A stretch of DNA of 64,000 nucleotides from Dehalococcoidia bacterium (GTDB lineage Bacteria > Chloroflexota > Dehalococcoidia > Lucifugimonadales > Lucifugimonadaceae), in the NCBI GenBank assembly GCA_009693115.1, contig SHXW01000012.1, positions 1 to 64,000 on the forward strand, given 5' to 3'. Positions 1-64,000 of the stretch are shown piece after piece. Each line of letters opens with the position of its first letter. Within the stretch, counting starts at the first letter, position 1. A program made the position numbers and the translations under genes. The notes under the pieces are model-generated. The model did not search any database. It was given only the letters and a program-made list of their open reading frames with translations, and was not told where the DNA came from.

Positions 1-51
1 AGCGCCGTCGATCTCGGTTCGGTAATGACCGCAAACGTCTCAATCACCTGA

Positions 52-735
52 TCATGACGCACCCGCCCCCACGATGGGGCCGTCAAGTTCAGCGACGGCC
101 CTCCCATCCTGACGCACCCGGCGGCGCAGCGTCGCCTCCGACACCTTCAAGGCCCTGGCAGCAGCCCGGATGCTCCCATGCTCGGCAATTACCCTCCCGG
201 CGCGCTCAGATGACAGGGGGAGCCGTCTGGGGCCGGGGCGCTTACCCTCAAGCTTCGCCCGGTGCAGGCCGTCCATGACGCGGCTGCGTATGGTCGCCCT
301 TTCCAACTCGGCCCAGACCATGCTCATCTGGATCATGGCCCTGCCGATGGGTGTCCCCGTGTCGAACATGCGCTCATGGAGCGGTACGAACCTCACGCCC
401 AGCGCCTCAAGCTCCTGGAGGGTCAGGGCACCGTCCAGGACTGACCTGAAGGCCCGGTCGATGCGGAGGACGGCCACAACCTTGACGCGGCCGCGCCGGA
501 CGGCCTTCATCATGTCCTGCCAGGCCGGGCGGTTCAGGTCCTTGCCGCTCGCGTGGTCCACGTACTCGACAAATTCCACACCGATTTCTGCGGCATAGGC
601 CCGGAGCTGGACGAGCTGCGTCTCCGGATTCTGGTCCTTGTCGCGGGTGGACACGCGGGCGTAGAGGGCGACGCGAAGCGCTCTTTGCGATGACGGGAAC
701 TCAACCAAGCTAACCGGTCTCCGGGCGCTGCTCAT
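52..735 (-). CDS. Serine recombinase (resolvase/invertase family)
   Basis: A 227-residue small serine recombinase. The N-terminal resolvase domain begins with ALYARVSTRDKDQ, which carries the nucleophilic Ser in the usual YxRVS context. A conserved arginine segment (VLRIDRAFRS) and an ERATIRSRVMDGLHRAK dimer-helix region follow. The C-terminus has a Hin-like helix-turn-helix (about residues 175-210, GSIRAAARALKVSEATLRRR). I chose the ATG at 735, just before the domain; the frame stays open upstream but runs into the neighbouring gene. Its start overlaps the end of the upstream membrane-protein gene by 26 bp, so the two are probably co-transcribed. It likely acts in DNA inversion or resolution on the integrated element. 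Confidence 0.88.
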   Translation of the reverse strand: MSSARRPVSLVEFPSSQRALRVALYARVSTRDKDQNPETQLVQLRAYAAEIGVEFVEYVDHASGKDLNRPAWQDMMKAVRRGRVKVVAVLRIDRAFRSVLDGALTLQELEALGVRFVPLHERMFDTGTPIGRAMIQMSMVWAELERATIRSRVMDGLHRAKLEGKRPGPRRLPLSSERAGRVIAEHGSIRAAARALKVSEATLRRRVRQDGRAVAELDGPIVGAGAS

Positions 736-1495
736 CAGGTGGCCTGCGCCTTCCCCGCGCTTTCTTCCGGCGCTCGGCTTCACGTTCCTCAAGTTGGCGG
801 TGCAGTTCTTTCCTGAGGTGTCCCTCGGCCTCGTCGTCTGCAGCAACGTGAACCGGCACATAACCCGACGGCTTCCTCTTCCGCCGCCGCAACCGGTAGC
901 GGACCATGCCGTGGTAGGCGGCGAGCCATGGGGTCGAGAGGCCAGCGACGATGGCAGCGATCAGCCACGCGTCCCCAAGACCGGGCACCACCAAACCGGC
1001 AGACATCGCAGCGGCCCCGACAAAGAGCGCGCTGCCTGAAATCCGCCCAGCAAGGGCCAGCCGCGCTGACCATGGGTCAGGCGACGAAAGACCGTTGAGA
1101 GTCATGAACACGCCGCTGGCCGTGACCGCCAGCAGCACCGCGGTCGCCGTGACCGCCACTAAGCCTCCCGCCTCTACCGGCGTGCCAGAGTCCCGCGGCC
1201 AGTAGCCGAGCCAGGCCGTCACTCCACCCACAACGATCACCAAGAGGAAAACGGTTTGCCCCGTCAGTGGCCTCGACCAGGCTTTCCGCTCCCGGACATG
1301 AGTGCGGAGGTGACCGCGCACCGCCTGTCGGCCCGAATAATCTTTTCGGTCTGTAAGCCAGCCGCACTTCCAGCACGCGTAACCACCGGGGAGATACCGT
1401 TCATCCTCTTTGAGGAAGGCAGGGAGCGCATGGCTGGGATAGTGTTTGAGTCCCCGCCAGACGAGCTTCCCGAACCGGACTCCTACACCGAACAT
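710..1495 (-). CDS. Hypothetical membrane protein with C2H2-like zinc motif
   Basis: 261 residues, family not recognised. The N-terminal 80 residues are soluble and contain CWKC followed about 17 residues later by HLRTH, a C-x2-C...H-x3-H arrangement that could bind zinc. Next come about four hydrophobic segments (VFLLVIVVGGVTAWLGYW; VAVTATAVLLAVTASGVFM; ISGSALFVGAAAMSAGLVV; AWLIAAIVAGLSTPWLAAY). The tail is very basic and charged (RLRRRKRKPSGY, then Lys/Arg/Glu-rich) and should be cytoplasmic. It lies upstream of, and overlaps, the serine recombinase, so it is probably cargo of the same mobile element. Function unknown. Confidence 0.6.
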   Translation of the reverse strand: MFGVGVRFGKLVWRGLKHYPSHALPAFLKEDERYLPGGYACWKCGWLTDRKDYSGRQAVRGHLRTHVRERKAWSRPLTGQTVFLLVIVVGGVTAWLGYWPRDSGTPVEAGGLVAVTATAVLLAVTASGVFMTLNGLSSPDPWSARLALAGRISGSALFVGAAAMSAGLVVPGLGDAWLIAAIVAGLSTPWLAAYHGMVRYRLRRRKRKPSGYVPVHVAADDEAEGHLRKELHRQLEEREAERRKKARGRRRPPDEQRPETG

Positions 1496-1739
1496 CGTTC
1501 TATCCCTCCGCTACGCCCACAATTGCGCCGATCCATACGCGAGCGCGGAACTGCGTGCGCGGGGGCGCGCTCGCGCACCCGCCCGTAAGGCACATGCCTA
1601 AGTGCACGCTTAGGGCGGGCCTCAGGCCCAGGCATAAGACATTGCCGGACCCGCCAAGCAGCGCGGCACGGGACGCTACCGAAACAGGGGTCTCGCGACC
1701 CGCCGTCAAAGCCTTCCCGAGACACCCAATACGACCCGG

Positions 1740-1967
1740 CTACCGTCTGCCGCGCGAGCGCGGCTCACCGGATTCCTCGTCTCCGTCACCGTCCTCCTCC
1801 ACCACGTTGTCATCCTCGTCTTCGTCCTCTTGTTCCTCGTCCAGGTCCACAGCCGCGCCGCACGCTGGGCACGAAATCTCAGCGTCGTCATCGATGCCGT
1901 CCCCACGAAGCTTGAAGAGCGCGTCGCACTCCTCGCAGGTGTATCCGACCCAAGTTGCCGTCGCCAT
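1740..1967 (-). CDS. Small acidic zinc-ribbon protein
   Basis: 75 residues starting MATATWVGYTCEECD. The first half holds two knuckles, CEEC and CPAC, spaced like a zinc ribbon. The second half is an extremely acidic Asp/Glu run (from about residue 40) ending in a short basic tail. The start is the ATG at 1967, which has AGAGG about 8 bp upstream on the minus strand; a longer reading to 2078 has no zinc-ribbon-like sequence and no ribosome binding site. Such proteins usually mediate protein or nucleic-acid contacts. It is probably element cargo; function unknown. Confidence 0.6.
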   Translation of the reverse strand: MATATWVGYTCEECDALFKLRGDGIDDDAEISCPACGAAVDLDEEQEDEDEDDNVVEEDGDGDEESGEPRSRGRR

Positions 1968-2332
1968 CTCGTCTACCTCTTGGCTGAAGCCAGCCGGTTG
2001 CGCTATGTTCTGGTCATGGCACTGCGACTGCAGACCGCTGTTAGGTTCGCACCCCGAAAAACCAGCGAGAAATTGCACGGGCGCGAGACCCGGCGAGTAC
2101 TGCTAATACCTCTCTTCCAATCTCCACGGGAGCATCTCCTCTCGTGCGTGAGAGACGCCCCACTCGGTTTAGACCCGGCTGGGGCGTCGCTGTCTCACGC
2201 TCAAAGTGAATTTGCGATTCGTGCGGGCTGCCATCAGGACCCGCCCACTCAGTTCGACGATGGCGACAAATGGTCAGGCGGCCAGCGCGTCTCGGTCCTT
2301 CGCAAGCGCGGCCGGTTTGATCATGAGCAGCG
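1968..2332. other. Intergenic stretch with an imperfect hairpin
   Basis: About 365 bp without a convincing gene; the ORFs here have shadow-like composition. The main structure is an imperfect inverted repeat at 2147-2199. The arm CGTGAGAGACGCCCCA pairs with the reverse complement of the 2180-2199 arm, apart from a 4-base bulge. It sits downstream of the excisionase-like gene (minus strand) and may terminate its transcript. Confidence 0.5.
2147..2199 (-). terminator. Imperfect hairpin, possible terminator
   Basis: The arms at 2147-2162 and 2180-2199 can form a stem of about 16 bp with one 4-nt bulge and a 17-nt loop. No strong T-run follows on either strand, so the terminator role is inferred only from its position behind the minus-strand HTH gene. 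Confidence 0.35.
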
Positions 2333-2536
2333 CTACAGCGCTCCTTCGGAAGTCTGCGCCGCGTCGCATAGTCGACGGACATACGCTTCCAACGCGGCTA
2401 CTGGAATCCTGCGTGAACGGTTTATCCGTACCGACTCGATCTGCCTTGCCGTAAGCAACTCGTAGAGCATCGATCTCCCGATCCTTAGCCGGTCTGCCGC
2501 CTCTTCCGGGGTTAGCAGAAGCACTTCGCTTTTCAC
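2333..2536 (-). CDS. Excisionase-family HTH DNA-binding protein
   Basis: 67 residues in the MerR-like excisionase (HTH_17) fold. The signature is TPEEAADRLRIGRSMLYELL followed by VRINRSRRIPVAALEAYV, a helix-turn-helix and a wing ending in the typical recognition Arg-Ile-Pro. A strong AAGGTGAAA-type purine-rich site precedes the ATG. It is divergent from the plus-strand ORF and the tyrosine integrase at 3576, as expected for a recombination directionality factor of this element. It could alternatively act only as a repressor of the divergent promoter. Confidence 0.8.
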   Translation of the reverse strand: MKSEVLLLTPEEAADRLRIGRSMLYELLTARQIESVRINRSRRIPVAALEAYVRRLCDAAQTSEGAL

Positions 2537-2599
2537 CTTTCACCTCCTGGTCCGCAGTACTCCGCGCGGACGACCACGATATTGTGATAGCCTGAATGT

Positions 2600-2627
2600 A
2601 TAAGATGCGCCGCATAAGATATGGCGC
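2600..2627. promoter_or_regulatory. Direct repeat in divergent intergenic region (possible operator)
   Basis: Two adjacent 14-bp units each begin ATAAGAT (2600-2613 and 2614-2627) and match at 11 of 14 positions. They lie between the divergently read excisionase-like gene and the 2663-3589 ORF. Position and tandem spacing suggest a binding site for the HTH protein; no experiment or family rule confirms this. Confidence 0.35.
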
Positions 2628-2662
2628 TTGTATTCTGGGATTAGCACCGATTGGAGAGCCGC

Positions 2663-3589
2663 GTGTCAGCCAAAGGAACATCCTGGGGCAAGAAGAACGA
2701 GTGGTTGCGCGTAATTACAACTGGCCTTCAACGCCTTGGCGGAGCGGAGGCCACGCTGCCTGAACTCTTGCTTTGGCTCAGATCAGAAGAAGGCCGAAAG
2801 CTCTGGCCGAAGCGCCCTGAGCCTCTGCCGGAAGGGACCGTCAAGAACTACCTGACGCTCGCTCGGCGGGCTTTTGGAACACCGGACGGACCTTGGAGTA
2901 TCGGGCAGACCATCAGCGGAAAGCACTTCATCGACCCCCTGCATCTTGACGTTGTATTGCACGTCGCCAAGCTGGCCCGGGCCTGGGGGCGTCCCCTCAC
3001 GACCCGTCAGGCTTGCTGGGTCGCTAGGCTGACTCCCATCATTCAGACATCAGGCAATGAACTGACAGACGAATCCCTCGCGATGCACCACTACGGGCTG
3101 GCGATGTACTACGCGGCGCGGGAACAACTCATGGCGATCGCGAACGGGGCCGAAACATTCGACACGTCAGACATCGATCCCTATCTGATGTTCGCGTCGG
3201 GTTTTGGGGTTGACCGAGCCAAGGCAGAAGAAGCGGGAATGGCTCTTGAGATGGCCTTGAAACTCCATGCCCCAGCCGCCGCCCTTGGCGATGAACTCAC
3301 CGATCCTCGCGCTAGCGGCTGGATATACACACGCGAAGTGCAGCACCTTCGCTCCCTTGCTGACTCAGGCGTTCCGAAGGAGCAGCGAATCGCCACCTGG
3401 CCCGTGGGGAAGAGCGTGGATTTCAACCTCGGGCTGCAGGGCATCGCATCGCAGCCGGGCTTCAACAAGCTTTCTCCAAAGCGACAAACCGAGTTAGTAA
3501 AGGAGCTACGACTCGCCGTGGACGTCAAAGATTGGGGCACCTACCGCAAGCTGACTGGACTCAAGGAGGTTAAAGATGCCAAAGCGTAG
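2663..3589 (+). CDS. Hypothetical element-encoded protein, possible DNA-binding N-terminus
   Basis: 308 residues with no family I recognise. The first 85 residues look winged-helix-like: a helical stretch, ATLPELLLWLRS, then EGTVKNYLTLARRAFG, where a recognition helix would lie. The rest is alpha-helical and soluble. I chose the GTG at 2663, which has GGAG 6 bp upstream; a TTG at 2651 is the alternative. Its last 14 bp overlap the integrase gene, whose Shine-Dalgarno lies inside this gene, so the two are translationally linked. That context suggests an accessory or regulatory factor of the integration module. Confidence 0.55.
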   Translation: MSAKGTSWGKKNEWLRVITTGLQRLGGAEATLPELLLWLRSEEGRKLWPKRPEPLPEGTVKNYLTLARRAFGTPDGPWSIGQTISGKHFIDPLHLDVVLHVAKLARAWGRPLTTRQACWVARLTPIIQTSGNELTDESLAMHHYGLAMYYAAREQLMAIANGAETFDTSDIDPYLMFASGFGVDRAKAEEAGMALEMALKLHAPAAALGDELTDPRASGWIYTREVQHLRSLADSGVPKEQRIATWPVGKSVDFNLGLQGIASQPGFNKLSPKRQTELVKELRLAVDVKDWGTYRKLTGLKEVKDAKA

Positions 3590-4703
3590 AGGACACGGAG
3601 AAGGTTCTATTTCGGAGCGAGCAGATGGCCGGTGGATGGCCCGTTACCGGGACACCGCGGGCAGGCGTACGACGATCTACGGCCAAACACGCGCAGAAGT
3701 GGCAGGGAAGCTCGTGGACTCGCTGAAGCAGATTCGCGACGGCGTCTATGCGCCTTCGAACGGACGGACGGTCGACAGTTTTGCGGCGCAGTGGATCGAG
3801 ACACTAAAGCAGTCCGTTCGCCCGAAGACTCTGTCCTCGTATTCCTGGGCACTCAAGGGGCACATCCTGCCCTCCCTCGGGAAGCTCAGGCTGACTGAAG
3901 TCCGACCGGCGCATGTGCAGGCCCTGTACGCCGCATGCGCTGCCAAGGGTCTGGCTCCCAAGAGCGTCCGAAACGTCCACCTTGTTTTACACGCGATGCT
4001 CCAGAGGGCTTTCGTATGGGGAGTCCTGGTTCAGAACCCGGTCGCGCGAGTCGATGCACCGAGGGTTGAACGGAAGGATCCACCGATGCTGACTTCTGCC
4101 CAAGTGAGGAGCCTCTTGGATGCCGCTCGTGGGCATCCGATGGAGGCCCTCGTAACGCTGGCGGTCACCACAGGGGCACGGAGCGGCGAAATGCTGGGCC
4201 TTCGGTGGAACAAAGTGGACTTCGAAGCTGGCACGATGGAAATTCGAGTGGCCCTCTCCCGCGTGGGTGGCGTCTATGAACTCGTTGAGCCGAAGACTGC
4301 TAGGTCTAGGCGAAGTGTCGCCGTGCCAGTTGTCGCCCTTGAGGCACTGCGACGGCACAGGGCGAGACAGACTGAACAAGCTCTCAAGCTAGGCCCGGCA
4401 TGGCAGAACGGGATGAACCTAGTCTTCACATCCGAGGTCGGGACGCCAGTGGATCACAACAATTTTCTGCGACGGGACTTCCGGCCATTGCTGAAAAAGG
4501 CGGGCCTGCCCATTGAATTGACGTTCCATGACTGCCGCCACATTGCCGCCTCATTCGCCCTGAGTCGAGGTGTGCCTATCCCTCTGGTGTCTGAGATGTT
4601 GGGGCACTCGGACCCTGCAACGACGTTGCGTGTCTACGCCCACGCCATTCCCCTATCCCAGCGTCAGTTCGCAGACGCGATGGACGCGGCGGTCGCAGGT
4701 TGA
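3576..4703 (+). CDS. int: Tyrosine recombinase / phage-type integrase
   Basis: 375 residues with the full integrase layout. An N-terminal arm-binding (AP2-like) domain has GHGEGSISERADGRWMARY. A SAM-like core-binding domain spans about residues 65-150. The catalytic domain has Arg in TTGARSGEMLGLRW, His-x-x-Arg in FHDCRHIAASF (Cys replaces the usual Leu), the GHSDPATT segment and the nucleophile Tyr in LRVYAH. AAGGAGG lies 6 bp before the ATG. It should catalyse site-specific integration and excision. It ends 126 bp before the tRNA-Pro 3' fragment, so it is almost certainly the enzyme that made that junction. Confidence 0.93.
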   Translation: MPKRRGHGEGSISERADGRWMARYRDTAGRRTTIYGQTRAEVAGKLVDSLKQIRDGVYAPSNGRTVDSFAAQWIETLKQSVRPKTLSSYSWALKGHILPSLGKLRLTEVRPAHVQALYAACAAKGLAPKSVRNVHLVLHAMLQRAFVWGVLVQNPVARVDAPRVERKDPPMLTSAQVRSLLDAARGHPMEALVTLAVTTGARSGEMLGLRWNKVDFEAGTMEIRVALSRVGGVYELVEPKTARSRRSVAVPVVALEALRRHRARQTEQALKLGPAWQNGMNLVFTSEVGTPVDHNNFLRRDFRPLLKKAGLPIELTFHDCRHIAASFALSRGVPIPLVSEMLGHSDPATTLRVYAHAIPLSQRQFADAMDAAVAG

Positions 4704-5055
4704 CACCCGATTTGACACCCAACGGCAACGGACGGCGGTGACTTCTGTCGGACTCCACCGGACTCAAGAGGCCGAGATTGAGATCATCTGCGGCCTTTGA
4801 TGGACGATGCCGGACAGTATGGGTATGATTTGGGACCAGAAGGTCGTCGGTTCGAACCCGGCCGCCCCGACCATCCCTCCGACGCCTGTCGCGTCGTGCA
4901 GGAACCATCTCAATACATCGCGAAAACCTCTCACACCGTGCGATCAGCGCGCTGGGCTTCCCCAGAGAGCAGTGGCTCTGACATGGTCGCTCAGACTGGG
5001 CCAGATTCTTGAAGACGCCTCTCTCGGACGGAGAGTTGATGACTGGGAGGCCTGC
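4704..5055. other. Island/chromosome junction region
   Basis: 352 bp between the integrase and the metallo-beta-lactamase gene. Just past the integrase stop, TTGACACCC occurs twice (4700-4708 and 4712-4720, 12-bp period) and CGGACTC repeats near 4750; these may be integrase arm sites. The tRNA-Pro 3' half at 4829-4873 follows. From about 4874 to 5055 I see only the ribosome binding site of the next gene. Confidence 0.5.
4829..4873 (+). other. Displaced 3' half of tRNA-Pro(UGG): att site of the island
   Basis: The 45 bp match the 3' half of a tRNA: a 7-nt anticodon loop TTTGGGA with UGG at 34-36 and G37, stem strand CCAGA, 5-nt variable loop AGGTC, T stem GTCGG/CCGGC around the TTCGAAC loop, acceptor strand CGCCCCG, discriminator A and encoded CCA. 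No D arm or 5' acceptor strand lies upstream. The sequence is therefore a crossover-side duplicate, not a functional tRNA. The intact tRNA-Pro copy should lie at the other island end, left of this window. Confidence 0.85.
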
Positions 5056-5901
5056 ATGTCCACAAAATTCAAGATCGGCAAATACCTCATCAGCACGGTT
5101 CAAGACCACATCAGCCCATTCCGGGACCCCGCTGTCGTGTATCCGAACGTGCCGGCCGCGGACTGGGACCCGTATCGCAGCTTCGCCCTGTTCCCGGATG
5201 GAAAGGCACAATCGCAATGGCGCGGCCATGTCATCAAACTTGCCGGAGGAGGCAAGGGGCCGGTCGTCTTGGTGGATACGGGAATGGGCCCTGGCCCGCA
5301 CGCGCATACCGGCAGGAACGGTGAATTCCTAGACAACCTGAAGGGTGAGGGCGTGCAGCCAGGCGACGTTTCGGCCGTTGTCATCACGCACACGCATGGG
5401 GACCACATTGGCTGGAATGTGACGTGGGAGGGCGGGAAGCCGAAGGCCACGTTCCCACACGCCATCTACCACATCGCGCAGGCTGACTGGGACTTTTATT
5501 CAGCACAGTCCCCGAAGAACGATGCCTTTGAAAAGCAGGTGCGGCCGCTCAAGGAACTGGGGAGGCTCAGGTTGGTCAGGGGGCAGATTGAGGTCGCTCC
5601 AGGCATCAGCACGCTGCCTACAAATGGGCACACACCGGGGCACCAGTGCGTGCTCGTACAGGCGGATGGGCAGACGGGCGTGCTGACCGGCGACCTCTTC
5701 CACAACGTGGCGCAGGTCACGGAGCAGCACTGGTGTCCGACGTTCGACTGGAACACGGATCTTTCGACAGCATCGCGCCGGTGGTTGCTGTGGCGCGCCC
5801 ATGCTGAAGGGTGGGTGGTATTCTCGGGACACCTCGGCAGCGGCAAGAGTATCGGCCGCGTCGTGGAACGCAACGGCCGCCCTGCATGGGAAGCGGTATA
5901 G
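5056..5901 (+). CDS. Metallo-beta-lactamase-fold hydrolase
   Basis: 281 residues. The HxHxDH motif THTHGDHIGW (about residues 111-120) gives four metal ligands. Further ligands are expected at the His of TNGHTPGHQ and the Asp of LTGDLFHN, and the late His in FSGHLGSG completes the dinuclear site. The layout resembles the lactonase/quorum-quenching branch (AhlD/N-acyl homoserine lactonase-like), but the substrate cannot be read from sequence. The ATG at 5056 has GGGAGG 5 bp upstream. The frame is open back to 4807 through the tRNA fragment, but that stretch is not coding. It is the first chromosomal gene after the island. Confidence 0.85.
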   Translation: MSTKFKIGKYLISTVQDHISPFRDPAVVYPNVPAADWDPYRSFALFPDGKAQSQWRGHVIKLAGGGKGPVVLVDTGMGPGPHAHTGRNGEFLDNLKGEGVQPGDVSAVVITHTHGDHIGWNVTWEGGKPKATFPHAIYHIAQADWDFYSAQSPKNDAFEKQVRPLKELGRLRLVRGQIEVAPGISTLPTNGHTPGHQCVLVQADGQTGVLTGDLFHNVAQVTEQHWCPTFDWNTDLSTASRRWLLWRAHAEGWVVFSGHLGSGKSIGRVVERNGRPAWEAV

Positions 5902-5992
5902 GCGACCCTTCACCATGACCCCCTCCCGCAATGGGAGTGGGGAAATGCGTGACTCACCCTCCCAGTTGCAGGAAACAGTTTCAGCAAGCCCT

Positions 5993-6946
5993 CTAGGTTG
6001 CGCCCTCGAAGAAGCTGCGTGGGTTCGTTACGACAAGCAACCTGATCTGGTCGTCTGTCGCGCCAAGCTCCCTCAGATAGGGCAACACGTGGCGTTTGAT
6101 GAAGCAGATGTGGTCCGGGTTGCGCTTGATACGCTCTGCGAACACGGCCTTTGGGGCGATCAGCATCGTCATCGGGTCATCGTGAGACACCATCAGGCGG
6201 TGCGTCCACCCGGCGTCCATCAACGCCTTCAGTGTCTGCGTGCGCACGCGCCAGTCCGGTACATCAGGCCGGTGCGAGGGGTAACGGTCGAACCCGACCC
6301 ATGCGCCCTTTTTCAGCAGGCCGGTCAGATAGTCGAGGTCCGTCGTGTCGTTTGAGTGGCCGATGCAGACGCGGTTCAGTTCCACGCCCTCTGACTCGAA
6401 GATGCGTATCTGCTGGTCCCCCACGCGCTCCGGAGCCCATGTGTGCGTGATGATCGGCACACGGGTCGCCTTCTGAGCACGTGCGGCTGCGCGCAGGATG
6501 ATCTCCCCCGCCTCTGTAACGCCGCCCACGTCATTAGCGACCTTGATTACTCCAGCGCGGATGCCCGTGCCCTCGATTCCTTCTTTGATCTCGCGTATGT
6601 ACAGGCGGGAGATGTCTTCCGGGTCGGCGGTGCGGAAGGCGCGCGGGATTTCGAGCCACGTCCCGGTCGCAGCGATGATGTTCACACCCGTCACGCGTGA
6701 AACGTATTCGATGAGGCGGATGTCGCGGCCCAGATCCATCGTTGTCAGGTCAACTATGGTTGAGATGCCCTCGGTCTTCGCCTCGTTCAGGCGGCGGACG
6801 GCCTCCTGCATGGCGGCCTGACGCGGGATGAAATCGGGGAACACATCCTTGATCCCTGCGGATGTGATTAGGAGGTGCTCGTGCATGAGCGTGAAGCCCA
6901 TTTTCGAGGTGTCCATTTGACCGAGGACTGTTGAAATTGTCGGCAT
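5993..6946 (-). CDS. Phosphotriesterase-family metal-dependent hydrolase
   Basis: 317 residues of the amidohydrolase-superfamily PTE branch. The binuclear metal ligands are visible: HEHL near the N-terminus, a Lys in VIKVAND (candidate carboxylated bridging Lys), His in ITHTWA, His in CIGHSND, and Asp in MVSHDDP. Family members act as lactonases, esterases or phosphotriesterases, and the length is normal. The ATG at 6946 is preferred because AGGAG lies 6 bp upstream; an ATG two codons earlier overlaps that site. The genes downstream (RraA-like, FBPA/P, HpcH aldolase) have the same orientation, so it may join a catabolic pathway for lactone-type substrates. Confidence 0.85.
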   Translation of the reverse strand: MPTISTVLGQMDTSKMGFTLMHEHLLITSAGIKDVFPDFIPRQAAMQEAVRRLNEAKTEGISTIVDLTTMDLGRDIRLIEYVSRVTGVNIIAATGTWLEIPRAFRTADPEDISRLYIREIKEGIEGTGIRAGVIKVANDVGGVTEAGEIILRAAARAQKATRVPIITHTWAPERVGDQQIRIFESEGVELNRVCIGHSNDTTDLDYLTGLLKKGAWVGFDRYPSHRPDVPDWRVRTQTLKALMDAGWTHRLMVSHDDPMTMLIAPKAVFAERIKRNPDHICFIKRHVLPYLRELGATDDQIRLLVVTNPRSFFEGAT

Positions 6947-6959
6947 GGTCATCTCCTAT

Positions 6960-6990
6960 CGCCTCTCCCACCGGGAGAGGACCATGGTGA
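6960..6990. repeat. Dispersed palindromic repeat copy
   Basis: The perfect short hairpin CCTCTCCC-ACC-GGGAGAGG (6962-6980) is followed by TGAGGG. It is one of at least ten related palindromes in intergenic gaps of this window. It lies upstream of the phosphotriesterase-family gene. Confidence 0.6.
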
Positions 6991-7019
6991 GGGCATCAGG
7001 ATCAACGCCTGGCCTGCGG

Positions 7020-7835
7020 CTACCTCGCCTTTGCCGATCGCCCGTCCTTCGCAGGACGTTTACGCGACGAAGGTGATGCAGGCACAACCGCCTTGCGGTC
7101 CTGCTTGGCCTTCCATTCGCGATACAAGCGGAAGGTCTCCTCATCCGGAGGGTAATACCTGCCTGGCGACAAATTCTCGGCGTCGAGCCTGCGCCTGATC
7201 CACTCCTCAATGTCGTCATACTCAAGCGCCTTTTGCGCGATGTCCTTCGCCACACCCCGTGGTATGACCACTACGCCATCATCATCGGCATGTATGTAAT
7301 CGCCGGGGCGCACCAGCACGCCGTCGACCGTGACGGTGCCGTTCGTCTCGTAGGGGAAGCCTATGCGCGTGCCCAGGCTGGAGGTCTTATCGAGGCCAAA
7401 CATCTTCGGCCCGTAGTCCTTGACCACGTGCATGTCGCGGATCCCGCCGTCGCAGACGAGGCCGCTCACCTGCCGCTGTTTCAGACGCAGAAACTTTATG
7501 TCGCCGCCCACGGACATGAGCTTGGTGCCCATGGATTCCATCACGATGCAATCCCCCGGCCCGGCAAGTTCAAATGCTGTGTATTCCGGAGACTGCTCGC
7601 CTCCCGGCTTCTCCGCCAGAGCGTCCGGCCGGGCCGGGACGAAGCGCACGGTCACGGCGCGGGCCACCAGCCTCTGCCCCGGCGTCAGGTTCTTGACGTT
7701 GGCCATGTAGGTGTAGCGCGGGTCGTAGCCGTTGCGCGCCAGCGTGTCCACGACTGCTGTGGAGTTGATCAGGTGGAGGGCGCGAATGGTCGCCTCGTCA
7801 ATGACGTGGGCGGGGGTGGGAGTTATCGCTGGCAT
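7020..7835 (-). CDS. RraA-like / HMG-aldolase family protein
   Basis: 271 residues of the RraA / 4-hydroxy-4-methyl-2-oxoglutarate aldolase fold. Family hallmarks are an early Asp-containing helix (NSTAVVDTLARNG), a GD-x-x-V loop, the LVCDGGIRDMHVV segment with the Arg-Asp of the metal/substrate site, and PGDYIHADDDGVVVIP. Members are divalent-metal retro-aldolases/oxaloacetate decarboxylases or RNase E inhibitors; the aldolase role fits the neighbouring aldolase genes. It carries a C-terminal extension of about 40 basic residues. The ATG at 7835 gives a normal N-terminus; 7880 is possible but no site supports it. Confidence 0.8.
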   Translation of the reverse strand: MPAITPTPAHVIDEATIRALHLINSTAVVDTLARNGYDPRYTYMANVKNLTPGQRLVARAVTVRFVPARPDALAEKPGGEQSPEYTAFELAGPGDCIVMESMGTKLMSVGGDIKFLRLKQRQVSGLVCDGGIRDMHVVKDYGPKMFGLDKTSSLGTRIGFPYETNGTVTVDGVLVRPGDYIHADDDGVVVIPRGVAKDIAQKALEYDDIEEWIRRRLDAENLSPGRYYPPDEETFRLYREWKAKQDRKAVVPASPSSRKRPAKDGRSAKAR

Positions 7836-7962
7836 GAAAGTGCTGATCCAATCATCCGGATGCAAGGTAAAGCCGCACATGGCGCGGTTGCGCAGTGCCC
7901 GGCGAGCATTCTAACGCGCCGAGACGGCGATGGCGGCAGGCAGCTCACCATCTGCGCGCAAA

Positions 7963-7997
7963 ACAACAGTGCCCCGGCTCAGCCGGGGCACTGTTGT
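7963..7997 (-). terminator. Strong perfect hairpin terminator
   Basis: The 17-bp arms (ACAACAGTGCCCCGGCT and its exact complement) are separated by one base. The hairpin lies just downstream of the minus-strand FBP aldolase/phosphatase gene, and a TTTT follows on that strand. The GGCCCCGGCT-type core recurs in the hairpin at 13193-13223. Confidence 0.7.
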
Positions 7998-8009
7998 GAT
8001 TTCACATTC

Positions 8010-8050
8010 GGCCCTGCTCTCTCTTACATGGAGAGAGCAGGGTTGAGGGG
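8010..8050. repeat. Dispersed palindromic repeat copy
   Basis: The arms CCCTGCTCTCTC / GAGAGAGCAGGG (8012-8043) are followed by TTGAGGGG. This is the same general design as the other intergenic palindromes. It lies just downstream of the FBP aldolase/phosphatase gene. Confidence 0.5.
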
Positions 8051-8101
8051 TTATGGCCCGTCCCTCACCGCTCTGAGATCAGCACTCGCAGATGGTCAAC
8101 C

Positions 8102-9289
8102 CTAGTCCGGGTCCTTGGCGTTATTGCTGACTGAGCGGGCCTTCGCGGCTTGGTCCACCCGCATCTCAAACTTGGTGTCCAGAGCCTGCAGGGTGTCCAT
8201 GATGCCCGTGTATGCCAACTCGGTCTTGGAGGCCATCGTCACACCGAAGAAACCCTGGCGGCGGAACTCGATGGCCTTCTCCTGAACCTTGAGGCGCACA
8301 TAGTCCCAAGAGTTCCCGGCGAAGAAATCCACCATGTTGTGCGAGAACCTGCCGTTCTTGTCCATCGAAAAGCCCAGGGCCGAAACGATGGGGAGGCAGT
8401 ACGGGCCGGTGACGGGCGTGTTGATGGCCACTGGCATGATCGGCATGTTGTGCGAGCCGCGGCAGTCGCCTGTGATGATCTGTTGGATCATGGCGAAAGG
8501 CTCCACCATTTCCTCGGGTGCGGGGAAGATGGACTGCACACGCACTACGGCTACCGGGTCATCCTTGCCTGTGTACTTGCCTGCGACGTTGTGCAGCCTG
8601 GTCGCGGCGACAGATACAAACTGTTCGTCTGGGTAGACGCGCGAATGGACTGCTTCGATGGCGAAGCGATCCTCATCGCGCAGGAGCGCTGCCAGATCCC
8701 ACACCTGCTCGGGCAGGTTCAACTTGATCACACGGTCGCTGTCTTTGCCCGAATGGTCCATGTCAATGACCGTGACGGTGAAGCCCTTGTGCAGCACAGG
8801 GCTGAGGAGCAATCCGCCGTTGTGCATGGGGTCAGCAAGTGTCAGATAGAACGGCAGGTTGTACATGCCGGGGGCGCACTTATCGCCGGCAAAGACCATG
8901 AACGCCTCGGCAGGCCGGTGCTTGGGCAGCAGGTCGAATGTGATCTCGGCTACCGCGGGGCCAGCGCCGCGCACGTTGCCGGATGGGGCGTCCACGAGCA
9001 GGTCTTGCCCGGCGCCGTAATTGCCTTCCTGCTTCGCCACCTCAGTGGCAGCCTTGAACGTGGCCCAGGCGAACTCGTGCACTTTCGCCGCCCCCGTGCC
9101 GTGCGTGTGCGACATGAGGAGGGCGATGTCATCCCCTGTGTACGTCACCATGCCATCTATCAGCATGCCGTTTTTCACCTGTGCGGCGACCATGTCCTTC
9201 GCCTTCTGGACCATCGCAGCGGAGGGGAGCGTGTGCCCGCCTATGGACCCCACGTCTGCTTTGATGACGCTGAACGTAACCTTTGCCAA
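8102..9289 (-). CDS. fbp: Fructose-1,6-bisphosphate aldolase/phosphatase (bifunctional)
   Basis: 395 residues matching the archaeal-type (class V) FBP aldolase/phosphatase. The N-terminus has TFSVIKADVGSIGGH, followed by YTGDDIALLMSHTHG and an FAGDKCAPGMYNLP stretch. Metal-binding Asp residues recur, and a C-terminal segment near FFAGNSWDYVR closes the enzyme. It makes FBP from triose phosphates and dephosphorylates it, a one-way gluconeogenic enzyme typical of Archaea and deep-branching bacteria. The start is TTG at 9289 with AGGAG 7 bp upstream. It implies growth on non-sugar substrates, in line with the peptide transporters nearby. Confidence 0.93.
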   Translation of the reverse strand: MAKVTFSVIKADVGSIGGHTLPSAAMVQKAKDMVAAQVKNGMLIDGMVTYTGDDIALLMSHTHGTGAAKVHEFAWATFKAATEVAKQEGNYGAGQDLLVDAPSGNVRGAGPAVAEITFDLLPKHRPAEAFMVFAGDKCAPGMYNLPFYLTLADPMHNGGLLLSPVLHKGFTVTVIDMDHSGKDSDRVIKLNLPEQVWDLAALLRDEDRFAIEAVHSRVYPDEQFVSVAATRLHNVAGKYTGKDDPVAVVRVQSIFPAPEEMVEPFAMIQQIITGDCRGSHNMPIMPVAINTPVTGPYCLPIVSALGFSMDKNGRFSHNMVDFFAGNSWDYVRLKVQEKAIEFRRQGFFGVTMASKTELAYTGIMDTLQALDTKFEMRVDQAAKARSVSNNAKDPD

Positions 9290-9472
9290 ATGTGTTCTCC
9301 TGCGTTAATCCGCCTCGATAAACAATCACTAGACGCCCTGAGCCTGACGGTAAGTTGTCAGATTCAAATGACGTGGCCGGAGCGGGGAAGTCCGGTCATG
9401 GCACTTCCGATCAGGCATTGTAGTGCAGCCAAACCACCGTTGCGTTAGCCGCCCGGTGGGGCGTACCACGTG

Positions 9473-10264
9473 CTACTTCCGCAACGCCTTCACGATCCCA
9501 TCGCAGGCCTGCATGTAGATCGTTGCGTCCACGTTGATCGAGAGGTACTGCACGCCGAGGTCGAGTAGCCACTTGCCCATTTCGGTGTCCTTGGCGTACG
9601 AACCAACGGCGCGGCCACGCTTGCGGGCCTTGTCTGTGGCCGCTTTCAGCGCCCGCTCCACCTTTGGTGACCGCACCTGCCCCGGCACACCAAGCGATTG
9701 CGATATGTCGTACGGCCCCAGAAACAGCACGTCTATCCCCTCCACCTCCATGATGTCCTCGAGGTTGTCCAGCCCACGCTTGCCCTCGATGTGGACGATC
9801 ACCGCTGTCTCGTCGTTCTGTCGGTCGGTGTGGTTCTTGCCTCCAGCTGCGCCGCCTTCCTTGAAATAGTTGCCAGCGCGGGTGAAGACCGAAAGCCCGC
9901 GCTCGCCGATGGGTGCATATTTGGCCGAGTTCACCACCCGCTCCCCGTCGGCGCGTACGTTGATCTGCGGCACTTGAACACCCTCAGAGCCTATGTCCAA
10001 AGCGCGCAGGATCAATCGTTCATCATTAGCGCCGACGCGGATGATCGGGGCGACGCCTGCGCCTTGCGCGGAGATCACTAGGTCAATGCAGGTCTCCATC
10101 GTCAGGGGCCCATGCTCGCTGTCCAGGATGCAGAAATCCATACCTGCATAACCCAGGGTCTCGACGAGCGTGCATGAAGGCACGATGACGAATGGCCCGA
10201 TGACCGTCTCGCCCTTCTGGAGCCGCTTCTTTAGCTGACCACGGTTCGTGTTCGGTGTTGGCAT
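9473..10264 (-). CDS. HpcH/HpaI-family aldolase
   Basis: 263 residues of the class II pyruvate aldolase family (2-keto-3-deoxy sugar acid or 4-hydroxy-2-oxo-heptanedioate aldolases). Motifs include GMDFCILDSEHGP (metal-binding acidic residue after the strand), the VQVPQINVRADGERVV helix, IVHIEGKRGLDNL (Glu ligand) and FLGPYDISQSLG. The enzyme cleaves 2-keto-3-deoxy acids to pyruvate and an aldehyde. The gene is minus strand, upstream of the FBP aldolase/phosphatase with a 183-bp gap, so co-transcription is plausible but not certain. The ATG at 10264 has a GGAGG-type site upstream. Confidence 0.88.
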   Translation of the reverse strand: MPTPNTNRGQLKKRLQKGETVIGPFVIVPSCTLVETLGYAGMDFCILDSEHGPLTMETCIDLVISAQGAGVAPIIRVGANDERLILRALDIGSEGVQVPQINVRADGERVVNSAKYAPIGERGLSVFTRAGNYFKEGGAAGGKNHTDRQNDETAVIVHIEGKRGLDNLEDIMEVEGIDVLFLGPYDISQSLGVPGQVRSPKVERALKAATDKARKRGRAVGSYAKDTEMGKWLLDLGVQYLSINVDATIYMQACDGIVKALRK

Positions 10265-10518
10265 ATGGGTCCTCCGGATTGAGTTAGGCTTTGTCTGATG
10301 AGGGTGGGGGCACGATACTCTTCACCCGGGTGTCGCAACCCCAGTCCGTGGGGCTCGGAGCGCATGGCGTCTGCTCCATCACTCTGCGATCCAGTACACC
10401 ACGGCTCTGTCAGCATCCTTTGGTAAACCATGCCCTGTGCCCTTGCGGGTGCGGGCTTGGGAGAAGGTGTGGAGATGGCTCCTTCGCTAGGCAAGTTTAG
10501 CCACGGAAACGGTTCAGT

Positions 10519-11466
10519 GTGAAATCCCGCATAGTCTTCATAGGATCGGGCACATCGGAAGGCGTGCCTCGCGTCACATGTTTGACCAGGGAGTTTCCGG
10601 AATGCCCGGCTTGCCTTTCGGCCATGCGGCCCGGCTCGAAGGACCGTCGCCGCAACACGTCGCTGCTGATTCAAACTACCCGCCCGGGCCAGGCCTTCCC
10701 ATCCTCCCGTCGGGAGGGCGTGGAACTGAGGGCACAAGCGTCCCATGCACCGTCTGATGAAGGCGCCGCCCCGCCCGTACGCAATATCCTCATTGACGCT
10801 GGCAAGTTCTTTTACCAGTCGGCAATTGACCTCTTCCCAAAATTCAGCGTCCGCACTCTTGACGCCATAGTCCTTACACATGCCCACGCAGACGCTGCAG
10901 GCGGCCTCGATGACCTGCGTGACTGGACGAATAACAACCGCCAGCCCTCATTGCCCATTTATGTTCGGCCTGAGGATGTGCGGGACACCCTTTCTCACAC
11001 CGCGTTTTATCTGATCGACCGCGCCATGGCCACAAGCGGCGGTTCGATAGCCAAGTTGCAGTTCCTCGAAGTGGCGGACAAAGCCTTCGAAATTCATGGC
11101 CTACCGTTCACACCCTTGCCAGTCTGGCACGGTCGCCCGCACACGGCGAACGGCTACCGCTTTGGCGATGTTTGCTATATCCCCGACGTCAGCGAAATCC
11201 CGCCGGAGACGCGCTCCCTTGTAGAGGGCTGCGGCCTGCTCGTCCTGGACGCCCTGCGCCCCCTTCGCACCCACGGCTCGCACCTGACGCTTGAACAGGC
11301 CATCGAGGAAGTGCGGCGCCTTCGCCCCCAGCGAACGTTGTTCACGGGCATGTGCCACGACATAGTCCATGAACCCGTCGAGGCCGCCCTGCGCTGCCTC
11401 AGAGAGACGGACGGGCTCGAAGTGGGTCTCGCCTATGACGGCATGGCCCTCGACGTGGACCTTTGA
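10519..11466 (+). CDS. PhnP-like metallo-beta-lactamase hydrolase with palindrome-derived insert
   Basis: 315 residues. It starts KSRIVFIGSGTSEGVPRV, typical of the PhnP/YcbX-type phosphodiesterase branch, with a CxxC pair (CPAC) nearby. LTHAHADAAGGLDDLR supplies the HxHxD metal motif, and later His residues lie in VWHGRPH and FTGMCHD. Related enzymes act on cyclic phosphate esters. Residues 55-87 (10681-10779) form a low-complexity insertion coded partly by the palindrome CCTCCCGTCGGGAGG. It sits between the RRRNTSLLI and RNILIDAGKFF strands, where relatives have a tight turn. The start is GTG at 10519. Confidence 0.82.
   Translation: MKSRIVFIGSGTSEGVPRVTCLTREFPECPACLSAMRPGSKDRRRNTSLLIQTTRPGQAFPSSRREGVELRAQASHAPSDEGAAPPVRNILIDAGKFFYQSAIDLFPKFSVRTLDAIVLTHAHADAAGGLDDLRDWTNNNRQPSLPIYVRPEDVRDTLSHTAFYLIDRAMATSGGSIAKLQFLEVADKAFEIHGLPFTPLPVWHGRPHTANGYRFGDVCYIPDVSEIPPETRSLVEGCGLLVLDALRPLRTHGSHLTLEQAIEEVRRLRPQRTLFTGMCHDIVHEPVEAALRCLRETDGLEVGLAYDGMALDVDL
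10681..10779 (+). repeat. Palindromic repeat inside a coding region
   Basis: The 99-bp in-frame segment contains CCTCCCGTCGGGAGGG (10703-10718) and a following CTGAGGGC. This matches the design of the intergenic palindromes (hairpin then TGAGGG). It adds about 33 residues to the PhnP-like hydrolase without breaking the frame. Confidence 0.5.
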
Positions 11467-11531
11467 GGCGAACCGGAGTCAAGTGGGCAGCACAGTGGCT
11501 CGCTGGTATATCATCCCGTCCGCCTCATTTT

Positions 11532-11575
11532 TCTCCCCTCTCCTCTTGAGGGAGAGGGTCAGGACGAGGGGTCAC
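11532..11575. repeat. Dispersed palindromic repeat copy
   Basis: CCCTCTCCTCTTGAGGGAGAGGG hairpin (about 11536-11558) followed by GACGAGGGG. It lies in the 144-bp gap between the PhnP-like hydrolase and the alcohol dehydrogenase, and may also act as a terminator of the former. Confidence 0.6.
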
Positions 11576-11610
11576 AGCAAACTAGACACGACAATACAGG
11601 CAGGTCAAAT

Positions 11611-12702
11611 ATGCGCACGAAGGCAGCCATTTTTTACGCCCCGAAGCAGCCCATCAGCGTCGAAGAAGTGGATCTCAGAGGCCCGATGGTCGGTGAAGTC
11701 CTCGTCCGCGTCGCCGCCACAGGCGCCTGTCACTCGGACTATCACGTAGTTGACGGCCACAGCAAGGCCGCCATCACACCACTCGTCATGGGCCACGAGG
11801 CTTCAGGCGTCGTCGAGGAAGTAGGGCAGGGCGTTACCTGGTTCAAGCCTGGAGACCACGTCGTCTTCGCCATCCGCCCGATGTGCGGCAAGTGCAAATA
11901 CTGCACCACGGCTCGGCCCAACCTTTGCAACGGTATCAAGGCAAAGCCCGGCCACATGGTGGACGGCACCACCCGGTTCTCGAAACCCGATGGCACGACC
12001 CTGTACCATGGCCTCGCCACCTTTTCGCAGCACACCGTGGTTCCCGAGTGGAGTCTGGTCAAGGTCCGTCCCGATGTGCCTATCGATCGCCTGGCATCCA
12101 TCGGCTGCGCCGTCGTCACGGGCGTTGGAGCCGTCGTCAACACCGCTGAGGTCAAGGCTGGTTCTACCGTCGCTGTCTGGGGTTGTGGCGGCGTTGGCTT
12201 GAACGTCATCCAGGGCGCAGCCATCGCGGGGGCATCTCGCATCATCGCCATAGATGTGGCCGCCTCCAAGTTCGACTTCGCGAAGAAATTCGGCGCGACG
12301 GACACTGTTGACGCTTCGAAGAACGACCCTGTCAAGGCCGTAGTGGATCTGACCGACGGCGGCGCTGATTACACCTTCGAGGTCATCGGCAAGCCGCAAA
12401 CGGTGCGGCAGGCGTTTGAGGCTACCTGCCTCGGCGGGACGGCCTGCATGGTCGGTGTGCCACCTGAGGGCGGCGAGGTCAGCATTCCCATGCGGCCTCT
12501 ATTCTCGGACCGCAGGCTTATTGGTTCGTCAGCAGGCACAGGCCGGCCGCGAGTTGACTTTCCGTGGTACATCGAAATGTACCGGCAGGGCCGCCTCAAA
12601 CTCGACGAACTCCAGTCCCGAATCCGGCCTCTCTCCGAAATTAACGAAGCATTTCAGGACATGCTCTCTGGCGATGTTGCCAGGACAATCATCAAGCCGT
12701 AG
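11611..12702 (+). CDS. Zinc-dependent alcohol dehydrogenase (MDR superfamily)
   Basis: 363 residues with both zinc sites. The catalytic ligands are Cys in TGACHSDYH, His-Glu in VMGHEASG and Cys in SIGCAVVTG. The structural site is the four-Cys lobe CGKCKYCTTARPNLC. The Rossmann domain has VWGCGGVGLNVIQGA and Asp in IIAIDVAASKF, indicating NAD preference. This layout resembles class III/aryl-alcohol and NDMA-dependent alcohol dehydrogenases; the substrate cannot be deduced. The ATG at 11611 is preceded by a weak AGG-containing site. The nearest genes are unrelated, so it is probably a monocistron. Confidence 0.9.
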   Translation: MRTKAAIFYAPKQPISVEEVDLRGPMVGEVLVRVAATGACHSDYHVVDGHSKAAITPLVMGHEASGVVEEVGQGVTWFKPGDHVVFAIRPMCGKCKYCTTARPNLCNGIKAKPGHMVDGTTRFSKPDGTTLYHGLATFSQHTVVPEWSLVKVRPDVPIDRLASIGCAVVTGVGAVVNTAEVKAGSTVAVWGCGGVGLNVIQGAAIAGASRIIAIDVAASKFDFAKKFGATDTVDASKNDPVKAVVDLTDGGADYTFEVIGKPQTVRQAFEATCLGGTACMVGVPPEGGEVSIPMRPLFSDRRLIGSSAGTGRPRVDFPWYIEMYRQGRLKLDELQSRIRPLSEINEAFQDMLSGDVARTIIKP

Positions 12703-12844
12703 GGCCAGACCCATGTGCCGTCGCCTACGAATACCTGCCCGCCCCCAACGGACTAAATGGTTCTTGAACCTGTCTCCAATGTCACATAACTTGCGGAGCG
12801 GCATCTGAGCAAAAAGCGCAGAGATTGCGGCTGCTATACTTTTG

Positions 12845-13177
12845 ATGGTTCTAGATATCATGTCCGTCAGAAACTGGAGAACGACATTGCGAATAGTTGA
12901 CGCAAATATTGAAGACCTAAACCGTTCGACAAAGAGGGGTCGGGTCCGGTCGCCTGAAACGCAGCAGTTGATCTCGGTCATTGATGGTATGACGTCAGGA
13001 GTCGCGAAGGCGATCATGCTCGGTCCGGGCGACAACGCAAAAACATTCAAGGCCCGGATCGCATATGCCGGAAGACTGGCAGGCAAAAGGTTGCAGGTGG
13101 CTGTAGAAGCTGACCGTGTGCTCTTTGGCCTAAGCGACCGTCCCGCCCGCAAACGGCGGCGTGGTGGAAAGAAGTAA
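12845..13177 (+). CDS. Small hypothetical basic protein
   Basis: 110 residues, not recognised. The N-terminal half is predicted helical, with a QQLISVIDGMTSGVAKAIMLGPGDNAKTFKARIAYAG-like core that could pack as a small helical domain. The C-terminus is strongly basic (PARKRRRGGKK), hinting at nucleic-acid or membrane-surface contact. The ATG at 12845 or the one at 12860 could be the start; neither has a clear ribosome binding site. A strong hairpin terminator follows directly, supporting that this is a real transcribed gene. Confidence 0.5.
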   Translation: MVLDIMSVRNWRTTLRIVDANIEDLNRSTKRGRVRSPETQQLISVIDGMTSGVAKAIMLGPGDNAKTFKARIAYAGRLAGKRLQVAVEADRVLFGLSDRPARKRRRGGKK

Positions 13178-13192
13178 TATCAGGCTTGACGA

Positions 13193-13223
13193 AAAGTGGC
13201 CCCGGCTCAGCCGGGGCCACTTT
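13193..13223 (+). terminator. Strong perfect hairpin terminator
   Basis: 15-bp perfect arms (AAAGTGGCCCCGGCT and complement) around a single base, followed by TTGTTATT on the plus strand. It ends the 12845-13177 gene and shares its GGCCCCGGCT core with the hairpin at 7963-7997. Confidence 0.75.
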
Positions 13224-13380
13224 GTTATTAACCGTGTGATGGATTTCGGTCTGAAAACGGCAGCGACATCGAATTGTTTCAGCGGTCAAGCCCGACGCGA
13301 CGCCGCATCATCTGTAACTGCTTCCGTCGTTCCTGCCGCCTCGTCACTAGGGAGGCCGGGACTGGGAGAAGGGCAGTGAC

Positions 13381-14412
13381 CTACACGCGTATGCACGCTA
13401 CCCAGTGCTCCGGGCCTACTTCCCTGAGGGGTGGCACGTCGCCCTTGCAATCGTCGATGGCGATGGGGCAGCGCGTGTGGAACACGCACCCTGAAGGCGG
13501 ATTTAGGGGACTGGGGATGTCGCCCTTGAGTACGATGCGTTCCCTCTTGCGTTCAAGGACGGGGTCGGGCGCGGGCACGGCAGAGAGAAGAGCTTTCGTG
13601 TAGGGATGTAGCGGGTTCTTGTAGATCTCATCGCGGGTCGCTATCTCGACGATCTTGCCCAGGTACATCACTGCCACACGGTCAGAGATGTGACGTACCA
13701 CGGACAGGTCGTGGGCGATGAAGATATAGGCGAGGTTGAACTGCTCCTGCAGGTCCTGGAGCAGGTTGATGACCTGTGCCTGGATCGAGACGTCCAGGGC
13801 CGATACCGGCTCGTCCAGGACGATCAGGCTGGGCCGCGCGGCGAGGGCGCGGGCCACACCCAGGCGCTGCCTCTGTCCGCCGGAGAACTCGTGCGGGTAG
13901 CGGTTCGCCATAGCCGGGCTCAGTCCCACCACTTGTAGTAGCTCCGCCACCTTCTCCCTGTACTCCGCCTTGCTCGTGAAAAGGCGGTGGACGATCAGCG
14001 GCTCGCCGACGATGTTCCCCGCCGTCATGCGCGGGTTAAGCGAGCCGTAGGGGTCCTGGAACACTATGCCCATGCGCCGCCGCATCTTGCGGATGGCGTC
14101 CGGCTTCATAGTCGTGAGTTCCTGGCCCTCGAATGTCACCTTGCCCGCAGTGGGCTTCGTGAGCTGCAGGATGGCCCGCCCGGCTGTCGTCTTGCCGGAG
14201 CCGGACTCGCCCACCAGGCCGAGCGTCTCACCGTGCTTCAGGCTGAAGCCGATGCCGTCCACGGCCTTCACATGGCCCACGGTGCGCTGGAGGATGAACC
14301 CGCGGTTCACCGGGAAGTGCACCTTGAGCCCCTCTACTGCGAGCAGAGGCTGGCCGGATGTGACGTCGGCTTTTACGGGTGTAACAGTGGAGGCGTTCGT
14401 TGCCGTTGTCAT
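13381..14412 (-). CDS. Dipeptide/oligopeptide ABC transporter ATP-binding protein (OppF/DppF type)
   Basis: 343 residues. It has Walker A ([16 protein letters not shown]), Q-loop ([14 protein letters not shown]), signature [15 protein letters not shown], Walker B with catalytic Glu ([14 protein letters not shown]) and switch His in IAHDLSVV. The C-terminal oligopeptide-transporter domain has four Cys-spaced residues ([15 protein letters not shown]), typical of DppF/OppF. I trimmed the start to the ATG at 14412, which overlaps the oppD-like stop by 4 bp (ATGA), so the two are translationally coupled. It energises the upstream permease pair and perhaps the second set at 20215-24072, which has no ATPase genes. 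Confidence 0.93.
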
Positions 14413-15434
14413 ACCTTTGCCTTCTGCGCTGCCGGGCGCCGGGAAACTTTGGCGCTCTCCCAGCAGGCCGACCAGTGCTCCCTGCCTGCCTCGGTCAAAG
14501 TGGGGTCTTCCGCTCCGCATCGTTCGATGGCCCAATCGCAGCGGTCACGGAATGCACAGCCGGCTGGCAGATCCGCCATGTTGGGGATTTCTCCCCTGAT
14601 GGGCGCAAGACGGGTCTTCGCCGGCTCGTCTAGGCGTGGCACCGAGTTCAGCAGACCGACAGTGTACGGGTGCTTCGGAGAGCCGTAGATGTCATCGGAA
14701 CTGCCCATCTCGCGTATCTTGCCGGCGTACATCACGTTCACACGGTCGGCATAGCGGGCTACTACGCCAAGGTTGTGCGTGATGATGAGTAGGGCGGTAC
14801 CCAGCCGGCTCGTCAGATCCTGCATCAGCTCCAGTATCTGGGCCTGGATGGTCACATCAAGGGCGGTGGTGGCCTCATCGGCGATCAGGAGCTTGGGGTT
14901 GCAGCTCAGCGCGATGGCGATCATCACGCGTTGGCGCTGGCCCCCGGACATCTGGTGCGGGTAGTCCTTGAGCCTGGTGCGAGCGTCCGGGATTCCCACC
15001 ATGTCTAGCAATTCACCGGCGCGGTCCATGGCCTGTCGCTTGCTCATGTTCATGTGCAGTTCAAGGGCTTCGGTAAGTTGCCGCCCGATCGTCAGGACCG
15101 GGTTAAGTGAGGACATGGGCTCCTGAAAGATCATGCCGATGTCACGCCCGCGCACTTTGCGCATCTCCGAGTCGGAAAGCTTGAGCAGGTCGCGGCCCTT
15201 GAAGATGACTTCGCCCCCCACGATCCTTCCCGGCGGGTTCGGGATCAGGCGCATCAGCGTCAGGGCGGTCACGCTCTTGCCGCACCCTGATTCTCCAACA
15301 AGGCCCAGAGTCTCGCCCTCACGCAGGTCGAAGGTCACTCCGTCCACGGCGCGTACGACGCTGCTGGGCGAGTAGAAGTACGTTTTAAGGTCGCGTACTT
15401 GCAGGAGAGGTTCAACTGTCTGGCGTTCTGTCAT
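14409..15434 (-). CDS. Dipeptide/oligopeptide ABC transporter ATP-binding protein (OppD/DppD type)
   Basis: 341 residues. Walker A is [15 protein letters not shown], with Q-loop [12 protein letters not shown], signature [15 protein letters not shown], Walker [15 protein letters not shown] and switch His in [11 protein letters not shown]. The C-terminal cluster [15 protein letters not shown] is the oligopeptide-family extension, which in some relatives binds an Fe-S cluster. It is the partner of the ATPase that overlaps its 3' end. It is separated from the lipoprotein gene upstream by about 100 bp but probably belongs to the same minus-strand operon as the permeases. Confidence 0.93.
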
Positions 15435-15536
15435 TGTTTTTTCATCATGAGGTTTATTTCACCCCTCTCCTTGTCAGCCAACTCCGCTGGATGCCAGTCC
15501 TTCATGGGAATGCGATTTCTTGAACAAGTGCCAATG

Positions 15537-16163
15537 CTAGTACCCGCGCACAAGGCGGCAACCCTCGACCATCAAGAGGCGCTGCACTGGGTCCCATGAG
15601 GCGGCCTTGCCGGTCACGGCGTTCCGCCCGTCCGGAGTCATCCTGAGGAGCTCGGCTTCACTGATCTTTTCGAAGTGGCAGGTGACCGCTCCTGCGCCAG
15701 CCTTGAAGGTCACATACGGCTTGCCGGCGCCGTCACGCCCGGCGTCTCGCACATCCCCCTGGATCAGGAAAGACTTGCCGAGCAGGCCGGGGACCTTGTC
15801 CGGTTCATTGCGGAACGTCGCCTCAAGGTCGCGTGCCGGGATGCGTGGGAACTCTTGCACCGAAAGGTTGTCCACCAGCACGGAAGTCTGCTCTTCGCTC
15901 AAAGTCAGCGCCGGCGGCGTAGAAGTAGGCGTGCCGGAGGGAGGTGTGGGGGTGGACGTGGCCACGGCGAAGACGTTGGACCCCGGGACAAGCGACTGGC
16001 CGCCGGTGCCAACTCCGGTCATCACCGACCCTGCCCCCGGGGGCGCCAACGTGGGCGCCGCCGCAGTGGCAGCCGGGCTCCCTCCTCCGCACGCAGCCGA
16101 AAGCGCCACGCTGACGGCTGCCAGTGACAGGACAATCGTTGCAGTTGAGAACTTACGTCGCAC
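15537..16163 (-). CDS. Lipoprotein with OB-fold (tRNA_anti-like) domain
   Basis: 208 residues. The start is a GTG at 16163 (VRRKFST...), overlapping the permease 3' end by 11 bp. A signal peptide ends in a lipobox with LSAAC followed by Gly-Gly-Gly, then a long Pro/Thr/Ala-rich linker to about residue 85. The C-terminal domain (DLEATFRNEPDKVPGLL..., FLIQGDVRDAG..., VTCHFEKIS) resembles the small OB fold called tRNA_anti-like found in exported proteins. It is exported and lipid-anchored. Placed inside the transporter operon, it may assist substrate handling, but its function is unknown. Confidence 0.7.
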   Translation of the reverse strand: MRRKFSTATIVLSLAAVSVALSAACGGGSPAATAAAPTLAPPGAGSVMTGVGTGGQSLVPGSNVFAVATSTPTPPSGTPTSTPPALTLSEEQTSVLVDNLSVQEFPRIPARDLEATFRNEPDKVPGLLGKSFLIQGDVRDAGRDGAGKPYVTFKAGAGAVTCHFEKISEAELLRMTPDGRNAVTGKAASWDPVQRLLMVEGCRLVRGY

Positions 16164-17073
16164 CGCGCAACCTCGGGTCGAGCACATCTCTGAGGCCATC
16201 ACCAACAAGGTTGGCAGCTAGGACAGTTAGAGCTAGAAACAGGCCAGGGAAGAACGATATCCAGAAGTTGATGGTCACGTATTCCCGGCCAGCGGAGATG
16301 ATATTACCCCAGCTTGGGATGTATTCCGGCGTGCCGACACCAAGGAACCCCAGAGCGGCCTCCGTCAGAATCGCCCCGGCAAAGAACACAGAGGCCTGGA
16401 TGATCACCGGCGCGAGAGTATTGGGTGCTATGTGACGGAAAAGGACTCTGGGCATGGAGGCGCCTATGGCCCTCGCTGACTCAACATAGCTCCTCTCCCT
16501 CAGGCTCAACACAACGCCACGTACGACGCGCGTCATCCCGGGGGTATCAACGATGCAGATGACCAAGACGACGTTAAACAGACTCGACCCCAGCGTTGCG
16601 ACCAGCGCTAGTGCAAGAACGAGGGTAGGGAAGGACATCATCCCATCCATCACGCGCATCACCAGGTTGTCTGCGGTGCGGTTATATCCCACCGTTATAC
16701 CGATTGTCATCCCGATTACAGTTACTGATAACGCCACTGACACCGCCACAACCAGAGAGACCTTTGCGCCATGGAGAGTACGCGCATAAATATCCCTGCC
16801 AAGCCTGTCTGTCCCGAACCAGTGGCTCGCGGAAGGCTGTTCCAGCCTGTGCACGACCGCTAGAGCCTGTGGATCATATCTGGCGACGAGTCTGGCGCCC
16901 GGGGTGACCGTGATGATGGCGATGAGAGCCATTATGGTCAGGATCACTGTCCCGGCCAGCAGGTTGGGGTTCTTTCGCAATGCGCGGCCTGTGCCGCGCA
17001 TTCCTCGTCTCACCCTCACTCTGAACGAGGGTTCCATCAACGCTGTCCCGTGTCGTACTGCTGCGTGTGCCAT
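16153..17073 (-). CDS. Dipeptide ABC transporter permease (DppC/OppC type)
   Basis: 306 residues with an N-terminal cytoplasmic arm and six predicted membrane helices. The HWFGTDRLGRDIYARTLHGA motif is diagnostic of the DppC family, and the EAA loop ESARAIGASMPRVLFRHIAPN contacts the ATPases. The C-terminus ends with GDGLRDVLDPRLR, the conserved family ending. Its ATG overlaps the upstream permease stop by one base (TAATG), so translation is coupled. It forms the inner-membrane channel together with the DppB-type partner. Confidence 0.92.
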   Translation of the reverse strand: MAHAAVRHGTALMEPSFRVRVRRGMRGTGRALRKNPNLLAGTVILTIMALIAIITVTPGARLVARYDPQALAVVHRLEQPSASHWFGTDRLGRDIYARTLHGAKVSLVVAVSVALSVTVIGMTIGITVGYNRTADNLVMRVMDGMMSFPTLVLALALVATLGSSLFNVVLVICIVDTPGMTRVVRGVVLSLRERSYVESARAIGASMPRVLFRHIAPNTLAPVIIQASVFFAGAILTEAALGFLGVGTPEYIPSWGNIISAGREYVTINFWISFFPGLFLALTVLAANLVGDGLRDVLDPRLRGAT

Positions 17074-18014
17074 TACAAACGCACCCGCGGGTCGAAGAAT
17101 GCGTACGACAGGTCAACCAACAGGTTGACCATTACGTAAATGAACGCCAGGAGCATGAGCAGGGACTGGACGACCGGGAAGTCGCGCCTGCCCACAGACT
17201 CTGTCACCAGTCGTCCGAGGCCGGGTATGGTGAAAACCGTCTCAGTCACCACTACACCCGTTATCAGTCCGGCGGCCAGAAAACCAATCACCGTGACTAT
17301 CGGGATCGCCGCCGCCCTCAGAGCGTGGCGGAACAATACACTCCGCTCGGCCAGCCCTTTGGAACGGGCTGTGCGGATGTAGTCCTCCCGGAATACCTCA
17401 AGCAAGGACGCCCGCGTCATTCTGACGATGGTCGCCGAGCCCGTAATTCCTAGCAGGCAGACCGGGAGCGTGAGAGAGCGGACATATCCGGTCACGCTCT
17501 CATTAAGAGATACGAAACCAATCACCGGGAACCACCTTAGGTTCACGGCAAAGACATAAATAAGAATGAGTCCCAGCCAGAAACCGGGTATGGAAATCCC
17601 GAGCGCCGCCCACAGCTGGCCAAGCCTGTCCCACTTCGTGCCCACCTTCCATGCCGCCATGACGCCGATCGGAACCCCGAGCGTGACTGCAAGCAACCCG
17701 CCAAACATGGCGAGGCTCAACGTAGGCGCTATTCGCGTACTTACGAGCTCCGCAATGGACTTGCCATTGAATATGGAATGACCAAGGTCGCCGCGGACTG
17801 TCCGACCGACCCACTCTGTGAACTGCTCCCATACAGGCTTGTCCAGACCAAGCTCAGTACGTAGCTTTTTCACATCGTCGGGGCCGGCGTAGTCTCCTGC
17901 CATGATGTTCGCCGCATCACCCGGCGCCAGGTGAACCAGCGAAAACGCCACCAGGCCCACAAAAATGAGGACCGGCACGGTTGCGAGCAGTCTCTTGGCG
18001 ATATATGCAGTCAT
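17073..18014 (-). CDS. Dipeptide ABC transporter permease (DppB/OppB type)
   Basis: 313 residues with six helices. The N-terminus AYIAKRLLATVPVLIFVGLV and FSLVHLAPGDAAN are family-typical, GDLGHSIFNGKSI marks the first periplasmic loop, and EDYIRTARSKGLAERSVLFRHALR is the EAA loop. The end (YAFFDPRVRL) is standard for DppB. It is the partner of the DppC-type permease and lies 185 bp downstream of the solute-binding lipoprotein, with a strong hairpin in between that could limit read-through. Confidence 0.92.
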   Translation of the reverse strand: MTAYIAKRLLATVPVLIFVGLVAFSLVHLAPGDAANIMAGDYAGPDDVKKLRTELGLDKPVWEQFTEWVGRTVRGDLGHSIFNGKSIAELVSTRIAPTLSLAMFGGLLAVTLGVPIGVMAAWKVGTKWDRLGQLWAALGISIPGFWLGLILIYVFAVNLRWFPVIGFVSLNESVTGYVRSLTLPVCLLGITGSATIVRMTRASLLEVFREDYIRTARSKGLAERSVLFRHALRAAAIPIVTVIGFLAAGLITGVVVTETVFTIPGLGRLVTESVGRRDFPVVQSLLMLLAFIYVMVNLLVDLSYAFFDPRVRL

Positions 18015-18080
18015 GGGTCAGTATGCGTTTCCGTTACGATCCGTTTCAGTGTGGTCGCCGGGACGGGGAGGGTGCCTCTG

Positions 18081-18126
18081 ACAGCAAACTGCGGGCGCCC
18101 GTTCGCGAGCGCCCGCAGTTTGCTGT
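18081..18126 (-). terminator. Hairpin between binding-protein and permease genes
   Basis: 18-bp perfect arms (18081-18098 and 18109-18126) with a 10-nt loop lie between the solute-binding protein gene and its permeases. Partial termination or 3'-end protection here would give more binding protein than channel, as is common for such transporters. This role is inferred from position. Confidence 0.6.
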
Positions 18127-18199
18127 GCGTCTGCTGCACGGTCAATGCCAGTAATTCGTCGTCACGTTCTTCAGGCTGGCTGTGCCGGCATCCTGTCGC

Positions 18200-19987
18200 C
18201 TATTTGGTCCGCCATGCGTTGTACACGTTGAAGGGCAGCCCGAAGTCGGTGCGGGCGCCTATCACCGTCTTCCGGAGAGCCACAGCGTTGTACGTGTCGC
18301 CGAAGGACAGGTAAGGGATGTCATCCCAGAACACCTTCTGCATGTCCTTCACGATCTGGAGCTGCTGCGTCGCGGATGTCGCCCGCGCCAGCTTGTTCAT
18401 GCCCGCCGTCATCTGGCCGGACTCGTCCTGATACTTGTTCCAGTACGTGTTCTTGCCAAGGGATGAGTTCAGGAGCGGGTTCGCGCCCCAGGCGCCTCCG
18501 CCCGCCGTGTTGAACGCGTCCCAGAGTTCAGGCTTCTCGCGCCAGTTGGTCTGGGTGGCCCAGTCGGTGGCCTTGAAGTCAACCTTCAGACCGATCTCCG
18601 CCAACACCTGGCGAGAGACCTCGGCGGGAGCGGCGTGCTGTGGCACGTCCTGCGGAGACAAGACGACCACGGTCTTGCCCAATGCTCCAGCGGCTATGAT
18701 CAGTTGCTTGGCTTTCTCCAGGCCTCCCTTGTTGCGAGCGTTGTAGATGCCCTCGGAGTAGTCCGCAAAACCGCCCCATTTGGTGCCGCAGAGCATCATC
18801 GAGGGGCAGAGCGTCCAGAAACGGCTGTCGCCGTATCCCGCCCTCATGGCGTCCTCAACGGGGTAAGCCATTGCGAACGCCTGGCGGACGCGCTTGTCCG
18901 TGAACACACCGTTCACGTTGTCAAGCCAGACGCCGGGCCGGTTGGAGTTGTTCCTGATGATGTTGATGCTGATTTCCGGGTTGGTCACCAGCGAGTCGTA
19001 AAACGAACTGTCTATGCCAGTGTCAATAATGTCGATCTGGCCCACGCGCAGCGCGGCGATTCGGGCGTTGGCATCTGGCACGATCACATATTTGACCGTG
19101 TCGTAGTAAGCAACCTTCTTCCCGGCCATGAACGAGAACTCGCCGCCGACCGGCTGATAGTCGGTGTAGCGGGAAATCTGTGCGTACCCGCCCGGCACAT
19201 ATGTGTCGAACTTGTAGGGTCCGGTGCCGATCATGACGGCTGCGCCCGTCGCAGCCGGCACGTTATACATCTCCGGGGGCATGATGTATGGGTAGTAGCC
19301 GCCGATGCGGGCCATAGACTCAATGACGAGGGCGGTCGGCTCGGTCATCGTGACTTCGAACCGCAGATCGTCAATGGGCTTTACGCCGTCTATGAAGCCG
19401 AAGACGATGGAGCCAAAATTGTCGCGCTCCGCCCAACGTTTCCAAGACTTGACCGCGTCTTCCGCAGTCATGACGCGCCCGTTGTGGAACTTGATGCCCG
19501 AGCGCAGCTTGAATTCCCAGCGCTTGCCGTCAGCCGACACCTGCCAAGTGTCAATCAGAAGGGGCTGCGCTACGAGTTTCAGGTCATAGCCGAACAGGAA
19601 CTCCTGCACGGCGTAGGCGATTGTGTTGGCAGTGGTACCCGTTGTGCGGTGCACGTCCAGGGTCGAAATGTCGCCCAGGAGCGACACGTTCAACTGGCCT
19701 CCCATGCGGCTCTTCTCGTCAATCACAGGCACCTGCAAGGCAGGGGCAGAAGTTGCTGTCGCGATCGGAGCAGCCGGAGCCGTCGTGGCTACGGGCGCTG
19801 CTGCTGCCGTTGCAGCAGGCACAGCCGGCTTTGCAGTGGCAGCAGCGGCAGGCTTCTGGGGCGCCGCCGGGGCCTGGGTGGCAGCCGCCGGAACCGCCTC
19901 ATCGCCGCCGCACGCAGCGGCGGCGATGACAGCGCCGCTGATGAGCATGGCGAAGATCAGGGTCTTATAGCGGACGATGAGACGCAT
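18200..19987 (-). CDS. Extracellular solute-binding lipoprotein, family 5 (peptide/nickel type)
   Basis: 595 residues. A signal peptide ends in a lipobox (AAAACGG), followed by an Ala/Pro/Thr-rich linker of about 50 residues. The family 5 periplasmic binding fold then begins at GGQLNVSLLGDISTLDVHR. Family marks include WEFKLRSGIKFHNGRVMTAEDAV and GTGPYKFDTYVPGGY. A Cys pair occurs in CPSMMLCGT near residue 392 and recurs in the second binding protein. It captures peptides or similar amides outside the membrane for the permeases downstream. Its ATG has a GGAGC-type site. Confidence 0.92.
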   Translation of the reverse strand: MRLIVRYKTLIFAMLISGAVIAAAACGGDEAVPAAATQAPAAPQKPAAAATAKPAVPAATAAAAPVATTAPAAPIATATSAPALQVPVIDEKSRMGGQLNVSLLGDISTLDVHRTTGTTANTIAYAVQEFLFGYDLKLVAQPLLIDTWQVSADGKRWEFKLRSGIKFHNGRVMTAEDAVKSWKRWAERDNFGSIVFGFIDGVKPIDDLRFEVTMTEPTALVIESMARIGGYYPYIMPPEMYNVPAATGAAVMIGTGPYKFDTYVPGGYAQISRYTDYQPVGGEFSFMAGKKVAYYDTVKYVIVPDANARIAALRVGQIDIIDTGIDSSFYDSLVTNPEISINIIRNNSNRPGVWLDNVNGVFTDKRVRQAFAMAYPVEDAMRAGYGDSRFWTLCPSMMLCGTKWGGFADYSEGIYNARNKGGLEKAKQLIIAAGALGKTVVVLSPQDVPQHAAPAEVSRQVLAEIGLKVDFKATDWATQTNWREKPELWDAFNTAGGGAWGANPLLNSSLGKNTYWNKYQDESGQMTAGMNKLARATSATQQLQIVKDMQKVFWDDIPYLSFGDTYNAVALRKTVIGARTDFGLPFNVYNAWRTK

Positions 19988-20214
19988 GAGAAGCTCCTTG
20001 TTTGTGGTTCAGACGTTACCCCGTGCAGCGGCCATAGTATGCACCGAATTAGCCGGTGTCTCAACCCCGCTGATCCCGCCCGTGCCTTTGGCAGTTTGGA
20101 ATCAGATCATGGCCGACCTCACCCGGAGGTGGCGTGGCAGGGTGTCAAGTCCTTGAAAAGAGCTTTTAACAACAGGCGTGACCGCAGAGCACAGTGCGTC
20201 GTTGACGCCACGGT

Positions 20215-21135
20215 CTACTGCGTTGAACGTTCCAGCCGGCCGCGTAGTTTCGGGTCAAGATAGTCCCGGAGCGCATCACCTATCAACACAACTGCCAGGA
20301 CCGTCGCCGTCAAGAACAGGCCGGGGAAGAACGAGATCCAGAAGGCGACCTGCACGTATCCCTGTCCTGTGGCCACGATGTTCCCCCAGCTGGGGATGTA
20401 TTCCGGTGTGCCAGCGCCCAGGAAGCTGAGGCTGGCCTCGGCAAGGATCGTCGAGGCAAGTGTGAACGTGGCCTGCACGATGATGAGGTTAAGTGTGTTC
20501 GGAGCGATGTGGACCATAAGGATCCGCGGCACCCGCGCCCCCATCCCGCGCGCAGCGTCAACGTAGGCAGTTTCCCGTAGCGTCAGCACCGCGCCGCGCA
20601 CTAGCCTTATTTTGCCGGCTGTGCCGGTAACCGACAGGGCTATGATCACGTTTCGAATGCCGGAGTTGGGCATGAGAGCGATCAGCGCCAGCGCGAGCAG
20701 GATGCTTGGGAAGGCGAGCAGCCCGTCCACGAAGCGCATGACGACGTTGTCAAGCAACCGCGAGTAGCCGACGATCAGGGCCACCACCGTGCCGATCATC
20801 GTTGTAATGAGCGTGACTGCGAATCCGATCATCAGTGAAAGCCGCGCCCCGGCGATGGTGCGGTCAAAGACGTCCCTGCCTGCGGTATCTGTGCCGAACC
20901 AGTGCTGGACGCCAGGGCCGATCAAGCGGTTAATGGGGTCTACTCGGGTGTAGTCGGTGCGCGTGATGAAAGTGCCGAAAATGGCCATGGACGCCATGAT
21001 GAGCAGGATGACGGCGCCGATCAGCACGGTGGGTTCGCGGCGCAGGACGTGCACTGTGCCGCGGTACGCACGTTGGACGCGCTCCTGGAAGGTGGGCGCC
21101 ATATAGAGGGGTGCGTTACGAGTCGTGGTGCTCAT
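20215..21135 (-). CDS. Dipeptide ABC transporter permease (DppC type), second set
   Basis: 306 residues. An N-terminal arm precedes six helices. HWFGTDTAGRDVFDRTIAGA is the family signature, DAARGMGARVPRILMVHIAPN the EAA loop, and GDALRDYLDPKLR the typical C-terminus. It is a paralogue of the permease at 16153-17073. Its start overlaps the DppB-type stop by 4 bp. No ATPase genes follow this set, so it probably uses the ATPases at 13381-15434. Confidence 0.92.
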   Translation of the reverse strand: MSTTTRNAPLYMAPTFQERVQRAYRGTVHVLRREPTVLIGAVILLIMASMAIFGTFITRTDYTRVDPINRLIGPGVQHWFGTDTAGRDVFDRTIAGARLSLMIGFAVTLITTMIGTVVALIVGYSRLLDNVVMRFVDGLLAFPSILLALALIALMPNSGIRNVIIALSVTGTAGKIRLVRGAVLTLRETAYVDAARGMGARVPRILMVHIAPNTLNLIIVQATFTLASTILAEASLSFLGAGTPEYIPSWGNIVATGQGYVQVAFWISFFPGLFLTATVLAVVLIGDALRDYLDPKLRGRLERSTQ

Positions 21136-22103
21136 CCCCCATACCTCACGCGCGGGTCAACATAGGCGTAGAGGATGTCCACAGCCAGGTTGATCGTAAT
21201 AAAGGTGGTGGAGGCCAGCATGAGCAGGCCCTGGATGATGGGGTAGTCGCGCCGTGCGATGGCTTCTACAAGCATCCTGCCCAACCCCGGGATGGCAAAG
21301 ATGCGTTCGGTAACCACTAATCCGGTGGCCAGTCCAGCGAGGCTTCCGCCGATCACGGTGACGATGGGGATCGCGGCGGGCCGGAAGGCGTGCCGCAGGA
21401 AAACTCTGATCTCACTCAGGCCTTTTGCCCGAGCAGTGCGGACGTAGTCTTCTCGGAGCACCTCCAGCATGGCGGAACGGGTGATGCGGGATATGAAAGC
21501 GGAAGCGAGCACGCTGTTTACCAGTACGGGGAGGAACATGCTGTGGAGGTGTGACGGGAGGGTGCGGCCGAACGCGCCCAAGCTCGAAATGTCAACTGGG
21601 GCGTAGCCGATGACAGGGAACCAGTTCAGGTTTACGGCGAACCCCCAAATGAGCAAGAAGGCCAACCAGAAACCGGGTGTGGCGAACCCTATCACCGCAA
21701 AGACCATTAGAGCGCGGTCAAGTTTGGCCCCGGCTTTCCACGCTGCCAGCATCCCCAAGGATACCCCGAGGAGGGATGAGACGATGATGATCTGGATGCC
21801 CAGCGACACCGTTGGTTGGATACGGGGCCGGATGAGCATAGTGATCTCTCGTTTGGAGAAGATCGAAGTGCCCAGGTCCCCGTGGATCATCCGCGAGCCC
21901 CACCTGCCAAGCTGCACGTGGTAGGGCTTGTCAAAACCAAGCTGGTGCCGGATCTCCTCAAGCTGCTCTGGTGTGGCTTCATCACCGCCGATGATGGCGG
22001 CAGGGTCGCCGGGCGCGATGTAGAGCAGCGAGAACGTGATGATCCCGACGATGATTATGACTGGGATGGATGTGAGGAGGCGTTGCGCGATATAGCGGCG
22101 CAT
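21132..22103 (-). CDS. Dipeptide ABC transporter permease (DppB type), second set
   Basis: 323 residues with six helices. It starts RRYIAQRLLTSIPVIIIVG and carries the FSLLYIAPGDPAAI segment, GDLGTSIFSKREI periplasmic loop, EDYVRTARAKGLSEIRVFLRHAFR as EAA loop, and DILYAYVDPRVRYGG at the end. It is a paralogue of the permease at 17073-18014. It lies 136 bp downstream of the second solute-binding protein, with a GC-rich hairpin between. Confidence 0.92.
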   Translation of the reverse strand: MRRYIAQRLLTSIPVIIIVGIITFSLLYIAPGDPAAIIGGDEATPEQLEEIRHQLGFDKPYHVQLGRWGSRMIHGDLGTSIFSKREITMLIRPRIQPTVSLGIQIIIVSSLLGVSLGMLAAWKAGAKLDRALMVFAVIGFATPGFWLAFLLIWGFAVNLNWFPVIGYAPVDISSLGAFGRTLPSHLHSMFLPVLVNSVLASAFISRITRSAMLEVLREDYVRTARAKGLSEIRVFLRHAFRPAAIPIVTVIGGSLAGLATGLVVTERIFAIPGLGRMLVEAIARRDYPIIQGLLMLASTTFITINLAVDILYAYVDPRVRYGG

Positions 22104-22187
22104 TGACTTCAGCCCGCCTGACCTGGGAAGGGCGCGTTGCCACGGAATGGGCCGCGCATGTGAAAAAAGTGTGTGGCTTCGGAAACG

Positions 22188-22222
22188 GAGCGGCGGGGGA
22201 CTTTTGACATCCCCCGCCGCTC
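22188..22222 (-). terminator. Hairpin between second binding protein and its permeases
   Basis: 13-bp perfect arms (GAGCGGCGGGGGA and complement) around CTTTTGACA sit just past the binding-protein stop. The position parallels the hairpin at 18081-18126 in the first set. Confidence 0.6.
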
Positions 22223-22239
22223 GTCAGGACTCAGACGTC

Positions 22240-24072
22240 CTACTTCTTCTGGAACCACTTGTTTGCCGGGAGCTGGTCAGCCGGGCCGCCACCGCCGACT
22301 ATGCCCCGCATGTCTGCACGTGCCGCCCAGCGGCTGAAGAACTCGCCAACCTGGAGGAAGATTGCGTCCTCATAGAAGTAGGCTTGGAAGTCATCCATGA
22401 TCTGCTTCTGCTTCGCGACGTCAGTTTCCTTGGCGAGCTTGGTCAGGCTATCCCTGCCCTTGCCCGGGACGTCCTGATACTTGTTGAACCAGCCGTTGTA
22501 CTGGATTTCACCAAAAGCCAAGTGCCCGACCGGACCGGTGCGAACCGACGAGCCGGACCATGTGTGGAAGAACTCCCACAGTTCCGGGTCTGCGCGGCGG
22601 GTCACCATGGTCGCCCAGTCCATAACCAAGAACTCAACGTTGAATCCGATGTCCGCCAGAACCTCACGGCTGACCTGGGCTGCGGCGTGAGCCGGCTGAC
22701 GGTCAGTCGGGTCCATCAGGCGGACCTTCATCCCGGCCATGCCGAGAGCAGCGATCTTCGCCTTGGATTCGGCGGTCTTCTTTGCGTAGTAGTTGCCAGC
22801 CGCGCCTGCCGAACTCTCCCAGTCAGTGCCGCACTGCATGAGGGACGGGCAGAGGCGGTAGGAGTTCTTGTTGCCCGCGGCAAGGAGCAGTGCCTTTTCG
22901 TTGTCGTAGGCCTGTATGAACGCCCTGCGGGCCTCCACATTGTTGAACGGAGGCTTCAGGTGGTTGAAGTGGCCGAGTAGCCGGTTGGGCGCCATGCTAA
23001 CCAGCTGGATCTTCGTGTTCTTCTCCAGGCGGACGGCAAGGTCAGCCGGGAACTCCTGAGCCATATCCACTTCGCCTGCTTCAAGAGCGGCGACGCGGGT
23101 GGTCTGGTCCGGGATCTCTATGTATTCGACGCGGTCGAGGTAGGCGGTCTGCCGTCCTGCGGCCCCATCTGTCTTTTCCGGGCTGGCCTTGTAGTCAGCG
23201 AAACGAACCATGCTCCAGCGGTCGCCGGGGGTCCATTTCTCGAACTTGTAAGGGCCGGTCCCGATTGGGTCGCCCTTGGCGGTTTCCTTCTGTGGCACTG
23301 CCGACCATGCCTCTGACTGGATCAGTGGCTGGAAATTCTGCGGCCCGAGCCCGAATGGCACAAGGCCCGTCGGCTCCTTCAGGTTGATCGTAAAGGTCAG
23401 GTCATCCACGACTTTCACGTAGTCCGTGAACACCGGCGTCCCGAACTGCGCCTGCACCAGCTTGAAGACAGCAGCAGCGTCCTTCTGGCGGTTGAGCGTG
23501 GCTATGACCTGTTTGGTGGTCAGGGGCGTCCCGTCATGGAACTTGACTCCACTGCGGATGCGGAACGTCCACGTCTTGCCGTCCCCGCTGCTGATCCATG
23601 ACTCAGCCAACTGCTTGCCGAGGGCGTACTGCTCAGTGTGCGCCAGCAGCAGTTCCTGGATTGAATAGGTCACGTTGTGCGTCCCGGACGCCGTCGTCCA
23701 GTTGGGGTCGAAGCTCTGGACGCTGCCGGAAGCGGCGATTTTCAGCGAGCCGCCGGCCTTCTGGCTCTCCGGCACCGCCGCCACGACAGCAGTTGCGGTG
23801 GCCGTCTGGATCACGACGACGGTCTGTTGGACGATCTTCTCTACTGGCTTTTCCACGACGACGGTCTGTTGGATGATCTTCTCTACTGGCTTTTCCACGA
23901 TGACGGTTTGCTTAACGATCTTCTCTACTGGCTTTTCCACGATGACGGTCCTGTCTATCACGACAGGCGTAGGCACAACCGCCGGGGCTGCTTCGCCGCA
24001 TGCGGCGGTCACACCCAAAGCGGCAGCCGCAACAGCCAGCAGCGCCAATTTCAACGACAATGACCGTTTCAT
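22240..24072 (-). CDS. Extracellular solute-binding lipoprotein, family 5, with tandem-repeat stalk
   Basis: 610 residues. The signal peptide ends in VTAACGE. A stalk of three 14-residue repeats of the form TVIVEKPVEKIVQQ spans about residues 41-82, then the binding domain begins at GGSLKIAASGSVQSFDPN. WTFRIRSGVKFHDGTPLTTKQV and GTGPYKFEKWTPGDRW are family marks, and CPSLMQCGT near residue 406 matches the paired Cys of the first binding protein. It feeds the permeases downstream. An acylase gene lies 166 bp upstream on the same strand. Confidence 0.92.
   Translation of the reverse strand: MKRSLSLKLALLAVAAAALGVTAACGEAAPAVVPTPVVIDRTVIVEKPVEKIVKQTVIVEKPVEKIIQQTVVVEKPVEKIVQQTVVVIQTATATAVVAAVPESQKAGGSLKIAASGSVQSFDPNWTTASGTHNVTYSIQELLLAHTEQYALGKQLAESWISSGDGKTWTFRIRSGVKFHDGTPLTTKQVIATLNRQKDAAAVFKLVQAQFGTPVFTDYVKVVDDLTFTINLKEPTGLVPFGLGPQNFQPLIQSEAWSAVPQKETAKGDPIGTGPYKFEKWTPGDRWSMVRFADYKASPEKTDGAAGRQTAYLDRVEYIEIPDQTTRVAALEAGEVDMAQEFPADLAVRLEKNTKIQLVSMAPNRLLGHFNHLKPPFNNVEARRAFIQAYDNEKALLLAAGNKNSYRLCPSLMQCGTDWESSAGAAGNYYAKKTAESKAKIAALGMAGMKVRLMDPTDRQPAHAAAQVSREVLADIGFNVEFLVMDWATMVTRRADPELWEFFHTWSGSSVRTGPVGHLAFGEIQYNGWFNKYQDVPGKGRDSLTKLAKETDVAKQKQIMDDFQAYFYEDAIFLQVGEFFSRWAARADMRGIVGGGGPADQLPANKWFQKK
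23827..23952 (-). repeat. 42-bp in-frame tandem repeat (stalk of binding protein)
   Basis: Three near-identical 42-bp units encode 14-residue Val/Glu/Lys/Pro repeats directly after the lipid-anchored N-terminus. The pattern is consistent with an extended spacer; copy number may vary between strains by slippage. Confidence 0.85.
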
Positions 24073-24238
24073 TCCTTCGCTCCCTCTCCGTGAGACTTGC
24101 TACGTTTTACAGTGGCGATAGTATGCCAGCGGAAGTTGGCGCGCACAACACCACGGACGCGCCCCGCTCTTTCCGCCGAGATTTGACAATCGTGCAACTG
24201 GTCTCAAGTTAACGGCGTCGCACGGTCAATGGCCTGGG

Positions 24239-26662
24239 TCATTTCGCTTTGGAGCGCCGGACTGCAGCCTTCCCGGATGTGAAGGTCAGGACGTGCCGGG
24301 TGTGCTTTGATGCTTCGATGGGATCCAGCGGTAGGTAGTGATATCGTCCGCCGATCCACTCGGGCAGCTGGTCGCAGTAGTGCTGCGATCCCGGGTGGCC
24401 TGACTCTCCCTGTGCGTCCACAGCCCACAGGCCGGGCGGATTGGTGCTCATGTCTGCGATCAGACGGTAGTTCGCTCCCATGGGCGCCAGGTAGTTCGGG
24501 TCAAACCCCGTATTGCAGACGGTCACTCCGTTGCCCTTCACAGGCTGACCGCCGCGATTCAACAACTCTCCCAGATCGCCCACGCCGCCGAGGACGTGGC
24601 GCAGCACGATCTTGTGCGCCGCCCCCCACGTCCATTTCGCCATGTCTCTGCCGAAACGCTTCTCGAGGTCGGCGATGGACGAGAGCAGTGCCTTTGCGAT
24701 GGCCGGCATGCGGTCGGAGGGCTTCTTGAACCAGCCTGCCTGGTTGGCAGTGAGCAGGCGAGTCGCAAGTCCGCCCATCGCCCCGGCTACCCACTCAGCA
24801 GTGGAGCGATCAGCGAACCTCTGGTACGCCACTTCTCGGCTCCAGAAGGTGAAAAACGACTCAAAAAGGGTCGCCCCAACCTCACTCGTTTCGTACCGGC
24901 CGTCCCACTTTGCAAGATATCCCGCCGCCTCCCTCACTCTCCTATCCTTCGAATCCTTCAGGGCTGACCGCAGGCCCGGCAGGCAATCCACGGCCCGGAG
25001 CGAAAGAGCATCCTGGTGCATCGTGACCATGCCCGCCACGTCATGTTTCGGCTTGGACTCGATCATCTGGCGCACCCGCCTCGCGCGGTGGCCGCTGCTC
25101 CAGACGCCGGAGAGGGGATATGGGTAATCGTTGGGAGCAGGACGGTTGTTGGCGGTCGCCATCCAGCCGCGTTCAGGGTTGTCCAGATGCGGCATTCCCT
25201 TTTGGGGTATGAGGCTCTTCCACTGGTGCTCAGGCTCCCAGCCGGGGCGGTAGCCGCGCTCCCAGACGGTCCGCTCCGGGACATTCCCGCCTGCCTGGTA
25301 GGCGATATTCCCATCTGTGTCGGCAATCACCAGACTGAAAGTCGGCACACGCCAGCCGTCCATCGCCTTGCGGAAGGCAGGAATTGTTTTTGCCCGGTCC
25401 ATGTCCTGCATCGAGGCCGTCCAGTTGCAGTATGTCGATCCCAGCCAGCGAAGTGACACTGGGCCGGTGTCCTTCGCCTGGGCGGGCAGTAGTTCATCAA
25501 TTAGCGGCCCGTTGCGTGAATACAGGATCTTCTTGGTGACGGCGCGCTTCCCCTTGATTTTGATTGTCTCTGTGACCTCGCGGCCCTTTTCCCACTTGCC
25601 GTCATAGAAAAAGTAGCCGGGGCGTTTGGGGTCAGTCTTCTCTTGATAGATATCGCGCTGAGCGCAGATGTTGTTCGTGATACCCCACGCCAGCTTTTCA
25701 TTTCGACCAAACATGATCGCAGGCATCCCTGCGTAGGCCATGCCTGTCACATTGAATGATCCGCCCGACAGGTGCGCCTCATACCAGCAGGACACTGCCG
25801 CGAAGGCGATGTGCGGGTCGCTCGCCAGCAGGGGCTTGCCGGTCGTGGTCTTTTTGCCGGCTAGCACCCAGTTATTTGAACCCTGACCCTCATAAGGGTC
25901 GCCGATCGACGCTCCGACCAACTCTGACCCGGCGCGCCGCGTCTGGTACGACCCCTGTGGCAGGATGCTCTCGTCATCCGCTTCCCCTTCGAGGAAAGCG
26001 CGCCACATGGCGTTATCGCCTCCGAAGGTCCGCTTCGCCACCTCGGGGATGCAGAACACGGCCAGGCGGACGGTGAGATACCAGCGGAACTCGCCGGCTA
26101 TGGCGCACGAAGAAAGCGGGGACCATGGCTCCGGCTGGTATCCGAGCAGGTCGAATTCAATGGGGAGGCACCCCACAGAATCAGCGATAAGAGAGTTCAC
26201 ACCGTCGGAGAACCGTTCCAGCAGGCGCTTGGTTTCTGCTGGTAGACGTTTTGCTTCTGCCTCGGCGATGCGGTTCACGCCGCCGGTCCGCATCGCTATA
26301 TCGTTCTCCAGCCCGGCCTCGCCGATGATCTCTGACAGGCGCCCCTTGCCCTTGCGCTGGAGCCAGTCCATTTGAAAGACACGGTCCTGCGCCATGGCGT
26401 AGCCGTAAGCGAAGAACAAGCCGTCATCATTATCTGCGTAGATGTGCGGGATGCCCCACTCGTCGCGTTCGATTCGGGACGCCCCTTGCACTGCCCCTTT
26501 CCCCAGCGTTTTGCTGCCGGCAGGGGAGGGCACTCGTCGGGACAATTCGGCCCTCCACCACGCATCAAACTCCTGGCGCGTTATCCCAGCCTCCTTGCAT
26601 AGACCGGCTATCTTCGAGCCGGAGCCGAGTTTGAGAAGCATTTCCTTTGATGTGAGATTCAT
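24239..26662 (-). CDS. Penicillin-acylase-family Ntn hydrolase, apparently cytoplasmic
   Basis: 807 residues, the usual precursor size. The autocatalytic site and nucleophile Ser of the beta chain are in EGQGSNNWVLAGKKTTTGKP (near residue 265). The alpha-chain marker IERDEWGIPHIYADNDDGLFFAYGYAMAQDR and the NPERGWMATANNRP segment (carrying a catalytic-site Asn) are typical of the PF01804 family, which hydrolyses N-acyl amides. Most relatives carry a signal peptide; this one instead has about 50 polar residues with an AGITRQEFDAWW helix. The ATG at 26662 follows GAGGG. It heads a minus-strand run of two peptide transporters, suggesting that imported N-acyl compounds are cleaved inside the cell. 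Confidence 0.9.
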   Translation of the reverse strand: MNLTSKEMLLKLGSGSKIAGLCKEAGITRQEFDAWWRAELSRRVPSPAGSKTLGKGAVQGASRIERDEWGIPHIYADNDDGLFFAYGYAMAQDRVFQMDWLQRKGKGRLSEIIGEAGLENDIAMRTGGVNRIAEAEAKRLPAETKRLLERFSDGVNSLIADSVGCLPIEFDLLGYQPEPWSPLSSCAIAGEFRWYLTVRLAVFCIPEVAKRTFGGDNAMWRAFLEGEADDESILPQGSYQTRRAGSELVGASIGDPYEGQGSNNWVLAGKKTTTGKPLLASDPHIAFAAVSCWYEAHLSGGSFNVTGMAYAGMPAIMFGRNEKLAWGITNNICAQRDIYQEKTDPKRPGYFFYDGKWEKGREVTETIKIKGKRAVTKKILYSRNGPLIDELLPAQAKDTGPVSLRWLGSTYCNWTASMQDMDRAKTIPAFRKAMDGWRVPTFSLVIADTDGNIAYQAGGNVPERTVWERGYRPGWEPEHQWKSLIPQKGMPHLDNPERGWMATANNRPAPNDYPYPLSGVWSSGHRARRVRQMIESKPKHDVAGMVTMHQDALSLRAVDCLPGLRSALKDSKDRRVREAAGYLAKWDGRYETSEVGATLFESFFTFWSREVAYQRFADRSTAEWVAGAMGGLATRLLTANQAGWFKKPSDRMPAIAKALLSSIADLEKRFGRDMAKWTWGAAHKIVLRHVLGGVGDLGELLNRGGQPVKGNGVTVCNTGFDPNYLAPMGANYRLIADMSTNPPGLWAVDAQGESGHPGSQHYCDQLPEWIGGRYHYLPLDPIEASKHTRHVLTFTSGKAAVRRSKAK

Positions 26663-26755
26663 CAAGTGGCCCTCTGAACACCATGCAATTTCAACGGAAA
26701 AAATGTGACGGCGGGATGATACTCCCGCGGCGGCGGTTCACCCTCACACCGCCAG

Positions 26756-27910
26756 TCAGTTCACTGCTACGCCAATGGCCTTGCCAACCGCAAATGTCAC
26801 TGCCGCTGCAACACCGCCTACGATGATCATTCGGGCCGCTCCCCAGAGCACGTTGACGCCCGAGAACCACGCCAAACCCGCTCCCACCACCATCAACGCC
26901 GCTGCGCTCAGGCCGGCGCTGATTGCGATGCCTGCGCCGCCCTCCGCGCCAGCAAGAAATGGGAGTATGGGCACTACCGCGCCGACTACAAAAGCGGTCA
27001 TGGAACTAAACGCCGCGCCCCAGGGCGAGCCGAGGTCGTCGGGGTCAAGGCCAAGTTCCTCCCGTACCTTCGTCTCCAGCGCGACCTTCTTGTCCTGCAT
27101 GAGCCGGGCGGCGATGAGGTCACCCTCCGGCTTCGTCAAACCCTTGCGCTGGTACATGAACGACAGTTCCTGCTGTTCTTCATCGGGCCACTTCTCAATC
27201 TCTGCCTTTTCGGTCTCGATCAGGTTCACGTATACGTCCCGCTGGGAACGCATGGAGATGTATTCGCCTGCGGCCATCGAGAAGGCGCCGGCGAGGAGCC
27301 CGGCAATGCCGGCCAGGATGATGAATTTCGAGTCCTGCGTACCGCCGGCGACGCCCATGACGAGGCTGAAATTGGAGACCAGGCCGTCATTCACGCCCAA
27401 CACCGCGGCGCGCAGCATGCCGCCTTCTCCCCTCAGGAAGCCACCCTCGGGGTGCGGGGACTGGTCATCTGCTGCCGTTCCCGCGGCCATGTGACGGAGC
27501 GTAACGCGGTGTTCCCGCTCGGCTGAGACAAGAGTGGTGGCCTCTCGTGTCACCGTGTACGTATTTGGGCCAGCAGACTTGCCGCGGGCAAGGAACGGGA
27601 TGATCCTGGCCGTGCCGAAGACGCGGGTGATGCCCTTCAGCATCAGCAGCCCGGCGCTCATCCGGGCAGGGCGCAGGCGGCTCGAATCAAGCCCCAGTAC
27701 GTCCGCCCAGTGCGCTGCGTGCTTGAGCTCCATCTCAACCATGCGCTCGAAGGCGGTGCGGCGTCGGGCGTCCTTCTCGTTGCGGGCCATCATCTGGTAG
27801 CGGGCCGCGGCCTGGAGCTCTTCCTTCAGGAAGGCGCGGAACTTCGCCCGGTCCTTTGGCGAGACCTGGCGTGGCACGTCCGTCGCTGGGGGTTCTTTGC
27901 GGCTGGCCAT
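26756..27910 (-). CDS. Rubrerythrin-like/VIT1 (CCC1) family metal transporter
   Basis: 384 residues. The N-terminal 80 residues form a ferritin-like helical domain (EELQAAARYQMMARNEKDARRRTAFERMVEMELKHAAHW) with the spaced Glu and His residues of a di-iron site. The C-terminal part is the VIT1/CCC1 transporter: AAVLGVNDGLVSNFSLVMGVAGG, AGAFSMAAGEYISMRSQ, the cytoplasmic metal-binding Glu-rich loop, then three more helices. It likely moves Fe(II)/Mn(II). Between the two domains lies a stretch with SPHPEGGFLRGEGG (about residue 155) coded by palindrome-like DNA. Confidence 0.88.
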   Translation of the reverse strand: MASRKEPPATDVPRQVSPKDRAKFRAFLKEELQAAARYQMMARNEKDARRRTAFERMVEMELKHAAHWADVLGLDSSRLRPARMSAGLLMLKGITRVFGTARIIPFLARGKSAGPNTYTVTREATTLVSAEREHRVTLRHMAAGTAADDQSPHPEGGFLRGEGGMLRAAVLGVNDGLVSNFSLVMGVAGGTQDSKFIILAGIAGLLAGAFSMAAGEYISMRSQRDVYVNLIETEKAEIEKWPDEEQQELSFMYQRKGLTKPEGDLIAARLMQDKKVALETKVREELGLDPDDLGSPWGAAFSSMTAFVVGAVVPILPFLAGAEGGAGIAISAGLSAAALMVVGAGLAWFSGVNVLWGAARMIIVGGVAAAVTFAVGKAIGVAVN

Positions 27911-28055
27911 AAGTGACAGGGCGGGGCGTAAGTGAAAGGTGCGTGTACGAGCGTCTCCCTACGGTACCCCGGTCACACAGAGACTCTGACAGTCCGGCGT
28001 GAGGGGCGCGTGGAGGACTTTCATACTACTTGCGGCGAGGACCGTTCGCGCCTGC

Positions 28056-29729
28056 CTACGGAGTGAAAGAGCCGTCTATCACGACGTCCAGCAGCACCGG
28101 CTCGTTTCCTGCGACGGCCTTCTTGAGTTCCGGGCCTATCTGCGCCGGGTCCTCTATCCGCACACCCTTCATGCCAAAGGCCCGCGCCATCGCCGCCATG
28201 TCAAATGGGATGTTGAAGTCCATGCCCATGTACTTTGACGGCTTGGCCACATCAAGCCCGGCCATGCGCTTGTACACGGCCATGTTGACCTTCAGGATGC
28301 GGTAGGAGGCGTTGTTGCAGATCACGTACACGACCGGGATCTTGTATGAAGCCGCAGTCCAGAGGGCCTGTATCGTCATCATCGCCGACCCGTCGCCCAC
28401 GACGGCGATGACAGGCCGGTCCGGCCTGCCCAGCTTTGCGCCCAGCGCCATGCCCATCCCCCAGCCTATCGCTCCTCCGCCCCCGCCCAGGTAGGAGCCC
28501 GGCTCGGTGAACTTCAGCGCCTGTTGCAGGACGCCGCGGGTGCTTATCGAATCATCAAGGAGGATCGCGCCCTTCGGCCAGTTGCGCGCAAGCTCCGACG
28601 TAAGCGCCGCCGGCCCCATCGGGCGCTTCCCGTGTGCGGCCTGGGCGGTCTTGTCGAAGGCTTCCGCAGCCTTGCGGCTCTCGGCGGCGAGCGATGACGC
28701 CCGTCCACGCGCCGCCTCCATGTCCGTGCCCTTCATCCGGTCGCCAAGCGCCTTGTCCAGTGCTTCGAGCGCGGCCTTCGGCGACGCTAGGATGCCGAGG
28801 TCGGTCGGCTCGGACTTGCCTATTTCTCCCGGCTGCAGGTCTATGTGGATCAGCTTCGTCTCGGGACGCAGCGCACGGCCCGTCTGGTGGAAGAAGTCGC
28901 TGAAAACCGGACAGCCAACGGCCAGTACCACGTCCGCGTTCTGCATCGCCTGCCGCCCGGACGGCACCCTCAGGCTCAGGCCGCCCTGCCACTGCGGGTG
29001 AGACGTCGGGAAGTTCATGTCCGCCGCGGCATGTCCGAAGACCCGCGCCCCTGTGCGCTCCGCCACCTTCACCGCTGCAGCCATGCCGCCGTACTGCGCC
29101 ACGCGGTCGCCGACCACCATCACCGGCGACTTCGCATGCGCTAGCATCGCAGCGGCCTCCTCGATCGCCGCAGGGTCCGCCGGGGGCTCCACGCGGTGTG
29201 GCTTCGACGGCGCGATCTCCACCTCTGCGGAGTCGTCAAGCGAGTTGCCGGCGAAGGATATGAACACCGGGCCGGTGGGCGGAGTCCGGGCCTCGGTGAA
29301 GGCGCGGCGGATGACCGATGGGTACTGTTCCGGGTGCGTCACCTCGACGCTCCACTTCGTGAACGGGCGCGCCAGTTCGGCCAGGTCGGTGCGGCCCTCG
29401 CCCAGCTTCCGCACGTCCTTGTTCCCCGCGGTCACGACCATCGGCGTGCCGATTTTCTTCGAATCGATCAGCAGGCTGAAGGCGTTAGCCAGCCCGTTGT
29501 CTATGTGCAGGCTCACGAATCCGACCTTGCCCGTGGTGCGGGCGTAACCCTCCGCCATCCCGATCGCCACGCCCTCCTGCACGACGAGCATGTACTTGAG
29601 CTCCGGGTAGTCCTCGAGCGCGTCCATGATCGCCGCCTCGGAGGTGCCGGGGTTGCCGAAGATGTACTCGACGCCTTCCGCCCGGAGGGACTCCAGCAGA
29701 GCGTTCTTGCCTTTCATCACAGGAGACAT
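28056..29729 (-). CDS. Thiamine-diphosphate enzyme, benzoylformate decarboxylase/acetolactate synthase-like
   Basis: 557 residues with the three ThDP domains. The catalytic Glu lies in VVQEGVAIGMAEGYAR, with FGNPGTSE near the start as in benzoylformate decarboxylase. The central Rossmann-like domain runs about 190-330. The cofactor motif GDGSAMM...NNASYRI binds Mg-ThDP. It decarboxylates or ligates 2-keto acids; the FGNPGTSE loop favours an aromatic or branched keto-acid decarboxylase over acetolactate synthase, and no small regulatory subunit gene is adjacent. GAGG precedes the ATG at 29729. Confidence 0.87.
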   Translation of the reverse strand: MSPVMKGKNALLESLRAEGVEYIFGNPGTSEAAIMDALEDYPELKYMLVVQEGVAIGMAEGYARTTGKVGFVSLHIDNGLANAFSLLIDSKKIGTPMVVTAGNKDVRKLGEGRTDLAELARPFTKWSVEVTHPEQYPSVIRRAFTEARTPPTGPVFISFAGNSLDDSAEVEIAPSKPHRVEPPADPAAIEEAAAMLAHAKSPVMVVGDRVAQYGGMAAAVKVAERTGARVFGHAAADMNFPTSHPQWQGGLSLRVPSGRQAMQNADVVLAVGCPVFSDFFHQTGRALRPETKLIHIDLQPGEIGKSEPTDLGILASPKAALEALDKALGDRMKGTDMEAARGRASSLAAESRKAAEAFDKTAQAAHGKRPMGPAALTSELARNWPKGAILLDDSISTRGVLQQALKFTEPGSYLGGGGGAIGWGMGMALGAKLGRPDRPVIAVVGDGSAMMTIQALWTAASYKIPVVYVICNNASYRILKVNMAVYKRMAGLDVAKPSKYMGMDFNIPFDMAAMARAFGMKGVRIEDPAQIGPELKKAVAGNEPVLLDVVIDGSFTP

Positions 29730-29995
29730 AGGTTCCTCATTTTCCTAATGGTGAGCGGTCGGGTGCAGTCGCTTTGCTGGGGGCGGGCGTCGGCCCCTCC
29801 TTCACGCTTCATCGCACCAGCGGGAGAGCCAGATCTCGTGGTCTTTGGTCAGCAAACGCCGGTACTTGTTTACGTAAGTGCGGGCCATGACCGCCCCGGA
29901 TGGCGCTGACGACCACGGCAGCGCGGGAATAGTAACGCTGATTTGTGCGACCAGGTACTGACAGAACGGGAGATGCCGCCATGGCAGGCAACAGG

Positions 29996-30307
29996 TTAGC
30001 CGGCCCGCCTTAGCTTCGGATCCAGGGCGTCCCTCAGTCCGTCTCCCATCAGGTTTATGGCCAGTACAGCGAGGAACAGGAACAGGCCTGGGAAAAAGGT
30101 CACCCAGAAGGCGCGCTGGATATACGTCCTGCCTATGCCCATGATGTTGCCCCAGCTGGGCGTCTCGGGGCTGACTCCTGCCCCCAGGAAGCTCAGGGCG
30201 GCCTCCAGGATGATCGCCGAGGCAAATACGAAGGTGGCCTGAATAGTGATCGGCGCCAGCACGTTTGGCAGTATGTGAACACTCATGATGCGTGGCGCCC
30301 CAGCTCC
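29996..30307 (-). pseudogene. Truncated DppC-type permease remnant
   Basis: Only the last third of a DppC permease is present. The homology starts within the EAA loop (GAGAPRIMSVHILPN, from about 30307) and runs through AALSFLGAGVSPETPSWG to the standard end GDGLRDALDPKLR. Upstream sequence (30308-30417) has no permease similarity, so the first two thirds and any partner genes are lost. It is a third, decayed copy of the transporter family active at 16153-22103. Confidence 0.8.
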
Positions 30308-30417
30308 GAGTGAATGGGGTGTTGAACTGCGGCCGTTCGCGCCCAGCCTGCGCCGGAGGGGAACCTATACCTGCCCTGCCCTGGGTGTCAAGCCCCGCGA
30401 CACCGCCAGCCTAGCCA

Positions 30418-31563
30418 TTACCCGTTTGCGGACTCGACCAGGGTTTCTCTCACCCTTCTGGCCACAATGGCCAGCTCCTCCTCGTCCTGGATATTCAACG
30501 GGTCAACGGTCAATTCACCTGTGCTGCCAAGCGATGAAACGTAAATCCGCGGCTTCCCCCCGAGAAGCCGTTTCTGGATTTCACCGCTGTCCGGCCCGCG
30601 CCATGCCTTGGTGAAATAGATGACGCACTGCGGTATGTAATGGTCATTGTCATGCTCGATCTTTACGAGCAGGCCAGGTATCTCTGCGATCTGATCTTGC
30701 ACAAGCCGCATCATTTTTCGGTAGCGAGCCGTCTCGGCCTCCTCATCCTCGGCTAGGAAGACCTTCAGAGAGGCTATTAGTCCAGCGACCTCTTCTTTGG
30801 ATACCTTTTGCGCGCGCGCCACCGTCGCATTCGGCGCATTATTCAGCCGAGCATATTCGACCCATTCCTTGCGACCGAGCAGGATGCCGGTGCTCTGTGG
30901 GCCGCGAACCGCCTTGCCGCCCGAAAACGACACCAGGTCCGCCCCCTGGTTGTAAAACTTCGTCAGGTTCGCCCGCGGCGGCAGCATTGACGCCGCGTCA
31001 CACAGCACGGGCAGGCCGTGGCGGTGCGCGATTTCCACCAACACGGGCAGTGGGACAGTCCCCTCACTCCTGAACGATGATTTCAGGTCAATGACCCCTG
31101 CCGTCCGTTTCGTGATGGCCGCCTCCACCTCTTCAGGCGTGCATCTCTCCGCAGTGCCCACCTCAACAAATTTCGCCCCCGGCACCAGATAAAGGTGGTC
31201 ATAGACGAACCTGTGCCGCTTCTGGATGATGAGCTCGTTCGCCATGCCCGCCGTATCAGGGAGGCGGGCAATCTTTATTGGGTCGTCCTTGGCAATGGCT
31301 GCCGCTGCCTGTACGACAAGGCCTCCCGACGCTCCGCTCGTGACCGTCGCAGCCTCCACGCCGATCATTTCCGCTATTTGTCTGCCGGCCGCGATGAGGA
31401 ATTCGTCAAGATTCACAAAGACCTCTGACATGGCACGCAGTGCTTCAAGAGCCTCTTCACGCGGTCTGGTGCCAGAGTGTTTCGTGTTGGGCCCGCCCGC
31501 CTGGATTAACGGGGTCACGCCCATCTCTTTGACAATGTCGGCGCCCGTTAAGCGCTTTGCCAT
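30418..31563 (-). CDS. PLP-dependent enzyme, SelA/DgaE-like fold
   Basis: 381 residues of the fold-type I group with L-seryl-tRNA selenium transferase-like proteins and D-glucosaminate-6-phosphate ammonia-lyase. The PLP Lys is in SFSGGKAVRGPQSTG, a glycine-rich cofactor segment is VTSGASGGLVVQAAAAIA, and an Asp for the pyridine nitrogen is in LPVLCDAASMLPP. It lacks the N-terminal domain of true SelA, and no selenocysteine machinery is nearby, so a lyase or racemase acting on a sugar or amino acid is more likely. I prefer the ATG at 31563; earlier starts at 31620 and 31593 are possible. Confidence 0.8.
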   Translation of the reverse strand: MAKRLTGADIVKEMGVTPLIQAGGPNTKHSGTRPREEALEALRAMSEVFVNLDEFLIAAGRQIAEMIGVEAATVTSGASGGLVVQAAAAIAKDDPIKIARLPDTAGMANELIIQKRHRFVYDHLYLVPGAKFVEVGTAERCTPEEVEAAITKRTAGVIDLKSSFRSEGTVPLPVLVEIAHRHGLPVLCDAASMLPPRANLTKFYNQGADLVSFSGGKAVRGPQSTGILLGRKEWVEYARLNNAPNATVARAQKVSKEEVAGLIASLKVFLAEDEEAETARYRKMMRLVQDQIAEIPGLLVKIEHDNDHYIPQCVIYFTKAWRGPDSGEIQKRLLGGKPRIYVSSLGSTGELTVDPLNIQDEEELAIVARRVRETLVESANG

Positions 31564-31718
31564 CTCTGCGCCCCTTCTGCCGTTCACGAATGCCATCTTT
31601 TGACCGGGCGACTCTACCACACACAGTGATCGCGCCGCTGGCCTGCGACAACGCAGTGCTTACCGGTCATCAAGGGGCTGGCCACACTCAGTTTGGAGAG
31701 CGGGTGGAACCGAGGCGC

Positions 31719-33119
31719 CTAATCGCCGGCTGATGCGGCAGCAGCTCGGGCCGTCTGAGTGCCCCGCTGTGCGTCAATGTCTCCGGGGGACGCAGCAAGC
31801 TGCTCCCAGTCCGGGATCAGAAGCTTCTTCGTCGGCTCAAGGAAGAGGATTGATGCAGCTCCGGCCAGGCTGAAGACAGCGGACAGGATGATCGCCCATG
31901 TATAACCACCGGTGAAGTCAAACATGAACCCAGGCAGCGCGCCGCCGAGCGCCATGCCCAGCCCTGCGCCGAGCAACTGCCAGCCGTAGGTGGGGCCCAT
32001 GGGCGCGTGTCCGTAATACTGGCGGTTGACGACCGGGAAGGCCGTCCCCTCGCCGCCGTACGGGATCGCCCAGATGAAGGCGAACGTGTAAAACTCCGTC
32101 GGGGAGTCGGCGATGAGGAAAAGCAGTACGCCCACGCCCTGGCCCGCAAACGAGAAAAACATCACTGCTTTCGCGCCTACGCGTTCAGAAAGCACAGGCG
32201 CGAGGAACCGCATGATCACGCTGGCGACCGCCACTGTGGTTAGCACGCCCGCTGCTGCGAGGGGAGACATGCCCCTGTGGATCGCCATAGGCACCAGGCC
32301 TACGAGTATGACGGCGTGGCCGGCGCACCCCAGGAAGTGGATGTTGATCAGGTTCCAAAAGGCGTTGGTCCTGTAAATGTAGCCGTGAAAACGCTTCGAG
32401 TGTGTCTTGTATTCCGTGCCGGAGGTCATCAGTGGCCTGTCACCCTCCCGCCACCCGTACGCTGTCTTGCCGGCCTGTTCGGGGTTGTCCCTGAAGAAGA
32501 AAAGCATGACCCCTAGCACGGCCGCACCCACGATGCCTGTGATGAGGAATGTCTCGCTCCACCCCACCCGCACGAACATGACTGCCATGATCTGGACGAC
32601 TACCGCCGGGCCCAGGCTCCACGAGATCATCATGATTCCGGTGCCGAGCCCCAGGTGGCGGCGGAACCAGCTTGCCACTGCGGGCACCACGGGGACGAGG
32701 AGCAGCGCCTGCGCGATACCGAAGATCAGGCCGTAAGCGACGTACAGTTCCCACAGGTGGGTGACACGCGCCGTCCAGACCATTCCTGCGAGGAACAGTG
32801 CGATGCCAACGATCATCGTGCGGCGCGCGCCGAACTTCGACCCAAGCGAACCAGCAATAGGCGAGAAGAGAGCGGTGATGATTGACATCCAGGCGTAGGC
32901 AAAGCCCACGGATCCCGCACTCCAGCCGAACTCTTTGATGAGCGGGTCCACGACCACACCGAAGGCCAGTCGTATTGAACTGCCCACCATTTGCGCCACC
33001 GCGCCGATGGCCACGATCACCCATGCATAGTGGAGGATGACATGCTCGCCGGTCTGTCCCTTGTTCTGTATGAAACTTTTCAGTGAAGCGGGCAGGCCCA
33101 ACGTGCTCCGTCCTCCCAC
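31719..33119 (-). CDS. Major facilitator superfamily transporter
   Basis: 466 residues with about 12 hydrophobic segments in two halves. The between-helix-2-and-3 motif appears as GSLGSKFGARRTMIVG, and the layout with a long N-terminal helix pair resembles the monocarboxylate/oxalate-formate (OFA) branch. It probably moves an organic acid by proton coupling. The true start may be the TTG at 33101, which has GGAGG upstream; 33119 is the longest reading. It overlaps a small membrane-protein ORF upstream on the same strand. Confidence 0.85.
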   Translation of the reverse strand: MGGRSTLGLPASLKSFIQNKGQTGEHVILHYAWVIVAIGAVAQMVGSSIRLAFGVVVDPLIKEFGWSAGSVGFAYAWMSIITALFSPIAGSLGSKFGARRTMIVGIALFLAGMVWTARVTHLWELYVAYGLIFGIAQALLLVPVVPAVASWFRRHLGLGTGIMMISWSLGPAVVVQIMAVMFVRVGWSETFLITGIVGAAVLGVMLFFFRDNPEQAGKTAYGWREGDRPLMTSGTEYKTHSKRFHGYIYRTNAFWNLINIHFLGCAGHAVILVGLVPMAIHRGMSPLAAAGVLTTVAVASVIMRFLAPVLSERVGAKAVMFFSFAGQGVGVLLFLIADSPTEFYTFAFIWAIPYGGEGTAFPVVNRQYYGHAPMGPTYGWQLLGAGLGMALGGALPGFMFDFTGGYTWAIILSAVFSLAGAASILFLEPTKKLLIPDWEQLAASPGDIDAQRGTQTARAAAASAGD

Positions 33120-33367
33120 CAGCCCTTTTCAGAAGGCGTCGGTACCTGCTGGCTGGCTGCTGCGAATGTGCGTGCATGGGCGCGATCAGCCGCGCCCCAA
33201 CCGGCGAAAAAAACAATGAGCGACAGGCTGAATGCTACAGATATGCCCACAAGCCCCAGTCCCAGCCATGGCATGCGCGGGAGATGCCCGAGGTCTTCAC
33301 TGGCGCTGTCGAGCTTCATCCGGCCACTTTCGGTGATGCCGCCAGCCTGGTGGAACATTTTAGCCAT
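33080..33367 (-). CDS. Possible small single-span membrane protein
   Basis: 95 residues from the ATG at 33367. A polar N-terminus is followed by one hydrophobic stretch (MPWLGLGLVGISVAFSLSLIVFF) and a polar tail. Codon use resembles the neighbours. Its end overlaps the start of the MFS gene, as in co-translated pairs. No ribosome binding site or known family supports it, so it stays tentative. Confidence 0.4.
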   Translation of the reverse strand: MAKMFHQAGGITESGRMKLDSASEDLGHLPRMPWLGLGLVGISVAFSLSLIVFFAGWGAADRAHARTFAAASQQVPTPSEKGWWEDGARWACPLH

Positions 33368-34097
33368 GGGGGGAATCTTACAGCCTGTATTGATCGCCAG
33401 CGTTGCATGGGATGTAAATTCGATTTCCATTCGACACAGGACAGTACCTATGCTTGGACAAAGGCAACGACTACGCTCACTGACGGTTTTTGCGTACTTC
33501 CATGACTACAGCCTCACATCTGGCAGGTCGGCGAAGAGAAGCTTGATCAGCATGTAGATATGAGGTCCTTGGCGCGCCGATCACAAGACAGGATCGATTT
33601 CTCTCGCACGAAGGTTTACGAGATGCTCTACAAGTCAGATGCGGCGTGAATTTCTCCCGGCAAGCGGCATGTCTAACGCGCTCCAGTTCCCCGAGCATCC
33701 CAAACGTTTCGTGAGGACCGCAAGGCCTGGTTTTGTGAAGAATCCGGTGACAAACGGCCACTAATCACGATTGGGCTGGATATTGTTCGTTCGACCTGTC
33801 CCGCGGGATCCAGACCTCAGAAATACATGGCCGTGTCATATCTCCCCCATGACGGCGCCGACACTGTCTAGTTTCGTCTCGAATCGTCCGCCTCTCTTGA
33901 CAGGGGGAGTTCTGACCGCCAGCCTGTGTCGCTGGGCAGTGTACGCGGGTCTTTAGTATGGCGCGGGGCCAAGCACTTACGTCCCCACACGAACCCGCCT
34001 TGAGTGGCCGCCCGCCGCTCGCTGGAAGAGCGAACGACCTTGTCCTGACTCCTTCCTGGTGCGATGCGGAAGAGATCGTGCGTTGATGAGGTGACAT
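33368..34097. other. Gene-poor stretch with a possible HTH remnant
   Basis: About 730 bp with no convincing intact gene; every ORF is short with shadow-like composition. At 33560-33649 (plus strand) one frame reads SQDRIDFSRTKVYEMLYKS before a stop. It resembles the helix-turn-helix of excisionase-type proteins and may be a decayed fragment of a mobile element. The rest is featureless to me. Confidence 0.4.
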
Positions 34098-35510
34098 TTG
34101 TCTGAGGCTTTTGTTGATTCTCTGGGGCCGCAGCTTGACGGTCTGCTGATTTCGTGGCTGGAAAAAGCCCGCCTCCCAGGGGTGGCGGCTGGCATCGTGC
34201 GGGACCAGTCGCTGGTATGGAGGAAGGGTTATGGCCACTCCGACATGGAAAGACACCGTCGGCCAGACGAGCTAACACTGTCCCGTGTCGCGTCCATCAC
34301 CAAGACGTTCACCACTCTCTCGGTTCTCCAACTGCGGGACGACGGGCTGCTGACGCTGGAAGACCCGCTCGTGCTGCACATCCCTGAGTTTGGCGCGGCA
34401 AACCCCACGGCGGGCCGCTTGGAGGACGTGACTATCAAACGTATGGTCACTCACCGGTCGGGGTTGACGACGGAACCTCCGCTGCCGGGTTGGGGCGCGC
34501 TGAGCTTCCCCACGATGAACGCCATAGTCGCGGCCCTGCCGCAGGCTGAGGTAGCCATCCTGCAGGACTCTGCCTTCAAGTATTCGAACTTCGCCTTTGC
34601 GCTGCTGGGTGAGGTAATCGCCCGCCTGTCAGGCAGGCCATACGTGGAGTACGTCAAGGCGAATATCCTGGGGCCGCTTGGGATGACGCTTACTGACTTC
34701 GATCTTTCGCTCGACATGCAGCCGCACTCAGCCACCGGGTACAGCCCCTCTGAACATGAGGACCGCCCGGTGAAGGCTCCGTACGCTCACATGGCAGGCA
34801 TGTGCGCGGCGGGTCAGTTGCACTCAAACGTGCGTGACCTTGCGAAGTGGATTTCGTTTCAGTTCAAAACAGACGGCGGCGATCGCGACGACACTAAGGG
34901 ACAGGTCCTCGCTGGGACGACCCTAGAAGAGATGCACAGGCCGGTTTATTTGGAACCGGACTGGTCGGCGGGCCAGGCGCTCGGATGGCGCGTCGTGCGA
35001 GTTGGCGGCCGCGTGTTTCACAATCACGGAGGCGGCATACACGGGTTCGGGTCAAACGTCGCGTTCCACAAGCCATCGAAAACAGGCGTGGTAGTGCTGG
35101 CGAACATATGGCCGACGGTCGCCGCGGCGCAGATTGCGCAGGACATGCTGGGGCTTGTGCTGGACGCAGATGCCAACGCAGTTAAGACAACCGCGAGGCA
35201 GGAGCCTGCCTTACCGGGGAACGCCCCGGCCACGTTGACTGAGTACATGGGCAGGTACAGGGCCGAGCCTGGCATCCCAGCGTTGATCGAATATCGGGGC
35301 GGCGCGCTGCGTCTTGTCGGCCCCGAGCCGGAAGCCTACACGCTGCACGCTCCTGCGACACTGGAACTCACCGGCACTTCTGACGCGTTGATGGTGCGTG
35401 GCGGGCGGGGCTCAGGCGAACTCGCCGTGTTCAAAAGAGACTCGAATGGCGGCATTGCCTCGTATGAGCTTGGCGGGTTCGTGTTCAAGAGACATGCCCC
35501 GACCGGTTGA
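34098..35510 (+). CDS. Serine hydrolase, beta-lactamase class C family
   Basis: 470 residues. The SxxK motif is SITK (in RVASITKTF), the Tyr-x-Asn motif is YSN (FKYSNFAFALLGEV), and the third motif is likely the HNHGGG triad-like segment. These are the catalytic residues of the class C beta-lactamase/D-aminopeptidase/esterase group. A C-terminal lipocalin-like domain (from about residue 365, YMGRYRAEPG) is common in this subgroup. No signal peptide is evident. The start is TTG at 34098 with GAGGTG upstream. It is probably a peptidase or esterase, upstream of a DUF885 peptidase on the same strand. Confidence 0.87.
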   Translation: MSEAFVDSLGPQLDGLLISWLEKARLPGVAAGIVRDQSLVWRKGYGHSDMERHRRPDELTLSRVASITKTFTTLSVLQLRDDGLLTLEDPLVLHIPEFGAANPTAGRLEDVTIKRMVTHRSGLTTEPPLPGWGALSFPTMNAIVAALPQAEVAILQDSAFKYSNFAFALLGEVIARLSGRPYVEYVKANILGPLGMTLTDFDLSLDMQPHSATGYSPSEHEDRPVKAPYAHMAGMCAAGQLHSNVRDLAKWISFQFKTDGGDRDDTKGQVLAGTTLEEMHRPVYLEPDWSAGQALGWRVVRVGGRVFHNHGGGIHGFGSNVAFHKPSKTGVVVLANIWPTVAAAQIAQDMLGLVLDADANAVKTTARQEPALPGNAPATLTEYMGRYRAEPGIPALIEYRGGALRLVGPEPEAYTLHAPATLELTGTSDALMVRGGRGSGELAVFKRDSNGGIASYELGGFVFKRHAPTG

Positions 35511-35590
35511 GGATTGTCGGTCTTGTAGAGGACGGTATCAGCGCTGCGCTTGATCGGGCGTAGGCAAGCTGGCGGAAGGAGAACACTGGT

Positions 35591-37288
35591 TTGTCGAAAA
35601 TCTATGAGATCGCAGATGGGTTCGTGGAGAAGTACGCGGCTGCAGATCCTGTAGGCGCCACGTTCATGGGAGTCGCCGGGCATGAAGGCGAACTTACCGA
35701 CTACTCCCCCGAGGGTACGTCCCGGCTGAATTCCCTGAGTGCGGGTACGTTGATAGAAATCGAAAGGACAAAGGCGGAGTCTGAGCGGGACCGGGTCTGC
35801 AAAGACACGGTGCTGGACGAGCAGCGCCTGTCCGTGGAGCTGTTCGAGGCTCAGGAGCACCTCCGAAACCTGAATACGATGCATTGCCCGGTGCAGAACC
35901 TCCGAATGGTCTTTGACCTCATGCCACGCGACACAGAGGAGGACTGGCGCAACATAGCCTCTCGCATGCAGGGTGTGCAGCGGGCGCTAGGCCAATACGC
36001 CAAGAGCCTGGATGAGGGCATGCGCCGTGGGATGGTGGCGGCGCGGCGGCAGACGGAAGGGACAGCGAAGCAGGCGGACGTATGGTCAGGGGCGAAGGAC
36101 GGCAGGTCATTTTTTGCCAGCGTCGTCGAAGGCTATGCGAAGTCCGGAAACAAGAACGCCGCCCTGAAAGCTGATCTGGAACGGGGTGCGAAGGCCGCTG
36201 CGGCTGCGTACGGTGACCTGGTGACGTACCTCCGGGAGACGTATTTGCCGAAGGCGGCGAAGAAGGACGGCGTGGGCCGTGACCGTTACGCCCTCTATTC
36301 GCGTTCATACAACGGCTCGACGATTGATCTGGACGAGACCTATGCGTGGGGTTGGGAGCAGTTGCGGTGGGTGCGGTCGGAGATGACGAAGACGGCGCGC
36401 AAGATCGTAAAAGACGATGGTGGGTATTCAGACTCTGTGGTGATCGAAGAGGCGATCAAATTGCTGGAAACCGACCCGAAGCGGTCTGTCGAGGGCGAGG
36501 ACTCTTTCAGGAAATGGATGCAGGATCTCCAGGATCACACCATCGCCGAGATGAACGGTACCCACTTCGACATTGCCGGACCCGTGAGGAAGATAGAAAC
36601 CCTGATCGCTCCCCCCGGCGGAGCCCTGGCCATGTATTACACCGGACCGTCTGAAGACTTCTCCAGACCGGGCCGCACCTGGTATCCCACTGGCGGAAAG
36701 ACCCGCTTTCCGATCTGGCGAGAGGTCTCCATTGCCTACCACGAAGGCGTGCCGGGACACCATTTCCAGATAGCCACGCAGAAGTTCATGAGCAAGGAGC
36801 TTTCCCGCTATCAGCGCCTCTTCGCCGGCACTTCTGGCTATGCCGAAGGGTGGGCACTTTATGCCGAACGGCTCATGGGCGAACTCGGCTACCTAGAAAA
36901 TCCCGACTATTACATGGGCATGCTAGACGCGCAGGGCCTGAGGTCCGTGCGCGTCATAATTGACATTGGCATGCATCTGGGCCTGAAAATTCTCGACTCG
37001 TCCGAGTTCCATCCCGGTGAGACTTGGACTCCCCAGCTTGGCTTCGAGATGATGAAGAGCTATGTCCACTTCCCTGAGGACTTCGTCCGTAGCGAGATCG
37101 ACCGCTACCTCGGTATACCGGGACAGGCCATCTCATACAAAGTGGGTGAACGGGAGTGGCTCGGGGCCAGAGAGACTTCCAGGCAAAAGGCTGGCCCGAA
37201 GTTTAACCTCAAGCATTGGCACAACCGCGCGCTCACCCTGGGTCCCATGGGCCTCGCTCAGATGAAGCGCGAAATGGCGAAAGTTTAG
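35591..37288 (+). CDS. DUF885 family protein (putative zinc metallopeptidase)
   Basis: 565 residues of the DUF885 family. The key motif is IAYHEGVPGHHFQIA, an HExxxH-like zinc-binding helix with another His next to it; the later Glu in GYAEGWALYAERLMGELG is a likely third ligand. The family resembles carboxypeptidase Taq-type gluzincins and is predicted to hydrolyse peptides. No signal peptide. The start is TTG at 35591 with AAGGAG about 9 bp upstream. It follows the serine hydrolase after 80 bp, so the two may be one peptide-degrading operon. Confidence 0.85.
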   Translation: MSKIYEIADGFVEKYAAADPVGATFMGVAGHEGELTDYSPEGTSRLNSLSAGTLIEIERTKAESERDRVCKDTVLDEQRLSVELFEAQEHLRNLNTMHCPVQNLRMVFDLMPRDTEEDWRNIASRMQGVQRALGQYAKSLDEGMRRGMVAARRQTEGTAKQADVWSGAKDGRSFFASVVEGYAKSGNKNAALKADLERGAKAAAAAYGDLVTYLRETYLPKAAKKDGVGRDRYALYSRSYNGSTIDLDETYAWGWEQLRWVRSEMTKTARKIVKDDGGYSDSVVIEEAIKLLETDPKRSVEGEDSFRKWMQDLQDHTIAEMNGTHFDIAGPVRKIETLIAPPGGALAMYYTGPSEDFSRPGRTWYPTGGKTRFPIWREVSIAYHEGVPGHHFQIATQKFMSKELSRYQRLFAGTSGYAEGWALYAERLMGELGYLENPDYYMGMLDAQGLRSVRVIIDIGMHLGLKILDSSEFHPGETWTPQLGFEMMKSYVHFPEDFVRSEIDRYLGIPGQAISYKVGEREWLGARETSRQKAGPKFNLKHWHNRALTLGPMGLAQMKREMAKV

Positions 37289-37486
37289 AACCCATCTCCC
37301 TCGGGTGTCCTAGGGGGCGCGGACATTTGCGGGTGTTCGAGGGATCCCCCTCCCAGCGGAAGTCGGTTGGGGCAGGGAGAAGTCTGCCATTCTGGGAGGA
37401 AGGCTCTGCCTGTCTCCGGTCATCTTGAGATCATTGAAAATTCCCGCGCCGTGCTCCGTCCGCATGCCGTGGAATCCTCGAACCCC

Positions 37487-38350
37487 TTATAGGGCCAGCT
37501 TCATCAACTCCTCGGCATAGATGACCTGCCCGCCGTATATCTCCCGGATATCGCCTAGCCCCTTTTCCAGCGGGCCGTGCTGGGAGATATTCGGCCCCAT
37601 GTGGACCAGCACCAGCTTCTTCACCCCTGCCTCAAGCGCCATACGCGCCGCTCCCCTTGTCCCCGTCTGGGCGATCCCTTCACCGTCCCTGTCCATTACA
37701 TCCTGATCGTTCCAGCACATGCACATCATCACGTCTGCATTGCGCGCCAGGTCAATGACGGATTGGCACGGTTGCGTGTCCCCTGTGAATACGAATGACT
37801 TACCACCGATAGTGTCCACGCGGTAGGCCAGAGAGTCCAGGTAGGGCTGGACATGCTCTGCGGGTGCGGCGGTCACCTCCCACTTGTCCGCGGTGTGGAC
37901 GCGACCGGGGCCAACGTCGCGGGCAGACACCTTTGGCGGGCGGCGCGGCAGCTTCCCGCCGCGGTTCACATAGACCTGCTGGGAGACGGGATGGTGGATA
38001 CGCGCCTTCCAGTCGTGTGAGAACACACCGTCGTCTCCGATGATGCCCTCCGTGATGCGTTCTGTCAGCGTTGGGCCGAAGACCTGAAGTTGGTTTTCCT
38101 TGCCGATCGATTGATCCCAGCGGCAGAGGAGGAAACATGGATAGTCAATGTCGTGATCGAAGTGGTGGTGGGTGAAGAAGAGATAGTCAATCTTGGTTGG
38201 CCACAAGCCGGCCTTCACGAGCTTGTGCGTGGCGGCTGGCCCGCAATCGAACATCGCGAGGTCGCCGTCAGTGTCCAGCACGAAGGACGAGCCGAACCGA
38301 GTGGGCGTTGGTGTGGGCGTGCCTGCGCCGAGGACATACAGGGTAGGCAT
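37487..38350 (-). CDS. RNase Z-like metallo-beta-lactamase hydrolase
   Basis: 287 residues. FTHHHFDHDIDYPCFLL has the HxHxDH core, LGAGTPTPTPTRFGSSFVLD is the glycine-rich start of the ElaC/arylsulfatase-type branch, FTGDTQPCQ supplies the Asp, and LVLVHMGPN the last His. The exosite of true tRNase Z is not evident, so phosphodiesterase or arylsulfatase-like activity is equally likely. It is convergent with the DUF885 gene and divergent from the cupin gene at 38475. Confidence 0.85.
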   Translation of the reverse strand: MPTLYVLGAGTPTPTPTRFGSSFVLDTDGDLAMFDCGPAATHKLVKAGLWPTKIDYLFFTHHHFDHDIDYPCFLLCRWDQSIGKENQLQVFGPTLTERITEGIIGDDGVFSHDWKARIHHPVSQQVYVNRGGKLPRRPPKVSARDVGPGRVHTADKWEVTAAPAEHVQPYLDSLAYRVDTIGGKSFVFTGDTQPCQSVIDLARNADVMMCMCWNDQDVMDRDGEGIAQTGTRGAARMALEAGVKKLVLVHMGPNISQHGPLEKGLGDIREIYGGQVIYAEELMKLAL

Positions 38351-38474
38351 GAAGCGTGCTCCCGGTTTTCAGGCCTCCCCGCCAGTTTCACGGCTGGGAG
38401 GGCCAATCGGTTTGGTGTGGTCTTATGATGTCTCTTTTCCTGCGGGGACTGCCGGACAGAGAGGCAAGGTTGCC

Positions 38475-38849
38475 ATGCACTGGTACGAGACCGATTCCCA
38501 AGACGTGCAGACCGTGGACGCCTACCACGGAGGTATAGGGAAGATCAAGACAAAAGAGTTCTTCAAGGGCAAGGGGACGCTCGGCTTCAGGTTCGTCGTG
38601 TGGGAACTTGCGCCTGGCGCGGCCGAAGGTGACCACACGCATGAAGCCGATGACAATTACGAGGAGACCTACTACTTTCTCAGCGGCACGGGAGCTATCC
38701 GTATAGAAGGACGAGAATTTCCCGTACGTGCCGGAGACGCCTTCCTTGTTCCCGTGGGGGTTGACCATGGCCTTCGCAATACGGGCGGAACGCCTCTGCG
38801 CCTCGCACTCCTCTTTGGGAAACCCCCTGCGGCTTCCCACCCGGGCTAG
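38475..38849 (+). CDS. Cupin-domain protein
   Basis: 124 residues forming a single cupin barrel. Motif 1 is GDHTHEADDNYEETYYFLSG with two His and a Glu as metal ligands; motif 2 is FPVRAGDAFLVPVGVDHGLRN with the fourth His. The preceding strands (LGFRFVVWELAPGAAEG) are typical. The function could be an isomerase, a dioxygenase or a sensor; sequence alone does not tell. The ATG at 38475 is preceded by a GAGG-containing stretch; the frame is open further upstream but that overlaps the divergent gene. Confidence 0.85.
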   Translation: MHWYETDSQDVQTVDAYHGGIGKIKTKEFFKGKGTLGFRFVVWELAPGAAEGDHTHEADDNYEETYYFLSGTGAIRIEGREFPVRAGDAFLVPVGVDHGLRNTGGTPLRLALLFGKPPAASHPG

Positions 38850-39236
38850 GCGCTCCCCCGGTTTGGGCAGGCGGCGACTGTGGATGGTTAATGTCAAAGG
38901 CAATCTGACAGGCTGGCCAGAGAGGTAACACGTTCGGCTAAATCGCGTTGGGGCGAGTTGCAGCAACCCGTACGTTGTTTCCCCGGCTCAGATAAGGGTA
39001 GCCTCCGCACTACCCCAGCTTTCAGTTGATTCGAACATGACTTCTTGAGGCCCCTTCCCTGCAGTTCAGTCTGATCCTCAGGTTGATCTGAAAAACACCT
39101 AACACAGTTTCGTTCCCCCTTTGTAGGGGGCCTGCGGTTTGGCTATGTTTTGCATCATTCGTATGGTCACACTGCGCGCTTCGGACGACGCCACACAGTC
39201 AGGCGTGCTCGCCCACTTCAGCGCCAAGAGGGTCAA
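38850..39236. other. Intergenic region with a short hairpin
   Basis: 387 bp without a supported gene. A short stem CCCCC-TTTGTA-GGGGG occurs near 39114-39130, and an imperfect inverted repeat around CAGTCTGATCCTCAGGTTGATCTG near 39068. These could be leader or terminator structures. I see no recognisable riboswitch. Confidence 0.4.
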
Positions 39237-39458
39237 ATGCTGTACTTCCGGGCCTGTCCACGATGCAAGATTGGGACCGTGGAATTGAGCTCAGACACAC
39301 ATGGCTGGTATCTGTCCTGCCTGAACTGCGGGTTCCAAAAGGCGGGCGACATGCTACGGGCGTTCGCTGCGCGAAGGGCAGCGGCGAATACAGCCAGGGC
39401 TGCCGCGGTGGGTCGTGCTGAGGACGTCCGCCCGCACCGTGCCGCAGTCAACTCCTAG
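39237..39458 (+). CDS. Small zinc-ribbon protein
   Basis: 73 residues from the ATG at 39237, which has AGAGGG about 6 bp upstream. CPRC and CLNC, 21 residues apart, form a four-Cys zinc ribbon. The rest is an Ala/Arg-rich helical tail. No further domain; a small regulator or protein-interaction module is plausible. A longer reading from 39150 is not supported. Confidence 0.6.
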   Translation: MLYFRACPRCKIGTVELSSDTHGWYLSCLNCGFQKAGDMLRAFAARRAAANTARAAAVGRAEDVRPHRAAVNS

Positions 39459-39529
39459 CGTATTGGCGCAAGATGCCCGGTTCATCACCCGTTCTTCGCC
39501 AATGCCGGGATACTGCCAAAGGGCGCGCT

Positions 39530-40747
39530 TTACAGCTCGCTCACTCGCACCTTCATATTCTTGTCCGTTAGCAGGCCAGGCTTGAGCTCCATCCCGATGC
39601 CAATGCCCTCCGGCGCATAGGCGTACCCGCCCTCAATCTTGGGCAGCACCGTCGCGATGTCCTTGTACCAGGTGTGGTTGTACGCCCTCACGGTCTCCTG
39701 AATGAGAGCGTTTGGCGCATTCAGGCTCAGGTGGACGGAACACATGAGAGTCACCGGGCCCACACAGTCATGAGGTGCGACGGGCAGGTGGTACGCCTCA
39801 GCCATAGTCGTGATGCGCTTCGCCTCGGACACGCCGCCAACCCAGGAAATATCGAACATGCAGATCGTCAGGGCGCGTTTTTCGAAGGCCTCACGGAACG
39901 CCCAGCGCGTGGACATGGTTTCCGAAGCTGTTGTCGGTATGTGTGTTGAGTTCTTGAACTGCGCCAGGGCATCGATGTTGTCCATCGGCACCGGGTCCTC
40001 GAACCAGAACGGGTCGAGCGGTTCGACAGACTTGGCGATCCTTATCGCCGTCGGGAGGTTCCAGAGGCAGTGCATCTCCACCATCATGTCCATCTTGTTG
40101 CCGACCTTCGCCCGGACCTTCCGGAACGGCTCCGTCCCGGCTTCCACGTCCTCCTTTGACATGAACTGCCCGTTGCCCTTCGCGTGGAACTGGTCGAAGG
40201 GCCAGATTTTCATTGCAGTGAAGCCGTCCTGCAGCAGGTCCTCGGCGAGTGCGCCGGCATCCGTCATGAATGCCTGCTGGTCCTCGTATGGTTGGTCTGG
40301 GCGATAGTCCACGTCCCCGGCCTTGTAGTGCCCGCTGCGGTTCACGCCGTATGAATACCCGGCGCAGGTGTTGTAAACCTTGATCTTGTCCCTGAACAGC
40401 CCGCCGAGGAGTTGGTAAAGAGGTTGCTTCACCCGTTTCCCGTAAAGGTCCCACAGAGCGATATCCACGGCGGACTGCCCGCGGACTTCTGTGCCCCGGG
40501 CCCGCGAAGTAGTCGTCCCGGCGCGCCCGATCATCTGCCACAGGTAGTCCAGTTTCATCGGATCAGCGCCCAACAGGAACTCGGCCGCGCTCTCATGGAC
40601 CCAGGCTTGGACGGCCTCCGGCCCGAATGACGTCTCTCCAAGGCCCACGAGTCCGTCGCTTGTGTGGAGCCGCACCCAGAGGACCTTCGAATAATCGGGG
40701 TGGATGAACGTTTCGATACGGGTGATCACTGGGGTTTTTCTGGGCAC
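39530..40747 (-). CDS. Enolase-superfamily (mandelate racemase/muconate lactonizing) protein
   Basis: 405 residues. The N-terminal capping domain is followed by the barrel. Metal and acid/base residues are visible as Lys in FTAMKIWPF, Glu in MMVEMHCLWN, Glu-Asp in FWFEDPVP, Glu in TTASETMSTR and His-Asp in VAPHDCVGP. The pattern fits sugar-acid dehydratases such as D-galactonate or mannonate dehydratase rather than a racemase. The start is GTG at 40747 with AGGAG 7 bp upstream. SAR202 genomes are reported to be rich in this superfamily, so it supports the lineage guess. Confidence 0.88.
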   Translation of the reverse strand: MPRKTPVITRIETFIHPDYSKVLWVRLHTSDGLVGLGETSFGPEAVQAWVHESAAEFLLGADPMKLDYLWQMIGRAGTTTSRARGTEVRGQSAVDIALWDLYGKRVKQPLYQLLGGLFRDKIKVYNTCAGYSYGVNRSGHYKAGDVDYRPDQPYEDQQAFMTDAGALAEDLLQDGFTAMKIWPFDQFHAKGNGQFMSKEDVEAGTEPFRKVRAKVGNKMDMMVEMHCLWNLPTAIRIAKSVEPLDPFWFEDPVPMDNIDALAQFKNSTHIPTTASETMSTRWAFREAFEKRALTICMFDISWVGGVSEAKRITTMAEAYHLPVAPHDCVGPVTLMCSVHLSLNAPNALIQETVRAYNHTWYKDIATVLPKIEGGYAYAPEGIGIGMELKPGLLTDKNMKVRVSEL

Positions 40748-40960
40748 GTTTGTTCTCCTGCTGGCCCTATCCACCGGCCAGAAATCGTTTTACGCTGCGA
40801 TGGCCCGAAAAGGTGGGCCTGCTAATGGATGGCGTGGACGGATCCCGCCTTGGCAGCGGGAATTGTAGCCGTGCCGCGCCGCCCGCGAAATATCATCCAG
40901 AACCAAATTCACGATCCGTAACCGGCGTCATGACAACTAACATCGCCAAAGTGAGCACCC

Positions 40961-41806
40961 TTGTCTCTGCTCCAGGTCATCGTCCTCTCCGTCGTCCAGG
41001 GCATTACAGAGTTCCTGCCGGTTTCGAGCAGCGGGCATCTCGCGCTCATCCCCTGGATCGCCGGATGGCCCGATCAGGGCACGGCCTTTGACGTTGCTCT
41101 TCACCTCGGCACAATGTCCGCCGTCCTCATTTACTTCCGGAGCGAGTGGGCCGGTTTCCTGGTCGGACTGCTGAAGGGGAGGGGAGTGGCCTTTGGCGGC
41201 GGAGGTGACGGCGAAATATCCGCGCGTCGGCTTCTGTTGCTCGTAGTCATAGGGACGGCCCCAGCCGCGGTCATCGGCCTGCTGACCAAGGGCTTCATCG
41301 AAAGCACAGCGCGCGAGCCTCAATGGATCGGCGTGTTCTTGATCGGCACTGCCGCTGCCCTGGCAATTGGAGAACTCGCCGGCAAGCGCAAGCGAGGCCT
41401 TTCGGAGACCAGCAAACTTGATGCAGTGATAATCGGTTTGGGCCAGGCCGCCGCCATCCTCCCCGGTCTTTCCCGGTCAGGCACGACCATCGCCACAGGC
41501 ATGGCCATTGGCATGACGCGGGAGGCGGCAGCCCGCTTCTCCTTCCTCCTTGTCGTGCCGGTGATCCTCGGTGCAGCCGTCCTGGTCCTTGGAGATGCGG
41601 TTCTAGGCAATGGCGCGCCCCCGCAAGGCTTTGCTAACCCGCCTTGGGGTGTAATGGTCCTGGGTGGAGCGATCGCCTTTGCTACTGCCCTCGTTGCCTT
41701 ATGGGGCCTGATGAAGATGCTGAGGCGCTACCCTCTGTGGATATTCGCCGCGTATGCCTTCCTTCTCGGATCCGGAATCATCATCGCCCGGACTCTTGGG
41801 GCGTAG
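40961..41806 (+). CDS. uppP: Undecaprenyl-diphosphatase
   Basis: 281 residues of the BacA/UppP family with about eight membrane helices. The diagnostic motifs are VQGITEFLPVSSSGHL near the N-terminus (catalytic Glu, Ser and His) and ILPGLSRSGTTI near residue 168 (catalytic Arg/Ser). It recycles undecaprenyl pyrophosphate to the monophosphate lipid carrier for cell-wall or glycan synthesis, acting at the outer face of the membrane. The start is a TTG at 40961 with only a weak upstream site. It is convergent with the MEMO-family gene. Confidence 0.93.
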   Translation: MSLLQVIVLSVVQGITEFLPVSSSGHLALIPWIAGWPDQGTAFDVALHLGTMSAVLIYFRSEWAGFLVGLLKGRGVAFGGGGDGEISARRLLLLVVIGTAPAAVIGLLTKGFIESTAREPQWIGVFLIGTAAALAIGELAGKRKRGLSETSKLDAVIIGLGQAAAILPGLSRSGTTIATGMAIGMTREAAARFSFLLVVPVILGAAVLVLGDAVLGNGAPPQGFANPPWGVMVLGGAIAFATALVALWGLMKMLRRYPLWIFAAYAFLLGSGIIIARTLGA

Positions 41807-41863
41807 GCGGACGGATTCTCAGGGCCGGGACTGTACGGCATGAGGCGAGTGATTCCACGCCAC

Positions 41864-43144
41864 CTACTGGTAGAGCAGCGCGCCCGCGATGGAAACGAAC
41901 GAGCCGCCATCTGCGTCTGCCGGACATTGTCTATATGCCATCCACCGTCCTGTGCCTTCACCTGCCGCCCATAAGGCCATGTATGCCGGTGCAAGGCCGC
42001 AGATGCGGTTCACATCTCCGGCTTCCCCGACCTGTCGGAGAAAGCCCGGGCCGTCGCCACGGACGAAAGAATCAAGTAACCGCTCGTCAGCGGATTGCAC
42101 GCGAGCGCGGTCTGTCTGGGATGGCGGTTCCGTATCTCCAAAGGCGGGGCCGACGTGCGCGAGGTCGGCCGCTGCGATGAAGACCGTGCGCCTTGCCCGC
42201 GCCGCTTTCCTGACGACTTCAATAGCGTCGGCTATATGCGGGAGGTTGGCGGGAGAGCCGTGGCGCCCGGCGGGACTGACATACCTGTGCAGCGAGCCGC
42301 ACAGCAAAGGGAGCACGGCCACCGTCCTGCCTGCGGCGTAGTGGAGCCATACGGCGGCCAACTCAACCGAGTGTTCACCGATGTGGTTGAACTCGTCTGC
42401 GAAAGGGTGGTCGGGCAAGGTCGGATCGGCAGCCAGTACCTCGGCGAGTTCATCTACTAGCCTGGTGTCGGTGGGGAGCAGGCCCCAGGGCGTCGCATAG
42501 CTCTGCCGGGTCAGCGTCAGGCGAGGGCCGTCTCCGTTGTGGTCTGTGCCAAAGATGACGGCGAGTTCAACGTTCTGGAGTTCAGGCGCCGCCTCCCCCC
42601 AAACAACCGCGTAGGTCTTGCCACCACGGGAGTAGTCAATGTGCGGCGAGAGGATGGCGGCTAGCCGGCCGGCGGGCCTTGGCCCCTTCACCATGCTGCC
42701 GTCTGAGTAACCTGCCAGCTGCTTTATTAGTGCATCAGGTTGGGAAGCGTACACGCCGCCGGCCAGTGCAGGCGGCCTGTGTGTTGCCGATAAGTACGCC
42801 TCCAGCCTTCGGGCGCGTTCCTGTTGATATGCGCCGTTTTCGATCAGGAACAGTTGATCAAGGCGTTGGAAGAGTTGCTCAAGTATCTTCGCTGGCACCG
42901 GCGGTGCGCCACGGAACATGCCCACACCTGCGATTTCGGCCAGCGTACGACTGCCGTCAGCGAGAGCCAGGTAAGGCGCAAGCTGTTCAGGCACCAGCAG
43001 GGCGCCATCCGCCAAGTGCCGCGGGTCGGAGACGGCTAGGCAGTCCTTACCATTCCGCGTAATACGCTGCGCATCGACAGGCCGCAGGCGCGGGCGTTCG
43101 GGGAGGCTCACGGCAGCAGACCCCTGATTGGGGATGACGTTCAA
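41864..43144 (-). CDS. MEMO family protein (AmmeMemoRadiSam system protein B type)
   Basis: 426 residues. An N-terminal extension of about 130 residues precedes the MEMO1/YgiD-fold domain, where LSPHIDYSRGGKTYA, FGTDHNG, HIGEHSVELAAVWL and DLAHVGPAFGD carry His/Asp positions of the extradiol-dioxygenase-like site. In bacteria MEMO proteins often accompany AMMECR1 and radical-SAM proteins; neither partner is adjacent here. The start (TTG at 43144) is uncertain; GTG at 43108 is an alternative. It is minus strand, downstream of the unknown operon 43182-44350. Confidence 0.8.
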   Translation of the reverse strand: MNVIPNQGSAAVSLPERPRLRPVDAQRITRNGKDCLAVSDPRHLADGALLVPEQLAPYLALADGSRTLAEIAGVGMFRGAPPVPAKILEQLFQRLDQLFLIENGAYQQERARRLEAYLSATHRPPALAGGVYASQPDALIKQLAGYSDGSMVKGPRPAGRLAAILSPHIDYSRGGKTYAVVWGEAAPELQNVELAVIFGTDHNGDGPRLTLTRQSYATPWGLLPTDTRLVDELAEVLAADPTLPDHPFADEFNHIGEHSVELAAVWLHYAAGRTVAVLPLLCGSLHRYVSPAGRHGSPANLPHIADAIEVVRKAARARRTVFIAAADLAHVGPAFGDTEPPSQTDRARVQSADERLLDSFVRGDGPGFLRQVGEAGDVNRICGLAPAYMALWAAGEGTGRWMAYRQCPADADGGSFVSIAGALLYQ

Positions 43145-43181
43145 GTCGTCTTTTCATCCTACAGTCCCGGAGCGCTGGGAC

Positions 43182-43589
43182 TCACGCCCCGCGGAAAAGC
43201 GGTGGCCACGGAGTGCGACGGCGGAAGAGCGAACGTTTGGCGAGGTCTTGCAGCGACAGCAACGGCCCCCCATCATCTTCGCCAGGCTTTACAGGGGGAG
43301 GGACGCCACGCTGGAGCACGCGGTGCACCGTGCGGGTGCTCACATTGAACCGGCGGGCTATCTCCAACACCGTGACACCCTCGTCCCTCATGCGCAGCAC
43401 CTCAACATCGCGGTCGCGGCGGTTCTCGCGCTGCAACCAGCCGGGATCGTCGTATTTGCACATCGCCAACGGGCAGGATAGACATGAGCGAGAGACGTCA
43501 CACCCATCGTCGCGGTAATTCATGTTCTCCGGCAGGGTGTCAGAGCGGACAGGAGGCAGGGGAGCGAACGGGACGGTAAGTGTAGTCAT
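43182..43589 (-). CDS. Cys-rich helix-turn-helix protein
   Basis: 135 residues. The N-terminal half has four Cys in DGCDVSRSCLSCPLAMC, which could bind zinc or an Fe-S cluster. A helix-turn-helix follows (VTVLEIARRFNVSTRTVHRVLQRG), resembling sigma-region-4/transposase-type domains. Its ATG overlaps the stop of the upstream gene by 4 bp, so the pair is translationally coupled. The HTH suggests a DNA-binding regulator; the target is unknown. Confidence 0.65.
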   Translation of the reverse strand: MTTLTVPFAPLPPVRSDTLPENMNYRDDGCDVSRSCLSCPLAMCKYDDPGWLQRENRRDRDVEVLRMRDEGVTVLEIARRFNVSTRTVHRVLQRGVPPPVKPGEDDGGPLLSLQDLAKRSLFRRRTPWPPLFRGA

Positions 43590-44350
43590 GCTGCGAACCT
43601 TTGCGACTCGTCGGATGTGGCGAGGAGTGTGTTGTGGTCAAACCAATGGCTTTCGCCTTGCGTGCCTGAATGGGTATCAATCGCGCTAGACAATGCAGCG
43701 CGCTCTGGACTGACGATGGCAACCAGCGAAAAACAACGCCGCACACCGTCCTGCGCCTCGGCCGCGACTGCTCCGGCGCGCACGTGCTCGAACAGTGACC
43801 CTGCGATGCCACTCTGGCCGTAAAACACCTTCGTAAGACCGGCCGCGGCGGTGCGATGGACCACGCGTTCCGCATACCAGTTCATATCCACCCTGTGCGC
43901 CTCTACGACCTCTAGGAGCGAGTCCGGGGCAGGGGAGCGTTCCGTTACCGGGCGGTCTGCGCTGACAAATACATGCCTCGCGCGTTCCAGGCGGACGGTG
44001 CGGACACCATCCGGGTTCCACTGGTTTTCCATCCCCGCGACATTCAGAGACTGGACAAGCGCGAGCATGGCTGGATACGTCTCGCCAAAGAAGGAAGGGG
44101 CAACCGTGGCGGCCACGCCGCCCGTCGTTCGGTGCGACGCCAGCATCCACATCCGCATGGGTGTTGCGAAAAGATTCACAGCGCCCGCACCGGATGTCTC
44201 CACTGCAAACGTGATGCCCGTGGCTGTCACCGTCGAATGCACCATGGCGCGGCCCAATTCCTGCGCCTCGTCAAACAACTTCGGCTGGGGCGCGGGTTGA
44301 GGTTGAGTCCCCAGGAGGGTTGAGGGTTTCCTTTCGAGAGTTGCCAGCAT
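43586..44350 (-). CDS. Hypothetical protein behind a LexA-like box
   Basis: 254 residues with no family I recognise. No signal peptide or membrane segment. The sequence is rich in Ala, Val and Thr, with a predicted alpha/beta core (AGAVNLFATPMRMWMLASH; RHVFVSADRPV; CFSLVAIVSPERAAL). GAGGTGA lies 6 bp before the ATG at 44350. It is the first gene of a two-gene operon with the HTH protein, and a GAAC-N4-GTTC palindrome sits 62 bp upstream. A DNA-damage-linked role is possible but unproven. Confidence 0.55.
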   Translation of the reverse strand: MLATLERKPSTLLGTQPQPAPQPKLFDEAQELGRAMVHSTVTATGITFAVETSGAGAVNLFATPMRMWMLASHRTTGGVAATVAPSFFGETYPAMLALVQSLNVAGMENQWNPDGVRTVRLERARHVFVSADRPVTERSPAPDSLLEVVEAHRVDMNWYAERVVHRTAAAGLTKVFYGQSGIAGSLFEHVRAGAVAAEAQDGVRRCFSLVAIVSPERAALSSAIDTHSGTQGESHWFDHNTLLATSDESQRFAA

Positions 44351-44411
44351 GGCTAATCACCTCGCGCCCAAAGGCAAGCACATCTGTGCGGCAGAACGTG
44401 CGTGCTAGTAT

Positions 44412-44423
44412 GAACAAGTGTTC
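44412..44423. promoter_or_regulatory. LexA-like (SOS box) palindrome GAACAAGTGTTC
   Basis: The perfect GAAC-N4-GTTC palindrome matches the known Gram-positive LexA/DinR box core. It lies upstream of the minus-strand unknown operon. I found only this one obvious copy, and LexA itself is not in the window, so it may be a chance match. Confidence 0.4.
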
Positions 44424-44601
44424 TGATGGCGTCAAGTGTGATGTCGTACCGACTTCCCGGACATCACAGGCCCACTGGCCGGTCAGCGGGGGTAAAGTTT
44501 GAGGGCCGAGCGCCCGTGCGCTGGCTTCTAATCCGTCACGGTGGCGCCCACAGCCAGGCTAGATTCACTTGGCGGAGTGATGAGATCTCAGGGTTATAGT
44601 C

Positions 44602-45633
44602 ATGAGAGATCTGGCCATGTTCAAATCACGGGTTGCAGTGATCGTCTTGGTGGTGTTGGTGACGGCCATCGCAGCAGGGGCGTGCGCGAAGGCCGATCCT
44701 GTGCCCACCGCCACTCCCGCCCCCAGCCCCACGCCTACCAACACACCGACCCTGATCAGATCCATACGCATAGACCAGGCGAAGGATCCAGTGGGATTCC
44801 TGAACTCGATCCCTGCGAGCGAAGTGGAGTGCGGCGACAGGGCCGTTGTCGGCCGCCTTAACCTCACAGCCATCATCTCCGGCAGGATGGCTTCCACCGC
44901 GGCTCAGGCCGCCGCACTCACGAAGTGCATGAGCCGGGACACGGTGCTGCGGGTGGCTGTCGGCCAGATCGAACTCCAGGCCGGCCCACTGAGCAATGCC
45001 ACACTGATCTGCGTCGCTGGCCGCGTGCCTGAAATTGGTTTCGAATCGCTTTTGAACGCGCAACCGGATCCTGCCGCGCTCGTCGGAGTGTTGCAAGCTC
45101 TGTTCTGCCTGAACAATGACGAACGCTCTGCCCTTGAAGCGAACGTATCAGCGGGCAGGTTTTCCTTTGGGGGCGTGGGCATTGGCAGCCTGGAGTGCAT
45201 AGTCAAGGCCATCGGACCGGCCAGACTTGCCGACACCTAGGGCGCTATCACGGCCTCCGCTGGTTTGGTTAGCCCTGACACTGCCGCGTTCCAGAAGGTG
45301 ATGCCGTTCATACCCACCATCCTGACGTGCGGCGTGGACATTTCGAAGCTCGGCGGCGGACAGCTTCTTCCGCCGTCTAGTACGCCCGCGGCTCAAACCA
45401 CCGACTTGCCTCTCCCCACGATCTCCGGCTCGCCTCAACCGAAGCCCGATCTGCCCCAGACGGACCTCACACCCGAACAGTTGACCTGCCTTTCCACAAA
45501 GGTTGGCCCCGACTTGCTGGCCAGTGTGCAGGCAGGCTCGCTCGACCCGAGTAAATTGCTGCCTCTTCTCGGCGCTCTCAGCCAGTGCAACATTGACCTG
45601 ACAAGGCTCCTTGCCACTCCGGTGACGAAATAG
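44602..45633 (+). pseudogene. Lipoprotein gene split by an in-frame amber codon
   Basis: The 5' part (44602-45240, 212 residues) starts with a signal peptide and a lipobox (AAGACAKA), then a Pro/Thr linker and a Cys-bearing repeat-like domain. A TAG at 45238-45240 ends it, but the frame continues open for 131 more codons to 45633 (GAITASAGLVSPDTAAFQKVM...). That part has the same composition and Cys spacing, with a second linker and a last domain (LTPEQLTCLSTKVGPDLLAS). The codons on both sides are in one frame, so a full-length protein of about 343 residues was interrupted. It may be a recent nonsense mutation, a sequencing error or amber read-through. Confidence 0.75.
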
Positions 45634-45933
45634 AGATCCATGCTCCGGTCGGTGCAGTTCCATCTCTTATGGACGGGGCCCTTGAGACGGCGTGTCGCAG
45701 GGTGCGGCCAGGAACCCGAACATGTGGGGCATCCCGAATTTGTCAGAGCACCCCGTCACTTGTTGAACACAAATGTGGCGCACTGCTGGATTCCGCTGAT
45801 TGTTCGTCGCTTCGCTGCCCCGGTGCTAGACTCACGCGCCGGTTGAAATTCCGGAAATTCAGGCTCGCCCCGGATTCAGAATGGCACAGCGAACATCTGC
45901 CCGTCCGGGCCTTATTTATCGAAAGGAAAGGGC
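45634..45933. other. Intergenic stretch, nothing recognised
   Basis: 300 bp between the lipoprotein gene and the alcohol dehydrogenase. I see no credible gene, RNA or strong hairpin. The promoter and the GGAAAGGG ribosome binding site of the next gene must lie at its 3' end. Confidence 0.5.
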
Positions 45934-47031
45934 ATGAAAAGCCTCGCAGCAATAGACACCGGGTACGGCAAACCCCTGATTGTCGACGAGATCGAGATCC
46001 CCGAACCACGCCCTGAACAGGCTCTGGTCAAACTCTATTCCAGTGGTGTCTGCCATTCCCAGCTTCACCAGATACACAACAAGGACGTAGTGCGCCCATT
46101 CGTCATGGGCCATGAAGGCACCGGCGTCGTCACGAAAGTCGGCAAGAACGTCTCGCACGTCAGAGAAGGTGACATGGTCATCGTCACATGGGTGCCGCGT
46201 TTGCCTGAGAAGGGCCGCCGTCCCGCATACATCTCTGGTGCGACGTACAGAGAACAGCCCCTCACCGGCAACGTCTGGACCTGGGGCGAAGATGTGCTCA
46301 CCAATGCCGACTACGTCGTCAAGGTTCCTTCTGACACCCCGAAGGACCTTTCCAGCATCGTCGGCTGCGCCGTCCTCACGGGCGCTGGTGCAGTCCTCAA
46401 CACGGCCCGACCACGGCCTGGGGACTCAGTCGCAATCTTCGGCCTCGGCGGTGTCGGTCTTTGCGCCTTGCAGATGGCATCGCTGATGCTTGCCCACCCG
46501 ATCATCGCTGTGGACCTCCACGATGACAAACTCCAGTTCGCAAAGCAGTTCGGCGCGACGCACCTCGTAAACGCCAGCAAGGTTGACGCTGTCGAGGCCA
46601 TCAAGGAGATCACCAGCGGCGGAGCGGACTTCGTTTTCGACGCCATTGGCGTCCGCAAGTCCATGGAACAGATACTGCCAGCCACCCGCGGCGGCGGTCC
46701 GGGTGCAGACAACCACGGCGGTATGGCCGTGCTCATTGGCTGGCCCCAGGGCGATATCACTGTAGACGCCCGCCACTTCATGCAGCACCAGCGCACATAT
46801 CGCGGCTCGCTCGGCGCGACCTACCCCGAGAAGGACTTCGACATGTTCCTCCGCTGGCATAAGGAGGGCAAGTTCCCGCTGGACAGGCTCGTGACAAAGC
46901 GCTACCCGCTTTCAGATATCAACCAGGCCTGCGACGATCTTCAGCATTCCCGTATCCAGGCACGCGCCATCATCGAGTATCCGGCCATGAAGACGGCGAC
47001 GAAGAAGGTCGCGGCCAGCAAGAAAAAATAG
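45934..47031 (+). CDS. Zinc alcohol dehydrogenase lacking the structural zinc lobe
   Basis: 365 residues of the MDR superfamily. The catalytic zinc ligands are retained (Cys in SGVCHSQLH, His-Glu in VMGHEGTG, Cys in SIVGCAVLTG). The Rossmann nucleotide site is IFGLGGVGLCALQMAS with Asp in IIAVDLHDDKL. The four-Cys structural lobe present in the paralogue at 11611 is absent; the corresponding stretch (VTWVPRLPEKGRRPAY) has no Cys. The Lys-rich tail adds about 15 residues. AGGAAAGGG precedes the ATG. Substrate unknown; the SDR gene downstream may act in the same pathway. Confidence 0.88.
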   Translation: MKSLAAIDTGYGKPLIVDEIEIPEPRPEQALVKLYSSGVCHSQLHQIHNKDVVRPFVMGHEGTGVVTKVGKNVSHVREGDMVIVTWVPRLPEKGRRPAYISGATYREQPLTGNVWTWGEDVLTNADYVVKVPSDTPKDLSSIVGCAVLTGAGAVLNTARPRPGDSVAIFGLGGVGLCALQMASLMLAHPIIAVDLHDDKLQFAKQFGATHLVNASKVDAVEAIKEITSGGADFVFDAIGVRKSMEQILPATRGGGPGADNHGGMAVLIGWPQGDITVDARHFMQHQRTYRGSLGATYPEKDFDMFLRWHKEGKFPLDRLVTKRYPLSDINQACDDLQHSRIQARAIIEYPAMKTATKKVAASKKK

Positions 47032-47040
47032 CTTCGGCCA

Positions 47041-47067
47041 GGGCCTCTCCTTCCAGAGGGGAGGCCC
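47041..47067 (+). terminator. Palindrome after alcohol dehydrogenase
   Basis: GGGCCTCTCC and its near complement (47041-47067) can form a hairpin just after the dehydrogenase stop. Design resembles the dispersed palindromes; it may serve as terminator. Confidence 0.5.
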
Positions 47068-47205
47068 GGAATGATGGGTGTCTCTTTCTGTCACTCGAAT
47101 CTCATCATGGTTCCCGGCGCGCCAAGAACTAAGGGCCTCTTTTCTGGTGACGCGTTCCAATTGGAACCGATTACAGCGTGGATCATGAGGCTGTAGGAGT
47201 TTCTG

Positions 47206-48021
47206 ATGCCCGGACATCAACTTTTTGACATGTTGGGGCGGGTTGCCGTCGTATCAGGCGCGGCGAGCGGCATGGGACGCGCCATGGCCATCGGGTTTGC
47301 CGAGGCCGGCGCGGACGTCATGCTCGCTGATGTTGATGTCGCCGGCGCAGTGGCCACAGCGGCCCACATCCGCGCCCTCGGACGCAAGGCCGTCCCCGTC
47401 AATTGCGATGTAACGAACATCCTCTCCGTCCGGGCCATGTTCGCGTTACTGGACAAGGAGTTTGGCAGGGTAGACGTGCTGGGCAACGTCGCCGGACCAG
47501 GCATGGGAGGTGCACCAGAGGAAATAGACGTGTCCGTCATGACGCAGGTCTTGCAGAACCTCGTGGTGGGACGGTTCGCAGCTTGTCAGGAAGCCGGACG
47601 GCGCATGCTCAAGCAGGGTCGCGGCAGCATCATCAACATCGGTTCGATAGGCGGGTGGAACTCACTGGGCCGACATCACATGCCCTACGGCACGGCGATG
47701 GGCGCGGTGATCCAGATGACCCGTGAGTTGTCTACCGAATGGGCGGCCCGTGGTGTGCGCGTGAACTGCATCCTCCCGGCACAGGTGCTAAACAAGGATC
47801 TTGAAGCCCGCATGAAGACTATGCCTGCGATGCGCGACGTCTTCCTCGGCGGCATACCCGCGGGCCGCTTCGGCAAGCCGGATGACATCAAGGGCGTGGC
47901 AATTTTCCTTGGTTCGGATGCGTCATCGTGGGTGACGGGAGCTATCATCCCGATGGACGGCGGCAATCTGGCGATGAACGCAGGTGGCTCGTACCCCGGC
48001 GGACCGAGGCCGATGGGATGA
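47206..48021 (+). CDS. Short-chain dehydrogenase/reductase with substituted catalytic Lys
   Basis: 271 residues of classical SDR layout. The cofactor motif SGAASGMGRAMAIG and Asp in ADVDVAG point to NAD. Asn in GNVAGPGMG, Ser147 in NIGSIGG and Tyr161 of the catalytic tetrad are present, but the residue four after the Tyr is Met (PYGTAMGAV; Met165, codon ATG at 47698) instead of the near-invariant Lys. It may have a different or impaired activity. It lies 174 bp downstream of the alcohol dehydrogenase and is followed by a strong terminator. Confidence 0.85.
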   Translation: MPGHQLFDMLGRVAVVSGAASGMGRAMAIGFAEAGADVMLADVDVAGAVATAAHIRALGRKAVPVNCDVTNILSVRAMFALLDKEFGRVDVLGNVAGPGMGGAPEEIDVSVMTQVLQNLVVGRFAACQEAGRRMLKQGRGSIINIGSIGGWNSLGRHHMPYGTAMGAVIQMTRELSTEWAARGVRVNCILPAQVLNKDLEARMKTMPAMRDVFLGGIPAGRFGKPDDIKGVAIFLGSDASSWVTGAIIPMDGGNLAMNAGGSYPGGPRPMG

Positions 48022-48024
48022 GGT

Positions 48025-48067
48025 CAAAGCAAGAGGGCGCACTTTCTAAGTGCGCCCTCTTGCTTTG
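48025..48067 (+). terminator. Strong hairpin terminator after SDR gene
   Basis: CAAAGCAAGAGGGCGCACT with its perfect complement (19-bp arms, loop TTCTA). It lies directly downstream of the SDR stop codon. Confidence 0.8.
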
Positions 48068-48154
48068 GTGATCCGGTCGCCAACACCACCCACCTGAGTT
48101 TGCGGCGCCCCCCACCGTTGACCCTCGCTCATTCTAGGAGAGGGGGTTTTCTAA

Positions 48155-49105
48155 CTAAGCAGTTCTCACTGCGCTCAAGCTCAGCCACGTCCGCGGCACC
48201 GTCTTCAGCTGCATTTCAGCAAAGATCTCCTGCAGTCCCTTTTGCAGCGCCGCCCGCCCCTTGTCGAGCGGCACGCCGGGCATGACGCCGTGGATCCAGT
48301 CGCTGAATGCGGATATGTAGTGGTAGCCATCTATGGGTACGTCAAATGCGGTGACGTCTTTCTGCATGATTTTGAAGCCATTGCCGGACAGCAATTCCAC
48401 GTACTCGTCCACTGTCAACTGCTTGCGGGCTTCAACCTTCTGCGATTTGTCCGGCGAAAGCCCGTACTCGCGTTTCAAAATGCGAAGCGACCGCATCATC
48501 CAGCGGCGGTAGAACTCATGCGACTCTGGCGGGTGCGACCCGTCGAAGAATGACGTGTTGATGGCGAGGAGCCCGCCCGGGCGCAACTTCATGCGCAGCT
48601 GGGCCAGGAGCGCCGCTTTGTCAGGCACATAGTGGATCGAGTTGCAGTAGATGATCGCGTCAACCTGGTCGCGCACGGCAGTCTGAAGTTGCTGCACGGG
48701 TGCCTGTACAAAGCGGACGGCAGCCTCTTTCCGGTTGCCCAGATCGGCCATGGCGGCCCGGAGAGCGCTCGATGAGTGATCCACGGCGTAGATTACTGTC
48801 TCACGTGCCGCCTGTACGCGAACCTGCAAACCTTCGCGGGCCGCTGACACCCGGTCGTTCATCCCGTCACGCGCCGCTGACACTTTGTCCCCGAGACCTT
48901 CGCGGGCCGAGTGCACCCTGTCGAGGATCAACTTCGTAATGCCGCCAGTGCCGCACCCCAGGTCAATGATCGTCTCCTGCTTGGCGATTTCGGAAATGTC
49001 CACCAGCCTGGCGTTGATGTCACGGTAAAACGGCAGCGCAGCGAACGCCCGGAAGGAGAACTCATCGTCGGTAACTTGGTCTAGAGTAGGGTCGGTGTCG
49101 GCCAT
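48155..49105 (-). CDS. Class I SAM methyltransferase with 11-residue repeat insertion
   Basis: 316 residues. Motif I is IDLGCGTGGITK, followed by an unusual insertion of four 11-residue repeats (residues 63-106, of the form RVSAAREGLxx), then motif II AVDHSSSAL, motif III-like VRFVQAPV, and motif IV DAIIYCNSIHYV. The fold is a typical small-molecule methyltransferase apart from the repeat, which should form an amphipathic helix projecting near the SAM pocket. No substrate is deducible. It is minus strand with a GGAACAAG-type site before the ATG. Confidence 0.85.
   Translation of the reverse strand: MADTDPTLDQVTDDEFSFRAFAALPFYRDINARLVDISEIAKQETIIDLGCGTGGITKLILDRVHSAREGLGDKVSAARDGMNDRVSAAREGLQVRVQAARETVIYAVDHSSSALRAAMADLGNRKEAAVRFVQAPVQQLQTAVRDQVDAIIYCNSIHYVPDKAALLAQLRMKLRPGGLLAINTSFFDGSHPPESHEFYRRWMMRSLRILKREYGLSPDKSQKVEARKQLTVDEYVELLSGNGFKIMQKDVTAFDVPIDGYHYISAFSDWIHGVMPGVPLDKGRAALQKGLQEIFAEMQLKTVPRTWLSLSAVRTA
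48788..48919 (-). repeat. 33-bp tandem repeat inside the methyltransferase gene
   Basis: Four tandem 33-bp units encode 11-residue repeats with conserved Val, Ala-Ala-Arg and Gly positions. The periodicity is that of LEA/apolipoprotein-like 11-mer amphipathic helices. It interrupts the loop between SAM motifs I and II. Confidence 0.8.
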
Positions 49106-49356
49106 GGATCTTGTTCCAATCTGAGGTAAAGGACTGGAGTATCCGAAGAGAGATGGATACGGGCAGATTACACCAGCCGCATTCTACCAGTTAAGGCCTC
49201 TGCTCCTGCCGTTGCTCCGGATGGACTAGGGGTGATACAGAATTTCACTCCTGCAATTGACCGTATCGATGCTGAAATCAGTCCAGCAAGACGTCTCACG
49301 GCTAGTTCAGATTGCACAGGTCCCCTTCACATGCTTCCCGGCCGGCCGGGTAATCT

Positions 49357-50226
49357 TTGCGTGTGATACGCAACCCTTTTCAGATCGTGGCAAGCACGCC
49401 GACACTCGCACTGCTGGCATTGTTCTCCGCGGTCATTCTTGCGGTCGCCGCCTGTGCGTCAGATAGGGCGACAGCCGAGGCGCCATTGGCAGGCATGAAG
49501 GTGACGTCTGAGCCAGCCGGGACGGTCCTCGTACTCGCTGCCGCCTCGCTGACAGACGTGCTGACGGAGGCTGCGGTCAAATTCAAAACGGAAACAGGCA
49601 TCGAGGTTAAGTTCAGTTTCGGCGGGTCCGACTCACTCGCAACACAACTTCGCCGCGGTGCACCGGGCGACGTCGTGATATTCGCGGGGGCCGGTCCCCT
49701 CGACGGTCTGGAAAAGGACGGCATTGTCTTAAAAGATTCAAGGAGGGACATAGCCTCCAACAGGCTAGTCATCATTGCACCGGCAAGGTCTGGTCTTAAG
49801 CTGGCGTCGCTCGGGGAAATTGCGACGGGTTACTCAGGCAGAGTGGCGATAGCGGACCCCCGACTTGCGCCGGCGGGCCGGTATGCTCAAGCCGCGCTGG
49901 AAAAGGCGGGCGTTTGGGCTGCGCTTGGTCCGAGGCTCATTCCAAGCCTGGACGTCCGAAATACAGCCGCCGCAGTGGCTTCCGGCAATGCTGAATTCGG
50001 GTTTGTGTATGAGACGGACGTGGCAGCGGTGAAGGGTGTGGATGTGGTGATGGCCGTCCCACGGGACGCCTATCCGCAGATACTCTACCCGGCGTCGGTC
50101 GTGGCGGGCTCTGAAGCGCAAGCGTTGGCTGGCAGGTTCCTTGAGTATCTGGTGAGCCAGGAAGCAGCGGGACTGTTTGGAAAATACGGGTTCCGGCCCC
50201 CGGAGTACCAAGCTCTCTTAAAGTGA
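49357..50226 (+). CDS. modA: Molybdate-binding lipoprotein
   Basis: 289 residues. The signal peptide ends in a lipobox (LAVAACAS). The ModA fold begins with TVLVLAAASLTDVLTEAAVKF, the classic first strand and helix; FSFGGSDSLATQL binds the oxyanion through Ser, and VYETDVAAVKG is the conserved late Tyr segment. It captures molybdate or tungstate for the ModB/ModC transporter downstream. The start is a TTG at 49357 or a GTG six bases later; neither has a strong ribosome binding site. A 183-bp gap with a palindrome separates it from modB. Confidence 0.92.
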   Translation: MRVIRNPFQIVASTPTLALLALFSAVILAVAACASDRATAEAPLAGMKVTSEPAGTVLVLAAASLTDVLTEAAVKFKTETGIEVKFSFGGSDSLATQLRRGAPGDVVIFAGAGPLDGLEKDGIVLKDSRRDIASNRLVIIAPARSGLKLASLGEIATGYSGRVAIADPRLAPAGRYAQAALEKAGVWAALGPRLIPSLDVRNTAAAVASGNAEFGFVYETDVAAVKGVDVVMAVPRDAYPQILYPASVVAGSEAQALAGRFLEYLVSQEAAGLFGKYGFRPPEYQALLK

Positions 50227-50344
50227 AACCACTGCAATTCCGCAGGTTGTCGTCTGAGTGTGTGGCGCGCAGATGGCAGGTGTCAGGTCCCTCTGCTACG
50301 TTCGGGAAGAGGGGGGCTGGTGATTACAGGGTTTGGCGATGATG

Positions 50345-50385
50345 TCTACACCCTCGCCTTCTTACTCCGGGAGGGGGCGAGACGA
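50345..50385. repeat. Dispersed palindromic repeat copy
   Basis: CCCTCGCC...GGGAGGGGGCGAG (50351-50381) lies in the modA-modB gap. The palindrome may stabilise the upstream modA mRNA end. Confidence 0.5.
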
Positions 50386-50408
50386 CGTGAAAGGTCCCTT
50401 TACAGGCG

Positions 50409-51110
50409 ATGCCATCGGCCCTCTCCATAGTCCTCTTAACGCTCAAGATCTCAGCGGCTGCGATGCTCATCGTAATACCGTTGGGGATGGTGGTCGCGTG
50501 GACTCTCGTCAGAAAGCGGGTGCATGGCAGGTTCTGGATAGAGGTTCTGATTTCGCTGCCACTCGCCCTCACACCAGTGGTGATCGGCTTCGCGCTCCTG
50601 TCAGTCCTTGGCAGGAACTCGACGATGGGCAGGTTCACGCACGAAATCTTCGGGTGGGACATAGCGTTCACATGGGTCGCAGCCGCACTGGCCTCCGCAG
50701 TAGTGGCGTTTCCTCTTTCCGTGCGAGCGTTCATGGTGGCCTTTGCCGGTGTTGACACCAGGGCGGAACTGGCGGCGCGCACGCTCGGCGCGGGGCCATG
50801 GCGCGTCTTTTTCACCATCACACTGCCGATGGCCTACCCGGGCCTGCTCGCCGGTGCGCTACTAGGGTTCGCGCGGGCTCTTTCTGAGTTCGGGGCGACC
50901 ATTGTCGTCGCTGGCAACATCCCCGGCGAGACGCAGACGCTTTCCCTCGCCATCTTCAACCGCATCTCGACCGGTGATGATGCCGCTGCCATGCCGCTCA
51001 TCGTTGTCACAGTAGTGCTCGCCGCAATCTCAATCGCGATACATAACCATCTGCTCACACGAGCCGTCAGGTTAGAGGCCAATAGAAGCCAGCGGGAGGC
51101 ACGCGGTTGA
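50409..51110 (+). CDS. modB: Molybdate ABC transporter permease
   Basis: 233 residues with five to six membrane helices. The EAA loop RTLGAGPWRVFFTITLPMAYPGLLAG is typical of ModB and contacts ModC, and FARALSEFGATIVVAGNIPGETQTL is the conserved ModB segment. It forms the molybdate channel. It overlaps the modC start by 4 bp (TTGA), giving a tightly coupled modBC pair. It is slightly short compared with E. coli ModB but the core is complete. Confidence 0.92.
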   Translation: MPSALSIVLLTLKISAAAMLIVIPLGMVVAWTLVRKRVHGRFWIEVLISLPLALTPVVIGFALLSVLGRNSTMGRFTHEIFGWDIAFTWVAAALASAVVAFPLSVRAFMVAFAGVDTRAELAARTLGAGPWRVFFTITLPMAYPGLLAGALLGFARALSEFGATIVVAGNIPGETQTLSLAIFNRISTGDDAAAMPLIVVTVVLAAISIAIHNHLLTRAVRLEANRSQREARG

Positions 51111-52216
51111 GCCAGCCGCCCATCCTCTCATTCCATTTCAAGCGCGCGACGCGCGGGTTCGACCTTGACGTGTCCGCAGAGTGCGGATCTGGCATCACCG
51201 CTCTTTTCGGGCCTTCAGGTAGCGGCAAGTCAACTACTCTGAACTGTGTTGCAGGGATGCTCAGGCCGGACCAGGGAGAGATCGCTCTCAACGGACGGAC
51301 GCTGTTTTCATCGACGGGCAAAGTGGACCTGCCTCCGGAGAAGCGGCGCGTGGGGTACGTTTTCCAGGACGGAGCGCTCTTCCCGCACATGACCGCGCTC
51401 GACAATATCCGCTACGGCTTCGAGCGCACCCCGGAGTCTGCCCGGCGCATAAGCCCGGACGAGGCTATCGCCCTGCTCAGACTCGGCCCATTGCTTGAGA
51501 GGCGGCCCGCGCAACTTTCCGGCGGCGAAAAGCAGCGCGTCGCCCTTGCCCGCGCCCTCGCGGCATCCCCGGAACTGCTGCTGCTGGACGAGCCGATGGC
51601 CTCGCTCGACTCTGCGTTGCGCGGCGTTGTGACCGTGTATTTGAGGCGCATAAAACGGGACCTCGGCATCCCCATGCTCTATGTTTCGCACTCGATCACC
51701 GAGGTGCTGGCGCTTGCCGACCGCGCCCTGCTCATCAAGGACGGGCGCATCACCGCGTTTGACAGGCCGTCGCGCCTCTTGCTTGAGACTGCAGCTGGCT
51801 TCTTCCATGAGGCCGGCGCAGCAGACAACCTGCTCGACGGCGTCGTGAGCAGCATTGACGGACGAGGCTCTGGACGGGTGCGCGTCGGCGGCGCAGAGTT
51901 CGTCGCGCCGGTTGGCGCACGCCAGCCCGGAGATGCGGTCGTGCTTTCGATAGGCGCTGCGGAGATAATCCTCGCCACGAACAGGCCGGAAGGGCTGAGC
52001 GCGCGAAACGTGCTGCCCGCGCGCCTTGCGGAATTGGATATCAAGGACGGCCACGCTTTTGCTCGGGCGGAGATTGGTGTGTCCCCATCGGATACTCAGC
52101 TGATCGTCGAATTGACCGAGGGCGCCGTCAGCGATCTGGGCCTTTCTCCTGGGCAGGACATCTACCTTGTCTTCAAGTCGAGCAGCGTGGCTGTGTTGGA
52201 CGCAGAGGAGCGGTAG
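51107..52216 (+). CDS. modC: Molybdate ABC transporter ATP-binding protein
   Basis: 369 residues. Walker A (FGPSGSGKSTTLN), Q-loop YVFQDGALFPHM, signature LSGGEKQRVALARAL, Walker B LLLDEPMASLDS and switch His in VSHSITEV. The C-terminus carries a TOBE (molybdate-sensing) domain (about residues 290-365, LPARLAELDIKDGHAFARAEI). The start is TTG at 51107 overlapping the modB stop. Energises ModAB; the TOBE domain suggests feedback by bound molybdate. Confidence 0.93.
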   Translation: MSQPPILSFHFKRATRGFDLDVSAECGSGITALFGPSGSGKSTTLNCVAGMLRPDQGEIALNGRTLFSSTGKVDLPPEKRRVGYVFQDGALFPHMTALDNIRYGFERTPESARRISPDEAIALLRLGPLLERRPAQLSGGEKQRVALARALAASPELLLLDEPMASLDSALRGVVTVYLRRIKRDLGIPMLYVSHSITEVLALADRALLIKDGRITAFDRPSRLLLETAAGFFHEAGAADNLLDGVVSSIDGRGSGRVRVGGAEFVAPVGARQPGDAVVLSIGAAEIILATNRPEGLSARNVLPARLAELDIKDGHAFARAEIGVSPSDTQLIVELTEGAVSDLGLSPGQDIYLVFKSSSVAVLDAEER

Positions 52217-52334
52217 AGGCTGGCCCGCAATTACAAGTTCAGAGCGGGCGGGGTAAGGGTCAGATTCCTCCGCTACGTCCCGATTGCATCGGGACTCCGG
52301 TCGGAATGAGGGTGGTTGCAGACTGGCAGCGTTG

Positions 52335-52472
52335 TCGATGGTGCCCTCATCCCTACCCCCTCCCGCTCCCATCCGGCTACGCTCAAGGCGAGCGACCCAA
52401 ACCCTCTTTTGCTGGGGAGTGAGGCGCGACCATCACCCTCTTCCTTGCAGGGAGAGGGCATTTTGTCCCAGA
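52335..52472. repeat. Cluster of palindromic repeats
   Basis: Two palindrome units in the modC/glycosylase gap: CCCTCATCCCTACCCCCTCCC with partners around 52341-52375, and CACCCTCTTCCTTGCAGGGAGAGGG at 52436-52459. The second forms the last codons of the convergent glycosylase gene. Confidence 0.55.
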
Positions 52473-53146
52473 TTCCCTTTCCCTGTGGCGCAGAGGTCAA
52501 ACAGACAGCAGCCGGCACACTTGGGCTGCGTACGGCAAACCTTCGCACCGTGGCCGTCGACCAGGGCGTGGTACTCGTTGTAGAGCGGCACGTCCACGGG
52601 CAGGCGCTCTGAGAACAGCCGCTGATAATCGGCGTACTTCTTCCCGCTGACACGCCAGCCGAGCCGGTCCACGATCCGCATCGTGTATTTGTCCATCACG
52701 AACGATGGCTTGTTCGCTGCGTACAGAACGATATCGTCCGCCGTCTCCTCGCCGATCCCCCAGACGCCCAGCAGCCTCTCTCGCAGCACAGATGTGTCGA
52801 GTTCGAAGAGCGCGTCCTGGCTCCCTTCGAACTCGTTCACGACGAACGAGGCGAACTCCTTGAGCTTCCTCGCCTTCCCGTTGAAATACCCAGCGGGCCT
52901 GATCGCCTCGACCAGCACTGGCGTCTTGGCCGCTAGGATTTTCTCCCAGGTCCACAGGTCCGCGGCCTTCATGCGGTCGAGCGCAGGCGACACGGTGCGC
53001 CACTGTGTGTTCTGCGTCAGGACTGCGCCGACGATGACCTCGAAGGGGCTTTCCGCCGGCCACCAGTGGCGCGGCCCCTGATCGGCCAGCAGCCGCTCGT
53101 AGACTTGCATCAGGAGCTCTGGCGAGGGGTTGGTCTTTCGTGGCAT
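52433..53146 (-). CDS. HhH-GPD DNA glycosylase (endonuclease III/MagIII-like) with Fe-S cluster
   Basis: 237 residues. The N-terminal HhH-GPD fold contains AVLTQNTQWRTV, the helix-hairpin-helix LLGVWGIGEETADDIVLYA and the catalytic Asp in VMDKYTMRIVDRL. The position of the Lys nucleophile of EndoIII is Glu here (GIGEETAD), as in monofunctional 3-methyladenine-type MagIII relatives. A Cys cluster (VCRTQPKCAGCCLFDLC) supplies a 4Fe-4S site. The C-terminal GNLGQNALSLQGRG is coded by a palindromic repeat. GGAGGG precedes the ATG. It removes alkylated bases. Confidence 0.88.
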   Translation of the reverse strand: MPRKTNPSPELLMQVYERLLADQGPRHWWPAESPFEVIVGAVLTQNTQWRTVSPALDRMKAADLWTWEKILAAKTPVLVEAIRPAGYFNGKARKLKEFASFVVNEFEGSQDALFELDTSVLRERLLGVWGIGEETADDIVLYAANKPSFVMDKYTMRIVDRLGWRVSGKKYADYQRLFSERLPVDVPLYNEYHALVDGHGAKVCRTQPKCAGCCLFDLCATGKGNLGQNALSLQGRG

Positions 53147-53254
53147 TCAGCCCTCCAGAATGAGCCAAAGCGCTGGCGCGGACACGGCGACCATGCAAAC
53201 ATCAGATCTAGGAACTACCGGTTCCAACAACTCGTCTAGACCGCTGCGGAGACT

Positions 53255-53295
53255 TTTCCCTCATCACCCAAACCCTCTCCCAAGGGGAGGGCGCT
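53255..53295. repeat. Dispersed palindromic repeat copy
   Basis: AACCCTCTCCC...GGGGAGGGCG (about 53272-53292) preceded by CCCTCATCACCC. It lies in the gap upstream of pyrF. Confidence 0.55.
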
Positions 53296-53342
53296 TTTGG
53301 TGCAGTTGGTAACTGGCCGACCTAAAGTCCGGAGCAAAGGCC

Positions 53343-54185
53343 GTGAAAACACTCTTCGAACGCATTGACGCCTCAATCATCGCCCGCAATAGCCTCGTCT
53401 GTGTCGGACTTGACCCGGATCCGGTACGTATGGCAATACCGGACGTCCTCCAGTTCAACAAGGAAATAGTAGACGCCACGAAGCACGCCGCCGCCGCCTA
53501 CAAGCTCCAGTTCGCCTTTTACGAGGCCCTTGGCCTGCTAGGTATCAAGGCCATGTCGGACACGGTCAAATACGTGCAGGACACTGCTCCCGGCACGGTC
53601 ATAATCGCGGACTGCAAGCGCGCAGACATAGGGCCCGTAGCCGCCGCGTACGCGCGCTCCATGTTCGAAGTCTGGGGCTTCGACGCTGCCACCGTCGTCG
53701 CCTACATGGGCGCAGATACCGTCGAGCCGTGGCTCCAGTACCCGGATCGCGGCATCTACGTCGTCTGCCGGAGCTCCAACGCCGGAGCGAAGGACCTGCA
53801 GGACCTGCGTGTCCGGCAGGGCGAGCATGAGCGTCGCGTATTCGAGTGGGTGGCCGATGCTTCCTCCCGCTGGGGGATGGCGGGGCAGAACGTGGGTATA
53901 GTCGTAGGCGCGACCTATCCAGACGAAATGACGACGCTACGCCGAACACACCCGAGCCTGCCTTTTCTGATTCCGGGCGTGGGCGCGCAGGGCGGCGACG
54001 CCGATGCTGCCTCTCGAGCAGCCGCCAATGCCGACAGACGCGGCTTCATCATCAACTCTTCGCGGGGCATCATCTACGCTTCGAAGAACCCGGCCCATTT
54101 CGCACGTGCCGCCAGGGAAGAGTGCGAGAAACTGCGAGAGCAAATCAACGCAGCGCTCGGCTCTATTGGCACCCGGAAAGCCTGA
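53343..54185 (+). CDS. pyrF: Orotidine 5'-phosphate decarboxylase (class 2)
   Basis: 280 residues of the longer OMP decarboxylase subfamily. The Lys-centred catalytic motif is IIADCKRADIGP, the phosphate-binding end is RGFIINSSRGIIYAS, and FLIPGVGAQGGD is another conserved segment. It converts OMP to UMP in pyrimidine synthesis. The start is GTG at 53343. It lies just upstream of the DUF951 gene (7 bp between stop and start), so these are co-transcribed. Confidence 0.93.
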   Translation: MKTLFERIDASIIARNSLVCVGLDPDPVRMAIPDVLQFNKEIVDATKHAAAAYKLQFAFYEALGLLGIKAMSDTVKYVQDTAPGTVIIADCKRADIGPVAAAYARSMFEVWGFDAATVVAYMGADTVEPWLQYPDRGIYVVCRSSNAGAKDLQDLRVRQGEHERRVFEWVADASSRWGMAGQNVGIVVGATYPDEMTTLRRTHPSLPFLIPGVGAQGGDADAASRAAANADRRGFIINSSRGIIYASKNPAHFARAAREECEKLREQINAALGSIGTRKA

Positions 54186-54192
54186 GAGCGCC

Positions 54193-54432
54193 ATGCCTCC
54201 ACGGCCACCGACACCTTTCACCCCCGGCGACCGTATTACCTTGAAGAAGCCTCACCCGTGCGGTGGAGGCGACTGGGAGGTATACCGGACAGGCGCGGAC
54301 ATAGGTCTCAAGTGCCTGACATGCGGCCATGGGGTGATGCTCCCACGCAGCGAAGTTGAACGGCGCTTGAAGGCCCGGGTGGCCGCTTCAGTTCCAACAG
54401 CAGGGCGGGGTGGGGCAGAGCAGGGGGGATAA
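54193..54432 (+). CDS. DUF951 family zinc-ribbon-like protein
   Basis: 79 residues. PGDRITLKKPHPCGGGDWEVYRTGADIGLKCLTCGHGVMLPRSE matches the DUF951 family, which has a conserved Lys-Lys-Pro-His-Pro-Cys-Gly start and a Cys pair (CLTC). The three Cys with a His could bind a metal. Function is unknown in the family. The ATG at 54193 comes 8 bp after the pyrF stop, with GAGAGCG just before. Confidence 0.8.
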   Translation: MPPRPPTPFTPGDRITLKKPHPCGGGDWEVYRTGADIGLKCLTCGHGVMLPRSEVERRLKARVAASVPTAGRGGAEQGG

Positions 54433-54554
54433 TCCATATGCAGCGATGGCGTGTCAGCTTCGTTGACCTGTATAGCAGCCGAGGTCTAAGCTAGCAGCAC
54501 GCGGATCGAGGCGAGCGTCTTTTTGATGCGGTCAGGATACGGAGGCAATCACCA

Positions 54555-55145
54555 ATGCAACAGATGGAAATAGACAGCATCAGGGTGAGTCTGCTGAATT
54601 ATCAGCGCGTCGTCATCCTCAAGCAAAAGGATGCCGACCGCTACCTGCCGATCTGGATCGGCCAGCCCGAGGCTGACGCCATCACCGTCAAGCTGCATGA
54701 AGTGGCCGTCCCCCGCCCGCTCACCCACGACCTGTTTCAAAGCATGCTCAACGAACTCGGCGCCCGCATAGAACACATCATTGTCTCAGGGCTCGACCAC
54801 GACACCTTTTACGCGAAGATCATGGTGGCGGTCAACGGCCGAAGCGTTGCCATAGACTCCCGGCCCTCTGACGCACTTGCCCTGGCCGTGCGCGCCAAGG
54901 TCCCCATATATGTGGAAGAGGCTGTGCTTGAAAAGGCCGGGGTGCAGTTGGACAAGGATACCGGCGGCGCTGTGGTCGGCCAGGAATCTTCCACCTGGGT
55001 CAGCGGTGTGAAGGGCGTCCCCCATCGCGAGGCCACAAAGCCTCCGAACTTGGAAGAACTGCAAAAACTCTCTGCCTTCTCAGAATTCATCGAGTCCCTC
55101 GACCTCGGCGACTTGGGCGACGAAAAGAAAAAAAGGGAAAAGTAG
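54555..55145 (+). CDS. Bifunctional nuclease (BFN/DUF151) domain protein
   Basis: 196 residues. The BFN domain spans residues 1-130, with YLPIWIGQPEADAI, VPRPLTHDLFQSMLNELGA, and AIDSRPSDALALAVRAKVPIYV, the conserved family blocks. Members are reported to have nuclease activity. The C-terminal 60 residues are low-complexity and end in a Lys/Glu-rich tail. It lies 250 bp upstream of the ATP synthase operon on the same strand but is probably a separate unit. Confidence 0.88.
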   Translation: MQQMEIDSIRVSLLNYQRVVILKQKDADRYLPIWIGQPEADAITVKLHEVAVPRPLTHDLFQSMLNELGARIEHIIVSGLDHDTFYAKIMVAVNGRSVAIDSRPSDALALAVRAKVPIYVEEAVLEKAGVQLDKDTGGAVVGQESSTWVSGVKGVPHREATKPPNLEELQKLSAFSEFIESLDLGDLGDEKKKREK

Positions 55146-55335
55146 AAGGCTAGAACCTGCACCGCCCTTGGCCAGGAAGTTGAAACGCCTCGCGGTGGAT
55201 GGGCGTGTTCTTTTCTTTCATTCCCTCCGCCGGACATGATGGCCCGCGCCGAATTTGATGTTTCGCCCGGCTGGTGAAGATGCCGGGTTGGCTAGCCCGC
55301 GTTCCGCTCCGTCAATCTCAGATTACGAATTCCGT

Positions 55336-55365
55336 TTGCCCACCTAAAATACTTTGTGATACATT
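55336..55365 (+). promoter_or_regulatory. Candidate sigma-70-type promoter of the ATP synthase operon
   Basis: TTGCCC (55336-55341) and an extended -10 TGATACATT (TACATT at 55360-55365) are 18 bp apart and lie 30 bp before the first operon ATG at 55395. Both boxes are imperfect. Confidence 0.35.
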
Positions 55366-55394
55366 CCACAATCGAGATTGAGAGGTGGGCCTCC

Positions 55395-55748
55395 ATGGCA
55401 CATGAGCCTGTTCCACCCAGTTCGACCAAACGGGACGACGTCCCGGGGTCGGCGGGTTTGGGAAAACAGGTAGGCGGCGAGGCTCCTCAAAGTGCTCGAC
55501 AGACTGATGGTGAAAGTCTGACCGATACGGTGTTGCTCCTGGCAAGGGTCGCAGGCATAGGTTGGACGGTTGCCATCGCGATCATCGCCGGAACGGTTGC
55601 CGGCTGGTGGCTGGACAGGCGGTTCGACACTGGGCCGTGGCTCACACTTGCGGGCATTACGCTCGGCGCGGCGGCAGGCTTCACAGCGATGATCAGGCTG
55701 CTCCGCTCCGTGGCCGGAGCGAAGCGGAAGAACAAGGAATCCATCTAG
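55395..55748 (+). CDS. atpZ: ATP synthase assembly protein AtpZ/AtpI family
   Basis: 117 residues with two hydrophobic segments (WTVAIAIIAGTVAGWWLDRRF and LTLAGITLGAAAGFTAMIRLL), the layout and GWWLDRRFDTGPWLT motif of the AtpI/AtpZ family. These assist c-ring assembly or magnesium/calcium handling. The N-terminal 45 residues are polar. GAGAGGTGGG is just upstream of the ATG at 55395. First gene of the operon. Confidence 0.85.
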   Translation: MAHEPVPPSSTKRDDVPGSAGLGKQVGGEAPQSARQTDGESLTDTVLLLARVAGIGWTVAIAIIAGTVAGWWLDRRFDTGPWLTLAGITLGAAAGFTAMIRLLRSVAGAKRKNKESI

Positions 55749-55890
55749 GCTTGATCCAGAAATCGGCTCTTACAACTGACCTAAAGATGCTGCATCACAT
55801 TCGACAAGTTGATTGCAAGCAAGTTCAGCATGACTTCTCCCTGATGATTTCCAGCCCGGTCGGCATTACGGGCGGTCTGAGTTTCTAAGC

Positions 55891-57219
55891 TTGGGCAAAC
55901 TACTTTCCAACCCTAAGGTCATCGTTGGGCTTGTCGCAGCCCTTGCTGTGTTCTTTGTCGCCCTCGCGGGCGGCGCTTTGGGCGCGTCCTTCGGGGGCGG
56001 CTTCCTCGGCAGCCCAATCCCCCACATACAACTGGCAGCCGAACCAGTCGCCAACATTGGCGGGTACACGCTGAACAACACCACCATCATGTTCTGGGCG
56101 TCCGGGATACTCCTCTTGAGTCTCGTGTGGCTCGCCACCCGGAAAATGACGGAAATCCCCGGCCGGATGCAGGGCTTGTTTGAAGCCATTGTCGAGTTCT
56201 TCGACAGCACGGCGGACAGCGTCGCAGGCGGGCCGAAAGCTGGTCGACGTTATTTACCCGTCATGCTCGGCATATTCCTCATAGTCCTCTTCTCCAACTG
56301 GCTCGGCATCCTGCCCGGCATTGGCACGATAGGCAAGGTCGAGACCGTTGCGGAGTTCGTAGAGCACCGTGTCGAACACAGAGCGCATGAACTCGACAAA
56401 GGCAAGGCCGAAACGAAGCTAATTGGCTCCGCCTGCCTCCGGCCGGCGGTGAAAGACCACCACGACAGGGCATTCATCGAGGTTCTCTGCGAGAACGCGA
56501 ATGAGCACTTCGTAGTTTTCGACGGACGTCTCATCAAACCTGGGCGTACGGAACAGACCAAAGTCGGACTTAACCAGGTCGTGGAAGTTGACGAACTACT
56601 GGCCGGCCGGATCACTGTCACCGAGGCCGAGCACCAGATCGAAGAAGGCATAGTCCTCCATCTCTCCGCCGGCCAGAAGGCCGATTGCAAGCAGTGTGGG
56701 GACCTGACAGGTAAACGGGCCGGTATCCTTGTCCCATACCTACGCGGGTCCTCCACAGACCTCAATACCACTCTGGCCGTCGCCCTCTTCGCCATGGTTG
56801 CCGTCCAGATCTGGGGCATCCGGGCGCTCGGCGGCAGGGCATACGCAGGCAAGTTCTTTGTCAATCCATTTACCAAGGGGCCGATCCTCACCGGAGTAGG
56901 GTTCCTTGAGATGTTCGGTGAGATCGCTCGGACCATCAGTTTCACCTTCCGTCTGTTCGGCAACATGTTTGCCGGGGAAATCCTCCTCATAGCGATGGGG
57001 TTCCTGCTGCCCGTGATAGGCATGCTGCCATTCCTGGGCCTGGAGCTATTCGTCGGCCTTATTCAGGCATTCGTGTTCGGTATGCTTGCTCTGGTATTCG
57101 GTGTGTCAGCCTCCGCCCATCACGGTGAGGAAGATCATGGAGGCGGATCAAGGGGCTCTCATGATGATGAGCACGCCGCGGCCGGGGTACACACTCCCCA
57201 GACTCAGGGGGCGCACTAA
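55891..57219 (+). CDS. atpB: ATP synthase subunit a with a large internal insertion
   Basis: 442 residues, compared with about 240-310 for the family. The N-terminal membrane segments end with IFLIVLFSNWLGILPG; the C-terminal half has YLRGSSTDLNTTLAVAL, the essential Arg in FTFRLFGNMFAGEI, and LFVGLIQAFVFGML. Between residues 149 and 281 lies an insertion of about 133 hydrophilic residues (56335-56733), in frame with no stop and with no motif I recognise. The start is TTG at 55891, without a strong ribosome binding site. It forms the proton half-channels with the c-ring. Confidence 0.88.
   Translation: MGKLLSNPKVIVGLVAALAVFFVALAGGALGASFGGGFLGSPIPHIQLAAEPVANIGGYTLNNTTIMFWASGILLLSLVWLATRKMTEIPGRMQGLFEAIVEFFDSTADSVAGGPKAGRRYLPVMLGIFLIVLFSNWLGILPGIGTIGKVETVAEFVEHRVEHRAHELDKGKAETKLIGSACLRPAVKDHHDRAFIEVLCENANEHFVVFDGRLIKPGRTEQTKVGLNQVVEVDELLAGRITVTEAEHQIEEGIVLHLSAGQKADCKQCGDLTGKRAGILVPYLRGSSTDLNTTLAVALFAMVAVQIWGIRALGGRAYAGKFFVNPFTKGPILTGVGFLEMFGEIARTISFTFRLFGNMFAGEILLIAMGFLLPVIGMLPFLGLELFVGLIQAFVFGMLALVFGVSASAHHGEEDHGGGSRGSHDDEHAAAGVHTPQTQGAH
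56335..56733 (+). other. In-frame insertion in atpB
   Basis: About 399 bp encode a charged, soluble segment (AEFVEHRVEHRAHELDKGKA..., later GLNQVVEVDELLAGRI and a CKQC pair) where relatives have a short loop. GC content and codon use resemble the rest of the gene. Confidence 0.75.
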
Positions 57220-57579
<360 letters not shown>

Positions 57580-57639
57580 GAGCCTTCCCCGGCGCGGCTG
57601 CGGCCATTCCGCGTCCGTCCCGGGTGACTGGAGACACAC

Positions 57640-58140
57640 ATGAGCGCTCTCGGGATCAACCTGCCTGGGCTGATAACCCAGCTGGTCAGCTTCCTCATCC
57701 TCTTCTTCCTCTTGTACAAACTTCTGTACGGGCCGGTCACGAAGATGCTCGACCAACGCGCCGAGAAGATCAAGACCAGTCTGGAGGCGGCGGAGGAAGC
57801 AAGGAAGCAGGCAGCGTCCTCAGCGGAACACGTCGAGCGTGAGCTCGCCGCAGCACGCGAAGAGGGCCAGCGCCTCATCTCTGATGCACGCGACGCGGCC
57901 AACCGCTTCCGCGAGCAGGAACAGGTCAGGACAAGGCAGGAGATCGAGCAGACGCGCCAGCGCGCCCTTGCCGACATTGCCCGTGAGCGCGATCAGGCCG
58001 TTGAAGAGGTGCGGCGTGAGTTCGCAGACCTCGCAGTCACGGCTGCAGAAAAGGTTGTTGGACGGTCGCTGGATCGTACGGCGCACGCTGAAGTTATCGA
58101 CAGGGTCCTCAAAGAGGGCCTGGTTGAGAGGAAGAACTGA
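57640..58140 (+). CDS. atpF: ATP synthase subunit b
   Basis: 166 residues with one membrane helix near the N-terminus (LITQLVSFLILFFLLYKLLY) followed by a long charged helical region (LDQRAEKIKTSLEAAEEARKQA...) that forms the peripheral stalk. The C-terminus (VTAAEKVVGRSLDRTAHAEVIDRV) contacts the delta subunit. GGAG precedes the ATG. Confidence 0.92.
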   Translation: MSALGINLPGLITQLVSFLILFFLLYKLLYGPVTKMLDQRAEKIKTSLEAAEEARKQAASSAEHVERELAAAREEGQRLISDARDAANRFREQEQVRTRQEIEQTRQRALADIARERDQAVEEVRREFADLAVTAAEKVVGRSLDRTAHAEVIDRVLKEGLVERKN

Positions 58141-58168
58141 TGCACCGCAGTCGGGGGCAGGCCTGAAT

Positions 58169-58708
58169 ATGGCACGCGGCCAGTCAATACGGAGCTACGC
58201 GCAGGCGGCCTTTGAGTCCGCCGTCGCGAATAACGCCCTGGACCGGTGGGAGAAGGACCTTGTTGACGTCCAGTCTCTGCTCTCCAACCCGGACTTCGCG
58301 GCGCTGGTGGACGCCCCGCAGGTTCCGTTCAAGGTCAAACTGGACGGAGTGCAGACACTACTGCGTGACGTGTGCCCGCAGGTGCGGAATTTCGTGGCCG
58401 TCCTGATACAGAGCAGGCAGATAGACCGGTTCGACTTGATACGCCGGGAGTTCCGCCGCCTCGCAGATGAACGATTAGGAATCGCCAGAGCCGAGGTCGT
58501 GACCGCTGTCCCGCTCGATGACGAGAGGCGCGGGCGCATAGCCGCCAACCTGGGTCAGATCGTCGGCAGGAAAATCGTTATGACCGAAAAAGTGGATCCG
58601 GCGGTTCTTGGCGGGATCGTCGCCAGAGTAGGAGACCGCCTGATTGATGGCAGCACGCGCACGCGACTGCATGACCTGCGGAGTGCGTTGGCATCGCGAC
58701 CGTCATAG
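58169..58708 (+). CDS. atpH: ATP synthase delta subunit
   Basis: 179 residues. The start SYAQAAFESAVANNALDRWEKDL and the later VTAVPLDDERRGRIAANLGQIVGRKI with the Gly-rich GGIVARVGDRLIDGS ending are characteristic of delta/OSCP. It joins the stalk to the F1 head. I chose the ATG at 58169; longer readings overlap atpF out of frame. Confidence 0.92.
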   Translation: MARGQSIRSYAQAAFESAVANNALDRWEKDLVDVQSLLSNPDFAALVDAPQVPFKVKLDGVQTLLRDVCPQVRNFVAVLIQSRQIDRFDLIRREFRRLADERLGIARAEVVTAVPLDDERRGRIAANLGQIVGRKIVMTEKVDPAVLGGIVARVGDRLIDGSTRTRLHDLRSALASRPS

Positions 58709-58718
58709 CTAGATGGAA

Positions 58719-58755
58719 CCCCCTTTCCCGCCGAGAGAGGGTCTTGGGTGCGGGC
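58719..58755. repeat. Palindrome between atpH and atpA
   Basis: CCCCCTTTCCCGCC...GAGAGAGGGTCTTGGGTGCGGG is a partial copy of the dispersed palindrome family. Confidence 0.5.
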
Positions 58756-58822
58756 ACCGGCTGCGTGGCTCGCCAGCGCCCGGCCCCTTCAACTATAAGG
58801 GACATGAAACGAGGGTCTGCCG

Positions 58823-60334
58823 ATGGCAGTTAGAACACAGGACATAGCCTCGGTAATCAAACGCCAGATCGAGGAGTTCGGTGGAGAACTCACGATGGTG
58901 GACGTCGGCTCCGTCGTGGAAGCAGGCGACGGCATAGCGCGTATTCACGGCCTCTCTGGAGTGAAATCGAACGAACTCCTCCAGTTTCCACACGACATTC
59001 TGGGGCTGGCGCTGAACCTTGAAGAGGACAGCGTTGGCGCGGTGATCCTGGGCGACTACACCAAGATCAAAGAAGGCGACGAAGTCAGGTCGACAGGCCG
59101 GATTATCGAGGTTCCCGCCAGCGAAGCCCTCATCGGCCGCGTAGTGGACCCCCTTGGCCGTGCTCTGGATGGCAAAGGGCCGTTCCGGGCCGTCAAATCC
59201 ATGCCGGTCGAAAAAATCGCCCCTGGCGTCGTGACCCGCAAGTCTGTGAGCATCCCGGTGCAGTTCGGCATCAAGGTTGTGGACGCCATGGTCCCGGTCG
59301 GCCGCGGCCAGCGCGAACTCATCATTGGAGACCGCAATACTGGTAAGACCGCCATTTGTCTGGACGCCATCATCAACCAGAAGGGTGGCGACCTCATTTG
59401 CGTCTACGTTGCAATTGGGCAGAAACAGTCCAAAGTCGCGACGGTCGTCAGCACCCTGCAGCAGCACGGCGCGATGGACCACACCATCGTCGTGGCGGCG
59501 AATGCATCCGACCCTGCGCCCCTACAGTACCTTGCGCCGTACGCTGGCTGCGCGATGGCCGAGTACTTCCTTGAAAAAGGCAAAGACGTCCTCATTGTTT
59601 ACGATGACCTGACAAAACATGCGTGGGCTTACCGCCAGATGTCCCTCTTGTTGCGTCGGCCTCCGGGACGTGAAGCCTACCCGGGTGACGTTTTCTACTT
59701 GCACTCCCGCCTGCTTGAGCGGGCCTGCCGACTTGACCCGCAGTACGGCGGCGGTTCGATCACGGCGCTGCCCATCATTGAGACCCAGGCGGGTGACGTC
59801 TCGGCCTACATCCCAACCAACGTCATCTCAATCACCGATGGTCAGATCTACTTTGAGACGGATCTCTTCAATGCCGGCATCCGACCGGCAGTTAACGCCG
59901 GCCTCTCGGTAACACGCGTAGGCGGTGCAGCGCAGCGCAAGGCGATGCGCCAGGTGGCGGGCCGCCTCAAGCTGGACATGGCGCAGTTCCAGTCTCTGGC
60001 TGCTTTCACCCAGTTCGGCGCGTCGGATCTTGACGCGTCTACGCGCCGTCAGCTTGAACGCGGCGAGCGCCTCACGGAACTGCTAAAGCAACGCCAGTAT
60101 GCGCCTCTGAGCATGGAGACCCAGGTCACGATCTTCTTTCTCGCCAACCAGGGGTACCTTGACGATGTGCCTGTAGCGAAAATCCGGAATGTAGAGCAGG
60201 CCTGGGTTGAATACGCTGCCGCGAACATCCCGGAAGTGCTCAAGGACATTGCCGAAAAACGCGAACTGACTGATGACTCCCGGAAGAAGTTGGATGAAGC
60301 GGCGAAAGCCTTCAAAAAGACCGTAAAGGCCTGA
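58823..60334 (+). CDS. atpA: ATP synthase alpha subunit
   Basis: 503 residues. Walker A-like [15 protein letters not shown], alpha-type [37 protein letters not shown], the Arg finger in [12 protein letters not shown] and the N-terminal beta-barrel are all present. It forms the alpha3beta3 head; its nucleotide sites are non-catalytic. Length is normal. Confidence 0.96.
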
Positions 60335-60344
60335 ATAGCATTAA

Positions 60345-60385
60345 CCTCCTCTCCCGCTGTGGGAGAGGATTCTCGGGGCGGGGTC
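60345..60385. repeat. Palindrome between atpA and atpG
   Basis: The perfect hairpin CCTCTCCCGCTGTGGGAGAGG (60348-60368) is followed by GGGGCGGGG. Copy of the dispersed family. Confidence 0.6.
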
Positions 60386-60422
60386 AACTACTCCCGCTGA
60401 CCAGGGACAAAGTGCACACGTA

Positions 60423-61289
60423 ATGGCAAACACCCGCGATTTAAGACGGCGGATACGTTCCGTCAAGAACATTGCCAAAGTCACTGGGGCGATGCAGCTT
60501 ATCGCTGCATCCAAGATGCGACGCGCCCAGCAAGCAGCCGAAGAAGGCAAGGCTTACGCAGATAAGATCCAGGTTGTCCTGTCAGACCTTGTAGCCAGCC
60601 TGGACCAGGAAAACCTCCCGCCGGAGGCGGCCCTTCTTACGCAGCGGGAAGTCAGCAAGACCCTGATGGTCCTCGTCACGCCCGACCGCGGACTCTGCGG
60701 CGCTCTCGTGAGCAACATCCTCCGAGTCGCAGCCACGATAGTCAGAGATTCGAAAACCCCTGTCGCCACGGTCTCAGTCGGCCGAAAAGGCGAGACCTTT
60801 ATCGTTCGCACGGGCAACGAACTTCGCGCTGCCTTCAAGCTCAGTGACCGCCCTAGGTTCGAAGAGACCACCCCTATCACGCGCATCGTTGTCGAGGAGT
60901 TCAGGAACCATAAGGCAGACCGCGTGGTAATCGTTTACTCGGATTTCAAAAACCTCCTCATCCAGCGGCCCGTGGTAACGCAACTCCTGCCAGTGGAGCC
61001 ATCAAAGGCAGAGAACGCGACGCATTCCTCGTACATATATGAACCCAGCGCCGCTGCCGTCTTGGAACGGATCGTGCCCCGGTACATCGAGACTGTCGTT
61101 TATCACGCCATCCTTGAAGCAGCGGCGAGCGAGCACTCGGCCCGCATGGTGGCAATGCAGAAAGCAACGGATGCGGCCAGCGACTTTGTAGAGGACCTGA
61201 CTCTGGACCTCAACAAGGCGCGGCAGGAACAGATCACCGGAGAACTTCTGGACATCGTCGGCGGCGTCGCAGCCGTTCAGACGGGATAA
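60423..61289 (+). CDS. atpG: ATP synthase gamma subunit
   Basis: 288 residues. The N-terminal coiled helix NTRDLRRRIRSVKNIAKVTGAMQLIAASKMRRA, MVLVTPDRGLCGALVSN and the C-terminal helix ARMVAMQKATDAASDFVEDLTLDLNKARQEQITGEL are typical. It is the rotor shaft turning within alpha3beta3. ATG at 60423. Confidence 0.95.
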   Translation: MANTRDLRRRIRSVKNIAKVTGAMQLIAASKMRRAQQAAEEGKAYADKIQVVLSDLVASLDQENLPPEAALLTQREVSKTLMVLVTPDRGLCGALVSNILRVAATIVRDSKTPVATVSVGRKGETFIVRTGNELRAAFKLSDRPRFEETTPITRIVVEEFRNHKADRVVIVYSDFKNLLIQRPVVTQLLPVEPSKAENATHSSYIYEPSAAAVLERIVPRYIETVVYHAILEAAASEHSARMVAMQKATDAASDFVEDLTLDLNKARQEQITGELLDIVGGVAAVQTG

Positions 61290-61292
61290 CTT

Positions 61293-62794
<1,502 letters not shown>

Positions 62795-62929
62795 GCACCA
62801 CTTCTCGAAGGCGCCCAGGTGGGGCGAGTGAGTGCGTGGGGTATGGGTAAAAGCCGCTAGAAGACTCCTTCGCTTCACTCCAGATGGCATGCGCGTGACA
62901 CTTCGACAGGTTTTCGGGGTGTCGAACCC

Positions 62930-62956
62930 GAGAGATCCTCCCCTGGGGAGATGGCC
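62930..62956. repeat. Palindrome between atpD and atpC
   Basis: ATCCTCCCCTGGGGAGAT (62935-62952) sits in the 200-bp gap before atpC. It resembles the other palindromes at the atp gaps. Confidence 0.5.
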
Positions 62957-63005
62957 GGATTGAGCGGGGTCACGCTCGGCCCCGGCTTGGATGGGTACGA
63001 AATAC

Positions 63006-63437
63006 ATGGCAAAACTCCAACTGGACATAGTCAGCGCCACAGGGGCCGTCTATTCAGGACAGGCGGATGAAGTTATCGCGCCCGCTTCTGAAGGAGAGAT
63101 CGCCGTCCTGCCCTCCCACGCGCCACTCATCACCACTCTGCGCCCGGGCGAACTGCGCATCCTTAACGGGCAACAGGAAACCTCCCTCGCCATCTCCGGC
63201 GGGTTCTTGGAAATCGTCAACAACAAGATGACTGTCCTGGCCGATCAGGCCGAAGAGGCATCTGCGATTGACCTTGCCAAAGCGGACGAAGCGCTCCGTC
63301 TCGCACGGCAGCGCGTCGCTGAACTCCCCAAGGACCAGGATTTGGACAAGGCCCTGGCTGAACTGCGCTCCGCGCATGTGCGCGCCAGCATTGCCAGGCG
63401 CGCCAGCGACCGCCGCTCCCCGCCGCGCCAGCGCTGA
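63006..63437 (+). CDS. atpC: ATP synthase epsilon subunit
   Basis: 143 residues. The N-terminal beta-sandwich (KLQLDIVSATGAVYSGQADEVIAPASEGEIAVLPSHAPLITTL) and the C-terminal helical pair are typical. It links the rotor to the c-ring and can inhibit ATP hydrolysis. The ATG at 63006 gives the standard MAKLQL start; an ATG at 62991 adds five residues. The tail is short and Arg-rich. Last gene of the operon. Confidence 0.92.
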   Translation: MAKLQLDIVSATGAVYSGQADEVIAPASEGEIAVLPSHAPLITTLRPGELRILNGQQETSLAISGGFLEIVNNKMTVLADQAEEASAIDLAKADEALRLARQRVAELPKDQDLDKALAELRSAHVRASIARRASDRRSPPRQR

Positions 63438-63506
63438 GTGTTATCGTTCGTTTCGCTCAGTGTCGAGATGGCACGAATCTTGATGGGCGCAGACGCGACC
63501 TGATAC

Positions 63507-64000
63507 TCACCGGGGAACTGGCGACGAGACCATCTGTTTCTTCAGGTAGTAGGTCATGGATTGCAGGGCAAGCACCGGGTCTATCCCGAGTACTTTTACA
63601 CCTGCGGGTGCCTGCGACGAGTATGGGGCATAGTTCAGAATCGCCTTCACCCCAGCAGCGGCTAGAGCGTTGATGACCTGCTGCGCCATCGCCGCCGGAA
63701 CAGTCACAATCCCTATCCTCACGTCCTTCGACCTGACCGTCGCTGTCAATTCGCTCATTGGCTGCACCACCACATCCCCGACGCGCATTCCGGTGAGGTC
63801 AGGATTGGCGTCAAAGGCGGCGACGATCCTAAACTGCTCCCGCTCGAAGCCGGGGTAGGATGCCACGGCCCGGCCGAGCCGCCCCATCCCCACAATCGCG
63901 GTGTTCCATGAGAAATCAAGTCCGAGGATGCGGCGCAACTCGTCCGAGAGGTGTTTCACGTTATAGCCCCGGCCCTGTTTGCCGAACCTGCCAAAATAGC
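63507..64000 (-). CDS. rex: Redox-sensing transcriptional repressor Rex (partial, N-terminus beyond window)
   Basis: The reading continues through the window edge; about 164 residues are visible. YFGRFGKQGRGYNVKHLSDELRRILGLD is the end of the winged-helix domain, and AIVGMGRLGRAVASYPGF the start of the NAD-binding Rossmann domain; KVLGIDPVLALQSMTYYLKK is the C-terminal swapped helix. Rex represses respiration and fermentation genes when NADH is low. Convergent with the ATP synthase operon, which it may or may not regulate; no operator was identified here. Confidence 0.9.
   Translation of the reverse strand, partial: YFGRFGKQGRGYNVKHLSDELRRILGLDFSWNTAIVGMGRLGRAVASYPGFEREQFRIVAAFDANPDLTGMRVGDVVVQPMSELTATVRSKDVRIGIVTVPAAMAQQVINALAAAGVKAILNYAPYSSQAPAGVKVLGIDPVLALQSMTYYLKKQMVSSPVPR

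Follow-up and report, generated by a model that had tools for sequence, protein, structure and literature searches.

How does an enzyme of a common fold come to carry a run of 11-residue repeats between two of its cofactor-binding motifs, and what do the additional residues do there? This question is raised by a methyltransferase gene on the minus strand of the window, the whole stretch of 64,000 nucleotides of Dehalococcoidia DNA that was analyzed here. We consider it probable that the repeat is an old in-frame intragenic tandem duplication of the end of helix A, folded as a hairpin away from the SAM pocket and leaving catalysis unchanged. The features on which the argument is built are the following:

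48158 to 49105, minus strand: gene of a class I SAM-dependent methyltransferase, 316 aa (Pfam matches; orthologues in the family)
48155 to 48157, minus strand: stop codon of this gene, the whole open reading frame being 48155 to 49105
48932 to 48976, minus strand: beta-1 with motif I (DLGCGTGG) and the start of helix A, residues 44-58 (orthologue alignment)
48800 to 48931, minus strand: four 11-residue units in the best-fitting register, residues 59-102 (phase scan)
48899 to 48931, minus strand: native unit LILDRVHSARE, from the C-terminal part of helix A (counterpart of the one unit in all aligned orthologues)
48800 to 48898, minus strand: insert of 99 bp, that is 33 residues or three units, with limits that may be shifted along the repeat (33-residue gap in every aligned orthologue)
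48773 to 48799, minus strand: beta-2 with motif II (TVIYAVDHS) and the acidic D109, residues 103-111 (orthologue alignment)

The assignment to the class I enzymes rests on matches to Pfam Methyltransf_11/12/25/31 above the curated cut-offs, together with a GxGxG-type loop of motif I after beta-1 and an acidic residue at the end of beta-2, D109, which is invariant across the orthologue alignment. By its motifs I and II and its Pfam scores, the protein resembles the Rossmann-fold methyltransferases of the Methyltransf_11/25 type; it is set apart from them by the duplication of 33 residues that stands between helix A and beta-2. Of the 76 genomes of the family, 70 yielded an orthologue, and an order-wide search gave matches in 148 of 250 genomes, with the genome of the window counted. 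Among solved structures, the protein, its family profile and the repeat matched only generic methyltransferases or nothing, and a literature search for 11-residue repeats in methyltransferases found nothing.

A lag scan and codon shuffles confirmed the periodicity of 11 residues or 33 bp at residues 63-106 (48788 to 48919, minus strand). At lag 33, 56 of 99 bases in the repeat match, whereas the remaining lags between 27 and 39 give 20-36, and the best self-match of 99 bases in the gene (57) exceeds the maximum of 300 codon shuffles (50). Tandem Repeats Finder, run with a score of 30, did not report the 33-bp array, since identity between the units is no more than 48-70%. The phase scan placed the in-frame register of highest identity four residues upstream of the one given in the initial annotation, with the units LILDRVHSARE, GLGDKVSAARD, GMNDRVSAARE and GLQVRVQAARE (mean pairwise identity 19.0 of 33 bases). 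In this register unit 1 is the native end of helix A, which runs on through all four units and is followed by beta-2.

The comparison with relatives makes clear how much of this array is new. The alignment comprised the window protein and 50 loci, of which L003 and L004 are apparently from the same genome, leaving 49 independent orthologous loci. All 49, read in the alignment, have a single 11-mer of the form LILERLQSAKD and lack the insert; the window protein has exactly 33 residues more than each of them at the junction of helix A and beta-2, where L027 and L036 each carry one additional residue. Among orthologues outside the alignment, the match ranges begin at residue 95-104 in nearly all rows listed by the family and order searches, the exceptions being partial matches, and these starts fit orthologues without the insert. 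An in-frame expansion of 11-mers between motifs I and II is thus borne out, and four units do stand there as first described, but only three of them are inserted, the count in relatives being one unit versus four in the window copy. The initial annotation had tied the fate of its proposal to absence of the repeats from all orthologues combined with disruption of the SAM pocket in a fold model, and the first half of this pair is what we find (insert in 0 of 49 aligned loci). Judged by the alignment, the expansion is specific to the lineage of the window genome and is seen in one genome; the compared genomes belong to other genera, and no intermediate copy number was seen among them.

The nearest record in the genome collection is L003, an uncultured Dehalococcoidia bacterium. 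The window holds, at 49357-52216 and divergent from the methyltransferase gene, a solute-binding protein gene followed by two open reading frames that resemble permease and ATPase components of a molybdate-type ABC transporter. In L003 as well, the methyltransferase gene is adjoined by one for a molybdate-type (SBP_bac_11, modA-type) binding protein, which indicates that the comparison was made with an orthologue. With the insert left out, the window gene differs from that of L003 by a pS of 0.75 and a pN of 0.24. Between the units, which are alike at 16-23 of 33 bases, the pooled pS is 0.64 and the pN 0.35. Since the silent distance between units is close to that between the two genes, the duplication, as dated from these substitutions, is old, with silent sites near saturation. 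Recent slippage was considered and rejected, as it requires units nearly identical in their DNA. Of the earlier suggestion of a slippage expansion, the origin by duplication therefore stands and the recent slippage does not. The amino-acid pattern of the units has changed less than their silent sites, and this suggests some constraint on it, a weak signal given that each unit has just 33 bases. The conserved residues of the methyltransferase are intact in the window copy, and an ordinary root-to-tip distance (1.64; median 1.75) makes the gene unlike a decaying one; the placement of the protein in the tree has low support (0.13).

Where did the inserted units come from? The insert measures three whole units and stands in tandem with the native one, as in other in-frame intragenic duplications in enzymes, which likewise have a whole number of codons, tandem units and a seed in the native sequence. 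Unlike typical cases, the units are old, diverged and seen in one genome. A profile of the native 11-mer, built on 48 orthologous loci, gives the native unit of the window protein 24.8 bits, and over the whole protein the inserted units rank second, third and fifth after it. Their absolute scores are weak (-1.2, -2.3 and -6.8): compared with the 99.9th percentile of the background (-2.1), one lies just above, one just below and the third well below. It is likely, but not proven, that they derive from the adjoining native unit. Such weak scores would also fit an acquisition from another 11-mer gene, for example of the YtxH type, by illegitimate recombination at a shared DRxxSARE motif. A donor was sought within this genome, across the family and in a sampled part of the class, and the search found only YtxH-type tails and unrelated weak matches, all in relatives. 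The tails, DRTDSAREQLWDRTGSAREQFMDRTSDAREQM, occur in a sister genus (L055, L057), and the genome of the window itself contains neither a match to a YtxH-type protein nor a second copy of the repeat. Together with the suitability of the native helix end as a seed, this leaves acquisition quite improbable. The YtxH-type genes encode small membrane proteins with DRTxSAREQ(L/F) 11-mer tails resembling the insert and lie on the minus strand at 1345-1734 of L055 and 1336-1794 of L057.

The simplest account, from these comparisons, is that the native helix end was duplicated in frame and in tandem. The last 11 residues of helix A would have been duplicated in the lineage leading to this one genome, after which the units would have diverged while the methyltransferase gene stayed intact.

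Helix A leads away from the GxGxG loop and ends on the other side of the sheet, where beta-2 starts. From this topology the insert, at the C-terminal end of helix A and before beta-2, is expected opposite the SAM pocket. In Rossmann-fold methyltransferases, SAM is bound by the GxGxG loop that follows beta-1 and by the acidic end of beta-2 (PMC1282579), and these motifs, taken with general knowledge of the fold, argue against an arm at the active-site entrance, where the repeats had first been placed. A full-length structure model from an alignment of two sequences, the check proposed in the initial annotation, reached a mean pLDDT of 40 and was unusable, and viral contigs yielded no further relatives to deepen the alignment. 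A single-sequence model of residues 41-126 gave one long continuous helix with high confidence. This model makes beta-2 helical too, so only the helix propensity was taken from it, which is high and agrees with the 11-mers being helical.

Since the core holds helix A and beta-2 in place, close together, the extra units cannot extend as one straight helix; a straight helix of 50 angstrom would be impossible without a return. Each inserted unit starts with a glycine (G70, G81, G92), so that a hairpin, or else several short helices in a row, is plausible. With both ends tied and these glycines in place, a fold-back as a hairpin is most likely: the units would turn at the glycines and form a short helical hairpin that lies on the far side from the SAM pocket. 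There the insert could alter surface properties, stability or self-association, or have no effect, with catalysis unchanged. Most likely, then, it would be a helical protrusion or hairpin that is tolerated or modulates stability or self-association.

Could the units instead bring the enzyme to a membrane? The 11-mers would in that case build an amphipathic 3-11 helix of the kind seen in synucleins, perilipins and apolipoproteins, an idea that draws on the 11-residue period, on a weak resemblance to the Pfam model Apolipoprotein A1/A4/E (E 0.041) and on 41-43% likeness to the tails of the YtxH-type membrane proteins in relatives. Synuclein and LEA proteins have an 11-residue period, alternating charges and an (R)EG(L/M)-like motif. 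The insert shares these with the 11-mer amphipathic helix proteins (synuclein, perilipin 4, apolipoproteins, LEA group 3, YtxH tails), but it differs from them in having only three extra units inside an enzyme, a low moment, no aromatics and both ends fixed to a folded core. Its scores against the known families stay well below the cut-offs (Apolipoprotein 14 bits, cut-off 90; DUF883 11.7, cut-off 25.4). Residues 70-102 have a mean hydrophobicity of 0.02, a 3-11 helix moment of 0.24, no aromatics and a net charge of +1, and over the 33 residues 62-94 the moment only slightly exceeds that of shuffled sequences (p about 0.05). For comparison, the published moments of alpha-synuclein, Plin3 and Plin4 are 0.30, 0.35 and 0.257, and Plin4, according to the authors the weakest known lipid-binding amphipathic helix, needs more than 66 residues (PMC5889406), whereas 33-44 are available here. 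As the moment is about at the level of Plin4 over a much shorter length, lipid binding by the insert is poorly supported by its composition, and a membrane arm seems very improbable. The expansion is probably tolerated rather than a membrane-binding arm, and, whether or not the hairpin has a function, the idea of a lipid-binding arm at the active site should be dropped.

The partner-binding side of the initial proposal fares somewhat better. The extra helices could form a coiled-coil (hendecad, spacing 3-4-4) for dimerisation or binding of a partner: L/M, V and A positions lie on one side of the 3-11 helix in all units, and the pN below pS between units hints that the pattern was kept. The hydrophobic stripe is narrow and weakly hydrophobic, however, and a conserved partner interaction cannot be inferred from an insert in one genome only, so that a protein-protein contact is possible but doubtful. 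The stronger version, a new and selected oligomerisation or partner-binding hairpin made by triplication of the end of the protein's own helix A, we regard as unlikely; if true, it would be a clean example of a new structure arising from a native helix. For the favored hairpin, the contrast of one and four units, with many intact orthologues, would provide a clean case of a surface helix growing by duplication of its end if it is functional. If it has no function, the junction of helix A and beta-2 in this common fold would tolerate 33 additional residues over long times.

Two other loci of the window deserve mention. A Memo-like protein of 426 aa is encoded on the minus strand at 41867-43144; its Memo match covers only residues 125-421, with the first 124 residues outside it. 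The minus-strand gene at 22240-24072 contains a 42-bp tandem repeat (23812-23950; 3.3 copies, 91%), which encodes VEKPVEKI(V/I)QQTVVV units near the N terminus of a protein of 610 aa that starts like a lipoprotein.
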